NCBI GenBank assembly: GCA_949291295.1
Contig: CASEVE010000002.1
Location: 1 to 64,000, forward strand
DNA length: 64,000 bases
Direction of reading: 5' to 3'
DNA from: an uncultured Olsenella sp.
GTDB taxonomy: Bacteria > Actinomycetota > Coriobacteriia > Coriobacteriales > Atopobiaceae
The first letter of the stretch is position 1. Each line of letters opens with the position of its first letter. Under the pieces are notes generated by a model. It saw nothing but the letters and a program-made list of their open reading frames with translations, ran no database searches and was not told the origin of the DNA. Positions 1 through 64,000 of this stretch are shown here, one piece after another. The translations under genes were made by a program, and so were the position numbers.

Positions 1-69
1 CGGGCGAGCGCGGCGCTGGGCTGGAGGACGCCGGACGAGAACCGCAGGCTGCTCGGCTACGCGGTGTAG
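1..69 (+). CDS. C-terminal end of an unidentified protein (partial)
   Basis: An open frame runs from the window edge to a TAG at 67-69 and encodes 22 residues ending in LLGYAV. The GC-rich codon pattern fits the neighbouring genes and gives way to AT-richer sequence right after the stop, as expected at a gene end. The fragment is too short to assign a family. It would be convergent with coaD. Confidence 0.5.
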   Translation, partial: RASAALGWRTPDENRRLLGYAV

Positions 70-297
70 GATGTACAGGAAAACGTCCGCAGTCCCAAAC
101 CTTTGTGCAAAATGCCCGTTCATGCCACATGTTTTCGGAGACCTCTTAAGTATCACTACATCAAAACACGAGGAAAGGAATCACAAGTTGTACCATATTC
201 GGCGAATTACCAAATAATCGTGTGGCACGAGCGACCGTTTTGCACAACGAATCACAAAAATGTGGCATGAATGAGATTTCTGCACATCACGAAGGAA
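70..297. other. Intergenic region with several dyad motifs
   Basis: This AT-richer gap lies between two converging genes. TTGTGCAAAA (103-112) recurs inverted at 238-247, and TTCATGCCACAT (119-130) recurs inverted at 260-271. A perfect ATTCG-G-CGAAT dyad lies at 197-207, and a further TGTGGCA at 221-227. No convincing gene or U-tailed terminator was seen. These could be protein-binding sites or remnants of a dispersed intergenic repeat. Confidence 0.5.
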
Positions 298-813
298 TCA
301 ACGCTGGACATAGTGCTCGCGAAGGCGCGCGTCAACGTTGGAGGGCACAAGAATGCTCACGTCAGAGCCCATCGAAGCAATCTCCCTCACGATTGAGGAT
401 GAGACGTAGCCGTATTCCGGGTTAGACATTACGAAGATGGACTCGATTTCAGGGGCGAGATGGCTGTTGAGGTCGGCCTGCTGAAGCTCGTACTCAAAGT
501 CGGTCATGGCGCGCAGGCCCTTGACGACGCCGCCCGCGCCAAGCTCCTTGCAGAAGTTGACGAGCAGGCCGGTAAAGGATGCAACCTCGATGTCATTCGG
601 AAGCCCCTCATCCGTGATGGCCTCGCGTATCATCTCGACGCGCTCCTCAAGCGTAAACGTGGTTCCCCTTCCGTGCTTGTTAACCGAGGCGGCAACGGCG
701 ACGGTCACGCGAGGAAACAGCTTTCTCGTCCTGCGGATGACATCGAGGTGACCGTAGGTCACGGGATCGAAGGTTCCCGGAACAACAACGTGTGTGATGG
801 TGCTCGTGGTCAT
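298..813 (-). CDS. coaD: Phosphopantetheine adenylyltransferase
   Basis: CoaD transfers AMP from ATP to 4'-phosphopantetheine, giving dephospho-CoA, the penultimate step of CoA synthesis in the cytoplasm. The 171-residue protein has the usual length. Its N-terminal GTFDPVTYGHLD carries the nucleotidyltransferase HxGH-type motif (here YGHLD), and the C-terminal part has the YVSSSIVREIA segment typical of the family. It is the last gene of the operon. Its ATG overlaps the rsmD stop by four bases, suggesting translational coupling. The rsmD-coaD pair is widely conserved in bacteria. Confidence 0.97.
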   Translation of the reverse strand: MTTSTITHVVVPGTFDPVTYGHLDVIRRTRKLFPRVTVAVAASVNKHGRGTTFTLEERVEMIREAITDEGLPNDIEVASFTGLLVNFCKELGAGGVVKGLRAMTDFEYELQQADLNSHLAPEIESIFVMSNPEYGYVSSSIVREIASMGSDVSILVPSNVDARLREHYVQR

Positions 814-1397
814 CGTCTCTCCTCCGCAGTGCGTGCGACAAGAAGGTCAACGGTCGTGATGCCGTGCGTCTTTGACTTTACGAGCGAAAGCCCCTCGCAT
901 GCAAGGCCCTCTTTGTCCGAGGCGTGCTCGTAGACAACGACAGCGCCCTCGCCAAGCTGTCCGGAGGACATCATCTCATCAACGAGCCTGGAAACCCGAG
1001 ACGCCTCAATGGCATAGGGCGGATCAAGGAACACAATGTCAAAGGGAGCGCCCGGAAAACCACGCCCAACGAGCGCGAATACGTCTCCGGAAAGAACGGA
1101 GAGCTCGTTTTCCCGGGCACCCAGGGCGCCGGCAGACCTGCGCAGGCGCGCAGCCGCGCGCCTGTCCCTGTCGACAAACGTTGCGTGAGCGGCGCCGCGG
1201 GAAAGAAGCTCTAGCCCCATGGCACCCGAACCAGCAAAGGCATCCAAAACAGAGTCCTGCGTAAGGTCAAGCCCACGCGCAGAAAGAATCATGGACGCAA
1301 TCTGCTCGCGAGTGCGATCGGTCGTGGGTCGCGTGACTCCCCTGCCCTCCGGCGACTCGATGGTGCGACCGCGCCATTTGCCCCCTACGATTCTCAT
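810..1397 (-). CDS. rsmD: 16S rRNA (guanine(966)-N(2))-methyltransferase RsmD
   Basis: RsmD uses S-adenosylmethionine to methylate G966 of 16S rRNA in the 30S subunit. The 195-residue protein starts MRIVGGKWRGR, a family hallmark. It carries a SAM-binding segment (VLDAFAGSGAMGLELLSRG) and the catalytic DPPY tetrad within IVFLDPPYAI. It overlaps recG upstream and coaD downstream by four bases each, so the three are almost certainly co-transcribed. Confidence 0.96.
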   Translation of the reverse strand: MRIVGGKWRGRTIESPEGRGVTRPTTDRTREQIASMILSARGLDLTQDSVLDAFAGSGAMGLELLSRGAAHATFVDRDRRAAARLRRSAGALGARENELSVLSGDVFALVGRGFPGAPFDIVFLDPPYAIEASRVSRLVDEMMSSGQLGEGAVVVYEHASDKEGLACEGLSLVKSKTHGITTVDLLVARTAEERR

Positions 1398-3556
1398 GCT
1401 CGCTCCAACTCCTCGAAATATGCCCCAAACCGGTCACGCACCTCAAAAGCCATGGCACGGTGCTCTGGAGCCAACAGCTCGGGGTCGTCTTCAACAATTG
1501 CACGGGCGTCCTCATGGGCGGCCTCAACAAGGTCCCTGTCGGTATCAAGGTCGGAAATCGCGAGCGAGACTCCCCCGCTCTGACGATACCCCAGGACCTC
1601 GCCCTCATGGCGAAGTCTCAGGTCGAGCTCGGCAAGCTCGTAACCATCGGAGGTTGCCTCGAGGGCGGCGAGGCGCTCGCGAGCTCGGCTGTCCCTCTTC
1701 GCGGCACAGCTCAGGTAGACAGTTCCGGCAACGTCGCCTCGACCAACGCGTCCGCGCAGCTGGTGGAGGGTGGCCAGACCAAAGCGATCGGCGTCGAGCA
1801 CAACCATCGCCGTCGCGTTGGGAACGTCGACGCCAACCTCGACAACCGTCGTCGCAACGAGCACCTTGGTCTTGCCGGAGCTGAAGCGCTCCATAACAAG
1901 ATCCTTGTCGGCGGCCGGCATTCGACCCGTCAGAAGGTCGCAGGCTACTCCGGGCAGAATCTGAGCTCTCAGCTCCTCAATCATGGAGGTCGCCGAGCGC
2001 GGCCTCGGAGACTGCGAACGAAGCGCCTCCGGAACATCCTCGAGCGAGGAGCCGTCATCGGAGTCGTCAACCAAAGGACAGATTACATATGCCTGATGAC
2101 CAGCGGAGATGGCATCTCGGATGGCACCCCACGCAAGATCTAGGCTATCGGGTGAAATGACGTGCGTCTCAATGCCCACCCCCACTCGCGGGCGCTTTCG
2201 AATTCGAGAGAGGTCAACGTCGCCATAGAGCGAGAGCGCGAGCGTACGAGGGATCGGCGTGGCCGTCATGGCCAGAAGGTCGGCCCCAGCTCCCTTGCGA
2301 CGCAGCGCCGCACGTTGGTCAACGCCAAACCTATGTTGCTCGTCGATCACGACAAGCGTGAGCGCAGAGAACTCGACTCCCTCGGAGAGCAGCGCCGTAG
2401 TGCCAAAGACCACGCAGGTCTTCCCCCGAGAGATGGAGGACTCCGCGAGAGCGCGCTCGTCGCTTGGCGTAGATCCCGTAATGAGGGCCCAACTCACATG
2501 CGCCGCATCGAGCACGGGGCCAAGCTTCTCGGCATACTGGCGCGCCAAGACGGACGTGGGCGCCATCACCGCGGCCTGCGTTCCCGTATCTGCAACCGCG
2601 GCGAGGGCCACTGCTGCGACCGCGGTCTTTCCCGTGCCCACGTCACCAAGGAGCAGCCGGTTCATGACCCGAGGGGAAGCCATGTCACCAAGTATCTCGT
2701 CCACCGCCCGGCGCTGCTCCTCAGTCAGCGAGAAGGGCAGCGCGCCAAGAAGCGCCCTCTGATGCGGGCCAGATGTCACGTGCTGCATGGGAACAACGCC
2801 CTCTAGCTCAAGGTTTTGCCTCGTAAGCAAGGCAAGCTGAAGAGAGAGCAGCTCGTCATAGGCAAGGCGGCGACGAGCCGACTCGGCACCAGCGAGCGAC
2901 CGCGGAAAATGAACGTCTCGAAGGGCGCGCCCAAACGACATGAGGCCGCGACGCGCAACAAGCTGCGCAGGCAGCCAGTCCAAAGCATCCCCCACGTCAG
3001 CAAGTGCCGCGGCAACGATGCGCCGCATCCAGGGCACGCTCACGCCCTCACCAACTGGGTGAACCGGAAGAACACGCGCATATGCGCCAGAATCAGCAGC
3101 CGAGCTCACAACCTCATAGAACGGGGCCTTCATCTGCTTGAAGCCGTAGCCAAACGTCACCTTACCTGAGAGCGCAACCACGTCTCCAGTCTTAACCTGC
3201 TCGGCAATCCAGGGCTGTTTGAAGAACGTGGCGATAAGGACGCCGGTCTCATCCATTACAGAGAGCTCGACGATCTGCATCCGGGGACGCGGCCGCTTGA
3301 GCTTGACCTTGTCGACCGTCGTCACAATCGTTGCGTCCTGTCCAACGTCGGCATGAGCAATCTTGGTCACACGCGTGAAGTCAAGATAGCGATGGGGAAC
3401 GTGAAGAAGAAGGTCTCGAACCCTTGTCAGACCAAGGCGCTCAAGCGCCACCTGACGCGCGCCCTTGACGTAGCGCAGCCTCGACACAGAGTCAGAGAGG
3501 GCGCAGGTTCTCTGCACCCTCTCCGAAGCAGCTGATATGGCGAGGTGGGACCCCAA
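1394..3556 (-). CDS. recG: ATP-dependent DNA helicase RecG
   Basis: RecG remodels stalled replication forks and branch-migrates Holliday junctions. The product is about 720 residues: an N-terminal wedge/OB region, Walker A GDVGTGKT at residues 304-311, the DEQH box in VVIDEQHRFGVDQR, motif III ATPIPRT, and QLRGRVGRGD in the second helicase lobe. The longest frame begins with a TTG at 3556, just after the stop of the upstream gene, with only a weak ribosome site. A GTG about 12 or 22 codons downstream is an alternative start, and conserved RecG sequence (RLRYVKGARQVALERLG) begins near residue 26. It lies in the operon with the FakA-like gene and rsmD. Confidence 0.95.
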   Translation of the reverse strand: MGSHLAISAASERVQRTCALSDSVSRLRYVKGARQVALERLGLTRVRDLLLHVPHRYLDFTRVTKIAHADVGQDATIVTTVDKVKLKRPRPRMQIVELSVMDETGVLIATFFKQPWIAEQVKTGDVVALSGKVTFGYGFKQMKAPFYEVVSSAADSGAYARVLPVHPVGEGVSVPWMRRIVAAALADVGDALDWLPAQLVARRGLMSFGRALRDVHFPRSLAGAESARRRLAYDELLSLQLALLTRQNLELEGVVPMQHVTSGPHQRALLGALPFSLTEEQRRAVDEILGDMASPRVMNRLLLGDVGTGKTAVAAVALAAVADTGTQAAVMAPTSVLARQYAEKLGPVLDAAHVSWALITGSTPSDERALAESSISRGKTCVVFGTTALLSEGVEFSALTLVVIDEQHRFGVDQRAALRRKGAGADLLAMTATPIPRTLALSLYGDVDLSRIRKRPRVGVGIETHVISPDSLDLAWGAIRDAISAGHQAYVICPLVDDSDDGSSLEDVPEALRSQSPRPRSATSMIEELRAQILPGVACDLLTGRMPAADKDLVMERFSSGKTKVLVATTVVEVGVDVPNATAMVVLDADRFGLATLHQLRGRVGRGDVAGTVYLSCAAKRDSRARERLAALEATSDGYELAELDLRLRHEGEVLGYRQSGGVSLAISDLDTDRDLVEAAHEDARAIVEDDPELLAPEHRAMAFEVRDRFGAYFEELERA

Positions 3557-3559
3557 GGG

Positions 3560-5230
3560 CTACTCAATCGAGAAAATCACGGGGTAGAGGGGCTGCTCGC
3601 CGCGATGCGGGTCAACCTCAAGATCGGGCTGGGCCTCCTCGATAGCGGCGACGAGCTTCTCAAAGGCCTCGTCGTCCATGTCCTGGCCGGCAAGGATGGT
3701 AAGGGAGTCGCCCTCCTCCTCGTCCTGCATCTTGGCAATGAGGTCAAGTGTGACCTGCTCGACAGAAGAGCCAACAACGTCAATGGAATCATCCTGGATG
3801 CCCATGACGTCACCCGCGTGAATGGGAGAGCCGTCGGCGGCCTGGGAGTCGCGGACGGCCGTGGTAACCTCACCGCCGCGAACGTCCTGGATGGCCTCGG
3901 TCATGGCGTCAACGTTGTCCTCGAGCGTGCCCTCCGGGTCAACCACAAACATGGCCGAGAAGCCCTGAAGCACGGTCTTGGTGGGAACAACGGCGACGTT
4001 GGAATCCTCGCAGGCGTTTGCCGCAGCCTCCGCCGCCATGCGAATGTTGCCATTGCCGGGAAGCACGATGACGTTCTCGGCATTGACCTGCTCGATGGCG
4101 GTGAGGATGTCGGCGGTGGAGGGGTTCATCGTCTGGCCGCCAGAGACCACCACGTCAACGCCCAGGGATCGCAGGATCTCCTCCTCGCCCGAACCAGCGG
4201 CAACGGCCACAAAGCCGAGCTGCTTCTTGGGCTCGTCGGTCTTCTCGTCGGCAGCCTCGGCCTGGTCGGCCGCAATCTTTGCGGTACGGTCGTGGGACTC
4301 CATGTCCATGTTGTGGATGAAGACCTCGTAGACCTGGCCAAACTGGAGCATGTACTCGAGCACGCGGTTGGGCTCGTTGGAGTGCACGTGGACCTTGAAG
4401 TCCGGATAGGCACCCACGATGAGCTCGCAGTCGCCAAGCGTGGCGAGATGCGCCAGGGACTCGTCGACGTCAAAGGGCTTCTCGGCCTTGAAGAGGAACT
4501 CGTTGCAGTAGCGGAACTCCGAGCCCTCCCAGTCGTCATTGAGCTCGATCTGGACCTTGGCGGAGACGTTCGCCTTGGCGTCAACGGTGGTCTTAAAGTC
4601 TGTGAGCTCGCCGGCCTTGCCGGTAGCGGCGTTCACGAAGGCCTCGAGGAACGTGGCAAAGCCAAAGGCGCCGGAGTCAACGACACCGTTCTCCTTGAGG
4701 ACGGGAAGCAGCTCGGGCGTGCGCGCTACGGACTCGTACGCCTCGACGACAAGGGCATCGAGCATGTCGTGCGTGGAGATCTTGGTCTTCTCGAGCTGAT
4801 CGGCCTTGGCGGAGACGTCACGAAGAACCGTGAGGATGGTGCCCTCGACCGGCTTTCTGACGGCCTTGAAGGCAACCTTTACGCCACGGCGCCAGGCGTG
4901 CGCGATGTCAGCGGGCGTGGGGTGCTCCTGATTCTTGGCGTCGACCAGGCCCTCGGCAATGCCGCGCAGAATCTGGCTCGTGATGACGCCAGAGTTGCCG
5001 CGGGCACCCATGAGCGATCCGTGCGTGATGGCCTTGGCAATGTCCTCGATGGTGGCGTCCGCGGGCAGGGCCTGCACCTCGCCCACCACCGTGTTGAGCG
5101 TGAGCGACATGTTGGTGCCGGTATCACCGTCGGGAACGGGGAAGACGTTAAGCTTGTTGATCTCTTCTGCCCGGTCCTGAACGACCTTTGCGGCTGCCGG
5201 GAAGCACGTGCGGATGATGGTGGAAATCAT
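3560..5230 (-). CDS. fakA: DAK2-domain fatty acid kinase FakA-like protein (YloV family)
   Basis: Members of this family supply the ATP-binding subunit that phosphorylates a fatty acid held by a DegV/FakB partner, feeding phospholipid synthesis. The 556-residue product has the DAK2 kinase signature near the N-terminus: NVFPVPDGDTGTNM (Mg-ATP aspartates) and HGSLMGARGNSGV. The central and C-terminal halves correspond to the linker and FakB-interaction region of YloV/FakA. No degV/fakB gene is in the window. The ATG at 5230 has a GAGG ribosome site. Placement after an Asp23 gene and before recG matches the yloU-yloV-recG order of Firmicutes. The biochemical role is inferred from family. Confidence 0.88.
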   Translation of the reverse strand: MISTIIRTCFPAAAKVVQDRAEEINKLNVFPVPDGDTGTNMSLTLNTVVGEVQALPADATIEDIAKAITHGSLMGARGNSGVITSQILRGIAEGLVDAKNQEHPTPADIAHAWRRGVKVAFKAVRKPVEGTILTVLRDVSAKADQLEKTKISTHDMLDALVVEAYESVARTPELLPVLKENGVVDSGAFGFATFLEAFVNAATGKAGELTDFKTTVDAKANVSAKVQIELNDDWEGSEFRYCNEFLFKAEKPFDVDESLAHLATLGDCELIVGAYPDFKVHVHSNEPNRVLEYMLQFGQVYEVFIHNMDMESHDRTAKIAADQAEAADEKTDEPKKQLGFVAVAAGSGEEEILRSLGVDVVVSGGQTMNPSTADILTAIEQVNAENVIVLPGNGNIRMAAEAAANACEDSNVAVVPTKTVLQGFSAMFVVDPEGTLEDNVDAMTEAIQDVRGGEVTTAVRDSQAADGSPIHAGDVMGIQDDSIDVVGSSVEQVTLDLIAKMQDEEEGDSLTILAGQDMDDEAFEKLVAAIEEAQPDLEVDPHRGEQPLYPVIFSIE

Positions 5231-5260
5231 CTTGGGGAACCTCTTTTGCTCGCTGGATGC

Positions 5261-5608
5261 CTAACGCGCGTTGCGCAGACCCTCGATGTGAACCTTGACG
5301 TCAACGTTTTCGAGCTCGGCAATCTGCTTGAGCAGGAACTTGACGGAGCTCGAGAGGTTCCCGACAACGGAGGCCATGTTGACGCCCTGCTCAACGATGA
5401 CGTGCAGGTCAACAGAGACGCGACCGCCCGCGGCGGCAACGTCGATGCCCTTCCTCAGGCGCTGGGAAGGAAGGAGCCTGGCCACACCGGCCTGCTCGTC
5501 AATCTCGGCCATGCCGACGACGCCGTAGCACTCGAGCGCGGCATAGCCGGCAAGGTCTGCGATGCAATCGTTGGACACCCTCAGCGTTCCTGAAACGACA
5601 CCAGACAT
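5261..5608 (-). CDS. Asp23/Gls24 family protein (YloU-like)
   Basis: This small 115-residue protein belongs to the Asp23/Gls24 envelope-stress family. It has the typical pattern: an N-terminal strand-rich SGTLRVSNDCIADLAGYAA stretch, a central region (VSVDLHVIVEQGVNMASVV) and a C-terminal VDVKVHIEGLR. Family members are cytoplasmic or membrane-associated; this one has no transmembrane anchor. It is the first gene of the operon (30 bp before the FakA-like gene) with a GAGGAG ribosome site. Adjacency to a DAK2 gene is the classic yloU-yloV pairing. The molecular role is not established. Confidence 0.9.
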   Translation of the reverse strand: MSGVVSGTLRVSNDCIADLAGYAALECYGVVGMAEIDEQAGVARLLPSQRLRKGIDVAAAGGRVSVDLHVIVEQGVNMASVVGNLSSSVKFLLKQIAELENVDVKVHIEGLRNAR

Positions 5609-5694
5609 GTGGTCTCCTCTCGCTGGCGCGAAGTGTAGTCCCGCTTAGTATACCGCATTCGCAAACGGCCCCTCGCAACACGTGTCTCTGCACG

Positions 5695-5730
5695 AAAATG
5701 GGTCAAAGGAGCATCCCCCTTCGACCCATT
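5695..5730 (-). terminator. Rho-independent terminator of the transglutaminase-like gene
   Basis: On the minus strand, arms 723-730 and 697-704 (offset 5000) pair perfectly as AATGGGTC/GACCCATT. Four more pairs follow past one mismatch (718-721 with 706-709), with an 8-nt loop. The stem runs into ATTTTCG. It lies 23 bp past the stop of the gene at 5753. Confidence 0.75.
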
Positions 5731-5752
5731 CTCAAGAGATGCGGGCTCTGGG

Positions 5753-8746
5753 CTACTTTGCGGCGAGTGCCATCCAGCCAATGCCCTCCTCATTCCAGCC
5801 AAGGGCAACGAGGGCGTCGTTCTCGGCCTTGTCGGTGGTGTAGTTGTGGGTGCCGGTGGTCGCGTAGGGGTTGTACTGGCGGTAGACCTCGACGTCGCCG
5901 CCGGAGTACCAGCCCAGCCCCTCCTGCTTCCAGCCAAGAACCTCTAGAGCCTCGTACTCGGACTCGCTCATGGTGTAGTGGTGGTCGCCGCCCTCCACGA
6001 ACGGGTTGTAGAGGCGCCAGACCACATCACCGGTGCTGGGTGCAATCCAGCCGACGCCCTCGTAGGTCCAGCCGCCCGAGCTCAGAGTGTCACGCTCCAC
6101 CTTGGAGGCGGTGTAGAAGTGCTCACCGGTCCACTGGTTGTAGAGGCGATACATCGTGACGCGTTTGGCCTGCTGGCTCGGCTTGTCCGTGCCGGGCTTG
6201 TCGGCGCTCGGTTTGTCGATGCCGGGCTTGTCGGTGCCGGGCTTGTCGGCGCTTGGTTTGTCGGTGCCGGGCTTCTGTTGGGGCTCTGAGATGGTGAAGT
6301 CCACCGATTTGGACGCCGAGGCATAGTTTGCGTTGGTGTTTGCGACGCTCACCACAACGCGATACGTGCCGGGGTCCTTGGGCGCAGAGGCAAGCTTGGC
6401 CCAGCCAGAGGCGGTCTTCTTGTACCAGGCAAAGGACACCTTGGCGTCTCCGCCGGAGACCTTGATGTCGCTCGCATCAAGATCTATGGGCTTGCCGTCG
6501 GCCACCTGGTCAAGATCGGGCAAGGTGATGGTGACGGGGGCCTTTGCAATGGAGAAGGTCTTGGAGACCGTCGTGAGCTTGTAGTTTCCGCCGGCCTTGT
6601 CGGAAACGGTGAGCGTGGCGGTGCCGGCGTTGACGTTGTTCTTGTAGGTGACGATGTACTCGGAGCTTGGCAGGGTCTTGGAACCGTCCTTGACAACAAC
6701 ACCGGGACGATGAGCCTTTCTGTTGTAGACGAGCCCGGACGCACCCGTAAGGGTAACAGTGGGCTTCATGGCCTTGGCAACGACGTTCACCTTGATGGTT
6801 GTGGTCTTGCCCTCAAAGGAGACCGTCACGGTCTTGGTGCCAACCGAGCCTAGGTTGGAGGGCGAGAAGGACGCGGAGCTCGTAACGTCCACGGTACGCC
6901 CGCTTGCGTAGGTTGCGGTAATGACGGCGCCGCTCTTGTTGAAGGCCTCGCCATACTCGTAAGTGGTCTCGGGCTGCCTGGTGACCTTGATGCTCACGAG
7001 GGAGTCCGCCGATACGGTGAGCTTGATCGTCTTGGTGACGGTGTTGTAGTTGGCGGTGTCCTCAGGCATAAAGGTCACGGTATAGTCACGCGTTCCCACT
7101 TTGAACGAATCAGCGTTGAGGCGATGGGTTCCACCAGTGCTCGCCATGACCGTGAGTCTGCCCTGAACCGTGGAGACCGACGTGTTGGGATAGATGGTGC
7201 CGCCCTTGTAGGTGACGCTCACCGTGGGCGTTGCCTTTGCAATGGTAAACGCGGTACTGGCAGTGCCCTCGTAGCCGCTGTTGGCACGCGCGCTCACCGT
7301 GACGCGGGCGGTTCCTGCGTTGGTGTTGCTGGAATAGGAGACGGTATAGGCACTGCTTGGAACGGTCTTGCCGTCAACGGTGACCGTAACCGCGGGCTTG
7401 ATGGGACTTCCGGTATACGTGTGGGTGCCAGAAACCGTCACCTTTGCGCCCGCGAGGCTGATGGGCTCCCCGGGCTCGGGTTCTGGCTCTGCGCTCGGAA
7501 CGTAGTCGCTCGCGGCGATGGCGAGGTATGAGGATGGATACAGGCCGGTGGTCGATGAGCTGTAAACATAGCCGACCTGTTGGGAGCCAATGGTCCACCA
7601 GTAGGTGGGGCTGGCGCCGGAGCCAGCCGTGACGCTCGTTCCCGCGAGGAAGAGATCTCCGCCCTGGCCGACGGACCCCTCGTCGCTGTTGGTGACGTCA
7701 ACGAGGTAGCTCTCGCCGTCTTCCATCTGTACGACGTTCCACATGTGGGCGCCCTCGCCCGTGCCGCCGCTCATCTGGCCGTTAACCGTGATGCAGCGAA
7801 TGCTCGAAGAATTGAACTCAGAGAGGTCGCAGAGATACTGGAAGGCCTTGGCGTAGCCCTCGCAGACCACGTCGGTGCCGGCGTCTCCGTCAAAGACGTT
7901 GACGAGCTGCCAGGGGTCACCGTAGTCGACGCTGGGGCTGACGGCGGAGTCGGTGTCATAGTCCACGAGCTCGCAGATGGTGTCCTTGTAGGACAGGAGC
8001 TTGTCGTAGTCGCCCTTCGAGGCGCTCTCTAAAACAACGTCCCGGGCGTTTTTGGCCGCGCTCTGGGCGCGAGTGACGTCAGAGGCGTCAACGGCAAACT
8101 GGTCGTCACCCGCTCGGTAGTCCGGAGCCACGAGGAGACTCAGCTTGCCGGTAACGGTAATGGTGCCGTCAGAAGCGTTTCCGGTAAAATTCATGCCATA
8201 GGAAATGATGAGGGAGCCACCCTCAGTCGTACCGCTCTCCCCCGTCTTGTCAAACCAGTAAAGATCGAAGGGGCAGTCATCAATCAGAGCGGTAAACGCC
8301 CTGTCCGTGGGATAGAGCTCGCCGTACGCATCAAATGCCGGGTCCCAGTTGGTGCTGTCCCCAACGTAGTCAATCTCAAGCTCGTCAATGTCCCAGGACT
8401 TTGACGGAAGCTCAATGCCATCGGTCCTTACGCGCGCGCCGGAGGCGATGTCCTCGACGGCCTCCCGGAGCGCGTTATATACGTACTTCTCGTTAGCGCT
8501 CAGCTGCTCCCCGGCTGTGGTGCCAAGCGTGGCGATGCCGTCGTTGCTGTAGAAAAGCTGGTTGACGTAGCCGTCAAGAAGCTCGTCGCTCGTGGGAAGG
8601 CTCTCCGCCGCATCAACGGAGACGGCATCGACAGCAACCATCTCTGTGGTCACGTTCTCGGCGCGTGCCGCCACGGGAGCCGCAAGCGTCATCATGGCCA
8701 GGGCGCCCGCCGCAAGCCAGGACATCATGGTTCTTCTCGACCTCAT
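5753..8746 (-). CDS. Secreted transglutaminase-like protein with Ig-like domains and C-terminal DUF5648
   Basis: Predicted extracellular protein of about 997 residues. The ATG at 8746 is chosen over an upstream TTG (8785) because GGAG lies 8-9 bp before it and a good signal peptide follows at once (RSRR, a hydrophobic run, APVAARA). Around residues 290-355 is a transglutaminase-like core with a plausible triad: Cys295 (DVVCEGYA), His334 (GAHMWNVV) and Asp350 (YLVDVTN). Several Ig-like modules follow (YTGSPIKP and NTNAGTARVTVS-type repeats, and a Big_3-like stretch with KVTRQPETTYEYGEAF). Next comes a KPGTDKPSADKPG-type linker, then three DUF5648 repeats. It may crosslink or cleave wall or surface proteins; the substrate is unknown. 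Signal peptide cleavage is inferred. Confidence 0.9.
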   Translation of the reverse strand: MRSRRTMMSWLAAGALAMMTLAAPVAARAENVTTEMVAVDAVSVDAAESLPTSDELLDGYVNQLFYSNDGIATLGTTAGEQLSANEKYVYNALREAVEDIASGARVRTDGIELPSKSWDIDELEIDYVGDSTNWDPAFDAYGELYPTDRAFTALIDDCPFDLYWFDKTGESGTTEGGSLIISYGMNFTGNASDGTITVTGKLSLLVAPDYRAGDDQFAVDASDVTRAQSAAKNARDVVLESASKGDYDKLLSYKDTICELVDYDTDSAVSPSVDYGDPWQLVNVFDGDAGTDVVCEGYAKAFQYLCDLSEFNSSSIRCITVNGQMSGGTGEGAHMWNVVQMEDGESYLVDVTNSDEGSVGQGGDLFLAGTSVTAGSGASPTYWWTIGSQQVGYVYSSSTTGLYPSSYLAIAASDYVPSAEPEPEPGEPISLAGAKVTVSGTHTYTGSPIKPAVTVTVDGKTVPSSAYTVSYSSNTNAGTARVTVSARANSGYEGTASTAFTIAKATPTVSVTYKGGTIYPNTSVSTVQGRLTVMASTGGTHRLNADSFKVGTRDYTVTFMPEDTANYNTVTKTIKLTVSADSLVSIKVTRQPETTYEYGEAFNKSGAVITATYASGRTVDVTSSASFSPSNLGSVGTKTVTVSFEGKTTTIKVNVVAKAMKPTVTLTGASGLVYNRKAHRPGVVVKDGSKTLPSSEYIVTYKNNVNAGTATLTVSDKAGGNYKLTTVSKTFSIAKAPVTITLPDLDQVADGKPIDLDASDIKVSGGDAKVSFAWYKKTASGWAKLASAPKDPGTYRVVVSVANTNANYASASKSVDFTISEPQQKPGTDKPSADKPGTDKPGIDKPSADKPGTDKPSQQAKRVTMYRLYNQWTGEHFYTASKVERDTLSSGGWTYEGVGWIAPSTGDVVWRLYNPFVEGGDHHYTMSESEYEALEVLGWKQEGLGWYSGGDVEVYRQYNPYATTGTHNYTTDKAENDALVALGWNEEGIGWMALAAK

Positions 8747-8884
8747 GACCTCAACTCCAAACAGGTAGCTGCGGGTTGACCGCAAAGGTTAAGGATTCTT
8801 TCAGCCTAGCGCAGTCATGAAAATCGAGCATTTACCAATGTTATGCGGTAAAAAGAATTTTGTGGGAGGGGGGGGTAGTTCTCG

Positions 8885-9586
8885 CTAAAGTTGCCTCAAC
8901 TCGTCAATGAGCCCGGTCTTTGAGTCGGTCTTGTCGTCACGCATCTTGATGACGCAGGCGGGAACGCCGGCCACAACGGCACCCGCGGGTACGTCCTCAA
9001 CGCAGACGGCGCCCGCAGCGATGACCGCGTGCTCCCCCACATGCACGCCCTCGAGAACAACCGCATTTGCGCCGACCATGACGTCATCCTCGATGATGAC
9101 GGGTGTGGCGCTCGCAGGCTCAACGACGCCGGCCAGAACCGCACCGGCGCCAACGTGGCAGCGCGCGCCCACGGTGGCGCGACCACCGAGCACGGCACCC
9201 ATGTCGATCATGGTTCCCTCGCCAATGACGGCGCCGATGTTGATGACGGCACCCATCATGATGACGGCATTGTCGCCAATCTCCACGCGGTCGCGGATAA
9301 TGGCGCCAGGCTCGATGCGCGCCTTCACGTTACGAAGGTCGAGCAGCGGAACGGCGGAGTTGCGACGGTCAGCCTCAACGTCAAGGTACTCGATCTCGTC
9401 AGCGTGCTCGGAAAGAATCTCCGCGAGCCCAGCCCACTCACCAAAGACGATCTTTCCGTCACGCCCACCGTAGACGCGGGCCTCGCCCCAGTCCCAGCGC
9501 ATGCCGGACTTTTCGCGCACGTACAGCTTGACCGGCGTCTTCTTGGGGGCGTTGGCAATGAAGTCGATAATCTCCTGGGCGTTCAC
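8885..9586 (-). CDS. dapH: 2,3,4,5-tetrahydropyridine-2,6-dicarboxylate N-acetyltransferase
   Basis: DapH acetylates tetrahydrodipicolinate with acetyl-CoA in the acetylase branch of DAP/lysine synthesis. The 233-residue product has the DapH N-terminal domain ([20 protein letters not shown]) followed by left-handed beta-helix hexapeptide repeats ([20 protein letters not shown]-like, [14 protein letters not shown]) and the C-terminal AGVPACVIK turn. The start is a GTG with AAGGAGG about 8 bp upstream. It is the last gene of the lysA-dapA-dapB-dapH operon, 43 bp after dapB. The acetyl rather than succinyl branch is inferred from length and N-terminal domain. Confidence 0.93.
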
Positions 9587-9629
9587 AGCATGTCCTCCTT
9601 AAAAGATCGCCCGTCGCGTCTCCCCTATG

Positions 9630-10367
9630 TTACGCAAACATGAGCTCGTCAAACGTGTAGTAGGAAGGATCGCGCTCGAGCAGGCGCTCTGCCGCGGTCA
9701 CGGCGCCCGCAACAAAGATCTGCCTGCTCGTCGCGCGGTGCGTAAGGCAGACCTCCTCGTCGGCGCCAAAGAAGTGCACCTCGTGCGTGCCCGCCACCGT
9801 GCCGCCGCGAACGGCGTGCATGCCAATCTCTCCGGGGACGCGCGCGCCCACGATGCCCTCGCGGCCGCCCACGACCGGACGCTCCCCCGTCGGGTCAACT
9901 TCCGCGAGAAGCGCCTTGGCAGTGCCGCTCGGCGCATCGACCTTCTTGCTGTGGTGGGTCTCCACGATCTCGACGTCCCAGCCCGGAAGTGCGCTGGCCA
10001 CAAGACGTGTGGCGTGACGCAGTGCCGCCACGCCGAGCGAGTAGTTGGAAGACCAGACCACGCGGCTCACCTTGCCAAGAGCGCGGAGCTCGTCCAACTG
10101 CTCGGGGGCATAGCCGGTAGCGCCGCTCACCAGGGCCGCGCCCGTCCGGCGCACATAGGCGGCAACGTGCGGGAGCGCCGATGGGGCAGAAAAGTCCACG
10201 ACGAGATTTGCAGGAGGGGCAACCTCGTCAAGCTCACTGATGTTGTCGACGTCATAGGAGCCCGTCACGTCAAAGCCGCGAGCGAGAAGCTCCTCGCGCA
10301 CGAGGCGCCCCATGCGCCCCGCGCCGCCGACCACAATCGCGGTCTTGCCGCTCTTCTCGCTAGTCAA
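9630..10367 (-). CDS. dapB: 4-hydroxy-tetrahydrodipicolinate reductase
   Basis: DapB reduces hydroxy-tetrahydrodipicolinate with NAD(P)H. The 245-residue protein has the Rossmann motif VVGGAGRMGRLV, the substrate loop VETHHSKKVDAPSGTAK (catalytic His-His and Lys) and the C-terminal HRATSRQIFVAGAV stretch. The start is a TTG at 10367, with a GAGGGGGG ribosome site lying inside the end of dapA. It overlaps dapA by 8 bp, implying coupling. Confidence 0.96.
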   Translation of the reverse strand: MTSEKSGKTAIVVGGAGRMGRLVREELLARGFDVTGSYDVDNISELDEVAPPANLVVDFSAPSALPHVAAYVRRTGAALVSGATGYAPEQLDELRALGKVSRVVWSSNYSLGVAALRHATRLVASALPGWDVEIVETHHSKKVDAPSGTAKALLAEVDPTGERPVVGGREGIVGARVPGEIGMHAVRGGTVAGTHEVHFFGADEEVCLTHRATSRQIFVAGAVTAAERLLERDPSYYTFDELMFA

Positions 10368-11250
10368 GAAGACCAGCCCCCCTCATGGCCGCAACGAGGC
10401 GCTCGCGGCCGGCATCGGAGATGGTCCAGAGCGGCTGGCGGTAGTGCTCGCCGATGAGACCCATCTCGGCCAGGGCGCACTTGACCGGAATCGGGTTGAC
10501 CTCGCAGAAGAGGGCGTGGATGAGCTCGAGGTTCTCGAGCTGCGTGCGACGGGCGGCCTCGATGTTGCCGGCAAGGAAGTCCGCGCACATCTGGTGCACC
10601 GTGGCCGGGGCCACGTCCGCCCACACGGAGATGACGCCCCTGGCGCCGAGGCTCATGAGCGGCACCACGATGTCGTCGTTTCCGGAGAACATGCGGAAGT
10701 CATCGGAGAGGTACTGGGCCGCCATGGTTGCGTAGCTGATGGAGCCCGAGGCCTCCTTGAGGCCCCACGCGTTGGGGTGCTGCGCCAGACGTGCGAGGTT
10801 CTTCTCGCTGATGGAGCAGCCGGTACGGCCGGGGATGTTGTAGAGGATGCACGGCACGTCGACCTTGTCCATGACCGCGGTGAAGTGGCGGTAGATGCCC
10901 TCCTCGTTGGACTTGTTGTAGTACGGCGTGATGAGGAGCAGGCCGTCCACGCCGAGCTTGACGAGGCCGGCGGCCTTGCGCTCGGACTCGAAGGTGGCGT
11001 TGGAGCCCGCGCCGCCGATCACGGGGACACGGCCGGCCACGCGCTCGATGACGCAGCGGGCAACCTCAAAGTCCTCGTCGTCGGTCATTGTGGAGGACTC
11101 GCCGGTGGTACCGAGCACGAGGATGCCGTCTGTGCCGTTTGCCAGGTGAAACTCCACAAGGCGCTCGAGCGCGGGAAAGTCAACGGAGCCGTCCTCAGAA
11201 AACGGCGTGACGAGGGCGACGATCGATCCAGTCAGGTTTGTCATATCCAT
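10360..11250 (-). CDS. dapA: 4-hydroxy-tetrahydrodipicolinate synthase
   Basis: DapA condenses pyruvate with aspartate semialdehyde, the committed step to DAP and lysine. The 296-residue product has TTGESSTM (carboxylate binding), YYNKSNEEGIYRHF, YNIPGRTGCSI with the catalytic Tyr, and the Schiff-base lysine in WGLKEASGSI. The ATG at 11250 has GAAAGG 7 nt upstream. It follows lysA by 54 bp, and that gap holds one copy of a palindromic repeat. It should be under the same lysine riboswitch. Confidence 0.96.
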   Translation of the reverse strand: MDMTNLTGSIVALVTPFSEDGSVDFPALERLVEFHLANGTDGILVLGTTGESSTMTDDEDFEVARCVIERVAGRVPVIGGAGSNATFESERKAAGLVKLGVDGLLLITPYYNKSNEEGIYRHFTAVMDKVDVPCILYNIPGRTGCSISEKNLARLAQHPNAWGLKEASGSISYATMAAQYLSDDFRMFSGNDDIVVPLMSLGARGVISVWADVAPATVHQMCADFLAGNIEAARRTQLENLELIHALFCEVNPIPVKCALAEMGLIGEHYRQPLWTISDAGRERLVAAMRGAGLLD

Positions 11251-11264
11251 AGCAATACCTTTCT

Positions 11265-11349
11265 CGATGTTACGAAGCGATGTTACGAAGGGACAGTCCC
11301 TTTGTCACATTTCATATTTGATGTTACGAAGGGACTGTCCCTTCGTATC
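11265..11349. repeat. REP-like palindromic repeat, two copies, spanning the lysA 3' end
   Basis: A GATGTTACGAAG stub (11266-11277) is followed by two fuller copies of GATGTTACGAAGGGAC(A/T)GTCCC. In the second, ACGAAGGGAC (11326-11335) and GTCCCTTCGT (11337-11346) form a perfect 10-bp dyad around one base. The first copy is near-perfect, ending TTTGTCACAT. The second copy lies inside the lysA reading frame and the first lies just after its stop. Confidence 0.85.
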
Positions 11350-12609
11350 ATTGAGGGTGGCAAAGTAGTCGGAGGGGGTTTCGGCGCGGCGGATGAGCTC
11401 GCAGGAGCCGTCCTCGCGCAGCAGCACCTCGGCGGAGCGCAGACGGCCGTTGTAGTTGTAGCCCATCGAGTAGCCGTGGGCCCCGGTGTCGTGGATGACA
11501 AGCAGGTCGCCGCGGTCGATCACGGGAAGCTCACGGTCCACGGCAAACTTGTCGTTGTTCTCGCAGAGGTTGCCCGTGACGTCGTAGGTGCGTGCCTCTG
11601 GCCACGAGGACTTGTCCGGGCCACCAGCCTGACCCATCACCGTGATGTGGTGGTAGGCACCGTACATCGCGGGTCGGATGAGGTCCACGGCGCTCGCGTC
11701 CACGCCAATGTAGTCCTTGTAGATGCGCTTCTCGTGCAGGGCGCGCGTGACCAGGCAGCCGTAGGGGCCCATCATGAAGCGACCCATCTCGGTGTAGATG
11801 GCCACGTCGTCCATGCCCGCGGGCACGAGCACCTCCTCGTACGCCCGGCGCACGCCCTCCCCAATGGCACGGATGTCGCAGGGTTCCTCGTCCGGCCGAT
11901 ACGCAATGCCAACGCCGCCGGAAAGGTTCACAAACCCCACGTGCGCGCCCGTCTCGTCACGCAGCCGCACCGCCAGCTCAAACAAAATGCGCGCAAGCGC
12001 CGGGTAGTAGTCGTTTCCGTGCGCGTTGCTGGCGAGAAACGCGTGCAGCCCCAGCGTGATGCACCCACGCGCCACCAACATGCGATACGCCTCGAAGAGC
12101 TGCTCCTCGGTCATGCCGTACTTGGAGTCGCCGGGGTTGTCCATGATACCGTTGGCCAGCCGGAAGAGCCCGCCCGGGTTGAAGCGGCAGCTCGCGACCC
12201 GACCCACCGGTCCGGCCACCTCCTCAAAGAAGGGAATGTGCGAGATGTCGTCGAAGTTAACGATCGCGCCGAGCTCGCGCGCCAGGCGGAAGTCCTCTGC
12301 CGGCGTGTCATTTGACGAGAACATGATCTTCTCGCCCGTAATGCCCAGCGCCCGCGCGATCATGAGCTCGGTGAGGCTGGAGCAGTCGCAGCCACACCCC
12401 TCCTCGGCAAGGATGCCCACGAGCGTGGGGTTGGGATTGGCCTTTACGGCAAAGTACTCGCGAAAGCCCGGGTTCCAGGAGAAGGCCTCGGCGACTGCAC
12501 GTGCGTTGGCGCGAATGCCGGCCTCGTCATACAGGTGAAAGGGCGTGGGAAACCGCTCGGCAATGGATGCGAGCTGGTCCTTGGACACAAACGGCTGCTT
12601 CTGGCTCAT
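11305..12609 (-). CDS. lysA: Diaminopimelate decarboxylase
   Basis: LysA is a PLP enzyme that decarboxylates meso-DAP to L-lysine. The 434-residue protein has the alanine-racemase-like barrel with PLP lysine in YFAVKANPNPT, the glycine loop NLSGGVGIAY, and C-terminal residues HDTGAHGYSMGYNYNGR. It is the first gene of the operon, 13 bp after a lysine riboswitch, with AGGGAG as ribosome site. The last 15 or so residues (NDTKGQSLRNIKYEM) are encoded by an intergenic-type palindromic repeat, so the natural C-terminus has probably been replaced or extended. Conserved catalytic residues are intact, so activity is expected. Confidence 0.96.
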   Translation of the reverse strand: MSQKQPFVSKDQLASIAERFPTPFHLYDEAGIRANARAVAEAFSWNPGFREYFAVKANPNPTLVGILAEEGCGCDCSSLTELMIARALGITGEKIMFSSNDTPAEDFRLARELGAIVNFDDISHIPFFEEVAGPVGRVASCRFNPGGLFRLANGIMDNPGDSKYGMTEEQLFEAYRMLVARGCITLGLHAFLASNAHGNDYYPALARILFELAVRLRDETGAHVGFVNLSGGVGIAYRPDEEPCDIRAIGEGVRRAYEEVLVPAGMDDVAIYTEMGRFMMGPYGCLVTRALHEKRIYKDYIGVDASAVDLIRPAMYGAYHHITVMGQAGGPDKSSWPEARTYDVTGNLCENNDKFAVDRELPVIDRGDLLVIHDTGAHGYSMGYNYNGRLRSAEVLLREDGSCELIRRAETPSDYFATLNDTKGQSLRNIKYEM

Positions 12610-12622
12610 GCAAAGCTCCCTA

Positions 12623-12776
12623 GATAGCGCTCCTGCAGGTTGTTGCAGACAGTCCTGCGGGTCTTTCCCGCAGGCCCACCCGACGCCCGCGCCCGAGCGC
12701 CAAGTTCGGCGGACTCGCCTTCCCGTGGGTCACAGCCTGCCGGCTCGCCACGGCTCTTCTTGTCCGCGCCTCTATC
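12623..12776 (-). promoter_or_regulatory. Lysine riboswitch (L box) of the lysA-dap operon
   Basis: The minus strand reads as a lysine aptamer. It has 5' GATAGAGGCGCGGAC (12776 down), an AAGAAGAG bulge, GGGAAGGCGAGTCCGCCGAA ending at 12705, GGACTGTC (12655-12648) and 3' GGAGCGCTATC ending at 12623. GATAG (12772-12776) pairs with CTATC (12623-12627) as P1. A perfect CCTGCGGG/CCCGCAGG hairpin (12654-12674) is an internal arm. The ribosome site (12616-12621) sits one base past P1, so control of translation initiation is likely. No separate U-tailed terminator was seen between aptamer and lysA. Recognition rests on comparison with the conserved core of known L boxes. Confidence 0.93.
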
Positions 12777-12786
12777 GTGTGAGGCC

Positions 12787-12815
12787 ACTCTAGCATGTGC
12801 CAACGCATGTGCCGA
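12787..12815 (-). promoter_or_regulatory. Candidate promoter of the lysA operon
   Basis: On the minus strand TCGGCA (12815-12810), 17 bp, then TAGAGT (12792-12787) preceded by an extended TGC. It lies about 10 bp upstream of the aptamer. GGCACATGC occurs twice at a 12-bp interval (12813-12805 and 12801-12793) over the spacer. Match to consensus is moderate. Confidence 0.45.
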
Positions 12816-12870
12816 CCCAGAAATATGCGGCTGATATACTCTCGTAACGATAGAAACTTTGGAGGCATCC

Positions 12871-14022
12871 ATGCGCGACGAGAAGAACCCTGAGCTTGAG
12901 AACCTCATCAGATGGCGACGCGACCTACACCGCATTCCCGAGCTTGACTCGGAGCTGCCAGAGACGACCCGCTACGTGGCAAACGTGCTCGAGAGGCTCT
13001 CGTGCGAGGTCTTCTCGCCATGCGAGGGCGCGCTCTGCGCCTGGTTTGACCTTGGACGCACGAGCACCGTGGCACTACGTGCAGACATGGACGCGTTGCC
13101 GGTCCTCGAGGCAACGGGCGCACCGTACGCGAGCGAGCGAACAGGCCGCATGCACGCCTGCGGGCACGACGGCCACATGGCGATGGCGCTTTCCGCCGCC
13201 ACGTGGGTCGACCGCGTTCTCGCCGGCAGCGCCGAGGGCATCTTGGCAGACAGCCTGCCAAGAAACGTGCTCGTGGTCTTTCAGCCCGCCGAGGAGACCA
13301 CGGGTGGCGCCAAGCGGATCTGCGAGTCGGGCGTGTTCGAGCGCCTTCACGTGGACCGCATCTTTGGGTTTCATCTCTGGCCGGATCTTCCCAAGGGCGC
13401 ACTGGCCTCTCGACCGGGCGCGCTTCTTGCCAGATCGAGCGAGGTGACGGCGGAGTTCTTGGGACGATCCAGCCACATTGCGCGCTGGAAGGAGGGCAAA
13501 GACGCACTTGCGGCCGCGGTGCGCTTTGTTCCCTCCGCCGAGGCGATGTGCGGACGTCTTTCCAAGGAGAGCGCAGAGCCGTGCCTGCTTAGGTTTGGGC
13601 ACCTCGAGGCGGGAACGGTGAGAAATGCCATTGCTGGTCATGCGCGCGCCGAGGGTAGCCTTCGGGTGTTCTCCGACTCCATGTTCGACCGCGCGAAAGA
13701 GGCGATAAGCGCACTTGCCGGCAGCGCCGCGCGTACGGAGGGCTGCGAGCTTGAGCTCACGTTTTCCGAGGGCTACCCGCCCGTCGTCAACGACGCCGTG
13801 CTCTTCTCGCTTGCGACGCGCGCGCTTCCGGAGCTGGGCGTCCTCGATGAGCCCCTGCTCATAGCCGAGGACTTCTCCTTCTATCAGCAGTGTCTCCCCG
13901 GGCTGTTTACGCTTTTGGGAACGGGCACGGGAACTCCGCTGCACTCCGACAGGTTTGACTTTGACGAGCGCGTCCTTCTCGTTGGAGTCTCTGCGTACCA
14001 GAGGCTCCTGTTGATGCCGTAA
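12871..14022 (+). CDS. M20 family amidohydrolase, candidate N-acetyl-diaminopimelate deacetylase
   Basis: This metallopeptidase-like amidohydrolase has about 383 residues. The ATG at 12871 is chosen over an upstream TTG (12859) because GGAGG lies 6 bp before it. Metal-ligand motifs are visible: ALRADMDALPV, MHACGHDGHMAM, FQPAEETTGGAKRICESGVF, and the late LIAEDFSFYQQCLPG. It is divergent from the riboswitch-controlled acetyl-branch dap operon, whose pathway needs an N-acetyl-LL-DAP deacetylase, so that role is likely. General N-acyl-amino-acid amidohydrolases share these motifs and cannot be excluded. A TG-A-TATACT element at 12832-12840 may be its extended -10. Confidence 0.85.
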   Translation: MRDEKNPELENLIRWRRDLHRIPELDSELPETTRYVANVLERLSCEVFSPCEGALCAWFDLGRTSTVALRADMDALPVLEATGAPYASERTGRMHACGHDGHMAMALSAATWVDRVLAGSAEGILADSLPRNVLVVFQPAEETTGGAKRICESGVFERLHVDRIFGFHLWPDLPKGALASRPGALLARSSEVTAEFLGRSSHIARWKEGKDALAAAVRFVPSAEAMCGRLSKESAEPCLLRFGHLEAGTVRNAIAGHARAEGSLRVFSDSMFDRAKEAISALAGSAARTEGCELELTFSEGYPPVVNDAVLFSLATRALPELGVLDEPLLIAEDFSFYQQCLPGLFTLLGTGTGTPLHSDRFDFDERVLLVGVSAYQRLLLMP

Positions 14023-14047
14023 TCGCATGGCGCGCGCTGCGCGCTGC

Positions 14048-14194
14048 GCGTTGTGTACACTCCCCCACGCGTTGTGTACACATTTAAAATGTTGATTCAA
14101 GTGAGTCAAGCCTTCTACCAGCGCTTCTTTACAACACGTTGGCGAGAAGAACCCGTCGCCGTGTACACAACGTGAGCCCGAGTGTACACAACGC
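14048..14194. repeat. 147-bp phased inverted-repeat element, copy 1
   Basis: Two direct 13-mers GCGTTGTGTACAC start at 14048 and 14069 (21 bp apart). After a 79-bp spacer come two inverted copies, GTGTACACAACG, at 14161 and 14182 (again 21 bp). The spacer ends with GGCGAGAAGAACCCGTCGCC, which resembles the unit of the larger arrays at 33 and 47 kb. It lies between two converging genes. The rest of the gap (14023-14278) shows only GCGC runs. Confidence 0.9.
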
Positions 14195-14278
14195 GGAAGA
14201 TGCCGCACATGACGCCTGCTCGGACCGGCTCAGCATGGGCAGAAGTCTCCGCCCCACCTTCGCAGCAGCACGTTTGTC

Positions 14279-15235
14279 CTAGGGTCCGCAGAGAAGCTCC
14301 CTGACAAGCGCGTGGCGGCGAGCGAGGTAGTCTTCATCGTTTGGCAGCGACACTCCCATGCGGTCCGCCACGCGGTCGGCCATCTCCTTGAGCATCACGT
14401 CGTTGGTGAGCATGCCCGACGTGACGGAGCGCACCATCCAGCCAAGGTCGCGGAGGCCCTCGTCCCTTACGTTGTCATCATCTACCTGGCGCGGAGCAGT
14501 ATGAAAATCGTAGCTGTCGTACTCGAGGACGATGAGCCATTGCGGCCAGCACAGGTCGACGACGAGATACGGTTTTCCCAGGGCTATCTGCAGACTAGCC
14601 GGAATATCAACCCTGCAGTTGAGAAGAGGCGGAGGAAAGCCGCAGCCACCCAGCCCAATGGGAAGCGTGAGGACTAGGAGAACGACCGTCTCCATGGGCG
14701 AGCGAGAGCCACCCACGACAAAGGAAAGGTCGCGCACGGCACGGCAGCCGCCGTAGGTCGTCATGCTCATGAGACTTTTCTCCAAAGACTCGGGCGTTGC
14801 CAGCGGGTCGCGCCTGTAGAAGCCGTCCGGAGCATGCGGAGAGCGCCCGTAGCAGCCGCAAATCTCCGTTCCCACAAGGGCGATGCGCGCAGTGGACGAC
14901 CGTGGTGCCATCTGCCGTAGACAAAACTCAGGCGAGGCGAGAAGCACCGTGTCGGTAAGCTGGTAGAAGGACCCCTCCGGCAGAGCCGCGGACCAGACAT
15001 GGCTGCGAAGCGACTTTGCACGAACACGGCGGTCTCTCGAGGAGACGAGCACGTGAAGCGGGCGTTCGGGCCGAGCCTCCAGCCTTGCGGCTCGAAGGTC
15101 CTTGTGGGAGACAGAATCCGCCGACGCCAGGGACCAATCACGTGCTTCAATATGCGCGCACGGGTCACCGAGGCGCTCGAGCAGGCCCTTCTCGGCCCAT
15201 CGGGCAAGAGCGGATATGTCACAGACGGCAATCAT
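14279..15235 (-). CDS. DUF559/Vsr-like endonuclease-fold protein (AbiEi-like architecture)
   Basis: This 318-residue protein has a C-terminal nuclease-like core: VVDLCWPQWLIVLEYDSYDF then H, followed by D..R..GL..LGWMVRSVTS. The pattern matches the D...ExD...H and GW-V-RVT signature of DUF559/Vsr-type PD-(D/E)XK proteins common in actinobacteria. The central SPMETVVLLVLTLPIG region fits the same family. The N-terminal half, with LHVLVSSRDRRVR and VWSAAL, resembles the predicted DNA-binding or linker part of AbiEi-like proteins. There is no clear ribosome site; a TACAAT -10 ends 7 nt before the ATG, suggesting a leaderless mRNA. It is flanked by two inverted 147-bp elements. Target and role are unknown (defence, repair or selfish nuclease are all possible). 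Confidence 0.7.
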   Translation of the reverse strand: MIAVCDISALARWAEKGLLERLGDPCAHIEARDWSLASADSVSHKDLRAARLEARPERPLHVLVSSRDRRVRAKSLRSHVWSAALPEGSFYQLTDTVLLASPEFCLRQMAPRSSTARIALVGTEICGCYGRSPHAPDGFYRRDPLATPESLEKSLMSMTTYGGCRAVRDLSFVVGGSRSPMETVVLLVLTLPIGLGGCGFPPPLLNCRVDIPASLQIALGKPYLVVDLCWPQWLIVLEYDSYDFHTAPRQVDDDNVRDEGLRDLGWMVRSVTSGMLTNDVMLKEMADRVADRMGVSLPNDEDYLARRHALVRELLCGP

Positions 15236-15242
15236 GCGGCCG

Positions 15243-15276
15243 ATTGTACGAATGCATGCTTACACGAAACTTCGTG
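15243..15276 (-). promoter_or_regulatory. Promoter and dyad operator of the nuclease-like gene
   Basis: On the minus strand TACAAT (15248-15243) lies 7 nt before the ATG. Upstream, over the expected -35 zone, is a perfect CACGAA-AC-TTCGTG dyad (15263-15276). No good -35 hexamer was seen, which fits an activator- or repressor-dependent promoter. The rest of the gap up to 15460 is AT-rich and holds no supported gene. Confidence 0.5.
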
Positions 15277-15460
15277 AAAGAGTCATCTTTCTCCCTGGAA
15301 AGAACGCCTAACTTGCATGAGTTTTACAAGATCATGATTCTCCCCTGCTAGAGAGCCTTGGTTTATAGAATGATACTGTTCATAAGGTGTCGAACTATCA
15401 TGACAATCGACACGAGAGCTACACAAATGGAGCAGAAAGGCATTGTGCGCACTGCAGCGC

Positions 15461-15606
15461 GCATTGTGTACACTCCCCTTCGCGTTGTGTACACGACACG
15501 CGGGTCTTCTCGCAATTGAGACGTAAAGAGGCGCAGGTAGACAAGCTACAGCAAAAGTATCAAGATTTGAATTGCGTACACAACGCGCGGGCGAGTGTAC
15601 ACAACG
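15461..15606. repeat. 147-bp phased inverted-repeat element, copy 2
   Basis: This has the same design as copy 1. GC(A/G)TTGTGTACAC starts at 15461 and 15482 (21 bp apart), the spacer is again exactly 79 bp, and inverted copies start at 15574 and 15595 (21 bp). Its spacer aligns without gaps to the reverse complement of the copy-1 spacer at roughly 60 percent identity by eye, with shared blocks such as TTCTCGC, GTAAAGA and GGTAGA. The two elements are thus homologous and inverted around the nuclease-like gene. Confidence 0.9.
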
Positions 15607-15672
15607 ACAAGGGGCCACTCGGCGCGAGAAACGCAAAACGCGAGAAGCACAGCGCGCGCCCAAGCTCCACAC

Positions 15673-15701
15673 AAAAAGGAGGCCACCCGAAGGCAGCCTC
15701 C
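15673..15701 (-). terminator. Rho-independent terminator of rpmB
   Basis: On the minus strand GGAGGCTGCC-TTCG-GGTGGCCTCC is a 10-bp stem with two G-U pairs and a TTCG loop, followed directly by TTTTT. Confidence 0.9.
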
Positions 15702-15726
15702 CCTACCAGCTAACGTTGGCTCGAGA

Positions 15727-15915
15727 CTAGCTGCGAGCGATCTTGCCGGACTTAAGGCAACGAGAGCAGACGTTGGCCTTGCGACGGTGACCGTCAACGA
15801 CGACGGTGACGCGCTGGATGTTCGGCTTGAACGTGCGGTTAACCACACGGTTGGAGTGGCTGATGGAATGACCGGCAACGGCGTGCTTGCCGCAGAACTC
15901 ACAAACCTTGGACAT
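15727..15915 (-). CDS. rpmB: 50S ribosomal protein L28
   Basis: This 62-residue L28 starts MSKVCEFCGKHAVAGHSISH and contains the family core NRTFKPN. Two Cys pairs (CEFC and CSRC) mark the zinc-binding form. It has its own extended -10 promoter and a strong terminator, so it is a monocistronic unit. In many Firmicutes rpmB sits next to yloU-yloV; here those genes lie 10 kb away on the same strand. Confidence 0.98.
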   Translation of the reverse strand: MSKVCEFCGKHAVAGHSISHSNRVVNRTFKPNIQRVTVVVDGHRRKANVCSRCLKSGKIARS

Positions 15916-15972
15916 GCTCGTACCTCCTCAGGGGCGCGGCGCTCCTCGCGCCCGCACTTACACAGCCGTTCG

Positions 15973-16000
15973 AATATAGCACACGCAGGCTAGACTGCAA
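15973..16000 (-). promoter_or_regulatory. rpmB promoter
   Basis: TTGCAG (16000-15995), 16 bp, then TATATT (15978-15973) preceded by TGC as an extended -10. It lies 58 bp upstream of the rpmB ATG, which also has a GAGGAGG ribosome site. Confidence 0.75.
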
Positions 16001-16063
16001 GGAAAAACCCCTAGCATTTGTAGCTTTTTTGTCGCAGCACACATCTTGTTGGGTCCTTGAGGG

Positions 16064-17407
16064 CTACGAGTTCAAGAGATAGGCCGCAACGGCACCCTCA
16101 CGGCAGGCAACAAAGGCGTCCTCGGCCACCACAACGTTGGAAACGCCAAGGTCTCCAAGAAGGTCCATGGACTTGTCGGAAAGCTCCCACTGCATGCCGT
16201 GCTCGTCCACGCGCGTCCCGGGAGCCACGGCAATGGCCGAGAAGGTCTTGCCCACGGCACCCGCCCCAAGCTCCCACCGAGACTCCCCCGCCTCCGAGAC
16301 GATTCTCATCTCGTAGCCCTCCTCAACGATCCGAGCTGAGGCACACCCCAAGCCAGCAAGAAGCCCCACCACGACGAGGGCGTGATCGGGCCTTCCGCCA
16401 GAGGCGCACGTCACCGTGATCGAAAGCGGGGCCTTGCGCCGGGCGGCTTCGTGGCGCGCGCAGTCAAGCGCCAAGGCGAGGTCCGTCGCGTACTTCTCGG
16501 CGGGAAAGCTCACGCAGGTGCGCGCGGCGCGCCTGGCCCAGGCGACATCCTCGAGCGCAGCGGAGTCGGAGTCCCCGCAAAAGACGTCGGGGGCAATGCC
16601 CGCAGCCCGACACGTTGCCGCGCCACCGTCGGCGCACACGACGTAGTCGGCGTCGTCGGCGAGTGCCGCCACAAAGCCAGGCGAGCTGGGCTCGGGAGAG
16701 CCGTCAATCACAAGCACGCGCAATGGCGCGCCCTGCGCAAGCGACGGCCGCTCGTAGTCGTAAAGCAGCGGAAGCGAGAGCTCGCTAAACCCGTGGCAGA
16801 ACACGTCGGCCCAGGGGCGCACGTCCTCCTCGCGGCGCCCGTCGTGATCGTTGAACAGCGCCACCACAGGAAAGCCCGCGCGACGCGCGGAGCGCACCCC
16901 AAAGGCGGCGTCCTCAAAGACCCAGGTGCTCTCTCGCTCCGCACCCAGCCGACGACACGCCTCGAGGTAGACGTCGGGAAACTCCTTGTCACGCCCGCCA
17001 ACGTCCTCGGTGCTCACGACACCCGTGAAGTAGCCGTCCAGACCGTGAACGCGCAGGGCGTGCCAGAGCTCGCGCTTGGGCGTCGAGGAGGCAACGATCA
17101 TGGGGATGCCGGCCGCCAAGAGCTCGTCGAGAAACGCGCGCGCATGCGGCATGAGTGCCACGTCATGCTCGTAGGCATCCCGCACATGGGCGGTAAGGGT
17201 CTCATAGACCTCGCTGGCGGACTCCCCCATGCCGTACTCGTCATGGAAGAGCTCGCACGCCTCGGCAAGGGCCATGGGCTCCACGACGTCCATGGGCGCG
17301 CCCTCGGAGGCATAGTGGTCGTAGAGCCACTCATACGCATGCGTCCACATGCCCATCGAGTCTACGAGCGTTCCGTCGCAGTCAAAGATCGCCCCAGTTA
17401 TGTTCAT
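16064..17407 (-). CDS. thiN: HAD-family phosphatase fused to thiamine pyrophosphokinase
   Basis: This 447-residue fusion has two parts. Residues 1 to about 215 form a HAD phosphatase/phosphoglucomutase-like domain (FDCDGTLVDSMG, VASSTPKRE, EDAAFGVRSARRAG). About residues 225-447 form a thiamine pyrophosphokinase (VCADGGAATCRAAGIAPDVF, GDSDSA, TDLALALD, GGRPDHAL). The kinase converts thiamine to thiamine diphosphate. The HAD half could dephosphorylate thiamine monophosphate first, but that is inference and its substrate could be unrelated. Both active-site motif sets look intact and the frame is continuous, so it is a genuine fusion. The thiN-rpmB neighbourhood is conserved in Firmicutes. Confidence 0.9.
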   Translation of the reverse strand: MNITGAIFDCDGTLVDSMGMWTHAYEWLYDHYASEGAPMDVVEPMALAEACELFHDEYGMGESASEVYETLTAHVRDAYEHDVALMPHARAFLDELLAAGIPMIVASSTPKRELWHALRVHGLDGYFTGVVSTEDVGGRDKEFPDVYLEACRRLGAERESTWVFEDAAFGVRSARRAGFPVVALFNDHDGRREEDVRPWADVFCHGFSELSLPLLYDYERPSLAQGAPLRVLVIDGSPEPSSPGFVAALADDADYVVCADGGAATCRAAGIAPDVFCGDSDSAALEDVAWARRAARTCVSFPAEKYATDLALALDCARHEAARRKAPLSITVTCASGGRPDHALVVVGLLAGLGCASARIVEEGYEMRIVSEAGESRWELGAGAVGKTFSAIAVAPGTRVDEHGMQWELSDKSMDLLGDLGVSNVVVAEDAFVACREGAVAAYLLNS

Positions 17408-17578
17408 CGTGCCCCCCGTCTCTCACTCTGTCCATTCTGACACAGCCACAGCCCCAGACGTTTGCCACAGGGTCACGAGATGGGGCCTTGAGGTAGATGT
17501 AAAAACGTCGTGCACGTAGGCGCTCGCGTTGGGTAAAGTATCCTGCGGCTGAAAAAGAACGTCATCACGGAGGCAACC

Positions 17579-17812
17579 ATGGCACGCTACGACTATCACT
17601 GCCCGGACTGCGGAGTCACCTTTGAGGTGGAGCACCCCATGAGCGCCCATCCCAAGGTGAGCTGTCCCAGCTGCGGACACGAGGCCGAGCGCGTCTTTGA
17701 CCCCTCCGGCATCGTCTTCAAGGGGTCGGGCTTCTACAACACCGACATGCGCGGCACCGGCTCCGCTCCCAAGTCAGAGAGCTGCGAGAGCTGCAGCGCC
17801 TGCGGCAACTAG
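17579..17812 (+). CDS. FmdB-type zinc ribbon protein
   Basis: This 77-residue protein has the FmdB/CxxC_CxxC_SSSS pattern: MARYDYHCPDCGVTFE, then SCPSCGHEAERVF. Two CxxC pairs form a zinc ribbon, followed by the typical GxGFYNTDMRG segment. Extra C-terminal cysteines (CESCSACGN) may be another metal site or flexible tail. CGGAGG precedes the ATG. The function of the family is not established; regulatory or metal-binding roles have been proposed. Confidence 0.9.
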   Translation: MARYDYHCPDCGVTFEVEHPMSAHPKVSCPSCGHEAERVFDPSGIVFKGSGFYNTDMRGTGSAPKSESCESCSACGN

Positions 17813-17827
17813 GGATCAACACACCGA

Positions 17828-17868
17828 GAAAAACGCGGGGGCGGAAGATGATCTCTTCCGCCCCCGCG
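17828..17868. terminator. Bidirectional terminator between converging genes
   Basis: CGCGGGGGCGGAAGA (17834-17848) pairs perfectly with 17854-17868 across a 5-nt loop. Read on the minus strand it is followed by TTTTT, serving the NlpC/P60 gene. On the plus strand it can stop the FmdB-type gene, though without a U run. Confidence 0.9.
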
Positions 17869-17872
17869 CTCG

Positions 17873-20242
17873 TTACTTGGTGAAGGGCCTCGCGCACCCG
17901 AGAATGGCGCCCGGCGAGTACATGCTCGCCTCCCTCACGTTGCTGGCGTAGGGAGTGGACTCCAGGATTCGTCCGTTGCCCAGATAGATCGCAACGTGCC
18001 CCTGGTAGTAGATGATGTCACCACGCTCGAGCTGTCCCACGGTGATGGGCTGGAACGTCTGGTTGTTGCGCCAGGTGTTGGCGAAGTGGTGGTTCCAGTA
18101 GTACTTGGAGTACGGGTTGTAGTCTCCACCCGCAGCGCCCGTCAGGCTCATTCCACACGCATAGAGTCCCTGCATGACAAGACCCGAGCAGTCGACGGTC
18201 GTTCCGGGCCTGCCGCAGTTGTTGTCGACCCAGGGCGTGCCGGCGCGCTGATAGTCGTAGGCAGCGTTGATGAACGCCTCGATGCACTCGGCGCGCGTCG
18301 CGTCCGCGGAGATGGTGCAGGGGTGGACGTAGCTCCAATAGGAACCCTGCGCGTAGGAGGGCAGGACGACGTTTTGCGAGGAGAGCGAGAGGCCCTTCCA
18401 CATGACCTGATAGCCGGTCTTGGTGCAGATGCCCGTGGAGGTGAAGTTGCGAATCAGGCCATCGATGGTGCGGCGCCCCGTGGCCATGATGCCCGTGGAG
18501 GGATCGAAGTAGTACGTGTTGCCGCCGATGGTGAGCCAGCCAAAGTGGAGGCTGCCGGTACTCTCGAAGTAGTAGCGCTCGTTGGAGATGGTCTGCCAGC
18601 CGGTTGCGGCCGCGCCGGAGGCGGGCTTGAGGTAGTAGCGCTTGCCGCCGTTGTTCCACCAGCCGCAGGCCTTGGGGGTTCCACTCGACTCAAAGTAGTA
18701 GCGATACCCAGAGAGCTTCTGCCAGCCGGTCTTGGCCTTGCCCTTGGAGTCGAAGTAGTAGATCTTGCCGTCAACGTCCACAACTCCCGTGGAGAGACGA
18801 CCCTTGTTGTCAAAGTGATAGCGAGTCTTGTTGATGGTCTTCCACCCGGTGGCGTAGGTTCCGTCACCGTTGCCGTAGAAGCGCGCACCGTCCTTGTCGA
18901 CCCAGCCCTTCTTTGCGGTCGTGGGCGCAACGGGGCCCATGTCCACGCCAAACCACGCAAGCCCCTCGTAGCGCCAGCCGGCAGAGACCATGTTGAGGCG
19001 CTCGGCGGCACTGGAGGTGAAGTGGTGCATGCCGGTGGTGGCATAGGGGTTGTAGAGGCGGAAGAGCGCGGTGCCGTCGCTTTGTGGGGCACCGTACCAG
19101 GCAAGGCTCTCGCCGAGCCAACCAAGCGAGCAGAGCACGTCATACTCGTGCTTGTCGGTGGTATAGAAGTGGTCGCCGCCAACAACGTGCGGGTTGTAGA
19201 GACGATACACCGGGTTGGGGGAAGCCTCGGGAGCAACCCACGCGGTCCCCTCGTACTTCCAGCCGGCCTTCTTGAGCGCGTCGCGCTCGGCCGTTGAGGT
19301 CGAGTAGAGATGCTCTCCGGTGTAGGGGTTGTAGAGACGGTGGAGCTCGACGGTGCCCACCTGCTGGACCTCAGGGTCCTTCTCCTCCTTGGCAGCCTCC
19401 TCGGCCTTCTGGGCAGCCTCGGCGGCCTCAGCCTTCTGGGCGGCGGCATCGGCGGCAGACGAGAAGGACTCATCCATCACCTGGGAGACGCCAGACCCAA
19501 GGCCCTCGGCGCCCTCGCCAAGCGACGCGAGGACGTCCTCGAGGTCAACGGTGGGCTCAATCTCGGCGCCATCGGCATCCTCAGCGTCGTCGCCGGACTC
19601 GACCTCAACGTCCGCATCGGGCTCGCCCTCAACGTCCGCACCAGGCTCGACGTCAGTGTCCTCGTCGGATCCCTCGGCAGGCTCATCCGTCGCGTCTTCG
19701 GAAGGCTCCTCGCCCGGCTCGTCGGTCGACGTCACGTCGGAGGCACTCTCGGGGTCCTTGTCGGAATCGAGCACAACGTCGTCACCAGCAGACTCGTCGG
19801 TCGAATCGTCCGTAGCATCGGGGGAACCCGGGACCTCAGAACCAGGCAACTCCGGGCCGTTGCCCTCGGCGCCCTCCTCGGGAAGCTCCTCGTCGCCAAA
19901 CCCGGAGGCCTCCGCCCCGCCGTCGCCAGCAGTGGCCCCAGAAGGCTGGGTCGAGGAAGTCTCGTCGAGGGTGGAGTCGGCATTACCCTCGAGGGCTGGC
20001 TCACGCGATGACGAACCTTCGCCTGCGGGCGACTCTTCTAAGACCACGGCGCCGGCGGGCTCTGTCAGGGACAACGCCCCGGCAGCAAAGGCATCGTCCT
20101 CAACGTCAGTTGCGACAATCGCAGCGTCGTCTCGGACGAGGTCCCCCGCATCCTGCGCAGTGGCCGCCATGGGACAGAGCGCCAGCGTTCCCACCAGCGC
20201 GGAGGCCACGGCAAACGACGGGAGCATCGTCGTTTTTCTCAT
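17873..20242 (-). CDS. Secreted NlpC/P60 endopeptidase with DUF5648 and wall-binding repeats
   Basis: This 789-residue secreted protein has a signal peptide ending near MAATAQDA and then an acidic, low-complexity D/E/S/T region to about residue 270. Three DUF5648 repeats follow (LYNPYTGEHLY, GGDHFYT, TGMHHFT), then aromatic glucan/choline-binding-type repeats (GWKTI...YYF, GWQKL...YYF, GWWNN...YYL). The C-terminal NlpC/P60 domain has Cys in VDCSGLV (about 685) and His in GHVAIYLG (about 749). NlpC/P60 enzymes cut peptide stems of peptidoglycan, so this is a likely hydrolase of the cell's own wall. AGAGGAGA precedes the ATG. Confidence 0.94.
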   Translation of the reverse strand: MRKTTMLPSFAVASALVGTLALCPMAATAQDAGDLVRDDAAIVATDVEDDAFAAGALSLTEPAGAVVLEESPAGEGSSSREPALEGNADSTLDETSSTQPSGATAGDGGAEASGFGDEELPEEGAEGNGPELPGSEVPGSPDATDDSTDESAGDDVVLDSDKDPESASDVTSTDEPGEEPSEDATDEPAEGSDEDTDVEPGADVEGEPDADVEVESGDDAEDADGAEIEPTVDLEDVLASLGEGAEGLGSGVSQVMDESFSSAADAAAQKAEAAEAAQKAEEAAKEEKDPEVQQVGTVELHRLYNPYTGEHLYSTSTAERDALKKAGWKYEGTAWVAPEASPNPVYRLYNPHVVGGDHFYTTDKHEYDVLCSLGWLGESLAWYGAPQSDGTALFRLYNPYATTGMHHFTSSAAERLNMVSAGWRYEGLAWFGVDMGPVAPTTAKKGWVDKDGARFYGNGDGTYATGWKTINKTRYHFDNKGRLSTGVVDVDGKIYYFDSKGKAKTGWQKLSGYRYYFESSGTPKACGWWNNGGKRYYLKPASGAAATGWQTISNERYYFESTGSLHFGWLTIGGNTYYFDPSTGIMATGRRTIDGLIRNFTSTGICTKTGYQVMWKGLSLSSQNVVLPSYAQGSYWSYVHPCTISADATRAECIEAFINAAYDYQRAGTPWVDNNCGRPGTTVDCSGLVMQGLYACGMSLTGAAGGDYNPYSKYYWNHHFANTWRNNQTFQPITVGQLERGDIIYYQGHVAIYLGNGRILESTPYASNVREASMYSPGAILGCARPFTK

Positions 20243-20302
20243 ACGTCTCCTCTTTCCTAGAGCTCAATCACAAACCCTTGGATTGTAGCACCGCAAACAT
20301 GA

Positions 20303-20329
20303 GAGGGGCCCCGTGTGCCGGGGCCCCTC
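20303..20329 (-). terminator. Strong hairpin downstream of the L,D-transpeptidase gene
   Basis: GAGGGGCCCCG (20303-20313) pairs perfectly with 20319-20329 around a 5-nt loop. The hairpin lies 40 bp past the stop codon. The U tract is weak (ATGTTTG). Confidence 0.65.
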
Positions 20330-20368
20330 GTCAAGCTTTCGTAGACGCACGGCCTTTGCGCCAAGACC

Positions 20369-21913
20369 TTATCGATACGACACGAACTTCGTTCCGTACG
20401 GAATGTTGTCGTAGATCCACTTGGCCTGCTCGATGGGAAGGCGCACGCAGCCATGGGAGAGGTTCTGGCCGAGCCTGCCGTCGAGAATGTCAAACGTGTT
20501 CTGGTAGTACTCCACGGAGTGAATCAGGTAGTCGCCGTAGAACTGCGTGTAGTAGTAGCAGGTATAGGCAGGAAGGGTGAGCACACCGCTAAACGAGTAG
20601 CCCTTGCCCGTGACCGTATACTCGCCAAGCACGGTGGGCGTGGAGGGCTTGCCCGTTGTGCACAGCCAGTAGCTCTGGAGGTTCCAGTTGCCCCTTCCGC
20701 CCGTGAAGATACCGAGGTAGTTGTTGGAGGTGTCAACCATAATGAGCCAGCGGGTTGCGCTGTAGTAGCCCTGGGCCTTGTTGATCATGGTGGTCAACCC
20801 GGCAGTCTTGTTGAGGGAGCCATCATCGTTGAAGAGGTAGATGGTCCCGTCGATCGTGCGCTGCCCCGTCACCATTGCTCCGGACGATTTGTCGAGGTAG
20901 TAGGTCTTGCCGCCCGAATCGAGCCAGCCACCCTTGTACATCTTGCCGGAGCTCGCGAAGTAATATCTCGAGCCCCCAATGTCCATCCATCCCTTGGCGA
21001 AAGACCCGTCAGCATTGAAGAAGTAGGTGGAGCCGTCGATGGTTTTCAGGCCTGTTGCCATGGCACCCGACGTCTTGTCGAGGTAGTACGTCTTGCCTCC
21101 GTCGGTGAACCACCCGCTTCGGTTGAGCTCACCGGTGCTCGGGTTGAAGTAATAGCGGAAACCCGAGAGCTTTGACCAGCCGCCGGCAGGCGTTCCGTCG
21201 GAGCCAAACAGATAGTACCTACCATCTATGAAGGAGAGTCCCGTATCGAGTCGGCCCTTGCCGTCGAAGTGCAGGCGATTCCCCTCGACCGTTGTCCAGC
21301 CAACCGCATGGGTTCCGTCACCGTAGCCGTAGAACCACTCGCCGTCGACCTTGGACCAGCCGGAGAAATCTCCCTCCGGGGCCACGGGACCGAGGTCGAG
21401 CGCGTACCAGGCAACGCCCTCGTGGCGCCAGCCGTGCGAGACGAGGTTCAGGTTCTCCCCCACATCAAGGGTGAAGTTGTGCGTTCCGGTTGAGGCGTAG
21501 GGATTGTACTGGCGCCAGAGCGGGGCACCCTTGGCCGTGTCGGAGTACCAACCCACGCCCTCGTAGGTCCAGCCCTCGCGCGTGAGCGCGTCTCGCTCGG
21601 CCACGCTCGTTGTGTAGTGGTGGTCGCCGCCCTTGGCGTAGCGATTGTAGAGCCGATAGACCGGGTCGCCCTCAGAGGGCGCGGTCCAGCCCACGCCCTC
21701 GTAGTCCCAGCCAATCCGGTCCAGCGAGTCGCGCTCGTGGGCATCCTGGGTGTAGAAGTGCTCGCCGGTGTAGCGGTTGTAGAGGCGGTAGGTGGTGATG
21801 CCGGCTGAGTCACCAGACGCGCCGCCCTCGGCGAGCGCCGACGTTGCCCACGCGGGACAGAGGGCAACCGTACAAGCAAGCAAAGCAGCAAAGAGTCCTT
21901 CTCGAGTCTTCAT
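20369..21913 (-). CDS. L,D-transpeptidase (YkuD) with DUF5648 and wall-binding repeats
   Basis: The product has about 514 residues. The ATG at 21913 is preferred to an in-frame GTG (21922) because AAAGGCGG lies 8 bp before it. A signal peptide is followed immediately by three DUF5648 repeats (TGEHFYT, GGDHHYT, TGTHNFT), then a series of aromatic repeats (GWSKL, GWFTDGGKTYYLD, KGGWLDSGGKTYYLD). The C-terminal YkuD domain carries the catalytic motif NLSHGCVRLP, Cys about residue 489. YkuD enzymes form 3-3 peptidoglycan crosslinks or attach wall proteins. The DUF5648 block is N-terminal here, unlike in the transglutaminase-like protein. Confidence 0.95.
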   Translation of the reverse strand: MKTREGLFAALLACTVALCPAWATSALAEGGASGDSAGITTYRLYNRYTGEHFYTQDAHERDSLDRIGWDYEGVGWTAPSEGDPVYRLYNRYAKGGDHHYTTSVAERDALTREGWTYEGVGWYSDTAKGAPLWRQYNPYASTGTHNFTLDVGENLNLVSHGWRHEGVAWYALDLGPVAPEGDFSGWSKVDGEWFYGYGDGTHAVGWTTVEGNRLHFDGKGRLDTGLSFIDGRYYLFGSDGTPAGGWSKLSGFRYYFNPSTGELNRSGWFTDGGKTYYLDKTSGAMATGLKTIDGSTYFFNADGSFAKGWMDIGGSRYYFASSGKMYKGGWLDSGGKTYYLDKSSGAMVTGQRTIDGTIYLFNDDGSLNKTAGLTTMINKAQGYYSATRWLIMVDTSNNYLGIFTGGRGNWNLQSYWLCTTGKPSTPTVLGEYTVTGKGYSFSGVLTLPAYTCYYYTQFYGDYLIHSVEYYQNTFDILDGRLGQNLSHGCVRLPIEQAKWIYDNIPYGTKFVSYR

Positions 21914-22066
21914 GGGACACACCGCCTTTCAGGCCGATACCATGCCTACGACCTGAAAGTAGCATGACACGAGACAGGGCCTCCCGCGCCGACGCCGACC
22001 GGACGCAGAACGGCGGTGAGCTGCGTCGCAGGCGGCAGTCGTCACGAGAGGCCCCGGAGGTTCAGC

Positions 22067-23938
22067 CTAGGCAAACTGGCTTCGATAGAGCTCGGCGTAG
22101 GCGCCTCCCGCGGCGAGAAGCTCAGCGTGGGTGCCCTGCTCGATGATTGTTCCCTGCTCCATCACGAGGATGAGGTCGGCGTCCACGATCGTGCTCAGAC
22201 GGTGCGCAATGACAAAGCTCGTGCGATTTTCCATGATGGCCTCCATCGCTCGCACGATGGCCTGCTCGGTGCGGGTGTCCACGCTCGAGGTCGCCTCGTC
22301 GAGGATGAGGATGGCCGGATCTGTGAGCATGGCGCGCGCGATGGTGAGGAGCTGCCGCTGCCCCTGTGAGATGTTCTCGGCGTCGCTCATGAGCATCGTG
22401 TCGTAGCCGTGCGGGAGGGTGCGCACGAAGAAGTCCACGTGCGCGGCTCGGGCAGCAGCCTCAACCTCCTCGCGGGTGCAGCCGGGCTTGCCGTAGGCAA
22501 TGTTCTCGGCGATGGTGCCCTCGAAGAGCCACGCGTCCTGCAGCACCATGCCAAACTGGCGACGGAGCTCCGCACGCGTGAGTTCGCGGGTGTCCACACC
22601 ATCGAGCGTGATGCGCCCGCCGTCCACCTCGTAGAAGCGCATCAGCAGGTTGATGAGCGTGGTCTTGCCCGCGCCCGTGGCGCCCACGATGGCAACCTTC
22701 TGCCCGGGATTTGCAACGAGGGAGACGTCTTTCATGAGCGTACGGTCGGGAGCGTAGCCAAAACGGACGTGCTCGAAGGCGACGCGGCCGGAGACGGGCT
22801 CAGGCAGCTCGGCGGGACGCACGGGATCGGGCACGACCTCGTCCTCATCGAGAAGCGCGAAGACCCGCTCCGCGGCGGCAAGAGCTCCCTGCAGCATGTT
22901 CACGGTGAGCGAGAGCTGCGTGAGCGGCTCGGAGGCCTGCATCACGTACTGGAAGAACGCCTGGAACACACCAACTGAGATCTGCCCCATGACGAGCATC
23001 CCGCCGGCGAGAAGCCCAACGCTGACCTGGCACAGGCGCATGAGGAAGCGGATAGCGGGCGTGATGGCGTTGGTGACAAAGTCAGCGGTACCCGAGGTGT
23101 CTGAGAGCTCCTCTGCAGCCGCTCGAATGTCCTCGAGGCTCGCGTCCTCCCGGCAGAAGGCCTTGATGACCGCGCGACCGCTGTATGCCTCCTCGACGCG
23201 TCCCGTGAGCGTGCCGAGCGAGGCCTGACGACGGGCGGCGAGCTTGAGGGTATATCCGGTCACGACCTTGGTCACCAGAGACGCAACAAGGCCAAAGGCA
23301 ACAAAGACGCCCGTGAGCATGAGGTCGTAACCCGCCATGAGGATGATGGCGCCGCCCACCATGCAGACGGCTATCACCAGCTGGAGAAGCCCGCGCTGCA
23401 GTACCTCGGAGAGCTTGTCGAGGTCGTTGGTGGCGCGACTGATGGTGTCACCGGGCTGATGCGCGTCGTAGTAGGAAAGCGGCAGGCGCGCGAGCTTCTC
23501 GGCCATCTTCTCGCGCAGGCGAAGGTTCAGACGCTCCGCAAAGCTGGCCATGACGAGGACCTGCACGGTATAGGCAGCCCAGGCTGCGGTCCAGATGCCA
23601 AAGAAGGTGAGGATCTGAAGGCCGCCGTTGTCAAAGCTCACCACAAAGGGAGTTCCCGTGGCATAGCACTGCTGGATGTTGCCCCAGAGCAGGTCGATGA
23701 GGCCCGCGCTGTAGGCAGTGGCGCCAAGGGAGCCGGCAACGTAGAGCACCGAGCAGACACACGCCACCACGAGGCGCCAGCGCTGGCCCGAGGCGGCCTC
23801 CCAGAGGCGGCGAGCGGTGCCGAGGGCGTCCTCGGGCACCTCGAGCTCCTCCTCGCGGGCCGCTTCGGGGCGGCGGGCGTCATCTGACCTCATGAGCTCT
23901 GCCTCCTGGTCAAGCTCGCGGTTCTTCTCGCTAGGCAT
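22067..23938 (-). CDS. ABC exporter half-transporter, catalytically complete Walker B
   Basis: This fused membrane-ATPase subunit has about 623 residues. The ATG at 23938 is chosen because GGGGAGG lies 6-7 bp upstream; a longer frame starts at 23977 inside the previous gene. Six-helix exporter domain, then GATGAGKTT (Walker A), a divergent signature ISQGQRQLLTIARAM, and ILILDEATSSVD with the catalytic Glu. The partner gene upstream has a canonical signature but Asp in place of that Glu, so the two form an asymmetric heterodimer. The substrate is unknown; drugs, lipids or peptides are typical for MarR-linked pairs. Confidence 0.93.
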   Translation of the reverse strand: MPSEKNRELDQEAELMRSDDARRPEAAREEELEVPEDALGTARRLWEAASGQRWRLVVACVCSVLYVAGSLGATAYSAGLIDLLWGNIQQCYATGTPFVVSFDNGGLQILTFFGIWTAAWAAYTVQVLVMASFAERLNLRLREKMAEKLARLPLSYYDAHQPGDTISRATNDLDKLSEVLQRGLLQLVIAVCMVGGAIILMAGYDLMLTGVFVAFGLVASLVTKVVTGYTLKLAARRQASLGTLTGRVEEAYSGRAVIKAFCREDASLEDIRAAAEELSDTSGTADFVTNAITPAIRFLMRLCQVSVGLLAGGMLVMGQISVGVFQAFFQYVMQASEPLTQLSLTVNMLQGALAAAERVFALLDEDEVVPDPVRPAELPEPVSGRVAFEHVRFGYAPDRTLMKDVSLVANPGQKVAIVGATGAGKTTLINLLMRFYEVDGGRITLDGVDTRELTRAELRRQFGMVLQDAWLFEGTIAENIAYGKPGCTREEVEAAARAAHVDFFVRTLPHGYDTMLMSDAENISQGQRQLLTIARAMLTDPAILILDEATSSVDTRTEQAIVRAMEAIMENRTSFVIAHRLSTIVDADLILVMEQGTIIEQGTHAELLAAGGAYAELYRSQFA

Positions 23939-25706
23939 GGCAATCCTCCCCTCTTGACTGTGAATCGGCGATGGCACGATAGGTGGAGCAGCTCTCCATG
24001 AGCTCGTCGTGGGTTCCCAGGCCCACGACCTCGCCGTCGCGCAGGACGACGATCTGGTCCGCGTCGTGGATGGTGCTCACGCGCTGCGCGATGATGAGCG
24101 TCGCGGCGTTCTTGAGCTCGGGCTCAAGCGCGTGTCGCAGCGCCGCATCGGTCTTGTAGTCAAGCGCGGAGAACGAGTCGTCAAAGATGTAGAGGTCGGC
24201 GTGGCGCACAAGGGCCCGGGCGATGGCGAGGCGCTGGCGCTGGCCACCGGAGAAGTTTGTGCCTCCCTGGGCAACTCTCGTTCCCAGCGCATCGGGTAGC
24301 CCGCGGACAAACCCGCCCTGGGCAACGTCGAGGGCGTGCCAGAGACGCTCGTCGCTCGCGTCCGCACAGCCGTGCCGCAGGTTCTCGGCAATGGTTCCCG
24401 AGAAGAGCCACGCCTTCTGCGGCACGTAGGAGATCTTCGAGCGCAGGTCTCTCTGGGTCATGCGGCGCACGTCGACGCCCTCGAAGGTGAGGCTGCCCCC
24501 CGTGACGTCGTTGAAGCGCAGGAGCATCTTGGCGATGGTCGACTTGCCCGAGCCCGTGTTGCCGATGATCGCCGTCGTCTGTCCTCGACGCAGAGAAAAC
24601 GTGACGTCATGGAGGGTGTCCTCATCGGCATCCGAGAAACGCATGCTCACGTGGTCAAAGCGCGCGACCTCGCCGCCCTTCTCGGCGTCCCCGAGGCAAA
24701 TGGCGGTGGCGCCGTCCACGATCTCGGGACGGACCTCGAGCACCTCCGCGGCACGCGTGAGGCACGCGAGGGCGCGCGGCACCTGGAGGATCGCAAACTG
24801 CGCCATCATCATGAACATCATGATGAGCATCGCATACTCCACGAGGGCGGAGATGGAGCCGATCTGCATGGCATGGGCGCCCACGCGGTCGGCACCCACC
24901 CACATGATCGCCGCCTCGACGACGTTCATGAGGAAAAACGTCATGGAGTCCGTGAGGGCGAAGACCATGTTGACCCTGATCGCGTTGGCAGCGTACTCGT
25001 TGAAGGTCTCTCCGAGGCGGCCCCGCTCGTGGCGCTCCTTGCCAAAGGCTCGGATGACGCGCACGCCCGTGATTGACTCGCGCAGGCGCGTGTTCATGTT
25101 GTCGATGAAGCCCTGAAGACGCGTGAAGATGGGTGCGGACTTTGCGACGGCCGCCACGCAGATGAGCACAACGGCAAGCGTCACCGCAAGGAGGACCCAG
25201 CCCATCACAACATCGGTGGAGAAGGCGAGCCACACCGAGATGACGCACATGATGGGCACCGGGAAGATCATGAGGATGGACATGAGCAGCGTCTGCTGGA
25301 CCACGTTGGCGTCGGAGAGCGTGCGCGTGATCATGGAGCCGGTTCCAAAGGCGTTGAAGTCAGAGCCCGAGAAGGCAAGCGACGCCTCGTAGACGCGCAG
25401 GCGAAGGTCGCGCCCCACCTTTGCGCAGAGCCTGGAGGCAAGGTAGACCGAGGCGATGTAGCCACCCGAACCCAGAAACGCCGCGAGCAGCATGGTGACG
25501 CCATGTGCCATGAGCTGGCTCATGTCGTGCGAGTTCACGGCCACGTTGATCATGGCGGAGAGCTGCGTGGGGATGTAGAGCATGCCCGTCATGTCACAGA
25601 TCGAGCAGGCAAAGATGGCGGCGACAAGACCCTTGTACGGTGAGATCAGACTGAGGAGCAGGCGAGCCGATGCTCGCTTGCTGTAGTCTCGCTCCTTCTT
25701 GCTCAT
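23931..25706 (-). CDS. ABC exporter half-transporter, degenerate Walker B
   Basis: This 591-residue exporter subunit has an N-terminal six-helix region, GNTGSGKST (Walker A), canonical FSGGQRQRLAIARAL, and LYIFDDSFSALD, where Asp replaces the usual catalytic Glu. This matches the degenerate half of heterodimeric exporters of the TM287/288 and LmrCD kind. The ATG overlaps the marR stop by four bases, and the stop overlaps the next ABC gene, so all three are one operon. Confidence 0.93.
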   Translation of the reverse strand: MSKKERDYSKRASARLLLSLISPYKGLVAAIFACSICDMTGMLYIPTQLSAMINVAVNSHDMSQLMAHGVTMLLAAFLGSGGYIASVYLASRLCAKVGRDLRLRVYEASLAFSGSDFNAFGTGSMITRTLSDANVVQQTLLMSILMIFPVPIMCVISVWLAFSTDVVMGWVLLAVTLAVVLICVAAVAKSAPIFTRLQGFIDNMNTRLRESITGVRVIRAFGKERHERGRLGETFNEYAANAIRVNMVFALTDSMTFFLMNVVEAAIMWVGADRVGAHAMQIGSISALVEYAMLIMMFMMMAQFAILQVPRALACLTRAAEVLEVRPEIVDGATAICLGDAEKGGEVARFDHVSMRFSDADEDTLHDVTFSLRRGQTTAIIGNTGSGKSTIAKMLLRFNDVTGGSLTFEGVDVRRMTQRDLRSKISYVPQKAWLFSGTIAENLRHGCADASDERLWHALDVAQGGFVRGLPDALGTRVAQGGTNFSGGQRQRLAIARALVRHADLYIFDDSFSALDYKTDAALRHALEPELKNAATLIIAQRVSTIHDADQIVVLRDGEVVGLGTHDELMESCSTYRAIADSQSRGEDCHA

Positions 25707-26170
25707 CGGAGCTCCCCCCTCTTTGCAAGTGCGGCGAGCTCGCGGTCAACTGCCTCGGTATAGGCACGGGCAAGGCGCAGGAACTCGGCGCGCTCGTCTG
25801 GGGAGAGCGACGAGAACGCGCGGTCCTCGGCGGCAATGGCCGGGACGATGCGCTCCTCGCTGAAGGCGCGACCCTCATCCGTGAACGAGACGACCTTTGC
25901 CTTGCGGCTGCCCTCCACAAAGGAGAGCCTCACGAGGCCCCGTGCCTCGAGCGACTTGAGCGAGGAGTTCACGGTCTGCTTGGAGTACGAGAACTCCTCG
26001 GCAATGACGGCCTGCGGCACGTTTCCGCCAGAGACCTCAACGGCATAGAGTATCCAATAGGCGGTCTCGGAGAGCCCGCACCCGCGCGCGAACTCGTAGT
26101 ATATCTTGTCGGTCTTCTGGTAGAGCACGTCGAGCGCGCGAGCGCTCACCAGCGTATCCCCCTCGGACAA
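25703..26170 (-). CDS. MarR family transcriptional regulator
   Basis: This 155-residue winged-helix regulator has the recognition helix region EEFSYSKQTVNSSLKSLEARG and the wing VEGSRKAKVVSFTDEG. The start is TTG at 26170 with GAGGAGG 5 bp upstream; no ATG fits better. It is first in an operon with the two ABC genes and has a dyad operator inside its own promoter, so autorepression relieved by a ligand of the exporter is likely. Confidence 0.92.
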   Translation of the reverse strand: MSEGDTLVSARALDVLYQKTDKIYYEFARGCGLSETAYWILYAVEVSGGNVPQAVIAEEFSYSKQTVNSSLKSLEARGLVRLSFVEGSRKAKVVSFTDEGRAFSEERIVPAIAAEDRAFSSLSPDERAEFLRLARAYTEAVDRELAALAKRGELR

Positions 26171-26200
26171 GCTTCCTCCTCACTTCGTTGGCGGAGAGCA

Positions 26201-26229
26201 AGATTAGTCCGATTTCGGATTACTGTCAA
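26201..26229 (-). promoter_or_regulatory. MarR-ABC operon promoter with operator in the spacer
   Basis: TTGACA (26229-26224), exactly 17 bp, then TAATCT (26206-26201). The spacer holds the imperfect dyad AGTAATCCGAAATCGGACTA. A repressor bound there would block RNA polymerase directly. Confidence 0.85.
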
Positions 26230-26237
26230 GCCGGAGT

Positions 26238-26266
26238 CAAAAAGGGACCCGCCGAGGCGGGCCCCA
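26238..26266 (-). terminator. Terminator of the CAP/leucine-rich-repeat gene
   Basis: On the minus strand GGGGCCCGCC-TC-GGCGGGTCCC followed by TTTTT. It ends about 10 bp before the MarR promoter, insulating the two units. Confidence 0.88.
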
Positions 26267-26295
26267 AAGAAACATGGAGATATGAAGCTCTCCTG

Positions 26296-28734
26296 TTACT
26301 GCTTGACTCCGTACCAGGCGATCTTCTCGTCACGCCAGCCAAGGGAGATAAGGTGGTCGCGCTCGCGCGTGTCCGCGGTGTAGTTATGGGTGCCGGTCAC
26401 GGCGTACGGGTTGTACTGGCGATAGAGAGGCACGCCCTTGGCGTCGTCGGAGTACCAGCCCACGCCCTCGTAGCGCCAGCCCTCGTTCCTCAGCGCATCG
26501 CGCTCGGTTGCGCTCGTGGTGTAGTGGTGGTCGCCGCCGTTGACGTAGGGGTTGTAGAGACGGTAGACGGGCGTGTTGGACTTCTTGGGCGCCGTCCAGC
26601 CCGGACCCTCGTAGGTCCAGCCGACCTTGGTGAGGCTGTTGCGCTCGGTTGCGCTGGCGGTATAGAAGTGCTCACCGGTCCACTTGTTGTAGAGGCGATA
26701 CATCACGGACGTCGAGGGAGTCGACGGGCTAGATACGTCCTTGACCTTGAAGTTCTTGGACCACGTGTACCCGCCGCGCGACGTGGCGGTCACCGTGGCG
26801 CTTCCCGCCCCCACGGCGCGCACGACGCCGTCGGCACCAACGCTCACCACACGGGAGTTAGTGCTCTTCCAGGTGTAGCTCGAGGCATCCGTGGGGCAGT
26901 ACGTTCCATCCCAGCCCTGGTTGCTGATGCCAACAACGAGCTTGTAGGTCTCCCCCTTGTCAAGGGTCTGGGGGTCTTCCTGTGCCATGTTGAGGTTGAA
27001 GCCGGAGGCACCCTCAAAGGGCACGGTCTTGTTGACAACCAACAACTCAAACGTACTGGTCGCCGTTCCCGTGGGAACGGAGCCGCTGGCCTTGTCGGTG
27101 CCAAACACCTGGACCCAGTACGTGATGGAGCCAACCTTCACGCAGCCAACGCCGATGGAGCTCCATCCGCTGCCCAGGATGTTAGCCTTGTGACCGGAGC
27201 TGGTCATCCACTGATTCATCACGCCGGCAGGGGTGCTCGAGCCCGCGGCAATGTTCTCGGCATTTATGCGATCGGAAGCGGAGAAGCAGTCAGAGCCGTC
27301 CGGGCGCGTGTGCGAGAAGTACAGTGCGGTCTCGGCGGCGCGCTGCATGGCAACCTCGGTCAGCTCGGCGTCCATGGAGAGGCTTCCAAGACCCGCGGCA
27401 GCACGCTCCTTGTTGACGGCGTCAACGACGTCACGCGCATAGTCATAGTTGCTCTGACCTGAGACGATGATGCTCTCCGCGATCACATAGTTGCCGAGGC
27501 CCGTCTTGGTGAGATAGTCGGGGTAGGAGTCCTCGCTCACCTGGGTGTAGAGAAACGCCTCGGTTGCGATGAACGTGACGTCGTCGCCAAACTCAAAGTG
27601 CGAGAGCGGGGAGTCCACCGCGGCAAAGGCACGCCACCCGATCTCCTTGATCGAGGTGGTGTTGGTCACAGACTTGAGGGACGTGCAGTTGACAAACGTG
27701 GTCTCGGCGACTCGCTCCATTCCCGAGGAGAGACGGACGCTCTCGAGCGAGCTGCAGTCCTGAAACGCATCTGCCTGAACCTCCTTCACGCTGTCAGGAA
27801 GATAGAGGCTCTTAAGACCCGTACCATAGAAGGACCAGTCGCAAATCTTCTCCAGGGTGTTGGGGAAGGTGATCGAGGTGAGCCAGTCAAAGCCCGCGAA
27901 GGCCTCATCAGCAATGACCTTGGTTCCCTGGGGGACGGTATACGAGCCGCTCGCGATGCTACGACCTGAGGGCCACGAATAGAGGACCGAGCCGTCCTTG
28001 GAGAAGAGGATGCCGTCGACAGCCTTGTAGTTCTTGCTCCCAGAAGAGACGGTGAAGCCGGTGAAGCTGTCGCACGAGACGACGGGGTTGTAGTAGTAAT
28101 CGCGGGTATAGCGCTCGCCCGAGGGGGTCACGTAGGTGTCGGAGCTCGCGTCCATGACCTCGAGGCTCGCGGGGATGTTCAGCGTGGTGAGGTTGGGGCA
28201 GCCCCAGAAGGCACGGTTCGACATCTCCTCAAGGCCCTCGGGCAGCGTGATGCTCGAGATGCCGCAGTACTGGAAGGCGGCGTACCAAATCTCCTTGATG
28301 GTGCTGGGAAGCGTGACCGAGGTGATGTCAAGGCCGTAGAAGGCCGTGCTGCCAATCGTGGTGACCGTGCGCCCCTCGATGGTGGACGGCACCACCACGG
28401 AGCCGGACATCCCCTCATAGCCGGTGATGGTGAGGGTGCCGTCAGATTTGATCGAGTACGTAAGACCGGACGACGTCACGTTGTCGCCCGAGCCGGCGCC
28501 GCCGGCGGCGGAGTTTGCGTCGACCTCTTTGTTGCTCGGCTCGGCCATATAGGCATCGGGCGCAAGCTCGTCCTCATCCACACTTGCAAGCAGGGCAGAC
28601 TCACCGATCACCGGCGAAGCGTCAGCGGCGTCGAGCGTCTCCGCAAGAGCCGGCGCACAGACGCCAAGCGCAAACACCGCGCAGGCCACGAGTGTTCCGC
28701 CAAGACGGGACACAAACGAGTTCCTTCTCGTCAT
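26296..28734 (-). CDS. Secreted CAP-domain protein with BspA-like leucine-rich repeats and DUF5648
   Basis: The product has about 812 residues. The ATG at 28734 is set by GGAGG six bases upstream (an in-frame codon at 28752 lacks this). Signal peptide, then BspA-type LRRs (TSVTLPSTIKEI, SSITLPEGLEEM). A CAP/SCP domain follows (VVDAVNKERAAAGL, FSHTRPDGSDCF, NAENIAAG, SSGHKANIL, WVQVFG), then a Big_2-like Ig module and three C-terminal DUF5648 repeats (TGEHFYT, GGDHHYT, TGTHNYT). LRRs suggest host or matrix binding; the role of bacterial CAP domains is unclear. Its own terminator lies downstream. Confidence 0.92.
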   Translation of the reverse strand: MTRRNSFVSRLGGTLVACAVFALGVCAPALAETLDAADASPVIGESALLASVDEDELAPDAYMAEPSNKEVDANSAAGGAGSGDNVTSSGLTYSIKSDGTLTITGYEGMSGSVVVPSTIEGRTVTTIGSTAFYGLDITSVTLPSTIKEIWYAAFQYCGISSITLPEGLEEMSNRAFWGCPNLTTLNIPASLEVMDASSDTYVTPSGERYTRDYYYNPVVSCDSFTGFTVSSGSKNYKAVDGILFSKDGSVLYSWPSGRSIASGSYTVPQGTKVIADEAFAGFDWLTSITFPNTLEKICDWSFYGTGLKSLYLPDSVKEVQADAFQDCSSLESVRLSSGMERVAETTFVNCTSLKSVTNTTSIKEIGWRAFAAVDSPLSHFEFGDDVTFIATEAFLYTQVSEDSYPDYLTKTGLGNYVIAESIIVSGQSNYDYARDVVDAVNKERAAAGLGSLSMDAELTEVAMQRAAETALYFSHTRPDGSDCFSASDRINAENIAAGSSTPAGVMNQWMTSSGHKANILGSGWSSIGVGCVKVGSITYWVQVFGTDKASGSVPTGTATSTFELLVVNKTVPFEGASGFNLNMAQEDPQTLDKGETYKLVVGISNQGWDGTYCPTDASSYTWKSTNSRVVSVGADGVVRAVGAGSATVTATSRGGYTWSKNFKVKDVSSPSTPSTSVMYRLYNKWTGEHFYTASATERNSLTKVGWTYEGPGWTAPKKSNTPVYRLYNPYVNGGDHHYTTSATERDALRNEGWRYEGVGWYSDDAKGVPLYRQYNPYAVTGTHNYTADTRERDHLISLGWRDEKIAWYGVKQ

Positions 28735-28917
28735 ACTTGCCTCCGTTCTCACAGGTTGATCGTTGGCTCCGAAAACGAAGCCTCAACGACTGTACCCCCT
28801 ACCTCAGACCCATCTCAAGTCGAAATCGATAAGCGGGAGTTCAGCATGCGGATAAGAACCTGAAGGCCCCGGGCCTTCTCGCCACCCGCGCAGGGAGGGC
28901 GCGGCACGCGGCGAATC

Positions 28918-29901
28918 CTAAGGCAAGCGCTCGGCGACGTGCCAGCGTGGGCGACGCTTGGCCTCGAGGTAGCACTTGCCCACGTACTCCCCCACAATAC
29001 CCAGCGATAGCATGACGGCGCCGCCAATGAACCAGAGCGAGACCATGAGGCTCGACCAGCCGGGAACCGTCACCCCAAGAAACGAGGCCACGATCGCCCA
29101 GATGAGCATCGCCACGGCAACAACCAGAAAGAGGACGCCGGAAAGGGCAACGAGCCTTATGGGAACGGTCGAGAAGGACGTGATGCCCTCGAGGGCAAAC
29201 GCGACCATCTTTGAGAGCGGGTACTTGGACTCCCCCGCGACGCGCGGCGCGCGCTCGTAGCGCACCTCTGCGGTCCTGAACCCAAGCGACGGGACAATCC
29301 CGCGCAGGAAGAGGTTCTCCTCCTCGTACTCCGAGAGGGCGGCAAGCGCACGGCGGCCCATGAGGCGACAGTCTGCGCTATCGGCAACGAGCGCCACGCC
29401 CAAAAGGCCCATGAGACGGTAGAACGCGCGCGCCGTCCCACGCTTGAAGCGGGTGTCAGTCCCGCGATCGGACCTCACGCCAAACACAATCTCTGCACCT
29501 TGGGCAAACTCCGCGAGCATCTGGGGGATGACCGCCGGATCGTCCTGGAGGTCGGCGTCCATGGAAATGGCGCAGTCACAGCCGCGCTCGAGCGCCTCGA
29601 TAAGACCCGCGAGCAGCGCGGCCTGATGACCACGGTTGTGCGCGAGGGAGATTCCGGTGAAAAGCGACCCAAAGGCAGGGTCCTCGGAGAGGGAGACGAT
29701 GGTCTCCCACGTCTTGTCGGAGCTCCCGTCGTCAACGAGGAGAACCCTGCTCTTAGGCGAGATGTCAGGGCAGCTCGTGAGCGCGTCGCTCAGGGCACGC
29801 GCCGTCCTGGGAAGCGCGTCTTGCTCGTTGTAGCACGGAACGACCACGTACAGTACGGGTGGCATTCCCGACGCCCGCTGTCTCCCTCTGCTGCCCGACA
29901 T
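28918..29901 (-). CDS. GT2 polyprenyl-phosphate glycosyltransferase (DPM1/GtrB-like)
   Basis: The product has about 327 residues; the ATG at 29901 is preferred over the overlapping GTG at 29907 (GGAGG 7 bp upstream). GT-A core with VVPCYNEQDALPRT, DDGSSDKTW, HNRGHQAALLAGL and the DxD region MDADLQDDP. Two C-terminal membrane helices are characteristic of GtrB/DPM1-type enzymes that load a sugar on a polyprenyl phosphate. It overlaps the polytopic membrane gene upstream, a likely partner that would use the lipid-linked sugar on the outer face. Confidence 0.92.
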   Translation of the reverse strand: MSGSRGRQRASGMPPVLYVVVPCYNEQDALPRTARALSDALTSCPDISPKSRVLLVDDGSSDKTWETIVSLSEDPAFGSLFTGISLAHNRGHQAALLAGLIEALERGCDCAISMDADLQDDPAVIPQMLAEFAQGAEIVFGVRSDRGTDTRFKRGTARAFYRLMGLLGVALVADSADCRLMGRRALAALSEYEEENLFLRGIVPSLGFRTAEVRYERAPRVAGESKYPLSKMVAFALEGITSFSTVPIRLVALSGVLFLVVAVAMLIWAIVASFLGVTVPGWSSLMVSLWFIGGAVMLSLGIVGEYVGKCYLEAKRRPRWHVAERLP

Positions 29902-29903
29902 GC

Positions 29904-31886
29904 TCACGCCTCCTCATCCGCTATGTCGCGACCATCCGTAAGCGTTGAGAGATACGCCTCAAAGCGGTCGTGGAAGAGCTCTGGGCTATCAGGATACATC
30001 TCGTCGAAGATCTTCTCGAGTCGAAGGACGTCATCGGCCGAGAAGGGCACAACGAGCTCGTGGACCGTCGCTACGATTCCCTTGTCAAAGTGATAGGTGC
30101 CAACGCTGCGGTAATGGGAGCCGATGAAGCTCGTGGGGTCACTCACGAGCTCGTTGAGCGTCACCACAACGCGTTCGTTCTCGGGACGCAGGTGAAGGGC
30201 AACGGGGTCGGACGTCACAACGTAGGCGGCATCAAAGAAGGCTACGTTGAAGCCGTCCCTCGTATCGGCATCCGCGTAGGCGCACGGGAAGGGAGACGCG
30301 GTGCTCTCGGGCATCACCGTAGAGAGCGGCAGGCTGCTGTTGAGCTCGGGGCTTGCCAGCGCAAAGTAAACCGTCTCCGTACCACCCGTGAGGCTGGTGA
30401 GATCATCGACAAGACGCGCCTTCTCGACGCAGTCACCCTGAATCTGGGGGCGTTGCATGACCGGAGGCAACACGGTTCCGAGAGCGTCCTCGGCGCCGGG
30501 AATCTGGCCCATGAGGCCAAAGCCGTTGGCAAAGCCGAGCGCCGCAAGCGCCACTGCGACAAGGCGGGTGACAGCAAGGGCCGCCCCCGGCCGCACCCAT
30601 GTGACCAGGGCAGCAAACACGCTCATGTAGATTGCGGCCTCTGTCTGCCCGAGCATGATATACCAATGCTGGACGCTCAGGTCCTGGATGGTCCAAAACG
30701 CAAGGAGGGCGCCCACGGCAGAGACAAGAAGCGCAAGCGTGTCAACGAGCACGCGCGCAACGGCCGAGCGCTCGTCCCGGCGCCTTACCAGAGCGGCGAA
30801 GAGCATCACGATGCCAAGGACGGCAAGGGCAACCCACACCCAACCGATATAGCGACACACGTTTGCGCCACGCTCCAAAACGGAGTCGAAGATGGTCCAC
30901 GCAGCATAGGCGTTTCCCTGGCCGCCAAAGAGCGAGCGATAGAAGAACTCCGGAAACGCAAGCGCCGACACAACAACTACGGCAAGCACGCAGCCAAGCG
31001 CGCGAAGCAGGCCCTTGAAGAGGGCAAGGCGCTCGTCTTTCTTGGCGAGGGCGAGCGTGGCGAGCCAGCGAAGAGCCACGCCCACGGCAACGCCCATGGC
31101 GGCAAAGACAAAGTAGCGCCTCAGGAGGAACGAGAGCACAAGGCAGAGGCCCCCCAGAAGCGCACGCGGCGCAGAGACCGTCAGGCCATCGTCGATGAGA
31201 AGCGCTATAGAACAGAGGAGGGCGAGGAGCGCCGGCGCATCCAGAAGGCCGGTAAACGACGGCCTCATGAGCGTGGGAAAGAGCAGCGAGCACGCAAAGA
31301 CCGTGGGTAGCAGCCATGATGAAGAGGCGCCCGAGCCCAGCCGAGAGACGCGGGAGCAAACAAGCAAAGCCACCACAAGTGCAGACGGCACCACAAAAAA
31401 CGTCGTGACCAAGAAGAACGTGCCCACCCAGCTTGGGAGGAGCCGCACAAGCGGCGAGACGACCCAGCAGATGAGCAAGTTGTAGTCCTGGCCCCCAATC
31501 GAGTCGAGCATGGCGGAGAGGGCAGCGAGCTCCGAGACGTCGAGACTCTTGTTGAAGTCGAGCGCACTCTGCCAGTAGTTGATGCTGTCCCAGGTTGGAT
31601 AGAAGTCGTAGCGCCCAAAGTACCAAGCCGCAAAGCCCACGAAGAGGATACCCACAAGCAGGGTGGCAATCTTGACGCGCGCTGGGGTTTCTCGCCACTC
31701 CCCCGCAAGCGACGTCGCTCTAAGGGAGATGAGCACGAGCACGTAGAAGAGCAGAAAACCCAGCAGTCCCACGCCCCAGGGCCGCGCGGCGGGCACCGCG
31801 AGCAGGACAATGAGAAGCAGCAGCGCAAGGCCTGTCGGAACAAGCGAGCGGAAACGCGCTTGCCGCGTGCGAAGACTAGAAGACAC
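29904..31886 (-). CDS. Polytopic membrane protein, possible GT-C-type glycosyltransferase
   Basis: This 660-residue protein starts with GTG (RBS GAGGAGG). About ten or more hydrophobic segments are followed by a soluble C-terminal region (from roughly residue 470). An extracytoplasmic loop after the second or third helix holds YFGRYDFYPTWDSINYWQSA, with acidic residues like those of GT-C first loops. The sequence does not allow a family call. The operon position between two GT2 genes supports a role in surface-glycan assembly. Confidence 0.7.
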   Translation of the reverse strand: MSSSLRTRQARFRSLVPTGLALLLLIVLLAVPAARPWGVGLLGFLLFYVLVLISLRATSLAGEWRETPARVKIATLLVGILFVGFAAWYFGRYDFYPTWDSINYWQSALDFNKSLDVSELAALSAMLDSIGGQDYNLLICWVVSPLVRLLPSWVGTFFLVTTFFVVPSALVVALLVCSRVSRLGSGASSSWLLPTVFACSLLFPTLMRPSFTGLLDAPALLALLCSIALLIDDGLTVSAPRALLGGLCLVLSFLLRRYFVFAAMGVAVGVALRWLATLALAKKDERLALFKGLLRALGCVLAVVVVSALAFPEFFYRSLFGGQGNAYAAWTIFDSVLERGANVCRYIGWVWVALAVLGIVMLFAALVRRRDERSAVARVLVDTLALLVSAVGALLAFWTIQDLSVQHWYIMLGQTEAAIYMSVFAALVTWVRPGAALAVTRLVAVALAALGFANGFGLMGQIPGAEDALGTVLPPVMQRPQIQGDCVEKARLVDDLTSLTGGTETVYFALASPELNSSLPLSTVMPESTASPFPCAYADADTRDGFNVAFFDAAYVVTSDPVALHLRPENERVVVTLNELVSDPTSFIGSHYRSVGTYHFDKGIVATVHELVVPFSADDVLRLEKIFDEMYPDSPELFHDRFEAYLSTLTDGRDIADEEA

Positions 31887-31909
31887 GCCCCGTCCCTCCT
31901 CGATTGGCC

Positions 31910-33022
31910 CTATGCCTCCGAGCGCTCCTCGGGAACGATGACCCGACGTACCTTCCTGACAACGGAGAGCGGGCCCTCAGTCCGCGCCGTATGCAGCGCC
32001 TCGCGCGCGAGGTGCTTGGCCCAGGGAAGCGTGGAGTACTTCTGGGGAACGCCCCCCATCACGCTGAAGAAGAAACGCTTGCGGTGCGGCGCGAGGTTGG
32101 GGATGCGCGCGACAATCTCGGGGTCCATCTTGGAGAAGACCTCGCGGGTCTTTTTCTGGACGATCGGATTGTCCCAACCGTCGTCAAAGATGGCACCAAA
32201 GGTGTAGTTGAAGCCACGAAGATAGTGAGCACCAATGACGCGCTTGTCCGTGACGCCCAGGCGCTCGATGATCTTGAGCATGTCGAGCCAGCGATCGAAG
32301 GGACGGGCCACTGCCTCGTCCGTCGCGTGATTGAGCGTCGAGCCGGGAAGGTCGCAGCGATAGTTGTAGAACGGCTTGTCGAGGTAGACGATCGAGTCCG
32401 CCTGACAGAGCGTCTCCACGAGGAAGGGGTTGTCCGCCCAGCCCGCACCCGGGTACTCGATGAAGCGGATGTGCTTCTCGTTGATGAAGTCCCGGCGGTA
32501 CAGGGCAGACCAGATGGACGGGTGAAGCTCCATGATCACGGTGTGCTCGGCGATTTTGAAGGGGCGGCGCGAGGTCTTGAGGCGACCGACCATGAGGCTG
32601 GGATAGGACGCCTGCTTCTTGGGGTCGTTCCAGTTGTGCACGTCGGTCCAGGGCGTCTTGATGATGTCGATGACCTGGTCGAAAGTGTCGGCAAACTCGA
32701 GCATCTCCTGGAACATCTTCGGGTCGATCCAGTCGTCGGGCTCGACGACAGAGATCCACGTGCCCCGAGCGGCCTCGATGCCGCGGTTGCAGCCCTGGCC
32801 GTAGCCACCGTTCTTTTTGTCGATCACACGAACGCGCGGGTCCTCGTCGGCGTACGCCCGAATGATTGAGAGGGAGTTGTCCGTGCTGCCATCGTTGATG
32901 CAGATGACCTCAAGGTTGTTATGGGTCTGAGAGAGAATGCTGTCAAGGCACTGGCCGAGGTACTTCTCGGCGTTGTAGATGGGAACGATGACAGACACAA
33001 GAGACTGAGAATCGCCGTGCAT
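31910..33022 (-). CDS. Family 2 glycosyltransferase
   Basis: This 370-residue GT-A enzyme has VSVIVPIYNAEKYLGQCLDS, CINDGSTDNSL, KNGGYGQGCNRGIEAARG and a DxD-like EPDDWIDP, with acceptor-side sequence continuing to the C-terminus. AGGAGG lies upstream of the ATG. It is the first gene of a three-gene unit with the polytopic protein and the GtrB-like enzyme. The sugar and acceptor cannot be read from sequence. Confidence 0.92.
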   Translation of the reverse strand: MHGDSQSLVSVIVPIYNAEKYLGQCLDSILSQTHNNLEVICINDGSTDNSLSIIRAYADEDPRVRVIDKKNGGYGQGCNRGIEAARGTWISVVEPDDWIDPKMFQEMLEFADTFDQVIDIIKTPWTDVHNWNDPKKQASYPSLMVGRLKTSRRPFKIAEHTVIMELHPSIWSALYRRDFINEKHIRFIEYPGAGWADNPFLVETLCQADSIVYLDKPFYNYRCDLPGSTLNHATDEAVARPFDRWLDMLKIIERLGVTDKRVIGAHYLRGFNYTFGAIFDDGWDNPIVQKKTREVFSKMDPEIVARIPNLAPHRKRFFFSVMGGVPQKYSTLPWAKHLAREALHTARTEGPLSVVRKVRRVIVPEERSEA

Positions 33023-33134
33023 GCGCAGGGTCCTCCTGAGATTGGGAGCTACATACGGCGACTATCTTAGCCCGACATGGCGCCTCTTCAAAAAATGCCT
33101 AAAAGGACTTGCGCGAGAACAGATTAGGAAGCGC

Positions 33135-33534
33135 GCCGAGAAATGCCGGCCGCTGTACCGGGCGCGCAGCACAGGTGCTGAGAAATGCTGGCCGGTGTAC
33201 CGGGCACGCTGCATAGGTGCCGAGAAATGCCGGCCGGTGTACCGCGCCGCAAAGGCATGTGCCGAGAAGCTTACCGGTGTACCAAAGCGGCAGCTATTGT
33301 GCCGAGGAATCGTCATATCTGTACCATCGCCGCTTTTGGAAGGGTACACCTTCGGTCATTTCTCGGCGCCCACGCTGACCAGGCGGTACACTGACCGGCA
33401 TTTCTCGGCACCTGCCGGGGAGCCTGGTACACAAGCGAGCATTTCTCGGCGCCCGCCCGATCAAGTGGGTACATCCGGAGGCTTTTCTCGGCTCCCATAA
33501 ATTCGACCGGATGCGACTAAGGGTCTTTCTCGGC
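33135..33534. repeat. Phased 42-bp repeat array in two inverted arms (array A)
   Basis: The gap 33023-33653 has no gene but holds this array. Five forward units of about 26 bp (pattern GCCGAGAAATGCCGGCCGG then TGTACC) start at 33135, 33177, 33219, 33261 and 33301. Five inverted units follow, with their TCTCGGC blocks at 33361, 33403, 33444, 33486 and 33528. Spacing is 40-42 bp, close to four helical turns. The roughly 16-bp stretches between units differ from one another. The outer units are the most degenerate. Confidence 0.93.
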
Positions 33535-33604
33535 ATCAACCTGCTCGAACAAGTACCGTCAGCGAACATACCAGGCACGCAACCACACGCGACACCTAGA
33601 CAGC

Positions 33605-33632
33605 AAAGGGGCCCGCCGAAGCGAGCCCCTCC
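33605..33632 (-). terminator. Terminator of the cold-shock gene
   Basis: On the minus strand GGGGCTCGC-TTCG-GCGGGCCCC followed by TTTG, starting 25 bp past the stop codon. Confidence 0.8.
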
Positions 33633-33653
33633 AAGTCGCCCTATGTGGTAGGA

Positions 33654-33857
33654 CTAGAGCTTGTGAACGTTGGAAGCCTGGAGCTTGCCGTTCTGGCCGG
33701 TGGTGATGTCGAACTCGACAGCCTGGCCCTCGTCCAGAGTCTTGAAGCCGTCCATCTGAATCTCGGAGTAGTGGACGAACAGATCGTCGCCATCCTCACG
33801 AGAGATGAAGCCGTAGCCCTTGTCCGGGTTGAACCACTTGACAGTACCCTGTGCCAT
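33654..33857 (-). CDS. Cold-shock domain protein (CspA family)
   Basis: This 67-residue single-stranded nucleic-acid binding protein has both RNP motifs: KGYGFISRE (RNP1) and DLFVHYSEI (RNP2-like), after the [14 protein letters not shown] start. It acts as an RNA chaperone in the family. The leader carries a CCCGTGGC/GCCACGGG hairpin (33913-33934), compatible with the structured leaders of csp genes. It is monocistronic, with terminators on both sides. Confidence 0.97.
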
Positions 33858-33949
33858 GTCGTGCCTTTCTTTCTTTCGCCCCGCGGGGCAAACGCTGCGC
33901 TTGCGCGCGATACCCGTGGCCGAATAGCCACGGGGGATATATTACCCCG

Positions 33950-33990
33950 AAAACTCGGCCCCAAACGCGACAATCCGTTTGGGGCCGATT
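33950..33990 (-). terminator. Terminator of the DUF4012 gene
   Basis: On the minus strand CGGCCCCAAACG (33987-33976) pairs perfectly with 33967-33956 across 8 nt, then AGTTTTCG. Confidence 0.88.
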
Positions 33991-34017
33991 TGGTGCCGAT
34001 GGGATGGGGAGCCGCAG

Positions 34018-35925
34018 CTAGTTCATCAGGCTCTCCTGGGCAAGGGGCGTGGTGCGGACGGCAAGGGGCTCGGTGGCCTCGGCAGAGGTCGTCACCTTAT
34101 AGGTGAGGGTAACGGTCTCGCCCGCAAGCGCGTGCGCCCTCATGCGATAGACCTGCAGTCCGTTGAGGGATGCGGTGGCAATGCCAAAGCCGTCAACCAG
34201 TCCCCCCTCGCTCACGTTGAGGTCGGTGATGCTGCCGCCCGCGGGAGCAAAGAGGAAGAGGTACATGATCATATCGGAGGGATCGCGCTTCTCGCCGCTC
34301 GTTCCAATGACGTAGCGAGGCGCAGACCAGGAGATCTCAGGCGTGATGGTGTTGGTGAGCGTTGAGGTCACGTCATAGGTCGTGGTTCCGTCCGCGTTCT
34401 TGACGCCCTCGCCAACCGTCGTCGAGGTGGAGGCGTACCAGCTGATCTTGCTGTACGTATCGTCGTTGATGTAGAAACCGAGGACGGGCTTGGTCGGATC
34501 GGTCTCGAGCTTGCCGGAGGCGCCAAGCTCCTCGACGAGGGCCTGCTCGTCGCCGTTCTCCATCCACACGAGCAGACGGCCATCCTTGGCAGAATGGTCA
34601 AAGACCTCAAGGAGCTGCTTAATGTCGGCGTCTCCGAGATGGTTCATGACCTGCTCAAAGGCAAGGCCGGCCACGGAGGAGAAGTACTCGTCCTGGGCGT
34701 CACCGTCGTTGCCAAACTTCCAGTACGTTCCGCTGAGAAGGACCTCGGCGGCGTTGCTGCCATCGACCGCCTCACCATCAGAGGCCGTGAAGCCTCCCGT
34801 GAGGGCAAGCAGACGCTGCAGGAAGACGGGGTCGATGGCAATCACGCCGTTGACCTCGCCAAAGCCCTTCTGGATCCAGTACTCGCGGGCGAGCTGGCCC
34901 ACACGCTCAAAGTCGGGCGTGCAGTTGACCTGGGCGGGGTCGGTGTTCATGTTAGTGGCAATGGCCGCGACCTCATCGTCGGTGATCTGGACCTCAAGGC
35001 CGGGGTCATGCAGGATCGAGACAAACTCACCCATGCTGATGACACCATCAGTCACAGAGATGGTGCCCCAGGAGCCCGGAAGGCCGCCCGTTGCGCGCAG
35101 CTCGGCGTTGTTCTGGGCAATGATGAGGTAGGTTCTCGTCTGGCCGTTGGCGCCGAGCATCTGGGGAAGCAAGTCAAGGATGGGCTGCAACTGGTCTACG
35201 ACTCCCTGAACCTGCGAGATGGGCTCCTGGACGCGGCTGAGAACGTCGCGCAGCTGAGGGATGTGGGCCTCGGGAAGAGATAAGATCTGCGCCAGGGACT
35301 CCTGGATGACGGGGGTGGCGGAGCTCAACGAGCCGGAGATGGCCTGGATCAGTCCAACGTTGACCGCGCCGTCCTGGAAAAGATCGGAGAGCTTCATGCC
35401 CGAGATGCTGTTCGTCACGGGAACGAGCGCGTCGTTTACCAGCGAGTGCGCCGCGGAGCCGAGGGTCTGGACGGAGCGGATGTCCTCCCCAACCACCGGG
35501 ATGATCGTCGCAAAGTCCCAAAGCGGCGTGTGGACCTCCTCGTTGATGGCGTTGACCTTCTCCACGACAACGCCAACGGAGTCCGAGAGCTCCTCGGCGT
35601 TGCCGCCCTGAAGCCCGTCGGAGAGCGTGGATGCCTGCGCCATGACGGCGGACGCGTCATCCTTCACCTGCATGGCAGACTGATAGAGCATAAAGCCCAT
35701 GGTCCCGCCGGCAACAAGAATGACGGCAAGAACGGCAACGATGACAAGAGCGACGATGCGACCGCGATGGCTGCCGCCAGAGCCCCTTCTGCCACTGTTC
35801 TTGCGTGCCTCGGCATAGGAGGCCGCGGCGTCGCGCGAGTAGGAAAGCTCCGAGGACTTTTCGTCCTGGGACTGGGGCTGGGGCTGGGGCTTGGGTGTCG
35901 CAGGCTGAGAGAAGTGGGAAGCCAC
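34018..35925 (-). CDS. DUF4012 domain-containing membrane-anchored protein
   Basis: This 635-residue protein has a GTG start with TGAGG upstream. The cytoplasmic N-terminus is rich in Pro/Gln/Ser, then one transmembrane helix (about 56-80, IVALVIVAVLAVILVAGGTM). A long extracytoplasmic region follows with the DUF4012 features NNAELRATGGLPGSWG and DPVFLQRLLALTGG. The family is found in actinobacteria and Firmicutes near exopolysaccharide genes; its activity is unknown. The setting among glycosyltransferase and wall genes agrees with an envelope role. Confidence 0.88.
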   Translation of the reverse strand: MASHFSQPATPKPQPQPQSQDEKSSELSYSRDAAASYAEARKNSGRRGSGGSHRGRIVALVIVAVLAVILVAGGTMGFMLYQSAMQVKDDASAVMAQASTLSDGLQGGNAEELSDSVGVVVEKVNAINEEVHTPLWDFATIIPVVGEDIRSVQTLGSAAHSLVNDALVPVTNSISGMKLSDLFQDGAVNVGLIQAISGSLSSATPVIQESLAQILSLPEAHIPQLRDVLSRVQEPISQVQGVVDQLQPILDLLPQMLGANGQTRTYLIIAQNNAELRATGGLPGSWGTISVTDGVISMGEFVSILHDPGLEVQITDDEVAAIATNMNTDPAQVNCTPDFERVGQLAREYWIQKGFGEVNGVIAIDPVFLQRLLALTGGFTASDGEAVDGSNAAEVLLSGTYWKFGNDGDAQDEYFSSVAGLAFEQVMNHLGDADIKQLLEVFDHSAKDGRLLVWMENGDEQALVEELGASGKLETDPTKPVLGFYINDDTYSKISWYASTSTTVGEGVKNADGTTTYDVTSTLTNTITPEISWSAPRYVIGTSGEKRDPSDMIMYLFLFAPAGGSITDLNVSEGGLVDGFGIATASLNGLQVYRMRAHALAGETVTLTYKVTTSAEATEPLAVRTTPLAQESLMN

Positions 35926-35973
35926 GGTTTAGACCTCAATTCTTCGATGGATTGCCCTCAGAATCTATCATAG

Positions 35974-36003
35974 GTCCCCCACGTCTTCAACGACGCGGGG
36001 GAC
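35974..36003 (-). terminator. Hairpin after the glucosaminidase gene
   Basis: GTCCCCC-A-CGTC (35974-35985) pairs with 35992-36003 with a single mismatch and a 6-nt loop, 14 bp past the stop codon. There is no U run, so it may be a weak or Rho-assisted terminator. Confidence 0.55.
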
Positions 36004-36017
36004 GCACCTTTGACCAA

Positions 36018-37058
36018 TCACTTCATCTCGAGAATAGCGTCGATCATAGCGGCGAGCGACTCTCCGTAGCCGTTTCCGGGAACGGCCCATCTGCCGTTCA
36101 GGTCCTCAAGGTTGGGGGCACATCCTCGGCTCACAAGGTCAAAGCGCAAGTCAACGCAGGGATTGTTGAGCGGTTCGGTAGAGGCGTATGCCTTGAGGTG
36201 CTGAACCTGCGCCCTGAGACCGGTCCTCACGTCCTTGAAGTGGTTGGCGCCCTCGACGGGGTTGGAGTTCACAGCACCAAGGCCCGCGAAGTTGCACCAC
36301 TCGACCTTGACCGCGCCGCCAAACCTGAGCCAGCCCGTCTCCTTCATCGCCTGGGTGAAGACGACCTCGGCGCGGACGCCCTCGGCCTCCGCCTCCTCCA
36401 CAAGGATCCGGCAGAAGTCGTCGATCGTGGCAGCGCCCTTCTCCTTATATACGTTGGAGGGATAGGTCTTCTCGCCCACCGTGGCGCGGTAGTAGCTGGC
36501 CAGAAGCTCGGCGTCGGCAAGGGAGCTGCCCATGATGTTGGTGCCCACAAGACCGTACCAGGCAATCTCCTCGTTCTTCCAGCCCTCTTTCACGAGCGCA
36601 TCCCTCTCGGAGGCGCTCGAGGTGTAATGATGGGTCCCCGTGATGGCGTTGGGGTTGTAGAGGCGATAGAGCGCGGTACCACGGGAGTCGTCCGAGTACC
36701 AGCCTATGCCCTCGCTTCGCCACCCTTCCCTCACCAGGGCGTCGCGCTCGGAGCGGCTCGTGGTGTAGTGATGGTCCCCGCCGCTCACGTGCGGGTTGTA
36801 GAGACGGTAGACCGGAGTCTTGGAGCTTGTAGGCGCAATCCAGGCCACGCCCTCGTCATCCCACCCGCTGCGCATAAGACTCGAGCGCTCCGCGGCGCTG
36901 CTCGTGTAGAAGTGCTCTCCGGTGAACTCGTTGTAGAGACGATACATCGTCTCGGCCTTCTCCTCGGCGGCGCTTGCCGTCATCGGGGCAAAGCCGCACA
37001 CAAGAGCTGCGAGCAGGGCAACGAGTGCCCCGGCACGCGTGAGGTCATATCGATTCAA
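36018..37058 (-). CDS. Secreted glucosaminidase (GH73-like) with N-terminal DUF5648
   Basis: The product has about 346 residues. The start is a TTG at 37058 with GAGGAG 8 bp upstream, 4 bp after the upstream stop; a longer frame into that gene is unlikely because the signal peptide (NRYDLTRAGALVALLAAL) begins here. Three DUF5648 repeats (TGEHFYT, GGDHHYT, TGTHHYT) follow directly. The C-terminal domain has VVFTQAMKETGWLRFGG and CNFAGLGAV, the GH73/Lyz2 pattern with a catalytic Glu in KETGW, which cleaves the GlcNAc-MurNAc bond. It probably forms a two-gene unit with the amidase upstream. Confidence 0.92.
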   Translation of the reverse strand: MNRYDLTRAGALVALLAALVCGFAPMTASAAEEKAETMYRLYNEFTGEHFYTSSAAERSSLMRSGWDDEGVAWIAPTSSKTPVYRLYNPHVSGGDHHYTTSRSERDALVREGWRSEGIGWYSDDSRGTALYRLYNPNAITGTHHYTSSASERDALVKEGWKNEEIAWYGLVGTNIMGSSLADAELLASYYRATVGEKTYPSNVYKEKGAATIDDFCRILVEEAEAEGVRAEVVFTQAMKETGWLRFGGAVKVEWCNFAGLGAVNSNPVEGANHFKDVRTGLRAQVQHLKAYASTEPLNNPCVDLRFDLVSRGCAPNLEDLNGRWAVPGNGYGESLAAMIDAILEMK

Positions 37059-37062
37059 GATG

Positions 37063-39024
37063 CTACTCCTCTTTCGTCTTGTTAGATGACACGCCGTACC
37101 AGCCCACGCCCTCGGCCTTCCAGCCAAGCTTGACGAGTGCGTCGCGCTCGGACTCGTCGACGGTGTAGTGGTGCGTGCCGGTCAGGGCGTTGGGGTTGTA
37201 GACGCGAAGCAGAGCAACGCCGGCCTCCTCGGCAGCGGAGTACCAGGCCACGCCCTCCTTCCTCCACCCCTTGGTCTCAAGCTCATCGTACTCCTTGACC
37301 GACATCGTGTAGTGGTGGTCGCCACCCGGGACAAAGCGGTTGTAGAGACGATAGACGGGCGCGTCGGACTTCTCGGGTGCATCCCACGCCACACCCTCGT
37401 ACGTCCAGCCCTGGAAGACGCAGATGTTGCGCTCGGAGTCAGAGGCGGTGTAGAGGTGCTCGCCCGTCCAGGAGTTGTAGAGGCGCCACATGGTTGCCAC
37501 GGGCTCCGCCTCGCCCGTTCCGGGGCGGCCCTCAGCCTTCCCGGAGAGGGCAAAGTGATAGTAGTAGCCCGCCATGGTGGCGCCAAACATCACCCTGAGG
37601 TCGGAGTTAGCGTTTTTGTAATAGCTCGGCGAGAAGGACGCGCTGGCCTGGTACCCCCTGGCCATTCCAACGGTCAGGAAGTGATGGAAGGCACCCTTGG
37701 GGTCCTTTGACACCTCGCCCGCATACTTCTTCTTGTAGTAGGCCTCGTCGTAGACGGAGGCAAGGTCAGAGGACTTGACCTTGGTGAGACCGTAGGCCTC
37801 GGCAATTCCCGCCGCATCGGCCACGCCAAGCCGCTTGAGCTTGGAGGCATCGCTCAAAAAGCTGTTGTAGTCCCCCGCATTGTCAATGAAGGCGTGCTCG
37901 ACGATGATACCGGGGATGCCCGCCTTGCGCGCGTTGCGAATGATGCCGTAGTAGTCGCCGTCGGAACCGTCGGAATACGCATAGTCCGGGTCGTCCTCGA
38001 TGACGCGGATCTTAACACCGCGGTTGAAGAGGCCGAGCGCCTCGAGCTCCTCGATGATCTCCTCGCCGAGCTTCTGCCCCACGGCGTGGGTCTCGGGGTT
38101 GTAGGTGGCATCGTAGGGAACGTAGACCTCCGCCCCGTAGGCGCTTCCGCCCGCAGAGTTGAGGTGGATGCTCACAAGAGCGTCAGCGTTGTGCTTGATG
38201 GCCTCGATGACGCGATTCTCGAGGCTCTTGCCCTCGGTCTGCCCGCGGGTGAGGACCACCTGGACGTTTCCGTAGGTTTCGAGCTCCTCCTTGCAGTAGT
38301 TGGCGATCTCCCAGTTGAGGATCTCCTCGCGCGCGCCGTTGACACCGGTCGCGCCCGCCTCGGTGTTCTCGGAGTGACCGGGGTCGAGGGCGATGACCAC
38401 CACGTAGTCAAGCGGGTTGGTGCTCGAGCTCGTGCGCTTGGTTGGGGCAACCTCCTGGGGGGTCGCCACGGCGGAGACGGCCGACTCAACGGAGTCCGAG
38501 GTGTGAACCTCGCCGCTGGAGGCAGAGGCGCTGACGTTTGTCTCCACCTCATCAGCATCCTCGCCAACGCTGAGCGCGGCAACACCGTCATCAACCACAA
38601 ACGAGCGATACGACGCGTCGCAGTCCGTGAAGTCCACGATGCGCTGCGTCCCGTCAGACGACGTGAGGCTCAGCTCGACCACGGTGTAGGTTCCGCCCTG
38701 CTGGGGCGTGAGCGAGAAGAGCGCGGATGACCCCGCAGAGCGCGTCAGCTCGCAGGAGACCTCCTCGCCGGTCTCGGTGCAGAGCAGGGTGAGGGCGGCA
38801 GACGCCACCTCGCCCGCCCCCTCGAGGGAGGCGACAACGTTCTGCTCGTCTCCCACCTTCTGGTTCTTGGCGTCGATGTAGAGAAAGCGAAGGGCGTCAG
38901 CGGACGAGACGACCTCTGCGGGCGCCTCCTGAGCGTTCGCGGCGCCCGCCCCGACAAGCGCGACTCCCGCCGCAGCGGGAACGGAGAGCAGGGCTGCTCT
39001 TCTGGTTACGGAAAGCTTCGACAA
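37063..39024 (-). CDS. N-acetylmuramoyl-L-alanine amidase (Amidase_3) with DUF5648
   Basis: This 653-residue protein starts with TTG (AAGGAG 7 bp upstream). The signal peptide contains TRRAALLSVP, so Tat export is possible but not certain. After a Ser/Glu-rich region comes Amidase_3: IALDPGHSE (Zn His), WEIANYCKEEL with Glu, SIHLNSA (second His) and IIVEHAFIDN with the catalytic Glu. A repeat region follows (YDEAYYKKKYAGEV, FHHFLTVGMARGYQAS, FSPSYYKNANSDLR), then three C-terminal DUF5648 repeats. It cuts the bond between MurNAc and the peptide stem and lies directly upstream of the glucosaminidase gene. Confidence 0.94.
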   Translation of the reverse strand: MSKLSVTRRAALLSVPAAAGVALVGAGAANAQEAPAEVVSSADALRFLYIDAKNQKVGDEQNVVASLEGAGEVASAALTLLCTETGEEVSCELTRSAGSSALFSLTPQQGGTYTVVELSLTSSDGTQRIVDFTDCDASYRSFVVDDGVAALSVGEDADEVETNVSASASSGEVHTSDSVESAVSAVATPQEVAPTKRTSSSTNPLDYVVVIALDPGHSENTEAGATGVNGAREEILNWEIANYCKEELETYGNVQVVLTRGQTEGKSLENRVIEAIKHNADALVSIHLNSAGGSAYGAEVYVPYDATYNPETHAVGQKLGEEIIEELEALGLFNRGVKIRVIEDDPDYAYSDGSDGDYYGIIRNARKAGIPGIIVEHAFIDNAGDYNSFLSDASKLKRLGVADAAGIAEAYGLTKVKSSDLASVYDEAYYKKKYAGEVSKDPKGAFHHFLTVGMARGYQASASFSPSYYKNANSDLRVMFGATMAGYYYHFALSGKAEGRPGTGEAEPVATMWRLYNSWTGEHLYTASDSERNICVFQGWTYEGVAWDAPEKSDAPVYRLYNRFVPGGDHHYTMSVKEYDELETKGWRKEGVAWYSAAEEAGVALLRVYNPNALTGTHHYTVDESERDALVKLGWKAEGVGWYGVSSNKTKEE

Positions 39025-39167
39025 AATGAGCTCCTTCGGATAGCTTCAGGTGCACATCTCGTCGATTCTACTTACTTAGGGGGACTCCCCTCATTTCCCC
39101 CACATATCTCCTCAGCCCTGAACGGTTACTTGAAGACTGATGGAGAAGGGTGGTGATGGGCCCCTCC

Positions 39168-42100
39168 CTAAGAGCGTCCCTGCGCGGCGCGCCCCAGGGA
39201 CTTGAGCACCTCGCGACGACGCGAGCCCACGGGAACCAGCGGGTCGAGCACGCGAAGGATGCTCTTCTCCCCCACGGCACGCGCAGGGAGCGGAGGCGCG
39301 GGCGGCTCCATCACAGGGGCGGGCGGCGGAGGCGGCAGCGGACGGTCGCTCGCCATAGCAACGAGCTTCTCGTAGAACGGGGTCCTGCGCGCATACTCCC
39401 AGTAGAGCTCGCTCAGGTCGCACATTCCAAACTTCCAGGGCTTCTCAAAGCCGGCATAGTGCACGATACACGGGTTGGCATAGGCTCTGAGATAGCTCTC
39501 ATAGACGTCTGCCGGAGCGTAGCAGAAGACCTTGGCGATGCGGCCGCCGCAGTCGTTCATGACGTTCCACGCGTTATCGAGATAGGTGACGCGGCCCTGG
39601 CACTCGGCGTTCAAGATGTCCTGGTCGTTGTAGATGTAGCGGTTGTCCTCGGCAAGCGCGAGCCACTCCTCGAGCGTGTGGAGCTCGCGCAGACCATGCG
39701 TGTTGAGCAGGAGCACGCCCGCCTGGAAGTAGGAGTAGGGATCTTTCAGACCCAGGACCTCGTCGGTATAGCGCAGGCGCTCCCCGTCGAGCATGTTCAG
39801 GTTGCCAAGGTAGTCAACGTCTATGGCGGCAGCGATGAGGTTTTCACCAAGGTCGGTATCGTAGAGTTCGGCCACGTCTCCGCAGACGATGAGGTCCGAG
39901 TCAAGGTAGAGGACCTTCTCGTAGGCGGGCAGGACCTCCTGGATGAGGAAGCGGTAATAGGTCTCGGCGCTGATGTGAGGGTTGTTGGTGTGCAGCACGC
40001 GGCCGCCCAGCAGCTCGCCCACGTTCACAAACCTGAGGCGTGCGTTCTCAAAGCGCGAGAAGAACCGGTGCATGAGGTCTTGGTTTCTGGGCGAGATGTC
40101 CTTCTCGAAGATGACGACGTCAAAGAAGCGCTCAGGGGAGGCGTTCTCGAGCATGGAGAGAATCGTGGTCGTGAGCATGGGAACGTAGTTGTTGTCTGCG
40201 GCAAGGACGACCGGAACAACGGGCATGCCCGCCCCGTCCGCAGGGGGAAGCGCCGTCTTTGCGCGCGGCTCCGGGTGCTCAAAGTGAACGCACTGGAGCT
40301 CCTTCCAGCAAAGCGAGGGGTTCACGCGGCGCTCGTGGATGAGGAAGATGTTGAGCAGGCGCTCGGAGAGGTGACCGGGCGTCCTCAGCCCCTCCCTGCT
40401 GTACGTGGAGGGGTCCCACCACTCCATGAAGCGCTCGAGGATCGGGAACATCCACGCGCAGTAGCGGCAGAAGAGCTCCTTGCGCATGATGAACATGTTG
40501 CAGAAGCAGGCGCGATGCCCGCTCAGAAACGCCGCGACGTCCTCAGCATAGTCCGGGTGCATCTCGCAGACGAGGTCCATGGTGTGCGTGAGGTCGATGA
40601 GCCTCAGGTGAGGGGCGCGGGCGTAGTGGTCGAGCGGATCGGTGTAGTGCTCGGGGAAGGCGCTCATGTCGTTCACGCCGGTGGTGATGACGTCGCAGCC
40701 CTCGATGACGGAGGCCATGGTCTTGTCATCGAGGCCGTAGCGCTTCTGGGAGTCCCAGTCGATGAAGTTGTCCATGACCTCACCGTAGGGGTTCTCCTCG
40801 TGCCAGCCGCTCGTAAAGTCAAAGTAGCGACGATAGTGACAGAAGCCGTAGTACTCGGCGTCAACGTTTTTCCACGCCCAGTACTGGGTGGTGAGCTCGC
40901 AGTACATGGCGTTTCTGTCGGAGATGTTCTCGCCCGCATCGTCCTGCAGGGCCCAGGGAAAGCGCCTTCTTGGCCGCGCAAAGCCAACCTGGACCGGTTG
41001 GAGGATGTCACTGTGGAAGCGGTTGACCTCCTTGTGCGTGGTCACAAAGATGCGAATGGGCTGGGCGGCGTAGTCGCGCTCGCTCGCGGGATGGATGACA
41101 TCTACCTCCACCGGAAGGGCGGGAGCGTACTCCTCGAGGTCGTAGAGGTGGGTGCGGGCGTCTGCCCGCAGCGAGCCGTAGCTCTCCGGCAGAGACTCCG
41201 CCTCATCCGAGAGGCACTCAGCGATGTGGAACCACAGCGAGAGCGGCCCCGCCTCGCCGAGAGACCTTCCTGTAGAGAGCGCATCGTAGGCGGCATCGCG
41301 CACGAGGCGCATGATCTGGGCGGCAATGACTCCGGCACCAAAGGCCTTGACCGCCTCCTGGGCAGCGGCGGACTTCTCGTCGTCGCCAACGCGCCTGAGC
41401 CAGTCGTTCATGAGAAGGTCGAGGAGCTTCTCGGTGGCTCCCTTCACATGCGCGTCCACGGAGGCGTCGGAGCGGCTCGAGGCATAGTCGCGCATTGCGT
41501 CGACGCAGGCTCTGAACTGCTCACAGAAGCGCGCAAAGACGTCTGCGCCCACAAGGCTCGTTCCGGTGACGCCGCGCCCGTAAAAATAGCGCAGGGCGCG
41601 CACGTCGTTGACCGTGACCTGCTCGTGCGCGTGGTCGGCGAGGACCAAAAACTCATAGCAGTCCTCCGCGCGCTCGAGGCGCTCGTCCGTCATGGCAAGA
41701 AAGGCCTCGCGCGCAAGCTCGGTGCGGTATGCGCGCTGCGTGACCCGCCAGTCCTGCACGTAGCCCCCGTCGCCGTCAAAGACCAGGTGGCAGAGCTCGT
41801 CGCCCGAGACAGCCTCGAGGGGGCGGTTGACGTTGGCGGCAAAGGCCTTGCAGTCGGCCTCGGAAACACCGGAAGAAACAACCTCGATGCCAAAGTGCAC
41901 CATGTCGGGGCGACTCTCCCCCATCGCAGAGACTAGGTCCTCGAGCGCGGAGGGGGAAAGCTCGTCATCGGCGTCGAGGAAGATGACGTACTCGCCGCGA
42001 CACTGCTCGACCCCAGCTCGGCGCGCGAGGTGAAGGCCGCGGTTCTCTGATAGCGAAAGCACGCGGAAGCGCTCGTCAGCGTCGGCGTAGCGAGCGGCAA

Positions 42101-42245
42101 CCTTCCCGGTGTCGTCGGGACTCGCATCGTCAACAACAACGCACTCCCAGCTGGCAATCGTCTGGGCACGCACGCTGTCCAGGCATCCCGACAGATATGC
42201 AACGTTGTTGTAGGCGGTAACAACGATGGAAAACATGGGTGACAA
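39168..42245 (-). CDS. Three-domain glycosyltransferase: GT2 + DUF4422 + GT8
   Basis: This 1025-residue protein combines three transferase-like domains. N-terminal GT2 (FSIVVTAYNNVAYLSGCLDS, VVDDASPDD, FLDADDELS). Central DUF4422, about 390-650 (RIFVTTHKEVNRFHSD, YYGFCHYRRYFDF, HRACFCNMFIM). C-terminal GT8, about 680-960 (PVVLAADNNYVPMLTTTI, YLDSDLIVCGD, HYAGFEKPW). GT8 retains DxD and the HxxGxxKPW-like motif, so it is probably active. Start is TTG at 42245 (GGGAGG 4 bp upstream) or ATG at 42236. A surface-polysaccharide role is inferred from the neighbours. Confidence 0.92.
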   Translation of the reverse strand: MSPMFSIVVTAYNNVAYLSGCLDSVRAQTIASWECVVVDDASPDDTGKVAARYADADERFRVLSLSENRGLHLARRAGVEQCRGEYVIFLDADDELSPSALEDLVSAMGESRPDMVHFGIEVVSSGVSEADCKAFAANVNRPLEAVSGDELCHLVFDGDGGYVQDWRVTQRAYRTELAREAFLAMTDERLERAEDCYEFLVLADHAHEQVTVNDVRALRYFYGRGVTGTSLVGADVFARFCEQFRACVDAMRDYASSRSDASVDAHVKGATEKLLDLLMNDWLRRVGDDEKSAAAQEAVKAFGAGVIAAQIMRLVRDAAYDALSTGRSLGEAGPLSLWFHIAECLSDEAESLPESYGSLRADARTHLYDLEEYAPALPVEVDVIHPASERDYAAQPIRIFVTTHKEVNRFHSDILQPVQVGFARPRRRFPWALQDDAGENISDRNAMYCELTTQYWAWKNVDAEYYGFCHYRRYFDFTSGWHEENPYGEVMDNFIDWDSQKRYGLDDKTMASVIEGCDVITTGVNDMSAFPEHYTDPLDHYARAPHLRLIDLTHTMDLVCEMHPDYAEDVAAFLSGHRACFCNMFIMRKELFCRYCAWMFPILERFMEWWDPSTYSREGLRTPGHLSERLLNIFLIHERRVNPSLCWKELQCVHFEHPEPRAKTALPPADGAGMPVVPVVLAADNNYVPMLTTTILSMLENASPERFFDVVIFEKDISPRNQDLMHRFFSRFENARLRFVNVGELLGGRVLHTNNPHISAETYYRFLIQEVLPAYEKVLYLDSDLIVCGDVAELYDTDLGENLIAAAIDVDYLGNLNMLDGERLRYTDEVLGLKDPYSYFQAGVLLLNTHGLRELHTLEEWLALAEDNRYIYNDQDILNAECQGRVTYLDNAWNVMNDCGGRIAKVFCYAPADVYESYLRAYANPCIVHYAGFEKPWKFGMCDLSELYWEYARRTPFYEKLVAMASDRPLPPPPPAPVMEPPAPPLPARAVGEKSILRVLDPLVPVGSRRREVLKSLGRAAQGRS

Positions 42246-42304
42246 GGTGCCTCCCTCGCTCGTGATTCAACGCGCCCATTATCGCCGAAGGCGCACTTCT
42301 CGGT

Positions 42305-43507
42305 CTAGCTTCTCCTGAGCCGCCCCAAGAGGCGCCGCACGATCGTGCGCGGCTCGTTTGCGCCCTCCGCCTTCTGCTCGGGCGCAAGCGTCTCGAGGTC
42401 GCACAGGTGGCGCTCAGCGGCGGACTTCATGGCACGATAGCGCTCAGACCCCTCGCCGCAAACCAGAGCGTCGGCATGGCGGGCATCGCGAACCAGGCGA
42501 TGGAGCTCGTCGTCTGCGCGCGGATAGGTCCTCCCGTCAAAGAGGGCGTAGGCGCGGTCTCGGACGAAGCGGTACAGCTCGCCCGCAACCGCATCGGCAG
42601 GCCAGATGGCGAGGACGTCGTCGATGGCGCGCGCCTGGTCCTCAACGTCAAGACCGTCATGGAGCTCGTTCATCACGTGCTCTATGAGACGGTCCCTCAC
42701 ATCGGCCACGCGCGCGTCCCAGTCGTCGCGTGCCACCGCCCCCGAGCGGGCAAACGAGCTCACGAGCGAAAGGCCCTCGCGGTCGCGCTCGCTGATGGAG
42801 CGGACGTCGTCCACCGTGGCGCGAGAGCCAAAGGTCTCGCCGCGGCCAAGGTGATACTCATACCACGCGCTGTCGGGAAGTGCCACATAGCTCTGGGCAA
42901 ACGAGCAGAGCATGAAGCTCGCGTAGAGGTCGTCGGAGAGCGTGAGGCGCGTATCCTCGGCTGCGCCCCAGGCCCTTCTCGCGAGCTCCCCCCTCAGGGC
43001 CCGATGATGGACGTGCCAGTCGAAGCCGCCCTCCTGGGCAAACTGGCGCCTGAGAATCTCTGCGCCCTTAAGGCGGCGCGGAGTGGGCGTGAGAAAGCCC
43101 TCCATGCCGGCTGCGGCCGCCCGGGCACCCTCGCTCTCGGCGACAACGCGCACGCCAAAGTGGAGGATGTCGGGATCGTGCTCCCCGAGGGCGCGGTCGA
43201 TTGCCACAAGGGCGCCCGGAACGAGGGCGTCATCCTGGTCGAGAAGGAGCACGTAGTCACCAGTCGACGCGAGGACGCCGTCCCGTCGCGAGCGCAGGGT
43301 CCCACCGTTTTGGGCTCGCACGAGAAGACGAATCCTGGCATCGCGACGCGCCAGTGACCTGACAACATTGACCGTACCGTCAGTGCTCATGTCGTCCGCA
43401 ACGATGACCTCAACATCTTCAAATCCCTGAGAGAGAACGCTCGAGAGACACTCCTCGATATGGTCTGCCCCGTTGAAGGTTGGCACGACCACAGAAAAGC
43501 GCGGCAT
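42305..43507 (-). CDS. Family 2 glycosyltransferase
   Basis: This 400-residue protein has PRFSVVVPTFNGADHIEECL, VADDMSTDGTVN, and a DxD-like LLDQDDALVPG. The start is the ATG at 43507 with GGGGAG 4 bp upstream. The frame stays open for another 1.4 kb antisense to the next gene, but that part lacks any family signature. The C-terminal half is an uncharacterised helical region ending RRLLGRLRRS, similar in style to the end of the GT2 part of the neighbour at 39168. It is divergent from the double GT2 gene. Confidence 0.9.
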   Translation of the reverse strand: MPRFSVVVPTFNGADHIEECLSSVLSQGFEDVEVIVADDMSTDGTVNVVRSLARRDARIRLLVRAQNGGTLRSRRDGVLASTGDYVLLLDQDDALVPGALVAIDRALGEHDPDILHFGVRVVAESEGARAAAAGMEGFLTPTPRRLKGAEILRRQFAQEGGFDWHVHHRALRGELARRAWGAAEDTRLTLSDDLYASFMLCSFAQSYVALPDSAWYEYHLGRGETFGSRATVDDVRSISERDREGLSLVSSFARSGAVARDDWDARVADVRDRLIEHVMNELHDGLDVEDQARAIDDVLAIWPADAVAGELYRFVRDRAYALFDGRTYPRADDELHRLVRDARHADALVCGEGSERYRAMKSAAERHLCDLETLAPEQKAEGANEPRTIVRRLLGRLRRS

Positions 43508-43600
43508 CTGCTCCCCTTTCCCAAGCTCAAAATGAGACGTCGCCGCATCGCGGCGCCAATGCGATAATGACACAACGGAAAATGACGGAGGGAGCCAGCC

Positions 43601-46036
43601 GTGAAGATTCGCTCGAAAGGCATCTGTAGGGCAAACGAGAAGGTGTTCGAGAAGCTCGTGGTGTCGGAGCTCCCGGACGACCACGACGTGCGCGTCATGA
43701 TGGACCCCGAGGCCCTTGCCGCCCCGGTTGACGTGAGGCTCGTGAGGCTGCCCGACGAGAGGGGCGCGCGCGTCCTCGTTGCCGTGTGCGACATACTCCC
43801 CCGCAACGCCGTGAGCTACCTTCTGGCCGAGGTCGACGCCGAGGGGCGCCTCGTGGAGCGCATTGAGCGAAAGGTGGACTACGAGCGCGCAAAGTGGGAG
43901 TCCCGCCTCAACTACCGCGTCAACAAGGCGCTCTGCGAGCAGATCAGAAACTGTGACGAGCGAATCCCGGAGACAAGCGACGGCAGCGTCTCTCTTACCG
44001 TCACCAACGTCATCCCCACGGCCACGCACGTCATCGTGCGCGGCAGCTGCCGGCTCCCGGACGCCGCGCCGGCGCGGGTGCGCGTCTACTGCGTAAACGA
44101 CGCGCTCGAGGTTCCCGCCGCCGAGTACGTGCCCATGGGAGAGCGCATGGTCTCCATCGCCGGCGGCTGCGCGCAGGCACGCGAGGTGCGCTTCTCGCTG
44201 AGGCTCCCGTGGAACCAGCCCACGGTGCGCATCTACGCCTGGGACGCCAATCGCCCGGGACTTCTTGCCCGCGAGACCCTCACGCCCGAGCGAGTGGGTG
44301 AGCTGGTGGCACAGGCGACCGCCGAGCTCTACAACAACGCCGGCGTGGACCCCTACTACCCCGAGTGGCTCTCTCTTCACCGCGCCACGCCCCACGAGCT
44401 CAAGATCCAGCGGGAAACCGAGCTTCCCGTCATGCCCATCTTCAGCCTTGTGGTACCCCTCTTTAGGACGCCCGAGAAGCTCTTCCGCGAGATGCTCGAC
44501 TCCGTGCTCGCCCAGTCCTACCAGCGCTGGGAGCTCGTGCTCGTGAACGCGAGCCCCGAGATTGCCGAGCTGGGAGCGCTCGTCGACGCCGCCTGCAAGG
44601 CGGACTCCCGCGTGAAGAGCGTGACGATGAGGGAGAACCTCGGCATCTCCGAGAACACCAACGCCGGCATCGCCGTGGCAACGGGTGACTTCGTCGGCTT
44701 CTTCGACCACGACGACCTCATAGAGCCCGACCTTCTCTTTGAGTACGCGCGCGCCGTAAACGAGCGCCCCGACACCGACGTCCTCTACTGCGACGAGGAC
44801 AAGGTGGACGAGGAGGGCCATGTGAGCTCGCCCTTCTTCAAGGACACCTTCAGCATCGACGAGCTGCGCGGCTATAACGTGGTCTGCCACCTGCTTTGCA
44901 TCCGCCGCACGCTCCTTGACCAGCTCGAGCCCAACACCGCGGAGTTCGACGGCGCCCAGGACCACAACCTCACCCTCGAGGCCTCAGAGAAGGCGCGCTA
45001 CGTAAACCACGTCCCCCGTATGCTCTACCACTGGCGCGTCACGGCAGGCTCCACCGCCGCGGATGCCGACAGCAAGCCCTATGCAGCCGAGGCGGGCATG
45101 CGCGCCGTGAGGGCACACCTCGAGCGCCTTGGCCTTCGCGCGGAGGTCCGCCCCGCCCGATACCCCTTCAAGTACGCCGTGAGGTACCTGCCGCCCGAGG
45201 ACAACCCGCTCGTCTCCATCGTCATCCCAACGTCTGACCACGCAGACGTCCTCGAGAACTGCGTGAGCTCCATCCTCGAGAAGAGCACCTACGCAAACTA
45301 CGAGGTTCTTCTCGTTGACAACAACAGCCATGAGCCCGAGACGGACGCCTGCTACGAGCGCCTGACCGAGCGTGGGGCGGGACGCGTGCGCGTTGTGCGC
45401 TACCCCGGCGGCTTCAACTTCTCCGCAATCGTGAACTTTGGGGTCCGCGCCGCGCGCGGCAACTACCTTCTGCTGCTCAACAACGACACCGAGGTCATAA
45501 CACCGGAATGGATCGAGCGCATGCTCGGCATCGCCGCGAGAAGCGACGTGGGGGCGGTGGGCGTGCGCCTGTACTTCCCCGACGACACCATCCAGCACGC
45601 GGGCGTGTGCTTCTCCACCTGGTCTCCCTCGCACTTCTTCATCAACTACCCGCGAGACAACCACGGCTACTTCAACCTCATTGACTGCCAGCGCAACCTG
45701 AGCGCCGTGACCGCCGCCTGCATGATGGTGAGGCGCGACGTCTTTGAGGCGGTCGGCGGCTTTGACGAGAAGCTCGCCGTGGCCTACAACGACGTCGACT
45801 TCTGCCTCAAGGTGCGAGCGCGCGATCTTCTTGTTGTCTACACGCCAGAAGTCGAGCTCTATCACTACGAGTCCCTCTCTCGCGGCGAGGAGGACGACGC
45901 CCAGAAGCGCCGCCGCTACTACGGCGAGTGGGCACAGATGCTGAGCCGCTGGTCTGACTTCTTTGCCGACGGCGACCCCTACTACACGCCACAGCTCCAG
46001 CGTACGCTACCCAACTGCTGCTACTACCGTTTCTAG
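43601..46036 (+). CDS. Double GT2 glycosyltransferase
   Basis: This 811-residue protein starts with GTG (GGAGGGAG upstream). Residues 1 to about 265 are an unassigned N-terminal region. First GT2 domain: PIFSLVVPLFRTPEKLF, then DHDDLIEPDLLFEYA and DTDVLYCDEDKVD. Second GT2 domain: PLVSIVIPTSDHADVLENC, LLLNNDTEVITPEWI and CMMVRRDVFEAVGGFDE. This matches multi-domain rhamnan or O-antigen chain transferases that alternate two linkages. The sugars are unknown. No terminator is obvious before the next gene. Confidence 0.92.
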   Translation: MKIRSKGICRANEKVFEKLVVSELPDDHDVRVMMDPEALAAPVDVRLVRLPDERGARVLVAVCDILPRNAVSYLLAEVDAEGRLVERIERKVDYERAKWESRLNYRVNKALCEQIRNCDERIPETSDGSVSLTVTNVIPTATHVIVRGSCRLPDAAPARVRVYCVNDALEVPAAEYVPMGERMVSIAGGCAQAREVRFSLRLPWNQPTVRIYAWDANRPGLLARETLTPERVGELVAQATAELYNNAGVDPYYPEWLSLHRATPHELKIQRETELPVMPIFSLVVPLFRTPEKLFREMLDSVLAQSYQRWELVLVNASPEIAELGALVDAACKADSRVKSVTMRENLGISENTNAGIAVATGDFVGFFDHDDLIEPDLLFEYARAVNERPDTDVLYCDEDKVDEEGHVSSPFFKDTFSIDELRGYNVVCHLLCIRRTLLDQLEPNTAEFDGAQDHNLTLEASEKARYVNHVPRMLYHWRVTAGSTAADADSKPYAAEAGMRAVRAHLERLGLRAEVRPARYPFKYAVRYLPPEDNPLVSIVIPTSDHADVLENCVSSILEKSTYANYEVLLVDNNSHEPETDACYERLTERGAGRVRVVRYPGGFNFSAIVNFGVRAARGNYLLLLNNDTEVITPEWIERMLGIAARSDVGAVGVRLYFPDDTIQHAGVCFSTWSPSHFFINYPRDNHGYFNLIDCQRNLSAVTAACMMVRRDVFEAVGGFDEKLAVAYNDVDFCLKVRARDLLVVYTPEVELYHYESLSRGEEDDAQKRRRYYGEWAQMLSRWSDFFADGDPYYTPQLQRTLPNCCYYRF

Positions 46037-46145
46037 GGGCCGAGCGCACCCTCACCGATTCTTTTGAACGCTTTGCTTCCCTCGCGCCCCTCTCATGCGG
46101 TGTTCAGGTTCAAAATGAATTTGAATCCCGGCTGAGAGGGGCGCC

Positions 46146-47444
46146 ATGAGATCCATGAGACGGCTCGCCTGCGCAAAGGCATTCTTCATCTGCATCCTTG
46201 CTGCGACGGCCGCGGCCTTCGCGCTGCCCTCGACGGCGCGCGCGGCAGGAACCCAGGACATGTGGCGCCTCTACAACCCCTACACCGGAGAGCACCTCTA
46301 CACGGCGAGCACCGTTGAGAGAAATGCGCTCGTGACGGTTGGCTGGGAGGCCGAGGGCGTGGGCTGGGTTGCGCCGACGCACTCAGGCACGCCGGTCTAC
46401 CGTCTGTACAACCCCTATGTAAATGGTGGAGACCACCACTACACCACGAGCGAGCAGGAGTGCTATGCCCTTGTTGACGTGGGCTGGATCGACGAGGGCA
46501 TCTGCTGGTACTCCGACGACGCCCAGACCATTGCGATCCGCAGGCAGTACAACCCCTACGCCACAACCGGAACGCACAACTACACGCCGGATGCCAACGA
46601 GGCGACAACGCTCGTCTCCCGCGGCTGGAAGGACGAGGGGACGGGGTGGTATGCGGTGGTGCGAGGTGACGTCACAACCAGCTCGGGCGGGATTACCGTC
46701 ACCGGACCGAGCGGATTTACCGGCACGGCGGAGTTCCAGCGCCTAAAGTGGGAGATCTCATCGGTATACGACGCGGGGCGCGACATTGGTCTCGTGCTCT
46801 ACGACATGCAGACCGGACGCAAGATCAGCTGCGGCTCTCAGACGCTGCGCTATACGGCAAGCAGCGTGAAGGCAATGTACAGCGCCTGGGTCTACGAGCG
46901 CTACGGATCGGCGGGAAGCGCGCGCTCGCTTGTCGAGGACGCACTGGTTGACTCCTCCAACAGCGCATACAGCGCACTTGTGAGAAGGTACGGCTTTTCC
47001 GGTTTCCGCTCCTGGTTGAGCGCCAACGGAGCGAGCGGGGTTTACGTGCCCAGCGGATCGTACTACGCCTTCATGTCTGCCGACGAGGCTGCAAACGTCT
47101 GGGAGCACATCTGGCGAAACAGCCTCATGGGCGGGTCCGCCTCATCCGAGCTGGGAGGTTTTCTCTCAAGAACGCACCACTCGGCCATGGGCGGGCTGCT
47201 CCGAAAGCGATACGTTACCTGGAGCAAGCCGGGCTGGTACCCAATGGACGGGTCCTATACCTCAACAAACGACATGGGTATCGTCTTTTCCGACTGCGGC
47301 CCCTATGTCCTTGTGGTCATGACCAACTACCCCGAGAACTTTGGCCCGCTCTTCTCGATCGTGGATGCCGCCAACGCCGCGCACGGCAAGCTCTGCGGCG
47401 GAAGCACGGAGTCGCTCATGGGCGGAGGCGTCTCGCTTTCGTAA
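46146..47444 (+). CDS. Secreted beta-lactamase/D-Ala-D-Ala-peptidase-fold protein with N-terminal DUF5648
   Basis: This 432-residue secreted protein has a signal peptide, three DUF5648 repeats (TGEHLYT, GGDHHYT, TGTHNYT), then a serine-hydrolase domain. Likely motifs are TASSVKAMYS (SxxK nucleophile and base) and DSSNSAYSALV (SxN). SKPGWYP lies in the place of KTG, so that third motif is altered. The fold is like class A beta-lactamase or low-molecular-weight penicillin-binding proteins. A role in wall turnover is more likely than antibiotic resistance given the wall module, but neither is shown. Confidence 0.82.
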   Translation: MRSMRRLACAKAFFICILAATAAAFALPSTARAAGTQDMWRLYNPYTGEHLYTASTVERNALVTVGWEAEGVGWVAPTHSGTPVYRLYNPYVNGGDHHYTTSEQECYALVDVGWIDEGICWYSDDAQTIAIRRQYNPYATTGTHNYTPDANEATTLVSRGWKDEGTGWYAVVRGDVTTSSGGITVTGPSGFTGTAEFQRLKWEISSVYDAGRDIGLVLYDMQTGRKISCGSQTLRYTASSVKAMYSAWVYERYGSAGSARSLVEDALVDSSNSAYSALVRRYGFSGFRSWLSANGASGVYVPSGSYYAFMSADEAANVWEHIWRNSLMGGSASSELGGFLSRTHHSAMGGLLRKRYVTWSKPGWYPMDGSYTSTNDMGIVFSDCGPYVLVVMTNYPENFGPLFSIVDAANAAHGKLCGGSTESLMGGGVSLS

Positions 47445-47478
47445 CGTCGCCGCAGACGGCGGGACGCGTGTCCCGCGC

Positions 47479-47923
47479 GCCGATAAGTCCTGCCTGGTGT
47501 ACCAGCACCATAGCCTGTGCGCCGAGATATTCCGCGTGCCGTACCAGCGCAGTGACCCGCGCGCCGAGATAACTCGCCCTCTGTACCAGCCCCACGGGAT
47601 GTGCGCCGAGAAAACCCGACAGGTGTACCGCGCGCGGGCATGCGCGGCCGAGATAACCCGCCCGGTGTACCGCGTTGGCCTACGGCGCGCCGAGAAAACC
47701 CGAGGGGTGTACAAAGCTCGTGAGCACGCCCGGTACACTCCACGGTTTTTCTCGGCGCCGGCGGGCGGGCACGGTACACTCCGCGGTCTTTATCGGCACC
47801 CTCTCCCCCGTTTGGTCCGTGAAGCGGGACCGCTCTGAGCTTGCACGAGCGAGTCCGGTACACTCGAGCGAGCTTTGCGACACCTGACGCATGAGCACGG
47901 TACACCGGGCGGTTTTTCTCGGC
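47479..47923. repeat. Phased 42-bp repeat array in two inverted arms (array B)
   Basis: This array fills most of the gene-free gap 47445-48105. Six forward units (pattern GCCGAGAWAACCCG...GTGTACC) start at 47479, 47521, 47563, 47605, 47647 and 47689, exactly 42 bp apart. Inverted units have TCTCGGC-type blocks at 47750, 47791, about 47875 (degenerate) and 47917; the slot at 47833 is eroded. Unit 6 and the first inverted unit are near-perfect reverse complements. The remaining 47924-48105 shows no gene. Confidence 0.93.
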
Positions 47924-48105
47924 AGATAAGCGATGCCAGCAGCACCACGCGCAAGCAGTCCCATAGTCGCAAATGACAAAATGCAGCGCGCTCAGCCTGG
48001 TAAAGGGCACCGTTTGCGCAGGTGAATGACCATCAACCTTGGCCGGGGACTATCATGTTCAGCATCCCAAATCCACACCGCTCTCACACGCTGACAGGAG
48101 GCCTC

Positions 48106-49497
48106 ATGCACACACGTCTGTCTACACGCCTAAGAAGAGCCGCGGTCCTTCTTGCCACCATCGCCGCGGTGGTGCTCTCGATGCCGCTCATGGCACAAGC
48201 GCAGGAAGCCAATCTTCGCGTCGAGCTCGGCGACAGGGGCTTTGTTGCCACCTCGACCTTTGAGCTCAACCAGAAGGGCGTTCGCGAGCAGGCGCTCGCC
48301 GCAGTGAGCGAGCTTCGCGAGGATGCCCTCAACGACTCTCGCGTCACGTTCTACTCAGGCTACAGCAAGGACTACGTGACCGTTGCGGAGTACCTTTCGG
48401 ACTATGACATCACCATCGAGGAGTACCTCAACCCGCACTGGTCAAACGCGTTCGAGCGCATAGCGATCCAGCGCGCCGCCGAGACCCACGTCCGAGAGGG
48501 TCATGTGCGTCCCTCCGGCGAGGAGTGCTTCACCGCAATGCCCGCCGATGCCACCTCGTGGAACGCAGAGATCCTTGCCTCAAAGGCCGACATCAAAAGC
48601 GCCGTCGACCTTTGGGCAGCCGAGAAGTCCCTCCTGCTGAGCGGAGAGCGCGACCAAGCCATCCACTACCTAACGCTTGTGAACCCCGACGCCTACGCCT
48701 ACGGCTTTGCCGCCATAGACGGTCGGGTTGCGGGAGAGGCCGGCGGCAGGCCGTACACCGGAAGCCTTGACAGCAACCCCACCAACCTCGAGGGCTCCTA
48801 CGAGATCTCTGTGCGCCTTCCCATCGAGGCGCTAAGCGACAGCCTCGCTCTGGCGCAGAACACCGTGGGGCTGAACGAGAGCGTTGAGCTCCAGGCGCTT
48901 CTTTCCCACAAGAGGCGCACCTTTGTGGTGGACGGCATCTGGGCGTCGCTCTCCCCCAACCTTGCCGAGGTCTCCAAGGAGGGCGTTGCCACGGGCAAGA
49001 AGTCGGGCGCGGCAACCGTCAGGGTCTCCGTTGCCACCAACGGAACGCTCACGAGCAGGGACCTGACGCTCAACGTTGGCGTCAAGACGATGTATCGCTT
49101 CTACAACCAGTGGACAGGCGAGCATCTCTATACCGCCGACCCAACGGAGCGCGCAGCGCTCGTCGAGCAGGGCTGGACCGCCGAGGGGGCGGCCTGGGTT
49201 GCCCCGGAAACCTCGAGCACACCCGTGTATCGCCTCTACAACCCCTTTGTTCCCGGCGGAGACCACCACTACACCACGAGCAGGCAGGAATACGACGTCC
49301 TCAAGGAGAGCGGGTGGAAGCAGGAGGGCATCGCCTGGTACTCAGACGACGCTCACGGCGTGGAGCTCTACAGGCTCTACAACCCCAATGCAACCACCGG
49401 CACGCATCACTACACCGCAGACCCCAACGAGCGAGACACGCTCAAGAGGCTCGGCTGGCGCTATGAGGGAAAGGCCTGGTATGGCATGAAGCTGTAG
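48106..49497 (+). CDS. Secreted divergent CAP-like protein with C-terminal DUF5648
   Basis: The product has about 463 residues; the ATG at 48106 has GGAGG 5 bp upstream, and the longer frame from 48022 is dismissed. Signal peptide ending MAQAQ. The N-terminal domain resembles CAP (RIAIQRAAETHVREG, RPSGEECFTAM, WNAEILAS, YAYGFAAI) but lacks the usual SGH and NxxxG segments, so it is divergent. A Big_2-like Ig module follows (VELQALLSHKRRTF, GVATGKKSGAATVRV), then three DUF5648 repeats (TGEHLYT, GGDHHYT, TGTHHYT). The function is unknown. Confidence 0.82.
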   Translation: MHTRLSTRLRRAAVLLATIAAVVLSMPLMAQAQEANLRVELGDRGFVATSTFELNQKGVREQALAAVSELREDALNDSRVTFYSGYSKDYVTVAEYLSDYDITIEEYLNPHWSNAFERIAIQRAAETHVREGHVRPSGEECFTAMPADATSWNAEILASKADIKSAVDLWAAEKSLLLSGERDQAIHYLTLVNPDAYAYGFAAIDGRVAGEAGGRPYTGSLDSNPTNLEGSYEISVRLPIEALSDSLALAQNTVGLNESVELQALLSHKRRTFVVDGIWASLSPNLAEVSKEGVATGKKSGAATVRVSVATNGTLTSRDLTLNVGVKTMYRFYNQWTGEHLYTADPTERAALVEQGWTAEGAAWVAPETSSTPVYRLYNPFVPGGDHHYTTSRQEYDVLKESGWKQEGIAWYSDDAHGVELYRLYNPNATTGTHHYTADPNERDTLKRLGWRYEGKAWYGMKL

Positions 49498-49522
49498 CGA
49501 AAGAGAGACATCCCCCGAAACA

Positions 49523-49562
49523 GGGGCGGGGTCGCAACCTACCGTGCGGCCCCGCCCCCGTT
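49523..49562 (+). terminator. Terminator-like hairpin after the CAP-like gene
   Basis: GGGGCGGGGTCGC (49523-49535) pairs with GCGGCCCCGCCCC (49546-49558) with one G-U pair and a 10-nt loop. It is followed by CGTTGCG, a weak U tract. Confidence 0.7.
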
Positions 49563-49614
49563 GCGTGGTATGGTTGTTGCATGCCTAAACTGGCCCGCGA
49601 TACGAGGAGGAATC

Positions 49615-51000
49615 ATGAGAAGGTCTCAACGTGCCCTGCTCCTATCCGCATGCGCGCTGTCACTGGTGACGGCAGCGCTTCTCCCGGGCATTGCGTGGGC
49701 AGAAAGCACCCACGCACCCGAGGGCAACGGATCTAGCGAGGTGTTCTCGAACAGCTTCCGCTACGTCGACGGCTACTACGTTGACAGCGCAGACACCACC
49801 GGGGCGGCAGGCGGCTCCGGCGCCACGTCCCGCGGGCTCAACTACGACGAGGGCCCCACAACCTGGGAGCGGCTCAAGAACGGAACGTATCGCGGCACGG
49901 CCTCGGACGGGTCCACGCGCATCGAGGTAAGTGGCGCCACGGGCCTTGGCATCGACGTCTCAACTTGGCAGGGAGAGGTCGACTGGAAGGCCGTGAAGGA
50001 CTCGGGGATCGTCGACTACGCCATCATCCGCTGCGGCTGGGGCGCAAACAGGGCCGAGCAGGACGACGACCAGTTCCTGAGCAACGTCAAGGGATGCCAG
50101 GAAAACGGGATTTCCTTTGGCATCTACCTGCGCTCCTACGCCTATGACACAAAGACGGCCCAAGATGAGGTCGACCACCTCCTCCGTCTGCTCAAGGAGG
50201 CAGGTCTCTCGCCAGAGGACCTTGACTACCCCATCTATCTCGACCTTGAGGAGCAAGATCCCAAGACGGGCCTTCCTGCGGGCCTTGACGAGAAGGACGA
50301 GGTCGTTCTCGTGAGCAACAGGACGCTCGAGCAGATAGCGTCCACGTTCTGCACAGCTGTCGAGGAAGAGGGTTACCAGGCCGGCGTCTACGCAAACCTC
50401 AACTGGTGGGTCAACTATCTCCAGGGAGACGTGTACGACCGCTGGGAGCGCTGGGTCGCCCAGTACAATCCCACCTGCGACTACACCGGCACCTACACCA
50501 TGTGGCAGTGCATGAGCAACGGAAGCATCCCCGGCGTGAGCGGAAACGTTGACGTCAACTTCTCCTTCTCGAGGACGCACGAGATGCACCGCCTCTACAA
50601 CAAGTGGACAGGAGAGCACTTCTACACCGCAAGCGACGCGGAGCGCAACTCGCTCACCAAGGTGGGCTGGACCTACGAGGGGACGGGCTGGGTCGCCCCC
50701 GACCTCGGCGAGCCCGTGCTCAGGCTCTACAACCCCTTCGTCGTGGGCGGAGACCACCATTACACGGTGAGCGAGAACGAGTACGAGGCCCTGCAGGAGC
50801 TCGGCTGGAGGGGCGAGGGCGAGGGCTGGCGCTCGGCGAGCAAGAACAACCACCAGAGCACCCCCGTCTATCGCCAGTACAACCCCAATGCCGAGACGGG
50901 CACTCACAACTACACGCCCGACAAGGGCGAGAACGACGCGCTCGTAAAGCTCGGCTGGAAGGCCGAGGGTATCGCCTGGTACGCCATATCCGAAAAGTAG
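49615..51000 (+). CDS. Secreted GH25 lysozyme with C-terminal DUF5648
   Basis: The product has about 461 residues; the ATG at 49615 has GAGGAGG 5 bp upstream. Signal peptide, a Ser/Gly-rich lead, then GH25: GLGIDVSTWQGEVDWKAVK, YAIIRCGWG, GIYLRSYAYD, YPIYLDLEEQ with catalytic Asp/Glu, and the C-terminal YTMWQCMSNG and VDVNFSF. The enzyme hydrolyses the MurNAc-GlcNAc bond. Three DUF5648 repeats follow (TGEHFYT, GGDHHYT, TGTHNYT). It is spaced 39 bp from the next DUF5648 gene and probably co-transcribed with it. Confidence 0.95.
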   Translation: MRRSQRALLLSACALSLVTAALLPGIAWAESTHAPEGNGSSEVFSNSFRYVDGYYVDSADTTGAAGGSGATSRGLNYDEGPTTWERLKNGTYRGTASDGSTRIEVSGATGLGIDVSTWQGEVDWKAVKDSGIVDYAIIRCGWGANRAEQDDDQFLSNVKGCQENGISFGIYLRSYAYDTKTAQDEVDHLLRLLKEAGLSPEDLDYPIYLDLEEQDPKTGLPAGLDEKDEVVLVSNRTLEQIASTFCTAVEEEGYQAGVYANLNWWVNYLQGDVYDRWERWVAQYNPTCDYTGTYTMWQCMSNGSIPGVSGNVDVNFSFSRTHEMHRLYNKWTGEHFYTASDAERNSLTKVGWTYEGTGWVAPDLGEPVLRLYNPFVVGGDHHYTVSENEYEALQELGWRGEGEGWRSASKNNHQSTPVYRQYNPNAETGTHNYTPDKGENDALVKLGWKAEGIAWYAISEK

Positions 51001-51039
51001 GTAACGGTTCTATCTGACCCCGTCATGAGGAGGAATCCC

Positions 51040-51999
51040 ATGCGCACCAACCGCGCCCTCGCGCTTCTTGCAGGCGTCGTGCTCGCAGGCACGCTCGCCG
51101 CTCCCGCCACCGCACTCGCGGCCGGGAGCAAGACCATGTATCGCTTCTACAACCAGTGGACCGGCGAGCACCTCTACACGGCAGACGCCACAGAGGCGGA
51201 ACAGCTCCCCAAGCAGGGCTGGAAGGCCGAGGGCAAGGCCTGGACGGCCCCTGAGAAGTCGTCGACGCCGGTCTATCGCCTCTACAACCCCTATGTCGAT
51301 GGTGGAGATCACCACTACACCATGGATAAAAACGAGTACGAGAGCCTAAAGAAGGCAGGTTGGAAGGGCGAGGGCGTTGCCTGGTACTCCGACGACGAGA
51401 AGGGCGTGCCCCTCTATCGTCTCTACAACCCCTACTCCGAGACCGGCACCCACCACTACACCACGAGCGCCGCGGAGCGCGATGCGCTGATGGACGCCAA
51501 GTGGCTCTACGAAGGCAGGGCCTGGTACGGAGTCAAGGAGTCCACCGGTGAGGCCAGCGGTGCCACGGACGAGGAGGTCGTTCACAACATCGTTGCCACG
51601 ACGCTCGACAAGCTCAAGGAGCTTGACGACGCAACGGTAGACGAGCTTGTCTCGGACATGAGCCTCGATGGGTTTGAGGAGCTTGGCGTCACGCCCGAGG
51701 CTTTTGTCCGCGCCCTGCTCTCCGGCTTTGACTACAAGGTCGACTCGGTAAAGGTGAGCGGAACCAAGGGATCCGCAACCGTCACCGTGACCTGCAAGTC
51801 CGTCAAGGTCATCGAGAAGGACCTCGCGGCGGCACTTGACGGCGCGACGATCGATGATGCCGGAAAGATCATCATCGACACCATCACGTCCTCGGCAACC
51901 CACAAGGACTCCTTCACGTTCACCTTCACCAAGTCCGGCAACACCTGGACCTGCCAGAACGCGAGCGAGTTCTTCAACGACGTGTTCGAAGTGGCATAG
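51040..51999 (+). CDS. Secreted DUF5648 protein with an unassigned C-terminal domain
   Basis: The product has about 319 residues; the ATG at 51040 has GAGGAGG 5 bp upstream. Signal peptide ending ATALAA, three DUF5648 repeats (TGEHLYT, GGDHHYT, TGTHHYT), then about 140 residues of alpha/beta sequence (DEEVVHNIVATTLDKLKELD, GFDYKVDSVKVSGTKGS, SATHKDSFTFTFTKSG). That domain resembles the DUF5105/DUF4878 style of extracytoplasmic domain but I cannot assign it. It has no recognisable catalytic residues, so it may be an adaptor or inhibitor. It lies 23 bp before the acyltransferase gene. Confidence 0.88.
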   Translation: MRTNRALALLAGVVLAGTLAAPATALAAGSKTMYRFYNQWTGEHLYTADATEAEQLPKQGWKAEGKAWTAPEKSSTPVYRLYNPYVDGGDHHYTMDKNEYESLKKAGWKGEGVAWYSDDEKGVPLYRLYNPYSETGTHHYTTSAAERDALMDAKWLYEGRAWYGVKESTGEASGATDEEVVHNIVATTLDKLKELDDATVDELVSDMSLDGFEELGVTPEAFVRALLSGFDYKVDSVKVSGTKGSATVTVTCKSVKVIEKDLAAALDGATIDDAGKIIIDTITSSATHKDSFTFTFTKSGNTWTCQNASEFFNDVFEVA

Positions 52000-52022
52000 C
52001 GAGAGCGGCGACAGGAGGACTC

Positions 52023-53051
52023 ATGGCGCAAAGACGCGTTCTCTACTATGACGTGCTCAACGTCATCGCCTGTTTTGGCGTTGTGGCGCTGCACTTCAAC
52101 ACGCTCGTCTACGCCTACTCCCCCACCTTCGACTGGCGACAGGCCCTCTCGACCGACTGCCTCTTCTACTGGGCCGTCCCCATCTTCTTCATGCTCACGG
52201 GCGCAACGCTTCTGGGCTACCGCGAGAAGTACGACACGCGCACGTTCTTCCTGAAGCGTGCGCGCCGCGTGCTCGTGCCCTTTCTCGCCTGGAGCGTCAT
52301 CGCACTTGTCTGGAAGGTGGCGACGGGCCAGATGGCAGCCCCGGCAGGTCCGCGCTCGTTTCTCCAGCTCGTCTTCAACGCCAAGATCATCGATGCCTAC
52401 TGGTTCTTCATACCGCTCTTCATGATCTACCTCTGCCTCCCCGTTCTCACGGAGCTGAGAAGCAACCGAAGGGCACTGTGGTACCTCGCTGGCCTTGCCT
52501 TCGTGTTCAACGTTGCCGTGCCCTCGCTGTGCACGGTTCTCGGTATGGAGCACAACCCCGACGCCACGGTTCCCATGGCGTCGGGCTACCTGCTCTATGC
52601 GCTTCTCGGGTATCTTCTCAAGGACGCCGAGCTGGACCAGAAGGCACGCTGCGCGCTCTATGCGGCGGGAGTCGTCGCCTATCTTGTACGCTTTCTCGGG
52701 ACGATTGCGCTCTCGGACGCAGCGGGGGCGCTCAACGAGACCTTCTGGGGATACCAGAACCTCACCTGCTTCTTTGAGGCCGTTGCCGTCTTTGTCTTTG
52801 CGCGCAACGTGAGGTGGGATCGCCTCTTTGGGACCGAGCGCGCACAGCAGGGCCTCGCGCAGGTGGCAAGCTGCAGCTTTGGTGTCTACCTCATCCACAT
52901 GTTCGCCTTCTGGTACGGCCTTCTCCTCACCGGCCTCCAGGGCGCCGACCTCCTCTGGAGAACCGCCGGCCCTGTAGTGGCCTACGCCCTCTGCCTAACC
53001 ATCGTATGGATCGCCAAACGAATCCCCCTCATCCGCACCCTCTTCCCATAA
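52023..53051 (+). CDS. Acyltransferase 3 family membrane protein
   Basis: This 342-residue integral membrane protein has about ten helices and the acyltransferase-3 start YYDVLNVIACFGVVALHFNT, with the conserved His, then FYWAVPIFFMLTGATLL and FFLKRARRVLVPF. Family members O-acylate surface sugars. The ATG has AGGAGG 5 bp upstream. It lies at the 3' end of the GH25-DUF5648 series and converges on the teichoic-acid export genes, suggesting modification of a wall polymer. Confidence 0.9.
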   Translation: MAQRRVLYYDVLNVIACFGVVALHFNTLVYAYSPTFDWRQALSTDCLFYWAVPIFFMLTGATLLGYREKYDTRTFFLKRARRVLVPFLAWSVIALVWKVATGQMAAPAGPRSFLQLVFNAKIIDAYWFFIPLFMIYLCLPVLTELRSNRRALWYLAGLAFVFNVAVPSLCTVLGMEHNPDATVPMASGYLLYALLGYLLKDAELDQKARCALYAAGVVAYLVRFLGTIALSDAAGALNETFWGYQNLTCFFEAVAVFVFARNVRWDRLFGTERAQQGLAQVASCSFGVYLIHMFAFWYGLLLTGLQGADLLWRTAGPVVAYALCLTIVWIAKRIPLIRTLFP

Positions 53052-53053
53052 CA

Positions 53054-53243
53054 GCACTCCCCACAGTAATTCCGTCCCGCCCTAACGCCAAGGGGCCGGC
53101 ATTCCGAAGAGAAGTCTCGCAAAGCGCACTCCCCACAGGAATGCCGTCCCTCCTTGACGCCGAGGGCCCCGGTGTTCCGAAGAGAAGTTTCGCGAAGCGC
53201 ACTTCTCGTAGGAACACCGGGGCCCTCGGCGTCAAGGAGGGAC
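53054..53243. repeat. Triple repeat ending in a perfect 33-bp inverted repeat
   Basis: Two direct copies of a 72-bp unit start at 53054 and 53126 (GCACTCCCCACAG...GAAGAGAAGT). The second unit and an inverted third form arms 53146-53178 and 53211-53243, a perfect 33-bp inverted repeat. Inside the 32-nt loop a further 7-bp stem forms (GAGAAGT, 53182-53188, with 53201-53207). It sits between converging genes, 7 bp past the tagH stop, and may end transcription from both sides. Confidence 0.92.
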
Positions 53244-53250
53244 ATTCCCC

Positions 53251-54042
53251 CTACGTGTTCTCGTAAAACTCAACCGCCTCGTCAATACCACCCGAGAAGA
53301 GCGTCTTGCCGTGAGAGAGCACGATGCCGCGCGTGCAGAACTGCTTTGCCTGGCTCGTGGAATGCGTGACGAAGAGCACCGTCACGTTCTCCTTCTCCAT
53401 GATGGAGCTCACGCGCTTCTTGCACTTGGCAGAGAACTTGCGGTCGCCCACCGAGAGCGCCTCGTCCACAACGAGGATGTCGGGCCGGATGGACGAGGCA
53501 AACGCAAAGCCCAGGCGCGCCCGCATGCCGCTCGAGTAGGTGCGCATGGGCTGGTCGATGTACTTTCCAAGCTCGGAAAAGTCGACGATGCTGGGAATGA
53601 GCTCCTCCGACTCCTGCTTCGAGAGTCCCCAGAGCTGGCAGCGCAGCTGGATGTTCTCCATGCCGGAGAGCCTCATGTCAAAGCCCGCGGAGAGCTCGAG
53701 CAGCGCCGAGACGCGACCGTGAACCTCAATCGTGCCCGAGGTGGGAAAGCAGACGCCCGTGATCATCTTGAGCGCGGTGGACTTGCCGGCACCGTTGTCG
53801 CCGAGAAGGGCGAGCGCCTCGCCGCGGCGACAGGTGAACGTGAGGTCATCGCTCGCGTTGATCGTGTCACACTTCACGCGCTTAGAAAACGACGCGAGCA
53901 GGCGCTGGCGGTCGTTCTTGTAGAGCTTGTAGGTCTTGCGGACGTGCTCGAAGCGCACGGCAATGGGGTTCTCGCGGTCCTCGTCACGGATGATGGTGGC
54001 GTCACCGTAGTCGATGACGGGCGTCAGAATCTTAGAGGACAT
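53251..54042 (-). CDS. tagH: Teichoic acid ABC exporter, ATP-binding subunit
   Basis: This 263-residue ATPase is of the polysaccharide/teichoic-acid exporter type. The ATG at 54042 has GGAGG 5-6 bp upstream and overlaps the end of tagG. Walker A LLGDNGAGKSTALK, signature YSSGMRARLGFA, Walker B ILVVDEALSVGD, and H-loop FVTHS. The EDRENPIAVRFEHVRKTYKLY start is typical of TagH. It lacks a long C-terminal carbohydrate-binding domain. It energises export of the lipid-linked polymer with TagG. Confidence 0.93.
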   Translation of the reverse strand: MSSKILTPVIDYGDATIIRDEDRENPIAVRFEHVRKTYKLYKNDRQRLLASFSKRVKCDTINASDDLTFTCRRGEALALLGDNGAGKSTALKMITGVCFPTSGTIEVHGRVSALLELSAGFDMRLSGMENIQLRCQLWGLSKQESEELIPSIVDFSELGKYIDQPMRTYSSGMRARLGFAFASSIRPDILVVDEALSVGDRKFSAKCKKRVSSIMEKENVTVLFVTHSTSQAKQFCTRGIVLSHGKTLFSGGIDEAVEFYENT

Positions 54043-54838
54043 CCGGCACCTCCTTGTAGAGGCGCTGGAAGTTGCGCAGCGCGAGCACGACCACCACAAG
54101 GAAGACGATCAGGAACGGAACGAGCTCGTCGGGACGCTGCCAGAACCACTCCTTGTAGACAAAGCAGTCACGCACCGCCTCCACGCACCAGGCAACCGGG
54201 TTGAACGCCATGATGCGGCGGAAGACCTCAGGCAGGGAGCTCAGCTGAAAGAGGATGCCGGAGAGCCAGAAGAAGGGGGTGGAGAGCGTCTTGACGAGGT
54301 TGGCGAAGTCCTTCGAGACAGCGCCCAGCGGCGAGAGCATGATCGACCACGCGACCCAGAACACAAACATGATGGCCATCACAAGGGGGAGCTGAATCAC
54401 GTAGCGGGAGATGTGGACGCCAAAGAGAAGGCACACCGCAATCGTGAATCCCATCGTGCAGGCAAAGATGATCATGAGGGACAGCGTGTAGAACGTGGAG
54501 ATGACCGAGAGCGGAAACTTGAGGCGGTTCACCAGGTACGAGTAGCGGTGATACACGTCGCTTCCCGTGTTGATGGCATCTGACATGAAAAACCACGGAA
54601 AGACGCCCGTGGCGAGCCACAGCAGGAAGGGCTGGCCGTTGACATCATGGCCGCTCCTCATGCCAAAGGAGAGCGTGAACCAATAGACGAGGATGTAGAC
54701 GGCGGGCTTGGTGAAGAGCCAGACCTTGCCGAGGGCGGCCCCTCGATACGTCTTTACCAGGTCGATCTTGGCAAGGTCCCAGATTTGGTGACGCCACTGC
54801 CAGTTCTCGCTCAGAATCTGCTTGAGTGTAGCCAGCAA
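54032..54838 (-). CDS. tagG: Teichoic acid ABC exporter, permease subunit
   Basis: This 268-residue ABC-2 permease has six helices. The start is a TTG at 54838 with AGGAGG 6 bp upstream; the ORF is open further but that part has no family features. The core has WQWRHQIWDLAKIDLVKTYRGAALG and GVFPWFFMSDAI, as in TagG/Wzm. It is paired with tagH by an 11-bp overlap. The divergent gene at 55042 is a glycerophosphotransferase-like enzyme, so both directions serve one polymer. Confidence 0.92.
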   Translation of the reverse strand: MLATLKQILSENWQWRHQIWDLAKIDLVKTYRGAALGKVWLFTKPAVYILVYWFTLSFGMRSGHDVNGQPFLLWLATGVFPWFFMSDAINTGSDVYHRYSYLVNRLKFPLSVISTFYTLSLMIIFACTMGFTIAVCLLFGVHISRYVIQLPLVMAIMFVFWVAWSIMLSPLGAVSKDFANLVKTLSTPFFWLSGILFQLSSLPEVFRRIMAFNPVAWCVEAVRDCFVYKEWFWQRPDELVPFLIVFLVVVVLALRNFQRLYKEVPDVL

Positions 54839-55041
54839 ACAAAACCTCCTCGTTCGCACATACGGCCTATATTCTAGTTCCTGTAGGCTTTCCCAAAGGC
54901 CCCGAGCGCCCCATATCGCAAACTCTGCGCCTCGCGTTCCACCAAAAATGCGCACAACCAAAGGTAACGGCTGTAAGCGGATGGTAAGATTGTTGTCACG
55001 AAACAGTCACTGAAGGCATCGTGCATCAGCGAGGAGCGGCA

Positions 55042-56211
55042 ATGAAGAGCTTGGCCATATGGTGTGCCACCTCGCTCCTCCGCCTGATCTACCTCGTCTG
55101 TCACCACGTCATTGGCGTCAAGGATCGCTTTGTCTGCCTGAGCCGGCAGTCCGACGACGAGCCGATCGACTTCCGCCTCATACGCTCCTTCGTCGAGAAG
55201 AACGTGCCGGGATACCAGGTCGTCATCATGGCCAAGAAGCTCTCGAGCCCGCTCACCTACATCCCGCACATGCTGCTTCAGACCGTTCGCATAGCCACGA
55301 GCCGCGCGGTTCTTCTCGACTCCTACTGCATCGTCGTAAGCCTTCTTGGAAAGACGATCAAGGCGCCGGTGGTGCAGCTCTGGCATGCCATGGGCAACAT
55401 GAAGCGCTTTGGCTACGCCGCGCTCGACGAGCCAGAGGGACGCTCCTCGCAGACGGCGCGCCTCCTTCACATGCACGAGGGATACGACAGCGTGGTCATC
55501 TCGTCCAAGGTCTTCATCGACGACTACGTGGCCGGTTTCAACGTGAGCCCCGAGATTGTCTTTGAGTCTCCCCTGCCCAAGGCAGACCTCCTCACAGACC
55601 CGCGCTACCGCCAGCGCAGGCGCGAGGAGATCGAGCGGCGCTACCCCGAGCTCTCCGGCAAGAAGAACATCGTCTACTGCCCCACCTTCAGAAAGCCCTC
55701 GACCGAGCGAGACGTGCTGGCCCTTGAGAGGCTTGCCGACTGCGTCGACTTTGGTCGATACAACCTCATCTACAAGCCCCACCCCGTGAGCACCCTCCGC
55801 TTTGGTGACCCGCGCGTCTTTCAACACTACGATCGCAGCTATGACATGCTCTATGCGGCGGACTACGTGATCAGCGACTACTCGAGCGTCATCTACGAGG
55901 CGGGCCTCATGGGGCTGCCCGTGCTCCTCTACATCTACGACTGGAACTCCTATCGCATGCGCCGCGGTCTCAACATCGACCTTGCCCAAGACGTTCCCGC
56001 ACCGGCCTCGGCAGACCCCGCCGTGCTCATTCGCCACATAGCCCTAAACGACTTTGACCTCGCCGCATACGCGGCGTTCATCCGTCGCTATGTGGTGGTT
56101 CCCACAGATGAGGGGTGCACCGAGCGCATTGTGCGCCACGTGTTCGACCTCATCTCCCGCAGCGAGCCCCAAGGCGTGGCGTCAAAGAGCCTAGCTGAGG
56201 TAGCAGATTAG
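55042..56211 (+). CDS. CDP-glycerol:glycerophosphate transferase family protein (TagB/TagF-like)
   Basis: The product has about 389 residues; the ATG at 55042 has GAGGAG 6 bp upstream. The glycerophosphotransferase domain shows VVQLWHAMGNMKRFGY (catalytic His), YCPTFRK, IYKPHPV with a second His, and DYVISDYSSVIYEAGLM near the C-terminus. It either primes or extends a poly(polyol phosphate) chain at the inner membrane face. It overlaps the converging epimerase gene by 21 bp at their 3' ends. Confidence 0.92.
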   Translation: MKSLAIWCATSLLRLIYLVCHHVIGVKDRFVCLSRQSDDEPIDFRLIRSFVEKNVPGYQVVIMAKKLSSPLTYIPHMLLQTVRIATSRAVLLDSYCIVVSLLGKTIKAPVVQLWHAMGNMKRFGYAALDEPEGRSSQTARLLHMHEGYDSVVISSKVFIDDYVAGFNVSPEIVFESPLPKADLLTDPRYRQRRREEIERRYPELSGKKNIVYCPTFRKPSTERDVLALERLADCVDFGRYNLIYKPHPVSTLRFGDPRVFQHYDRSYDMLYAADYVISDYSSVIYEAGLMGLPVLLYIYDWNSYRMRRGLNIDLAQDVPAPASADPAVLIRHIALNDFDLAAYAAFIRRYVVVPTDEGCTERIVRHVFDLISRSEPQGVASKSLAEVAD

Positions 56212-57231
56212 GTTCTCGTACATCCCCTCGAGCGAGGTGGTGGGTGCCCAGCCAAGGGACTCCAGACGGCTCACGTCGAGCGGGAGGTGGTGCTCGGGCG
56301 GATAGGGGGCGTTGGGGTCAACGTCAACGACAACGTGTGCACGGCCACCCGAGAAGCGCTCGAGGACAAGCTCTGCCATCTCGCGAACGGAGCTGTACGT
56401 GGAAGGGTTGGCCACGTTGTACGCCGAGCCCTTCTCGCCCCTCAGCAATACCGCAAGCAGCGCGCGGATCGCGTCCGCGGTGTAGACGTACATCCGGGTG
56501 CTTGCGCCCGTCGTCTTGAGCACAAGATCGTCTCCCAGCATGGCAGACCGGGCAATCTGGGCAAAGAGCCTCTTGTCATCCTTGGGGACGCCAGGGCCAA
56601 AGGTCTGCGCAAGGCGGGCGATCTTTACGGGAACGCCGTACTCTGAGGCATAGGCCGCACAGTAGTTCTCGGCCATGCGCTTGCCCTCCGGGTAGCAGCT
56701 CCTAACCGCAAGCGGGTCAACAATGCCCGTCTCGGACTCCGTGAGGGCATGGGCAAGGCCCGGCTCGTGGTTGCCCTCGCCATACACCTCCATGCTGGAG
56801 ACGTAGACGACCGAGCGACAGCCGCAGCGGCGCGCGTACTCAAGAACGGCACGGGTGCCCATCACGATGGCGTCAGCGGTCTGAGCGGGATGCGACGTAA
56901 AGAACGCGGACGCCGTGGGGCAGGCTGCGTGAAGGACGTAGTCGCAGGAAACATCAAAAGAGAGCTCGCATACGTCCTGTACCACAAAGCGCAGACCGTC
57001 GGAGGGACCGTATCCCTCAAACGTGCGCTGGGCCTTCTCCTCGCTGCGCACGAGCGCATACACCGTAATGCCCGACCCAAAGCCGCGGTTTCTCTCGAGA
57101 AGGGCGCGGACAAAGAGCGAGCCCACAAGTCCCGTGGCGCCCGTCACGAGAACCGACGAGCCCGAAAGCTCGTCCCAGTCAACGTCATGCGTCGAGGCGA
57201 CCTGACGATACTCCCCTGAAAGGTCGAACAT
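56191..57231 (-). CDS. NAD-dependent epimerase/dehydratase (extended SDR)
   Basis: The product has 346 residues; the ATG at 57231 has GGAGG 4 bp upstream, 1 bp after the cytidylyltransferase stop. Rossmann motif VLVTGATGLVGSLFV, then YVSSMEVYGEG and the catalytic tyrosine in SCYPEGKRMAENYC (YxxxK). This extended SDR type acts on nucleotide sugars or polyols. Coupling to a TarI-like gene suggests it makes or modifies the CDP-linked precursor; the exact reaction is unknown. Confidence 0.9.
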   Translation of the reverse strand: MFDLSGEYRQVASTHDVDWDELSGSSVLVTGATGLVGSLFVRALLERNRGFGSGITVYALVRSEEKAQRTFEGYGPSDGLRFVVQDVCELSFDVSCDYVLHAACPTASAFFTSHPAQTADAIVMGTRAVLEYARRCGCRSVVYVSSMEVYGEGNHEPGLAHALTESETGIVDPLAVRSCYPEGKRMAENYCAAYASEYGVPVKIARLAQTFGPGVPKDDKRLFAQIARSAMLGDDLVLKTTGASTRMYVYTADAIRALLAVLLRGEKGSAYNVANPSTYSSVREMAELVLERFSGGRAHVVVDVDPNAPYPPEHHLPLDVSRLESLGWAPTTSLEGMYENLICYLS

Positions 57232-57232
57232 G

Positions 57233-57955
57233 CTACCTCCACAGGCCAAGGATCTGTGAGTTCTCCCGAGCGTCGATGATGGCGCGGAAGATGTAGAAGT
57301 CTGAGGGCGTGGTGATCTTGATGTTCTCGGGATCGCCCACCACGGTGTAGAGGCTGTGCCCGTAGTGGCGCATGAGGGAGGCTGAGTCGATGAAGTCATC
57401 GCGCCCCTCGGCAACGGCCATCTCGTGAGCATGCTCTATCTCCCCGAGATAGAAGCACTGCGGAGCGCGAGCGATCCTGCAGGAGTGACGATCGATCATG
57501 TTGACGATCTCTCCGTCGCTCTCCTGGACGATGGTCTCGGTGGCGGGAACCACGGTGATGGCGCTGCCGTGCTCCTTCACGCACGCGATGCAGGCCGAGA
57601 TGGTCTCGTCGGAGAGCAGGGGTCGCACACCGTCGTGAACGAGCGCGACGGAGTCTGCGGGAAACAGGTGGGCAGCCTCGTATATGCCGTTTCGGATGGA
57701 GCCCTGACCAGAGTCCCCACCAGGGACGATGGAGGCAACCTTGGAGAGGGCGTACTTGTCGACGAGCCTTCTCAGCGTGGAGATCCAGGGCTCGAGGCAC
57801 ACCACCACGATCTTGTCGATCTCTGGATGATTCTCAAAGCACTCGAGCGTGAAGACGATGATCTCCTTGCCATGGAGCCGGAGGAACTGCTTGGGAATGG
57901 CCTTGGTGTTCATTCGCTGGCCGGTACCGCCCGCAAAGATGACAGCTACGTTCAT
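57233..57955 (-). CDS. IspD/TarI family cytidylyltransferase
   Basis: The product has about 240 residues; the ATG at 57955 precedes the conserved NVAVIFAGGTGQRMNTKAIPKQFLRL (nucleotide-binding loop and Lys). Later come VHDGVRPLLSDE and FIDSASLMRHYG. Enzymes of this family transfer CMP to ribitol-5-phosphate (TarI) or to methylerythritol phosphate (IspD). Position in a teichoic-acid cluster, the GTGQRM loop and the HGKEIIVFTLE segment favour a polyol-phosphate substrate; IspD activity is the alternative. The frame upstream of 57955 is a non-coding extension. Confidence 0.85.
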   Translation of the reverse strand: MNVAVIFAGGTGQRMNTKAIPKQFLRLHGKEIIVFTLECFENHPEIDKIVVVCLEPWISTLRRLVDKYALSKVASIVPGGDSGQGSIRNGIYEAAHLFPADSVALVHDGVRPLLSDETISACIACVKEHGSAITVVPATETIVQESDGEIVNMIDRHSCRIARAPQCFYLGEIEHAHEMAVAEGRDDFIDSASLMRHYGHSLYTVVGDPENIKITTPSDFYIFRAIIDARENSQILGLWR

Positions 57956-58072
57956 CGGACCCCACTTCAAAGAGTTGGCAGGACGAATGTTCAGGAACAA
58001 TCATAGCAATGTAAGGACCTTGCCACCGTGGACATTGCGCAGCGCTCATCGTGCCGGCAGGCGAAGGACGCC

Positions 58073-59134
58073 CTAGGAGCGAGGCGCGCGGACGAAAGAT
58101 CCAAACGGACGCCCGATCACAAACGGCAGGAAGCGCTCCACAAGATACGTGAGCGGTATCAGGACCACGAAGGTCACGACGGCGACCCACAGGGGATGCG
58201 CGGAGAAGAGCCCCTCCGTGGCAGGAAGGTTCTCAAAGAAGCGCATGACCGGCACGTGCAGACCAAAGAACGCCAGCGAGGCCCTTCCCGCGTAGCTCAG
58301 AACCCAGATCCTGGGCAGCCTCATGAGGATGAGCGCAAGGGCGACGCTTATGCAGATCGAGCTCACGAGGGCAAGAAACACGATGTGGTAGTCGTTTCCA
58401 TGAACCGAGATCTTTCCGTTGGCGGTCGAGGCCCACACGCCCAGGGACAGCAGGACGGCAATGGCAGGAACGAGCACGTTTGGAGAGGCCGAGTCCAGCA
58501 CATCCCGCTTCTTGCGATAGAGCGAGAAGAGCTGCTGGCCGAGCGCGTAGAAGAAGACGATCATGGGGATGCAGTCCACGTGCCACGCAAGCGGGGTGTC
58601 CGTGAAGGTGCAGAGCGCCACGCCAAGGGCAAAGCAGGTACCGAGCGAGCCGGCAAGGCTCACCCTCCCCGTGCGGTCGAGGCGACAGAGCCCCCAGTAG
58701 ACAACGGTGGCCAGGAAGAGCGCCGGAAGGAACCAGAGCGCCCCGTTGGGCATGGCGGCAACGTCTTGGTTTGCCGCAAAGAACCCCGGGACGAACTCGT
58801 CGAGCGGGGTCGTGGAGCTTCCCAGGACGCGGTGGTTGAGATACCACGCCGGAACGCACACAAGGTAGAGCGTCACGTAGGGGACGAGGAGCTTGATTGC
58901 CTGGTCCTTCAAGCAGGCACCGAACGTGGCGTACTTCTCGTAGCGAAACGTGGCTCCGGAGATCATGAAGAACAGGGGCATGTGGAAGGAGTAGATGAGC
59001 GTCTCCACGTCGCTCGGGACGCCGATGGGGTGCGCGAGGATGACGCACGCCATGGCAAGCCCACGGAGCATGTCGAGCCACTCGACGCGTCGCGGGGCGG
59101 CCGAGCTTGCGACGGCGGGGCGCGCGCTACTCAT
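58073..59134 (-). CDS. Acyltransferase 3 family protein (fucose 4-O-acetylase-like)
   Basis: The product has about 353 residues; the ATG at 59134 overlaps the preceding stop by 8 bp and has GGGGCG upstream. About ten helices; conserved start RRVEWLDMLRGLAMACVILAH with the key His, then YSFHMPLFFMISGATF. Probably O-acetylates the polymer or its precursor. It is translationally coupled to the large glycerophosphotransferase. Confidence 0.9.
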   Translation of the reverse strand: MSSARPAVASSAAPRRVEWLDMLRGLAMACVILAHPIGVPSDVETLIYSFHMPLFFMISGATFRYEKYATFGACLKDQAIKLLVPYVTLYLVCVPAWYLNHRVLGSSTTPLDEFVPGFFAANQDVAAMPNGALWFLPALFLATVVYWGLCRLDRTGRVSLAGSLGTCFALGVALCTFTDTPLAWHVDCIPMIVFFYALGQQLFSLYRKKRDVLDSASPNVLVPAIAVLLSLGVWASTANGKISVHGNDYHIVFLALVSSICISVALALILMRLPRIWVLSYAGRASLAFFGLHVPVMRFFENLPATEGLFSAHPLWVAVVTFVVLIPLTYLVERFLPFVIGRPFGSFVRAPRS

Positions 59135-60899
59135 CGCGCGCCCCAAGACGGACGCCCGGCACGTCCCTGCCAAGAAGAATCGTGTCGATCACGCGGTCGC
59201 TCGCGAGCATTCCGCCCTCGCTCGCGCGGTCAATCGTGGCGGGGTCGGGCTCGACGCTCTCGTAGCTCGACTCCTCGAGAACCCGCATGAAGTCCTCGAA
59301 CGTGTCGCAGACCACGCCGGGCGCCATCTCATCGATGGGGCGCTGCACGCCGCGCGTTGCGGTATACACCTCGCGGTCGGGGGTGAAGAACACGATTGGC
59401 TTCTTGAGCAGCAGGTAGTCGTAGAAGCACGAGGAGTAGTCGGTAACGAGCACGTCGGAGACAAAGAAGAGCTCGTTTAGGCTCTCGTTGGAGAGGTCGT
59501 AGATCCTGTCGGCAAAGCGCTCCTCGATCTTGGGGTGCTTCTTGATGAAGTGGTGCATCTCAAAGACGAAGTTGCTGTTGGTCCTCTCGCACATGTCGTA
59601 GAGGGCCTCCATGTCAAAGAACTTGTAGGGATAGTGAGCGGTTCTCTGGCCCGCGCCACGGAAGGTGGGAGCAAACAGAATCACCCTCGACCCCTTGAGC
59701 TGCGGGTACTTCTCGTAGAGGCTCGAGCGCGCGGACTTGGCCGAGTCGACGTCGAGGAAGTGGTCGAGGCGCGGCATGCCGGTTGCGAGCAGCGCCTGGG
59801 GCTCGATGCCAAAGACCTCGGAGTAGATGTCGCGCAGGCCAGCGTTGCCCACGAGCGCGTAGGTGTACTTGCGGTGGCTCGAGGCGTAGGGGTCGGGCGA
59901 GGCGTTGAGGCCAAAGCGGGCGTATCCTACGGACTTGAAGCCCACGCCGGCGTGCCAGATCTGCGTGAGGGTCGTTCCCTCGGGCGGATCGATGAAGTTG
60001 AAGATGGGCGTGTAGTCGTCAATGAAGATGTAGTCGCTCTGGGCTATGAGCCTCAGGTCCTCGATCCAGGGAAGCGGCTTCTGCTTGCCGGAGAACACGT
60101 TGCGATAGCGATACGTGATGTCGAACTTCTCGTCGAGCCCGCGCTCGGTCATGCGCTGCTGGAGGGCGGCCATGTTCTCGGTGGGGCCGGTACCGTTCTG
60201 CTTGAGGAAGAGCACGCGCCTGCCGGTGTGCCTGTTCCGGTAGAACGAGAGGAACCTGCGGTAGATGACACCAAGGACGGTCTTTCTAAAGAAGACCTTG
60301 CTGTTCTTTCTCACCTTGGGGTTGGGGTTGCGCACAAAGAACTCGGGCTCGAGGGCGAGATAGACGCCTCCCTCGGAGTTTGCCTTGGCAATGAGCGAGA
60401 CCGTGTAGGCGTACTTGTTCTTTGCGTAGCGAAAGACGTGCGAGAACCTCCCGAGGTCCTCGAGGATCGAGGTTGGATACGTGATGCCGTGCGTGTCGTA
60501 GGGGTTTGCCGCCACATAGCCCAGCCCCTCAGACTCAACGAGAAGGTCAAGGGCCTCAGGGTCCTTGACCTTCTTGTTATGGCGCTTGACGTCACGCAAG
60601 ACGCGGGCGCTGAGGTGCGGCTTGGCCTCAAGGAGCTCGTGGATGTTGCTGAGCAGGGACTCGTCGATGCGGCGACAGATGATCCACTGACCCGAGGGGA
60701 GCACCTCGCGCATGCCCGCAATGACAACGTTGAGGCGAGCTACGTAGCCATCCTCGGCAGGGCTGACCTCAAGCGGGATGAAGCGATGCTCTTTCACGCG
60801 ATAGAGGTAGAGCTGCTCGGGTGCGGAAGAGCGAAAGTAGACCTCAAAGAACGTCCTGTTCCAGCGAAGGTCGTAGACTTGAATATCGGCGTCGATCAT
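59127..60899 (-). CDS. CDP-glycerol glycerophosphotransferase, TagF-like
   Basis: This 590-residue protein has an N-terminal region of about 210 residues (MIDADIQVYDLRWNRTFF) of the kind seen in long TagF-like enzymes. The transferase domain follows: TQIWHAGVGFKSVGYARFG with the catalytic His, ILFAPTFRGAGQ, FEMHHFIKKHP, and VLVTDYSSCFYDYLLL. It probably polymerises glycerol- or ribitol-phosphate. GTTGGAG precedes the ATG. It begins a unit with the acyltransferase; the TarI-like and epimerase genes lie downstream on the same strand after a 117-bp gap. Confidence 0.93.
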   Translation of the reverse strand: MIDADIQVYDLRWNRTFFEVYFRSSAPEQLYLYRVKEHRFIPLEVSPAEDGYVARLNVVIAGMREVLPSGQWIICRRIDESLLSNIHELLEAKPHLSARVLRDVKRHNKKVKDPEALDLLVESEGLGYVAANPYDTHGITYPTSILEDLGRFSHVFRYAKNKYAYTVSLIAKANSEGGVYLALEPEFFVRNPNPKVRKNSKVFFRKTVLGVIYRRFLSFYRNRHTGRRVLFLKQNGTGPTENMAALQQRMTERGLDEKFDITYRYRNVFSGKQKPLPWIEDLRLIAQSDYIFIDDYTPIFNFIDPPEGTTLTQIWHAGVGFKSVGYARFGLNASPDPYASSHRKYTYALVGNAGLRDIYSEVFGIEPQALLATGMPRLDHFLDVDSAKSARSSLYEKYPQLKGSRVILFAPTFRGAGQRTAHYPYKFFDMEALYDMCERTNSNFVFEMHHFIKKHPKIEERFADRIYDLSNESLNELFFVSDVLVTDYSSCFYDYLLLKKPIVFFTPDREVYTATRGVQRPIDEMAPGVVCDTFEDFMRVLEESSYESVEPDPATIDRASEGGMLASDRVIDTILLGRDVPGVRLGARDE

Positions 60900-60940
60900 C
60901 GTGCTCCAACTCAGACCTTAAAAAATCCTTACACAGCCTG

Positions 60941-60969
60941 ATTATGGTAGCAGATACACTTTGCAACAA
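60941..60969 (-). promoter_or_regulatory. Candidate promoter of the TagF-like gene
   Basis: TTGTTG (60969-60964), 17 bp, then CATAAT (60946-60941), 42 bp before the ATG. The upstream flank is AT-rich compared with the coding sequence. Confidence 0.55.
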
Positions 60970-61058
60970 ACGGGACGTCACGATAACGCCAGGCGCTCGG
61001 GGCGAGCACGTCCGGCGGTGAAAGCCGCGCACGAGGGCAAAACCTGAGCGAGCGGGCC

Positions 61059-61451
61059 CTAGGAGAAGAGCTCCGCATCAAGATCGGCGAGCTCGGGCGG
61101 AACGTCAGCAGGATCGCAGTCAAAAGCCTGGGCGACGGCTTGAGCCTGGAGACGCCTGAGACCCGAGCGGTCCTCGTCCCCCTCGCGCCCGTAGAGCACC
61201 GAGAGCCGCTCGAGCGCGTAGCAGACGTAGGATGCGACGGAGTCTCCCATGCCCGAGAGCAGCATCATGGTGACGAGGGAGTCGGGCGAAAGCGCGAGCG
61301 CGGTCTCGGCGTCAAGATCGAGAAGGTCGCCGATCTCCTGCTCGGCGCGGGCAAGACCGTCCCTCTCCCCTCTCACGGCAAGCCCGAGGGCCTCGGAGAT
61401 GCCGCTCACGAACTCCCCCACGATCTCAAGAATGTAGTCCTTCTGAAGCAT
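61059..61451 (-). CDS. Small helical protein, DUF6483-like
   Basis: The product has about 130 residues; the ATG at 61451 is set by AGGGGGG 5-6 bp upstream, and the frame extending to 61487 is not used. It is all-helical in style: QKDYILEIVGEFVSGISEAL, then LDLDAETALALSPDSLVTMM and a C-terminal acidic end. The DYIL start and LSP(D/E)SL segment resemble DUF6483, a family of unknown function; the match is by eye and not firm. No signal peptide. Confidence 0.7.
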   Translation of the reverse strand: MLQKDYILEIVGEFVSGISEALGLAVRGERDGLARAEQEIGDLLDLDAETALALSPDSLVTMMLLSGMGDSVASYVCYALERLSVLYGREGDEDRSGLRRLQAQAVAQAFDCDPADVPPELADLDAELFS

Positions 61452-61476
61452 ATGAATCCCCCCTAGCCCCCATTCT

Positions 61477-61543
61477 AAACCTGACAAAGGTGACAGGGTA
61501 GTTTGTCAGGTTTCATGACAAAGGTGACAGGGTAAACTGTCAC
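61477..61543. repeat. Tandem palindromic repeat between genes
   Basis: AAACCTGACAAA (61477-61488) and TTTGTCAGGTTT (61502-61513) form a perfect 12-bp dyad. TGACAAAGGTGACAGGGTA occurs twice (61482-61500 and 61516-61534), and a second hairpin, GTGACAG/CTGTCAC, lies at 61524-61543. It begins three bases past the stop of the permease gene and may act as its terminator. Confidence 0.88.
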
Positions 61544-61546
61544 GTT

Positions 61547-64000
61547 TTACTCGCTGCGCAAGGCCTCCACGGGATCGCGGCGGCTGGCTGCCGAGCTTGG
61601 GATGAGTCCCGCCACAAGCGTCAGGCCAACGGATATGCAGACGAGAATCGCGGCCGAACTCCAGGGTAGGCTCATGATGTTCTGAACGTCAAAGTCCGCG
61701 AGCACCCAGGCGTTAACCGGAATGGACACCCCAACCACGACCGCTATGGCAAAGACGCCGGAGATGAGGCCCTCGATGAAGGTCTCGGCGTTGAAAACGC
61801 TCGCGACGTTGCCCTTGGAGGCACCGATGGCGCGCAGGATGCCAATCTCCTTCTTGCGCTCGAGCACGCTGATGTAGGTAATGATGCCGATCATGATCGA
61901 GCTCACCACGAGAGAGATGGAGACGAAGGCGATAAGCACGAGCGAGATCATGTTCACGATGTCCGTGACGCTGCCCATGATGACGCCCATATAGTCCGTG
62001 TAGCTGATGACGGCATCATCGTTTCCCGCGGCGCGCTGCTCCTCGTTATAGACGTCAATGGCATCCACCACGCGCTCCTTGGCCTCAAAGTCCTTGGGGT
62101 AGATCTGGATTGCCGCGGGATCGTCCGGCGTGGCGTAGCCGAGCGTCTGGAGGTTATTGTCATAGGTGAGCTGACTCGCGTTGGCGTAGCTCTCCATGAG
62201 CGAGGCGAGGTCCTCGGCGTCCATGTTGAAGTGGACGGCGCTCTCGAGCGCGTCAACGTTGACGGAGAAGGCGCTCTGGAGGTTGGAGAGACTCGCCGTG
62301 GCCTGTGCCGCATACTGCTCGAGCACGCTTGCCATGGCACTCTGGAGCTGAGATGAGATGGCGCTGCCAATCTGAGAGGACAGGCTCTGCAGGAAGTTTT
62401 GGAGATAGGGCGCCAGGCTTCCGGAGACATAGTCGGAGGCGATCTCCTGCACGCGCGTTCGCACGGGCTCGCCGGCCACGGCCTCGATCTGGTTGAGAAC
62501 GTCCTGAGCGCCCTCGGTCGAGAGGTACTGGTCAAAGTAGCTGGCGAGCTTCTGGACAAACTCTGGGTCATCCGGGTCAATCGTGCCCGCGTTCTCGCCC
62601 CACCAAGCCACAAAGCCCTGGCTCAGCTGGCCTCCCAGCTGCGCCACCTCCTCGAGCTGCTCGGTTGTCAGCGCCGGATCGGCAAGCTCCTGGTCGATGA
62701 TCGAGGTGAAGTCGGGGGCGGGCGCGCCGGCGACGAGCGACTCCACGTCGACCGAGTCCGCCACGCTCGAAAGGTCAACGGAGATACCCGAGAGGTCGAG
62801 ACCAGAGGGGTCAAACCCCGCGGCGATTCCACTCGTGTCAAAGGAGAACGCGGAGCGAAGCGCATCTTCGTCCACCGTGAAGAGGCTCTCGAGGTCCACG
62901 CCCTTTCTTGCCTCCTCCTGGAGCGTGTCGAAGGTCTTGCCGGTAAAGACGTCCACGTCGGGGCTGTCGAGCTGCTGCTGCACGATCTGGGAGTTGTCGG
63001 AGCGCTCCATGAGCTCGAGCGTGAGCTCGGGCGTATAGGCAATGCCGGCTGAGAGCGCCTTGGCGTCGGAGGTCTCGTTGGGACGAACAACACCCACGAC
63101 GTGCAGGTCGAGCCCCTGGTCAACGGCACTGCGCATAAAGTCCTCGTCGTTGGACATGTTGGTCCAGCCGCCGGTCTCGGCGTTCTTTCGATAGGTGTCT
63201 GCGGGACTGATCACCTTGAAGTCAAGGGCGAGGGCATCGTCGTAGGTGAAGTCCACGTCAGCCTCGGCAATCTCGGTCTCCCCCGCCGTGCCGCTGAGCG
63301 CCGTGGTGACCATCTGCGTAAGCTCCGCGGGGTCGAGCACGCCGATGCCGTAGAGCGTGTAGTCGCTGATGCGGCCGCTCTGCGTGAGCACGAGCACGCA
63401 CTCGTCGGGAGCGCTCGCCCACCGGCCCGCCACAACGTCATACTGCGCGTCGAGAAGTTCCTGGTCGTCGATCATCTCGTTGAAGACGGACATGCCTCCC
63501 GTGGACATGCCGGCAGTGGCCGTCCCCGAGGCGCCGCCGGTCATGGCAGTGGAGAACGCATTGGGGTTGAGCTGCGTGACGCCCTCAGAGGTATCCGCGG
63601 CATAAACAAGTGGAGTGATCCCGTAGTCATACTGGATGGCGTTGACGTCGTCCTCGATGCCCGCCTCACCGGAGTCGAGATAGCTCTTGAGGCCGGAAAG
63701 GTCGTTGCTGCCCACCGAGGCAAACATATCGGTGAGCATCATGAACTCGGGAATCTGGGCGGAGTCATCCGCATCGCCGTCCTTCTCGCCAGAGGCTTTG
63801 CCGGAGGCGCCCATGTCCTCGGAAAGCATGCCCGAGATGTCCATGCTCTGCTTGCTGATGGTGAGAGGATAGCTGGAGAGCGTGTCCTCCTCCACGCGCG
63901 CGATGTACTCGTTCACGCCGTTTGCCAGGGCGAGAATGGCTGCGATGCCGATGATGCCAATCGAGCCCGCAAAGGCCGTCATGATGGTGCGGCCCTTCTT
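61547..64000 (-). CDS. FtsX-type ABC permease domain, gene cut by the window edge (5' end missing)
   Basis: At least 817 residues; the frame is still open at 64000 (KKGRTI precedes MTAFAGSIGIIGIA), so the start lies outside. First helix MTAFAGSIGIIGIAAILALA, a very long extracytoplasmic region (about 640 residues, partly repetitive, Gln/Ala/Ser-rich), then three C-terminal helices with YISVLERKKEIGILRAIGASKGN (FtsX/MacB core) and SRRDPVEALRSE. Proteins of this kind often have an N-terminal ABC ATPase fused; that part would be outside. The substrate is unknown; such transporters act in envelope stress, lipoprotein or peptide handling. Confidence 0.9.
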   Translation of the reverse strand, partial: KKGRTIMTAFAGSIGIIGIAAILALANGVNEYIARVEEDTLSSYPLTISKQSMDISGMLSEDMGASGKASGEKDGDADDSAQIPEFMMLTDMFASVGSNDLSGLKSYLDSGEAGIEDDVNAIQYDYGITPLVYAADTSEGVTQLNPNAFSTAMTGGASGTATAGMSTGGMSVFNEMIDDQELLDAQYDVVAGRWASAPDECVLVLTQSGRISDYTLYGIGVLDPAELTQMVTTALSGTAGETEIAEADVDFTYDDALALDFKVISPADTYRKNAETGGWTNMSNDEDFMRSAVDQGLDLHVVGVVRPNETSDAKALSAGIAYTPELTLELMERSDNSQIVQQQLDSPDVDVFTGKTFDTLQEEARKGVDLESLFTVDEDALRSAFSFDTSGIAAGFDPSGLDLSGISVDLSSVADSVDVESLVAGAPAPDFTSIIDQELADPALTTEQLEEVAQLGGQLSQGFVAWWGENAGTIDPDDPEFVQKLASYFDQYLSTEGAQDVLNQIEAVAGEPVRTRVQEIASDYVSGSLAPYLQNFLQSLSSQIGSAISSQLQSAMASVLEQYAAQATASLSNLQSAFSVNVDALESAVHFNMDAEDLASLMESYANASQLTYDNNLQTLGYATPDDPAAIQIYPKDFEAKERVVDAIDVYNEEQRAAGNDDAVISYTDYMGVIMGSVTDIVNMISLVLIAFVSISLVVSSIMIGIITYISVLERKKEIGILRAIGASKGNVASVFNAETFIEGLISGVFAIAVVVGVSIPVNAWVLADFDVQNIMSLPWSSAAILVCISVGLTLVAGLIPSSAASRRDPVEALRSE

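What the first reader, a model, noticed from the sequence alone, without database searches (positions are those of the whole stretch)
33135..33534. Array A: five forward and five inverted units at 42-bp spacing
Forward starts 33135, 33177, 33219, 33261, 33301; inverted blocks 33361, 33403, 33444, 33486, 33528. Inner units are near identical while outer ones decay. The intervening 16-bp segments are unrelated to each other. It lies between a glycosyltransferase start and the cold-shock gene.
Basis: seen in the sequence. Interest (0 to 1): 0.72.

Follow-up and report, generated by a model that had tools for sequence, protein, structure and literature searches.

The report
Genome-wide helically phased convergent site arrays
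In a gut bacterium (Olsenella/Thermophilibacter), about 45 gaps between genes carry rows of about ten copies of a 28-base signal, all on one face of the double helix and pointing at a centre, and related species carry the same design with a different signal, which suggests docking platforms for an unidentified DNA-binding protein.

Summary
The array is real and is one of about 45 in this genome (429 units, 8 in the control). The unit is an asymmetric 28-bp motif (RY-GCCGAGAAA-N10-TGTACC-R). All 40 arrays examined have the order forward then inverted, never the reverse. Spacings are multiples of 10.5 bp, also across the centre. 403 of 404 units lie in clusters and none in genes. Key bases are conserved between species while spacers drift. 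Four other species of the genus carry arrays with the same logic, a different unit and a 31-bp pitch. A further four carry a third unit in the same register, as dyads in the one examined. Array A is absent from the same gene gap in three relatives, so it was probably gained in this lineage. It is not coding and not a relic. The REP/RAYT membership test failed: transposase genes here sit beside a different repeat, and one carrier has none. Best reading: binding platforms on duplex DNA for a lineage-specific protein, probably architectural. The protein was not found. No precedent was found in the open-access library searched.

The parts
33133..33160 (+). forward unit 1 (28-bp motif)
33175..33202 (+). 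forward unit 2
33217..33244 (+). forward unit 3 (best score, 40 bits)
33259..33284 (+). forward unit 4, with a 2-bp deletion in the middle segment
   Evidence: GCCGAGAAG-N8-TGTACC
33299..33326 (+). forward unit 5 (innermost, 22 bits)
33342..33369 (-). inverted unit 1 (innermost, 22 bits)
33384..33411 (-). inverted unit 2
33425..33452 (-). inverted unit 3
33467..33494 (-). inverted unit 4
33509..33536 (-). inverted unit 5, degenerate (keeps TTTCTCGGC, has lost GGTACA)
   Evidence: read directly; below the motif threshold
47477..47925 (.). second array of the same family in the window (++++++---)

Best explanation
Each array is a multi-site binding platform on double-stranded DNA for one sequence-specific protein that is still unidentified. 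Each 28-bp unit would be contacted at about three successive major grooves (GCCGAGAAA, the GC-rich middle, TGTACC). Units repeat every four helical turns (three in a sister group of species), so all bound copies lie on the same face of the DNA. The two arms face each other with a fixed rotational setting across the centre. Cooperative assembly would give one polar, two-armed complex 300-800 bp long at about 45 intergenic places. The most likely use is chromosome architecture (bridging or condensing DNA, or anchoring a partner). Shown here: family, polarity, phasing, intergenic restriction, conservation of key bases, and a changed unit in sister species. Inferred: a protein ligand (about 0.8) and an architectural role (about 0.35).
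For: 429 units against 8 control hits in the whole genome. 40 of 40 arrays run + then -, with no -+ junction. Same-strand spacings are 42/41 (285 of 330), the rest mostly 31-32, 52-54 and 62-64; +/- junctions are 34, 44, 55, 65, 76, 86. The best period is 10.5 bp, Rayleigh p about 2e-15 for junctions and 2e-6 for spacings that are not multiples of 42. The centre sequence is not conserved; only its phase is. 403 of 404 units are clustered and 0 of 404 lie in predicted genes although 84% of the DNA is coding. In well-aligned orthologous arrays key bases are 96.3% identical, spacers 87.4%, flanks 90.6%; Fisher p 1e-8. The same architecture with another unit (TCTAGRAAT-N7-CTTGTC, pitch 31) occurs in four species, 16 of 16 arrays + then -. 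A third unit, with the same convergent distances of 33 and 43 bp in the shared 25-bp register, occurs in G008. Each genome is rich in one version only.
Against: No protein was identified, and nothing here shows binding or chromosome organisation. Distances between arrays fit random placement (CV 1.05; KS p 0.85 against exponential, one genome), so there is no sign of regular spacing. Most species of the genus lack abundant V1, V2 or V3 units, so any role is not essential to the genus. Arrays are gained or lost between close species. The motif holds about 31 bits, more than is needed to find about 430 sites, which could partly reflect common descent by copying.
Confidence: 0.62

Rival explanations
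1. A selfish, copying repeat: arrays are non-autonomous mobile elements spread by a recombinase or transposase and then enlarged in place; phasing reflects how that enzyme binds its sites.
For: Array A is absent from the same gene gap in G014, G013 and G022, so a block of about 500 bp was probably gained. Distribution is patchy across the genus. Units plus spacers are duplicated inside arrays, in direct and inverted sense. Two poor carriers hold just two arrays, each pair flanking a 7- or 15-kb segment.
Against: No defined ends or target duplications could be seen. Many arrays sit at orthologous sites in three species. No array unit lies within 1.5 kb of the Y1 transposase genes tested, and carrier G005 has no Y1 match. 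No Mu/Tn7-type domain match in 31 genomes, but that search rang in no control either. The best repeat of array A elsewhere in the genome is only 78% identical over 113 bp.
Confidence: 0.25
2. Operators of a global transcription regulator: each array controls its neighbour genes.
For: Intergenic, protein-site-like units; ten of 35 arrays with both neighbours seen lie between divergent genes.
Against: All gene orientations occur, including four convergent pairs. Neighbour genes share no function. Solitary units are almost absent (1 of 404). Array A is missing from the same gene pair in relatives.
Confidence: 0.09
3. RNA element: the array is transcribed and folds into a long hairpin (small RNA or terminator).
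For: The array folds far better than shuffles as RNA (z -10.8), as any inverted repeat would.
Against: Spacing follows 10.5 bp, not the 11 of A-form RNA. Spacers at mirrored ranks are not clearly more alike than at other ranks, and arms are often unequal. Gene contexts do not favour 3' ends. No Rfam family. The one terminator-like site found is within chance.
Confidence: 0.04
4. Coding repeat or relic of a gene (42 bp = 14 codons).
For: A 159-aa ORF runs over array A with AEKCRPVYRA-like repeats.
Against: Units occur in both orientations; spacings of 31, 32 and 41 bp break the frame. No array unit lies in a predicted gene. Relatives have no gene at the site.
Confidence: 0.01

Closest known systems
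REP/BIME elements with RAYT transposases (Nunvar et al. 2010, PMC2817692)
   Same: High-copy, intergenic, regularly spaced, inverted copies; species-specific; reported to bind proteins and suggested to act in chromosome organisation.
   Different: BIMEs alternate orientation and their REPs are palindromes. Here units are not palindromes, all one way in each arm, and helically phased. The RAYT genes tested here are not flanked by the unit; the same genome has a separate repeat beside a RAYT gene.
Plasmid partition or maintenance iteron arrays (R1 parC/ParR, from memory; KfrA repetitive operator, PMC7783346)
   Same: Arrays of short sites bound cooperatively by one protein; parC also has two clusters of five (from memory).
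   Different: Those are single plasmid loci beside their own protein gene. Here there are about 45 chromosomal loci with no common neighbour gene, arms are inverted and pitch is 42 or 31 bp.
TAACTGA intergenic direct repeats of Beggiatoaceae (PMC4679880)
   Same: Many intergenic repeat sets of unknown ligand; no common function of downstream genes; patchy distribution.
   Different: Heptamers near start codons, in one sense, proposed to act on RNA. Here 28-bp two-armed phased arrays, usually about 100-300 bp from gene starts.
Mu/Tn7-type transposon ends with several inward-facing transposase sites (from memory)
   Same: Several asymmetric sites per end, left and right ends in opposite sense, lineage-specific.
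   Different: Up to ten sites per arm, almost no DNA between arms, no cargo, no defined termini; no Mu-transpos_C match in the genus (a search silent in its controls too).

Membership tests
REP/BIME (RAYT-associated) | rayt gene flanked by two copies of the repeat in inverted orientation | tested here: not met
   All three Y1 genes of G000 and those examined of G014, G030, G015, G024 and G003 have no array unit within about 1.5 kb; the G000 C39 gene is flanked by a different TGACAGGGTA repeat
REP/BIME (RAYT-associated) | presence of the rayt gene correlates with repeat abundance | tested here: not met
   G005 has 164 V2 units and no Y1_Tnp match; 28 of 31 genomes have Y1_Tnp whether or not they carry arrays
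REP/BIME (RAYT-associated) | unit is an imperfect palindrome, alternating orientation in BIMEs | tested here: not met
   V1/V2 motif asymmetric; 56 of 56 arrays +...+-...-. The V3 version does alternate
CRISPR array | identical direct repeats with unique spacers and nearby cas genes | tested here: not met
   Units diverge, both orientations, about 45 loci with varied neighbours
Mu/Tn7-type transposon ends | cognate DDE transposase with Mu C-terminal domain in the genome | tested here: inconclusive
   0 of 31 genomes for PF09299, but the search rang in no control genome
Mu/Tn7-type transposon ends | defined termini with target-site duplication | tested here: inconclusive
   Empty site in G014/G013/G022 too diverged to place the ends
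Protein-binding site array (operator or centromere type) | helical phasing and conservation of contact bases | tested here: met
   Period 10.5 bp; key bases 96.3% against spacers 87.4%
Protein-binding site array (operator or centromere type) | a protein that binds it | not testable with these tools
   Needs pull-down, ChIP or DAP-seq

The most novel reading that the evidence does not exclude
A previously undescribed class of bacterial chromosomal element: dispersed, convergent, helically phased arrays that nucleate a polar one-faced nucleoprotein complex. A lineage-specific DNA-binding protein would co-evolve with its arrays, switching sequence specificity and pitch (4 or 3 turns, or 6-turn dyads) between sister species.
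Probability: 0.5. Interest if true: 0.88.

Novelty: categorically new. Interest (0 to 1): 0.77.

Why it matters
If right, this is a genome-wide DNA-organising or self-spreading code in a common gut lineage, with a natural experiment built in: closely related species use the same geometry with different words. That makes recognition, cooperativity and helical phasing directly testable. It also warns that assemblies of these genomes tend to break at the arrays.

Tried and rejected
Coding relic (frame-breaking spacings, empty sites). RNA hairpin or small RNA (10.5-bp phase, spacers not mirrored). Operators (no shared neighbours or orientation). REP/RAYT (transposase genes examined sit beside other repeats; G005 has none). 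Mu/Tn7 ends (no domain hit, control silent). Phage origin (0 of 2.9 million viral contigs with two neighbouring exact units). A machinery gene between the two arrays of poor carriers G028 and G023: only metabolic and PTS genes. Calothrix, Mediterranea and Planctomycetaceae hits are unrelated tandem repeats. A conserved centre sequence: none. Regular spacing along the chromosome: not seen. Literature: nothing matching in the open-access library.

Full report
WHAT IS THERE. Array A is as described: five forward and five inverted copies at about 42 bp between a glycosyltransferase and a cold-shock gene. The window holds 12 matches with up to 3 mismatches against 0.01 expected; five of these belong to a second array at 47477-47925.

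GENOME-WIDE FAMILY. The genome (G000, 2.28 Mb, 72 contigs) has 219 forward and 210 reverse units with up to 2 mismatches; the reversed-pattern control has 8. A position weight matrix from 383 units gives the 28-bp motif RY-GCCGAGAAA-WSCCGSCYGS-TGTACC-R, about 31 bits. In 770 kb of stretches, mostly chosen around hits, 404 units score 12 bits or more, against 0 in reversed sequence; 403 are in clusters and none lies in a predicted gene, though 84% of the DNA is coding. With 383 of the 429 units in the stretches that hold these 40 arrays, I estimate about 45 arrays in the genome.

ARCHITECTURE. In all 40 arrays every forward unit precedes every inverted unit (a few arrays at contig ends show one arm only); there is no -+ junction. 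Same-strand spacings: 42 (259), 41 (26), and a minority at 31-32, 52-54, 62-64 and 84. The +/- junctions are 34, 44, 54-55, 65, 75-76 and 86 bp. The best common period is 10.45-10.55 bp, Rayleigh p about 2e-15 for junctions. No centre sequence is conserved; its length is about 6 + 10.5n. So the constraint acts on rotational position on B-form DNA, which points to proteins on one face of the duplex.

EVOLUTION. Many arrays occupy orthologous gaps in T. provencensis and the Olsenella MAG CASEGE, with unit numbers changed. In well-aligned pairs key bases are 96.3% identical, spacers 87.4% and flanks 90.6% (Fisher p 1e-8 key against spacer). In more diverged pairs key bases mostly stay at 83-97% while spacers fall to 33-63%, though alignment of repeats favours this. 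Spacer copies occur within arrays about 50 times (same arm) and 28 times (opposite arm, inverted) more often than between arrays (odds ratios). Growth is thus local, yet copies end up with the correct polarity. For array A, T. provencensis (G014), Ca. O. pullicola (G013) and G022 have the same glycosyltransferase and cold-shock genes with a short gap and no array. The simplest reading is a gain of about 500 bp in the G000 lineage.

OTHER VERSIONS. V1 units are abundant only in G000, G014 (247) and G030 (401) among 80 relatives. At the comF site, where V1 carriers have an array, G003, G005, G015 and G024 have an array of a different unit. This V2 unit, TCTAGRAATCGSCGNCCTTGTC, occurs 72 to 164 times in those four genomes and almost nowhere else, controls zero. 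Sixteen of 16 V2 arrays run + then -, with spacing 31 or 62 and junctions mostly 41 or 72 bp. A third unit, GGACNNNAANNNNNNCGAGTGCGC, is frequent in G008 (75) and present in G002, G001 and G021. In G008 it forms dyads: divergent 28, convergent 34 or 44, so 62 per repeat. Aligned on AGRAA...TG the three units share one 25-bp register, and their convergent distances then coincide (V1 33, 43, 54, 64; V2 43, 74; V3 33, 43). That agreement was not used to make the alignment and argues for one kind of ligand. V3 alternates, so its membership is less sure.

CONTEXT. Gene contexts are ++ 12, -- 9, -+ 10, +- 4. Neighbour genes are diverse. Gaps between V2 array loci in G005 (36 gaps, mean 40 kb) fit random placement. 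dnaA is not near an unusual cluster in G005 (array at C14:32.5 kb, dnaA at 58.5 kb). Viral contigs hold none.

WHAT IT IS NOT. Long Y1-transposase genes of the RAYT type occur in 28 of 31 genomes, but none examined is flanked by array units. In G000 one sits beside its own TGACAGGGTA repeat, which recurs in the genome, and G005 has no Y1 gene at all. No Mu-type transposase domain was found, but that search was silent in its controls. Rfam has no match to the array.

MECHANISM. Shown: a family of convergent, helically phased, intergenic arrays with conserved contact bases and lineage-specific units. Inferred: a DNA-binding protein covers each 28-bp unit and assembles cooperatively along one face from both arms. 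I think an architectural role most likely, because arrays are dispersed, context-free and multi-site. A self-spreading element is the main rival and could be true at the same time. The cognate protein is the missing piece; whole proteomes of carriers and non-carriers could not be compared with the searches left.

IDENTITY OF GENOMES. Contig lengths tie G014 to T. provencensis JAUDEA (122,938 bp), G026 to T. gallinarum JADCJZ, G013 to Ca. O. pullicola DXAB and G028 to CASFQX. G030 fits CASEGE by contig number.

Noticed in passing
window 12617-12782, minus: Lysine riboswitch (Rfam RF00168, 82 bits).
   Followed up: no
window 61489 and 61523; many G000 stretches: A separate repeat family, TGACAAAGGTGACAGGGTA, which also flanks a Y1-transposase (RAYT-like) gene at G000:C39 (L285): probably a true REP/RAYT system in this genome.
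   Followed up: partly
L120 2319 and 2623: Copies of that REP-like repeat lie just outside both ends of one V1 array (2340-2579), in the same orientation.
   Followed up: no
L230 5389-5612 and 12210-12495; L183 8603-8894 and L184 3793-4251: G023 and G028, which otherwise lack arrays, each carry two arrays flanking a 7-kb PTS operon or a 15-kb metabolic segment: arrays as borders of transferred DNA?
   Followed up: partly
L226 about 11590 and L227 about 15200 (G007): Another palindromic family, ATACGCGACTTCCAACG...CGTTGGAAGTCGCGTAT, with 62-bp repeats.
   Followed up: no
L306, L307 and L260 (G008): V3 dyads at 62-bp period, alternating, up to about ten units at one locus.
   Followed up: partly
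L068 near 534-596 (Olsenella, water deer ileum): Array with nearly exact 42-bp copies including spacers, perhaps a fresh expansion.
   Followed up: no
L119 17669-17921: raiA RNA (RF03072) lies just downstream of comF, whose upstream gap holds an array.
   Followed up: no
window 46146-47444 and 48169-49497: Array B lies between two DUF5648 proteins, one with a beta-lactamase-type domain.
   Followed up: no
L117 7797-9497: Two low-scoring genes beside an array, one an HNH endonuclease; the flank is 95.6% identical to the T. provencensis locus.
   Followed up: no
G000 contigs C4, C13, C14, C21, C65; G005 C1, C7, C10: Several contigs end inside or next to arrays, so the arrays break assemblies.
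   Followed up: no
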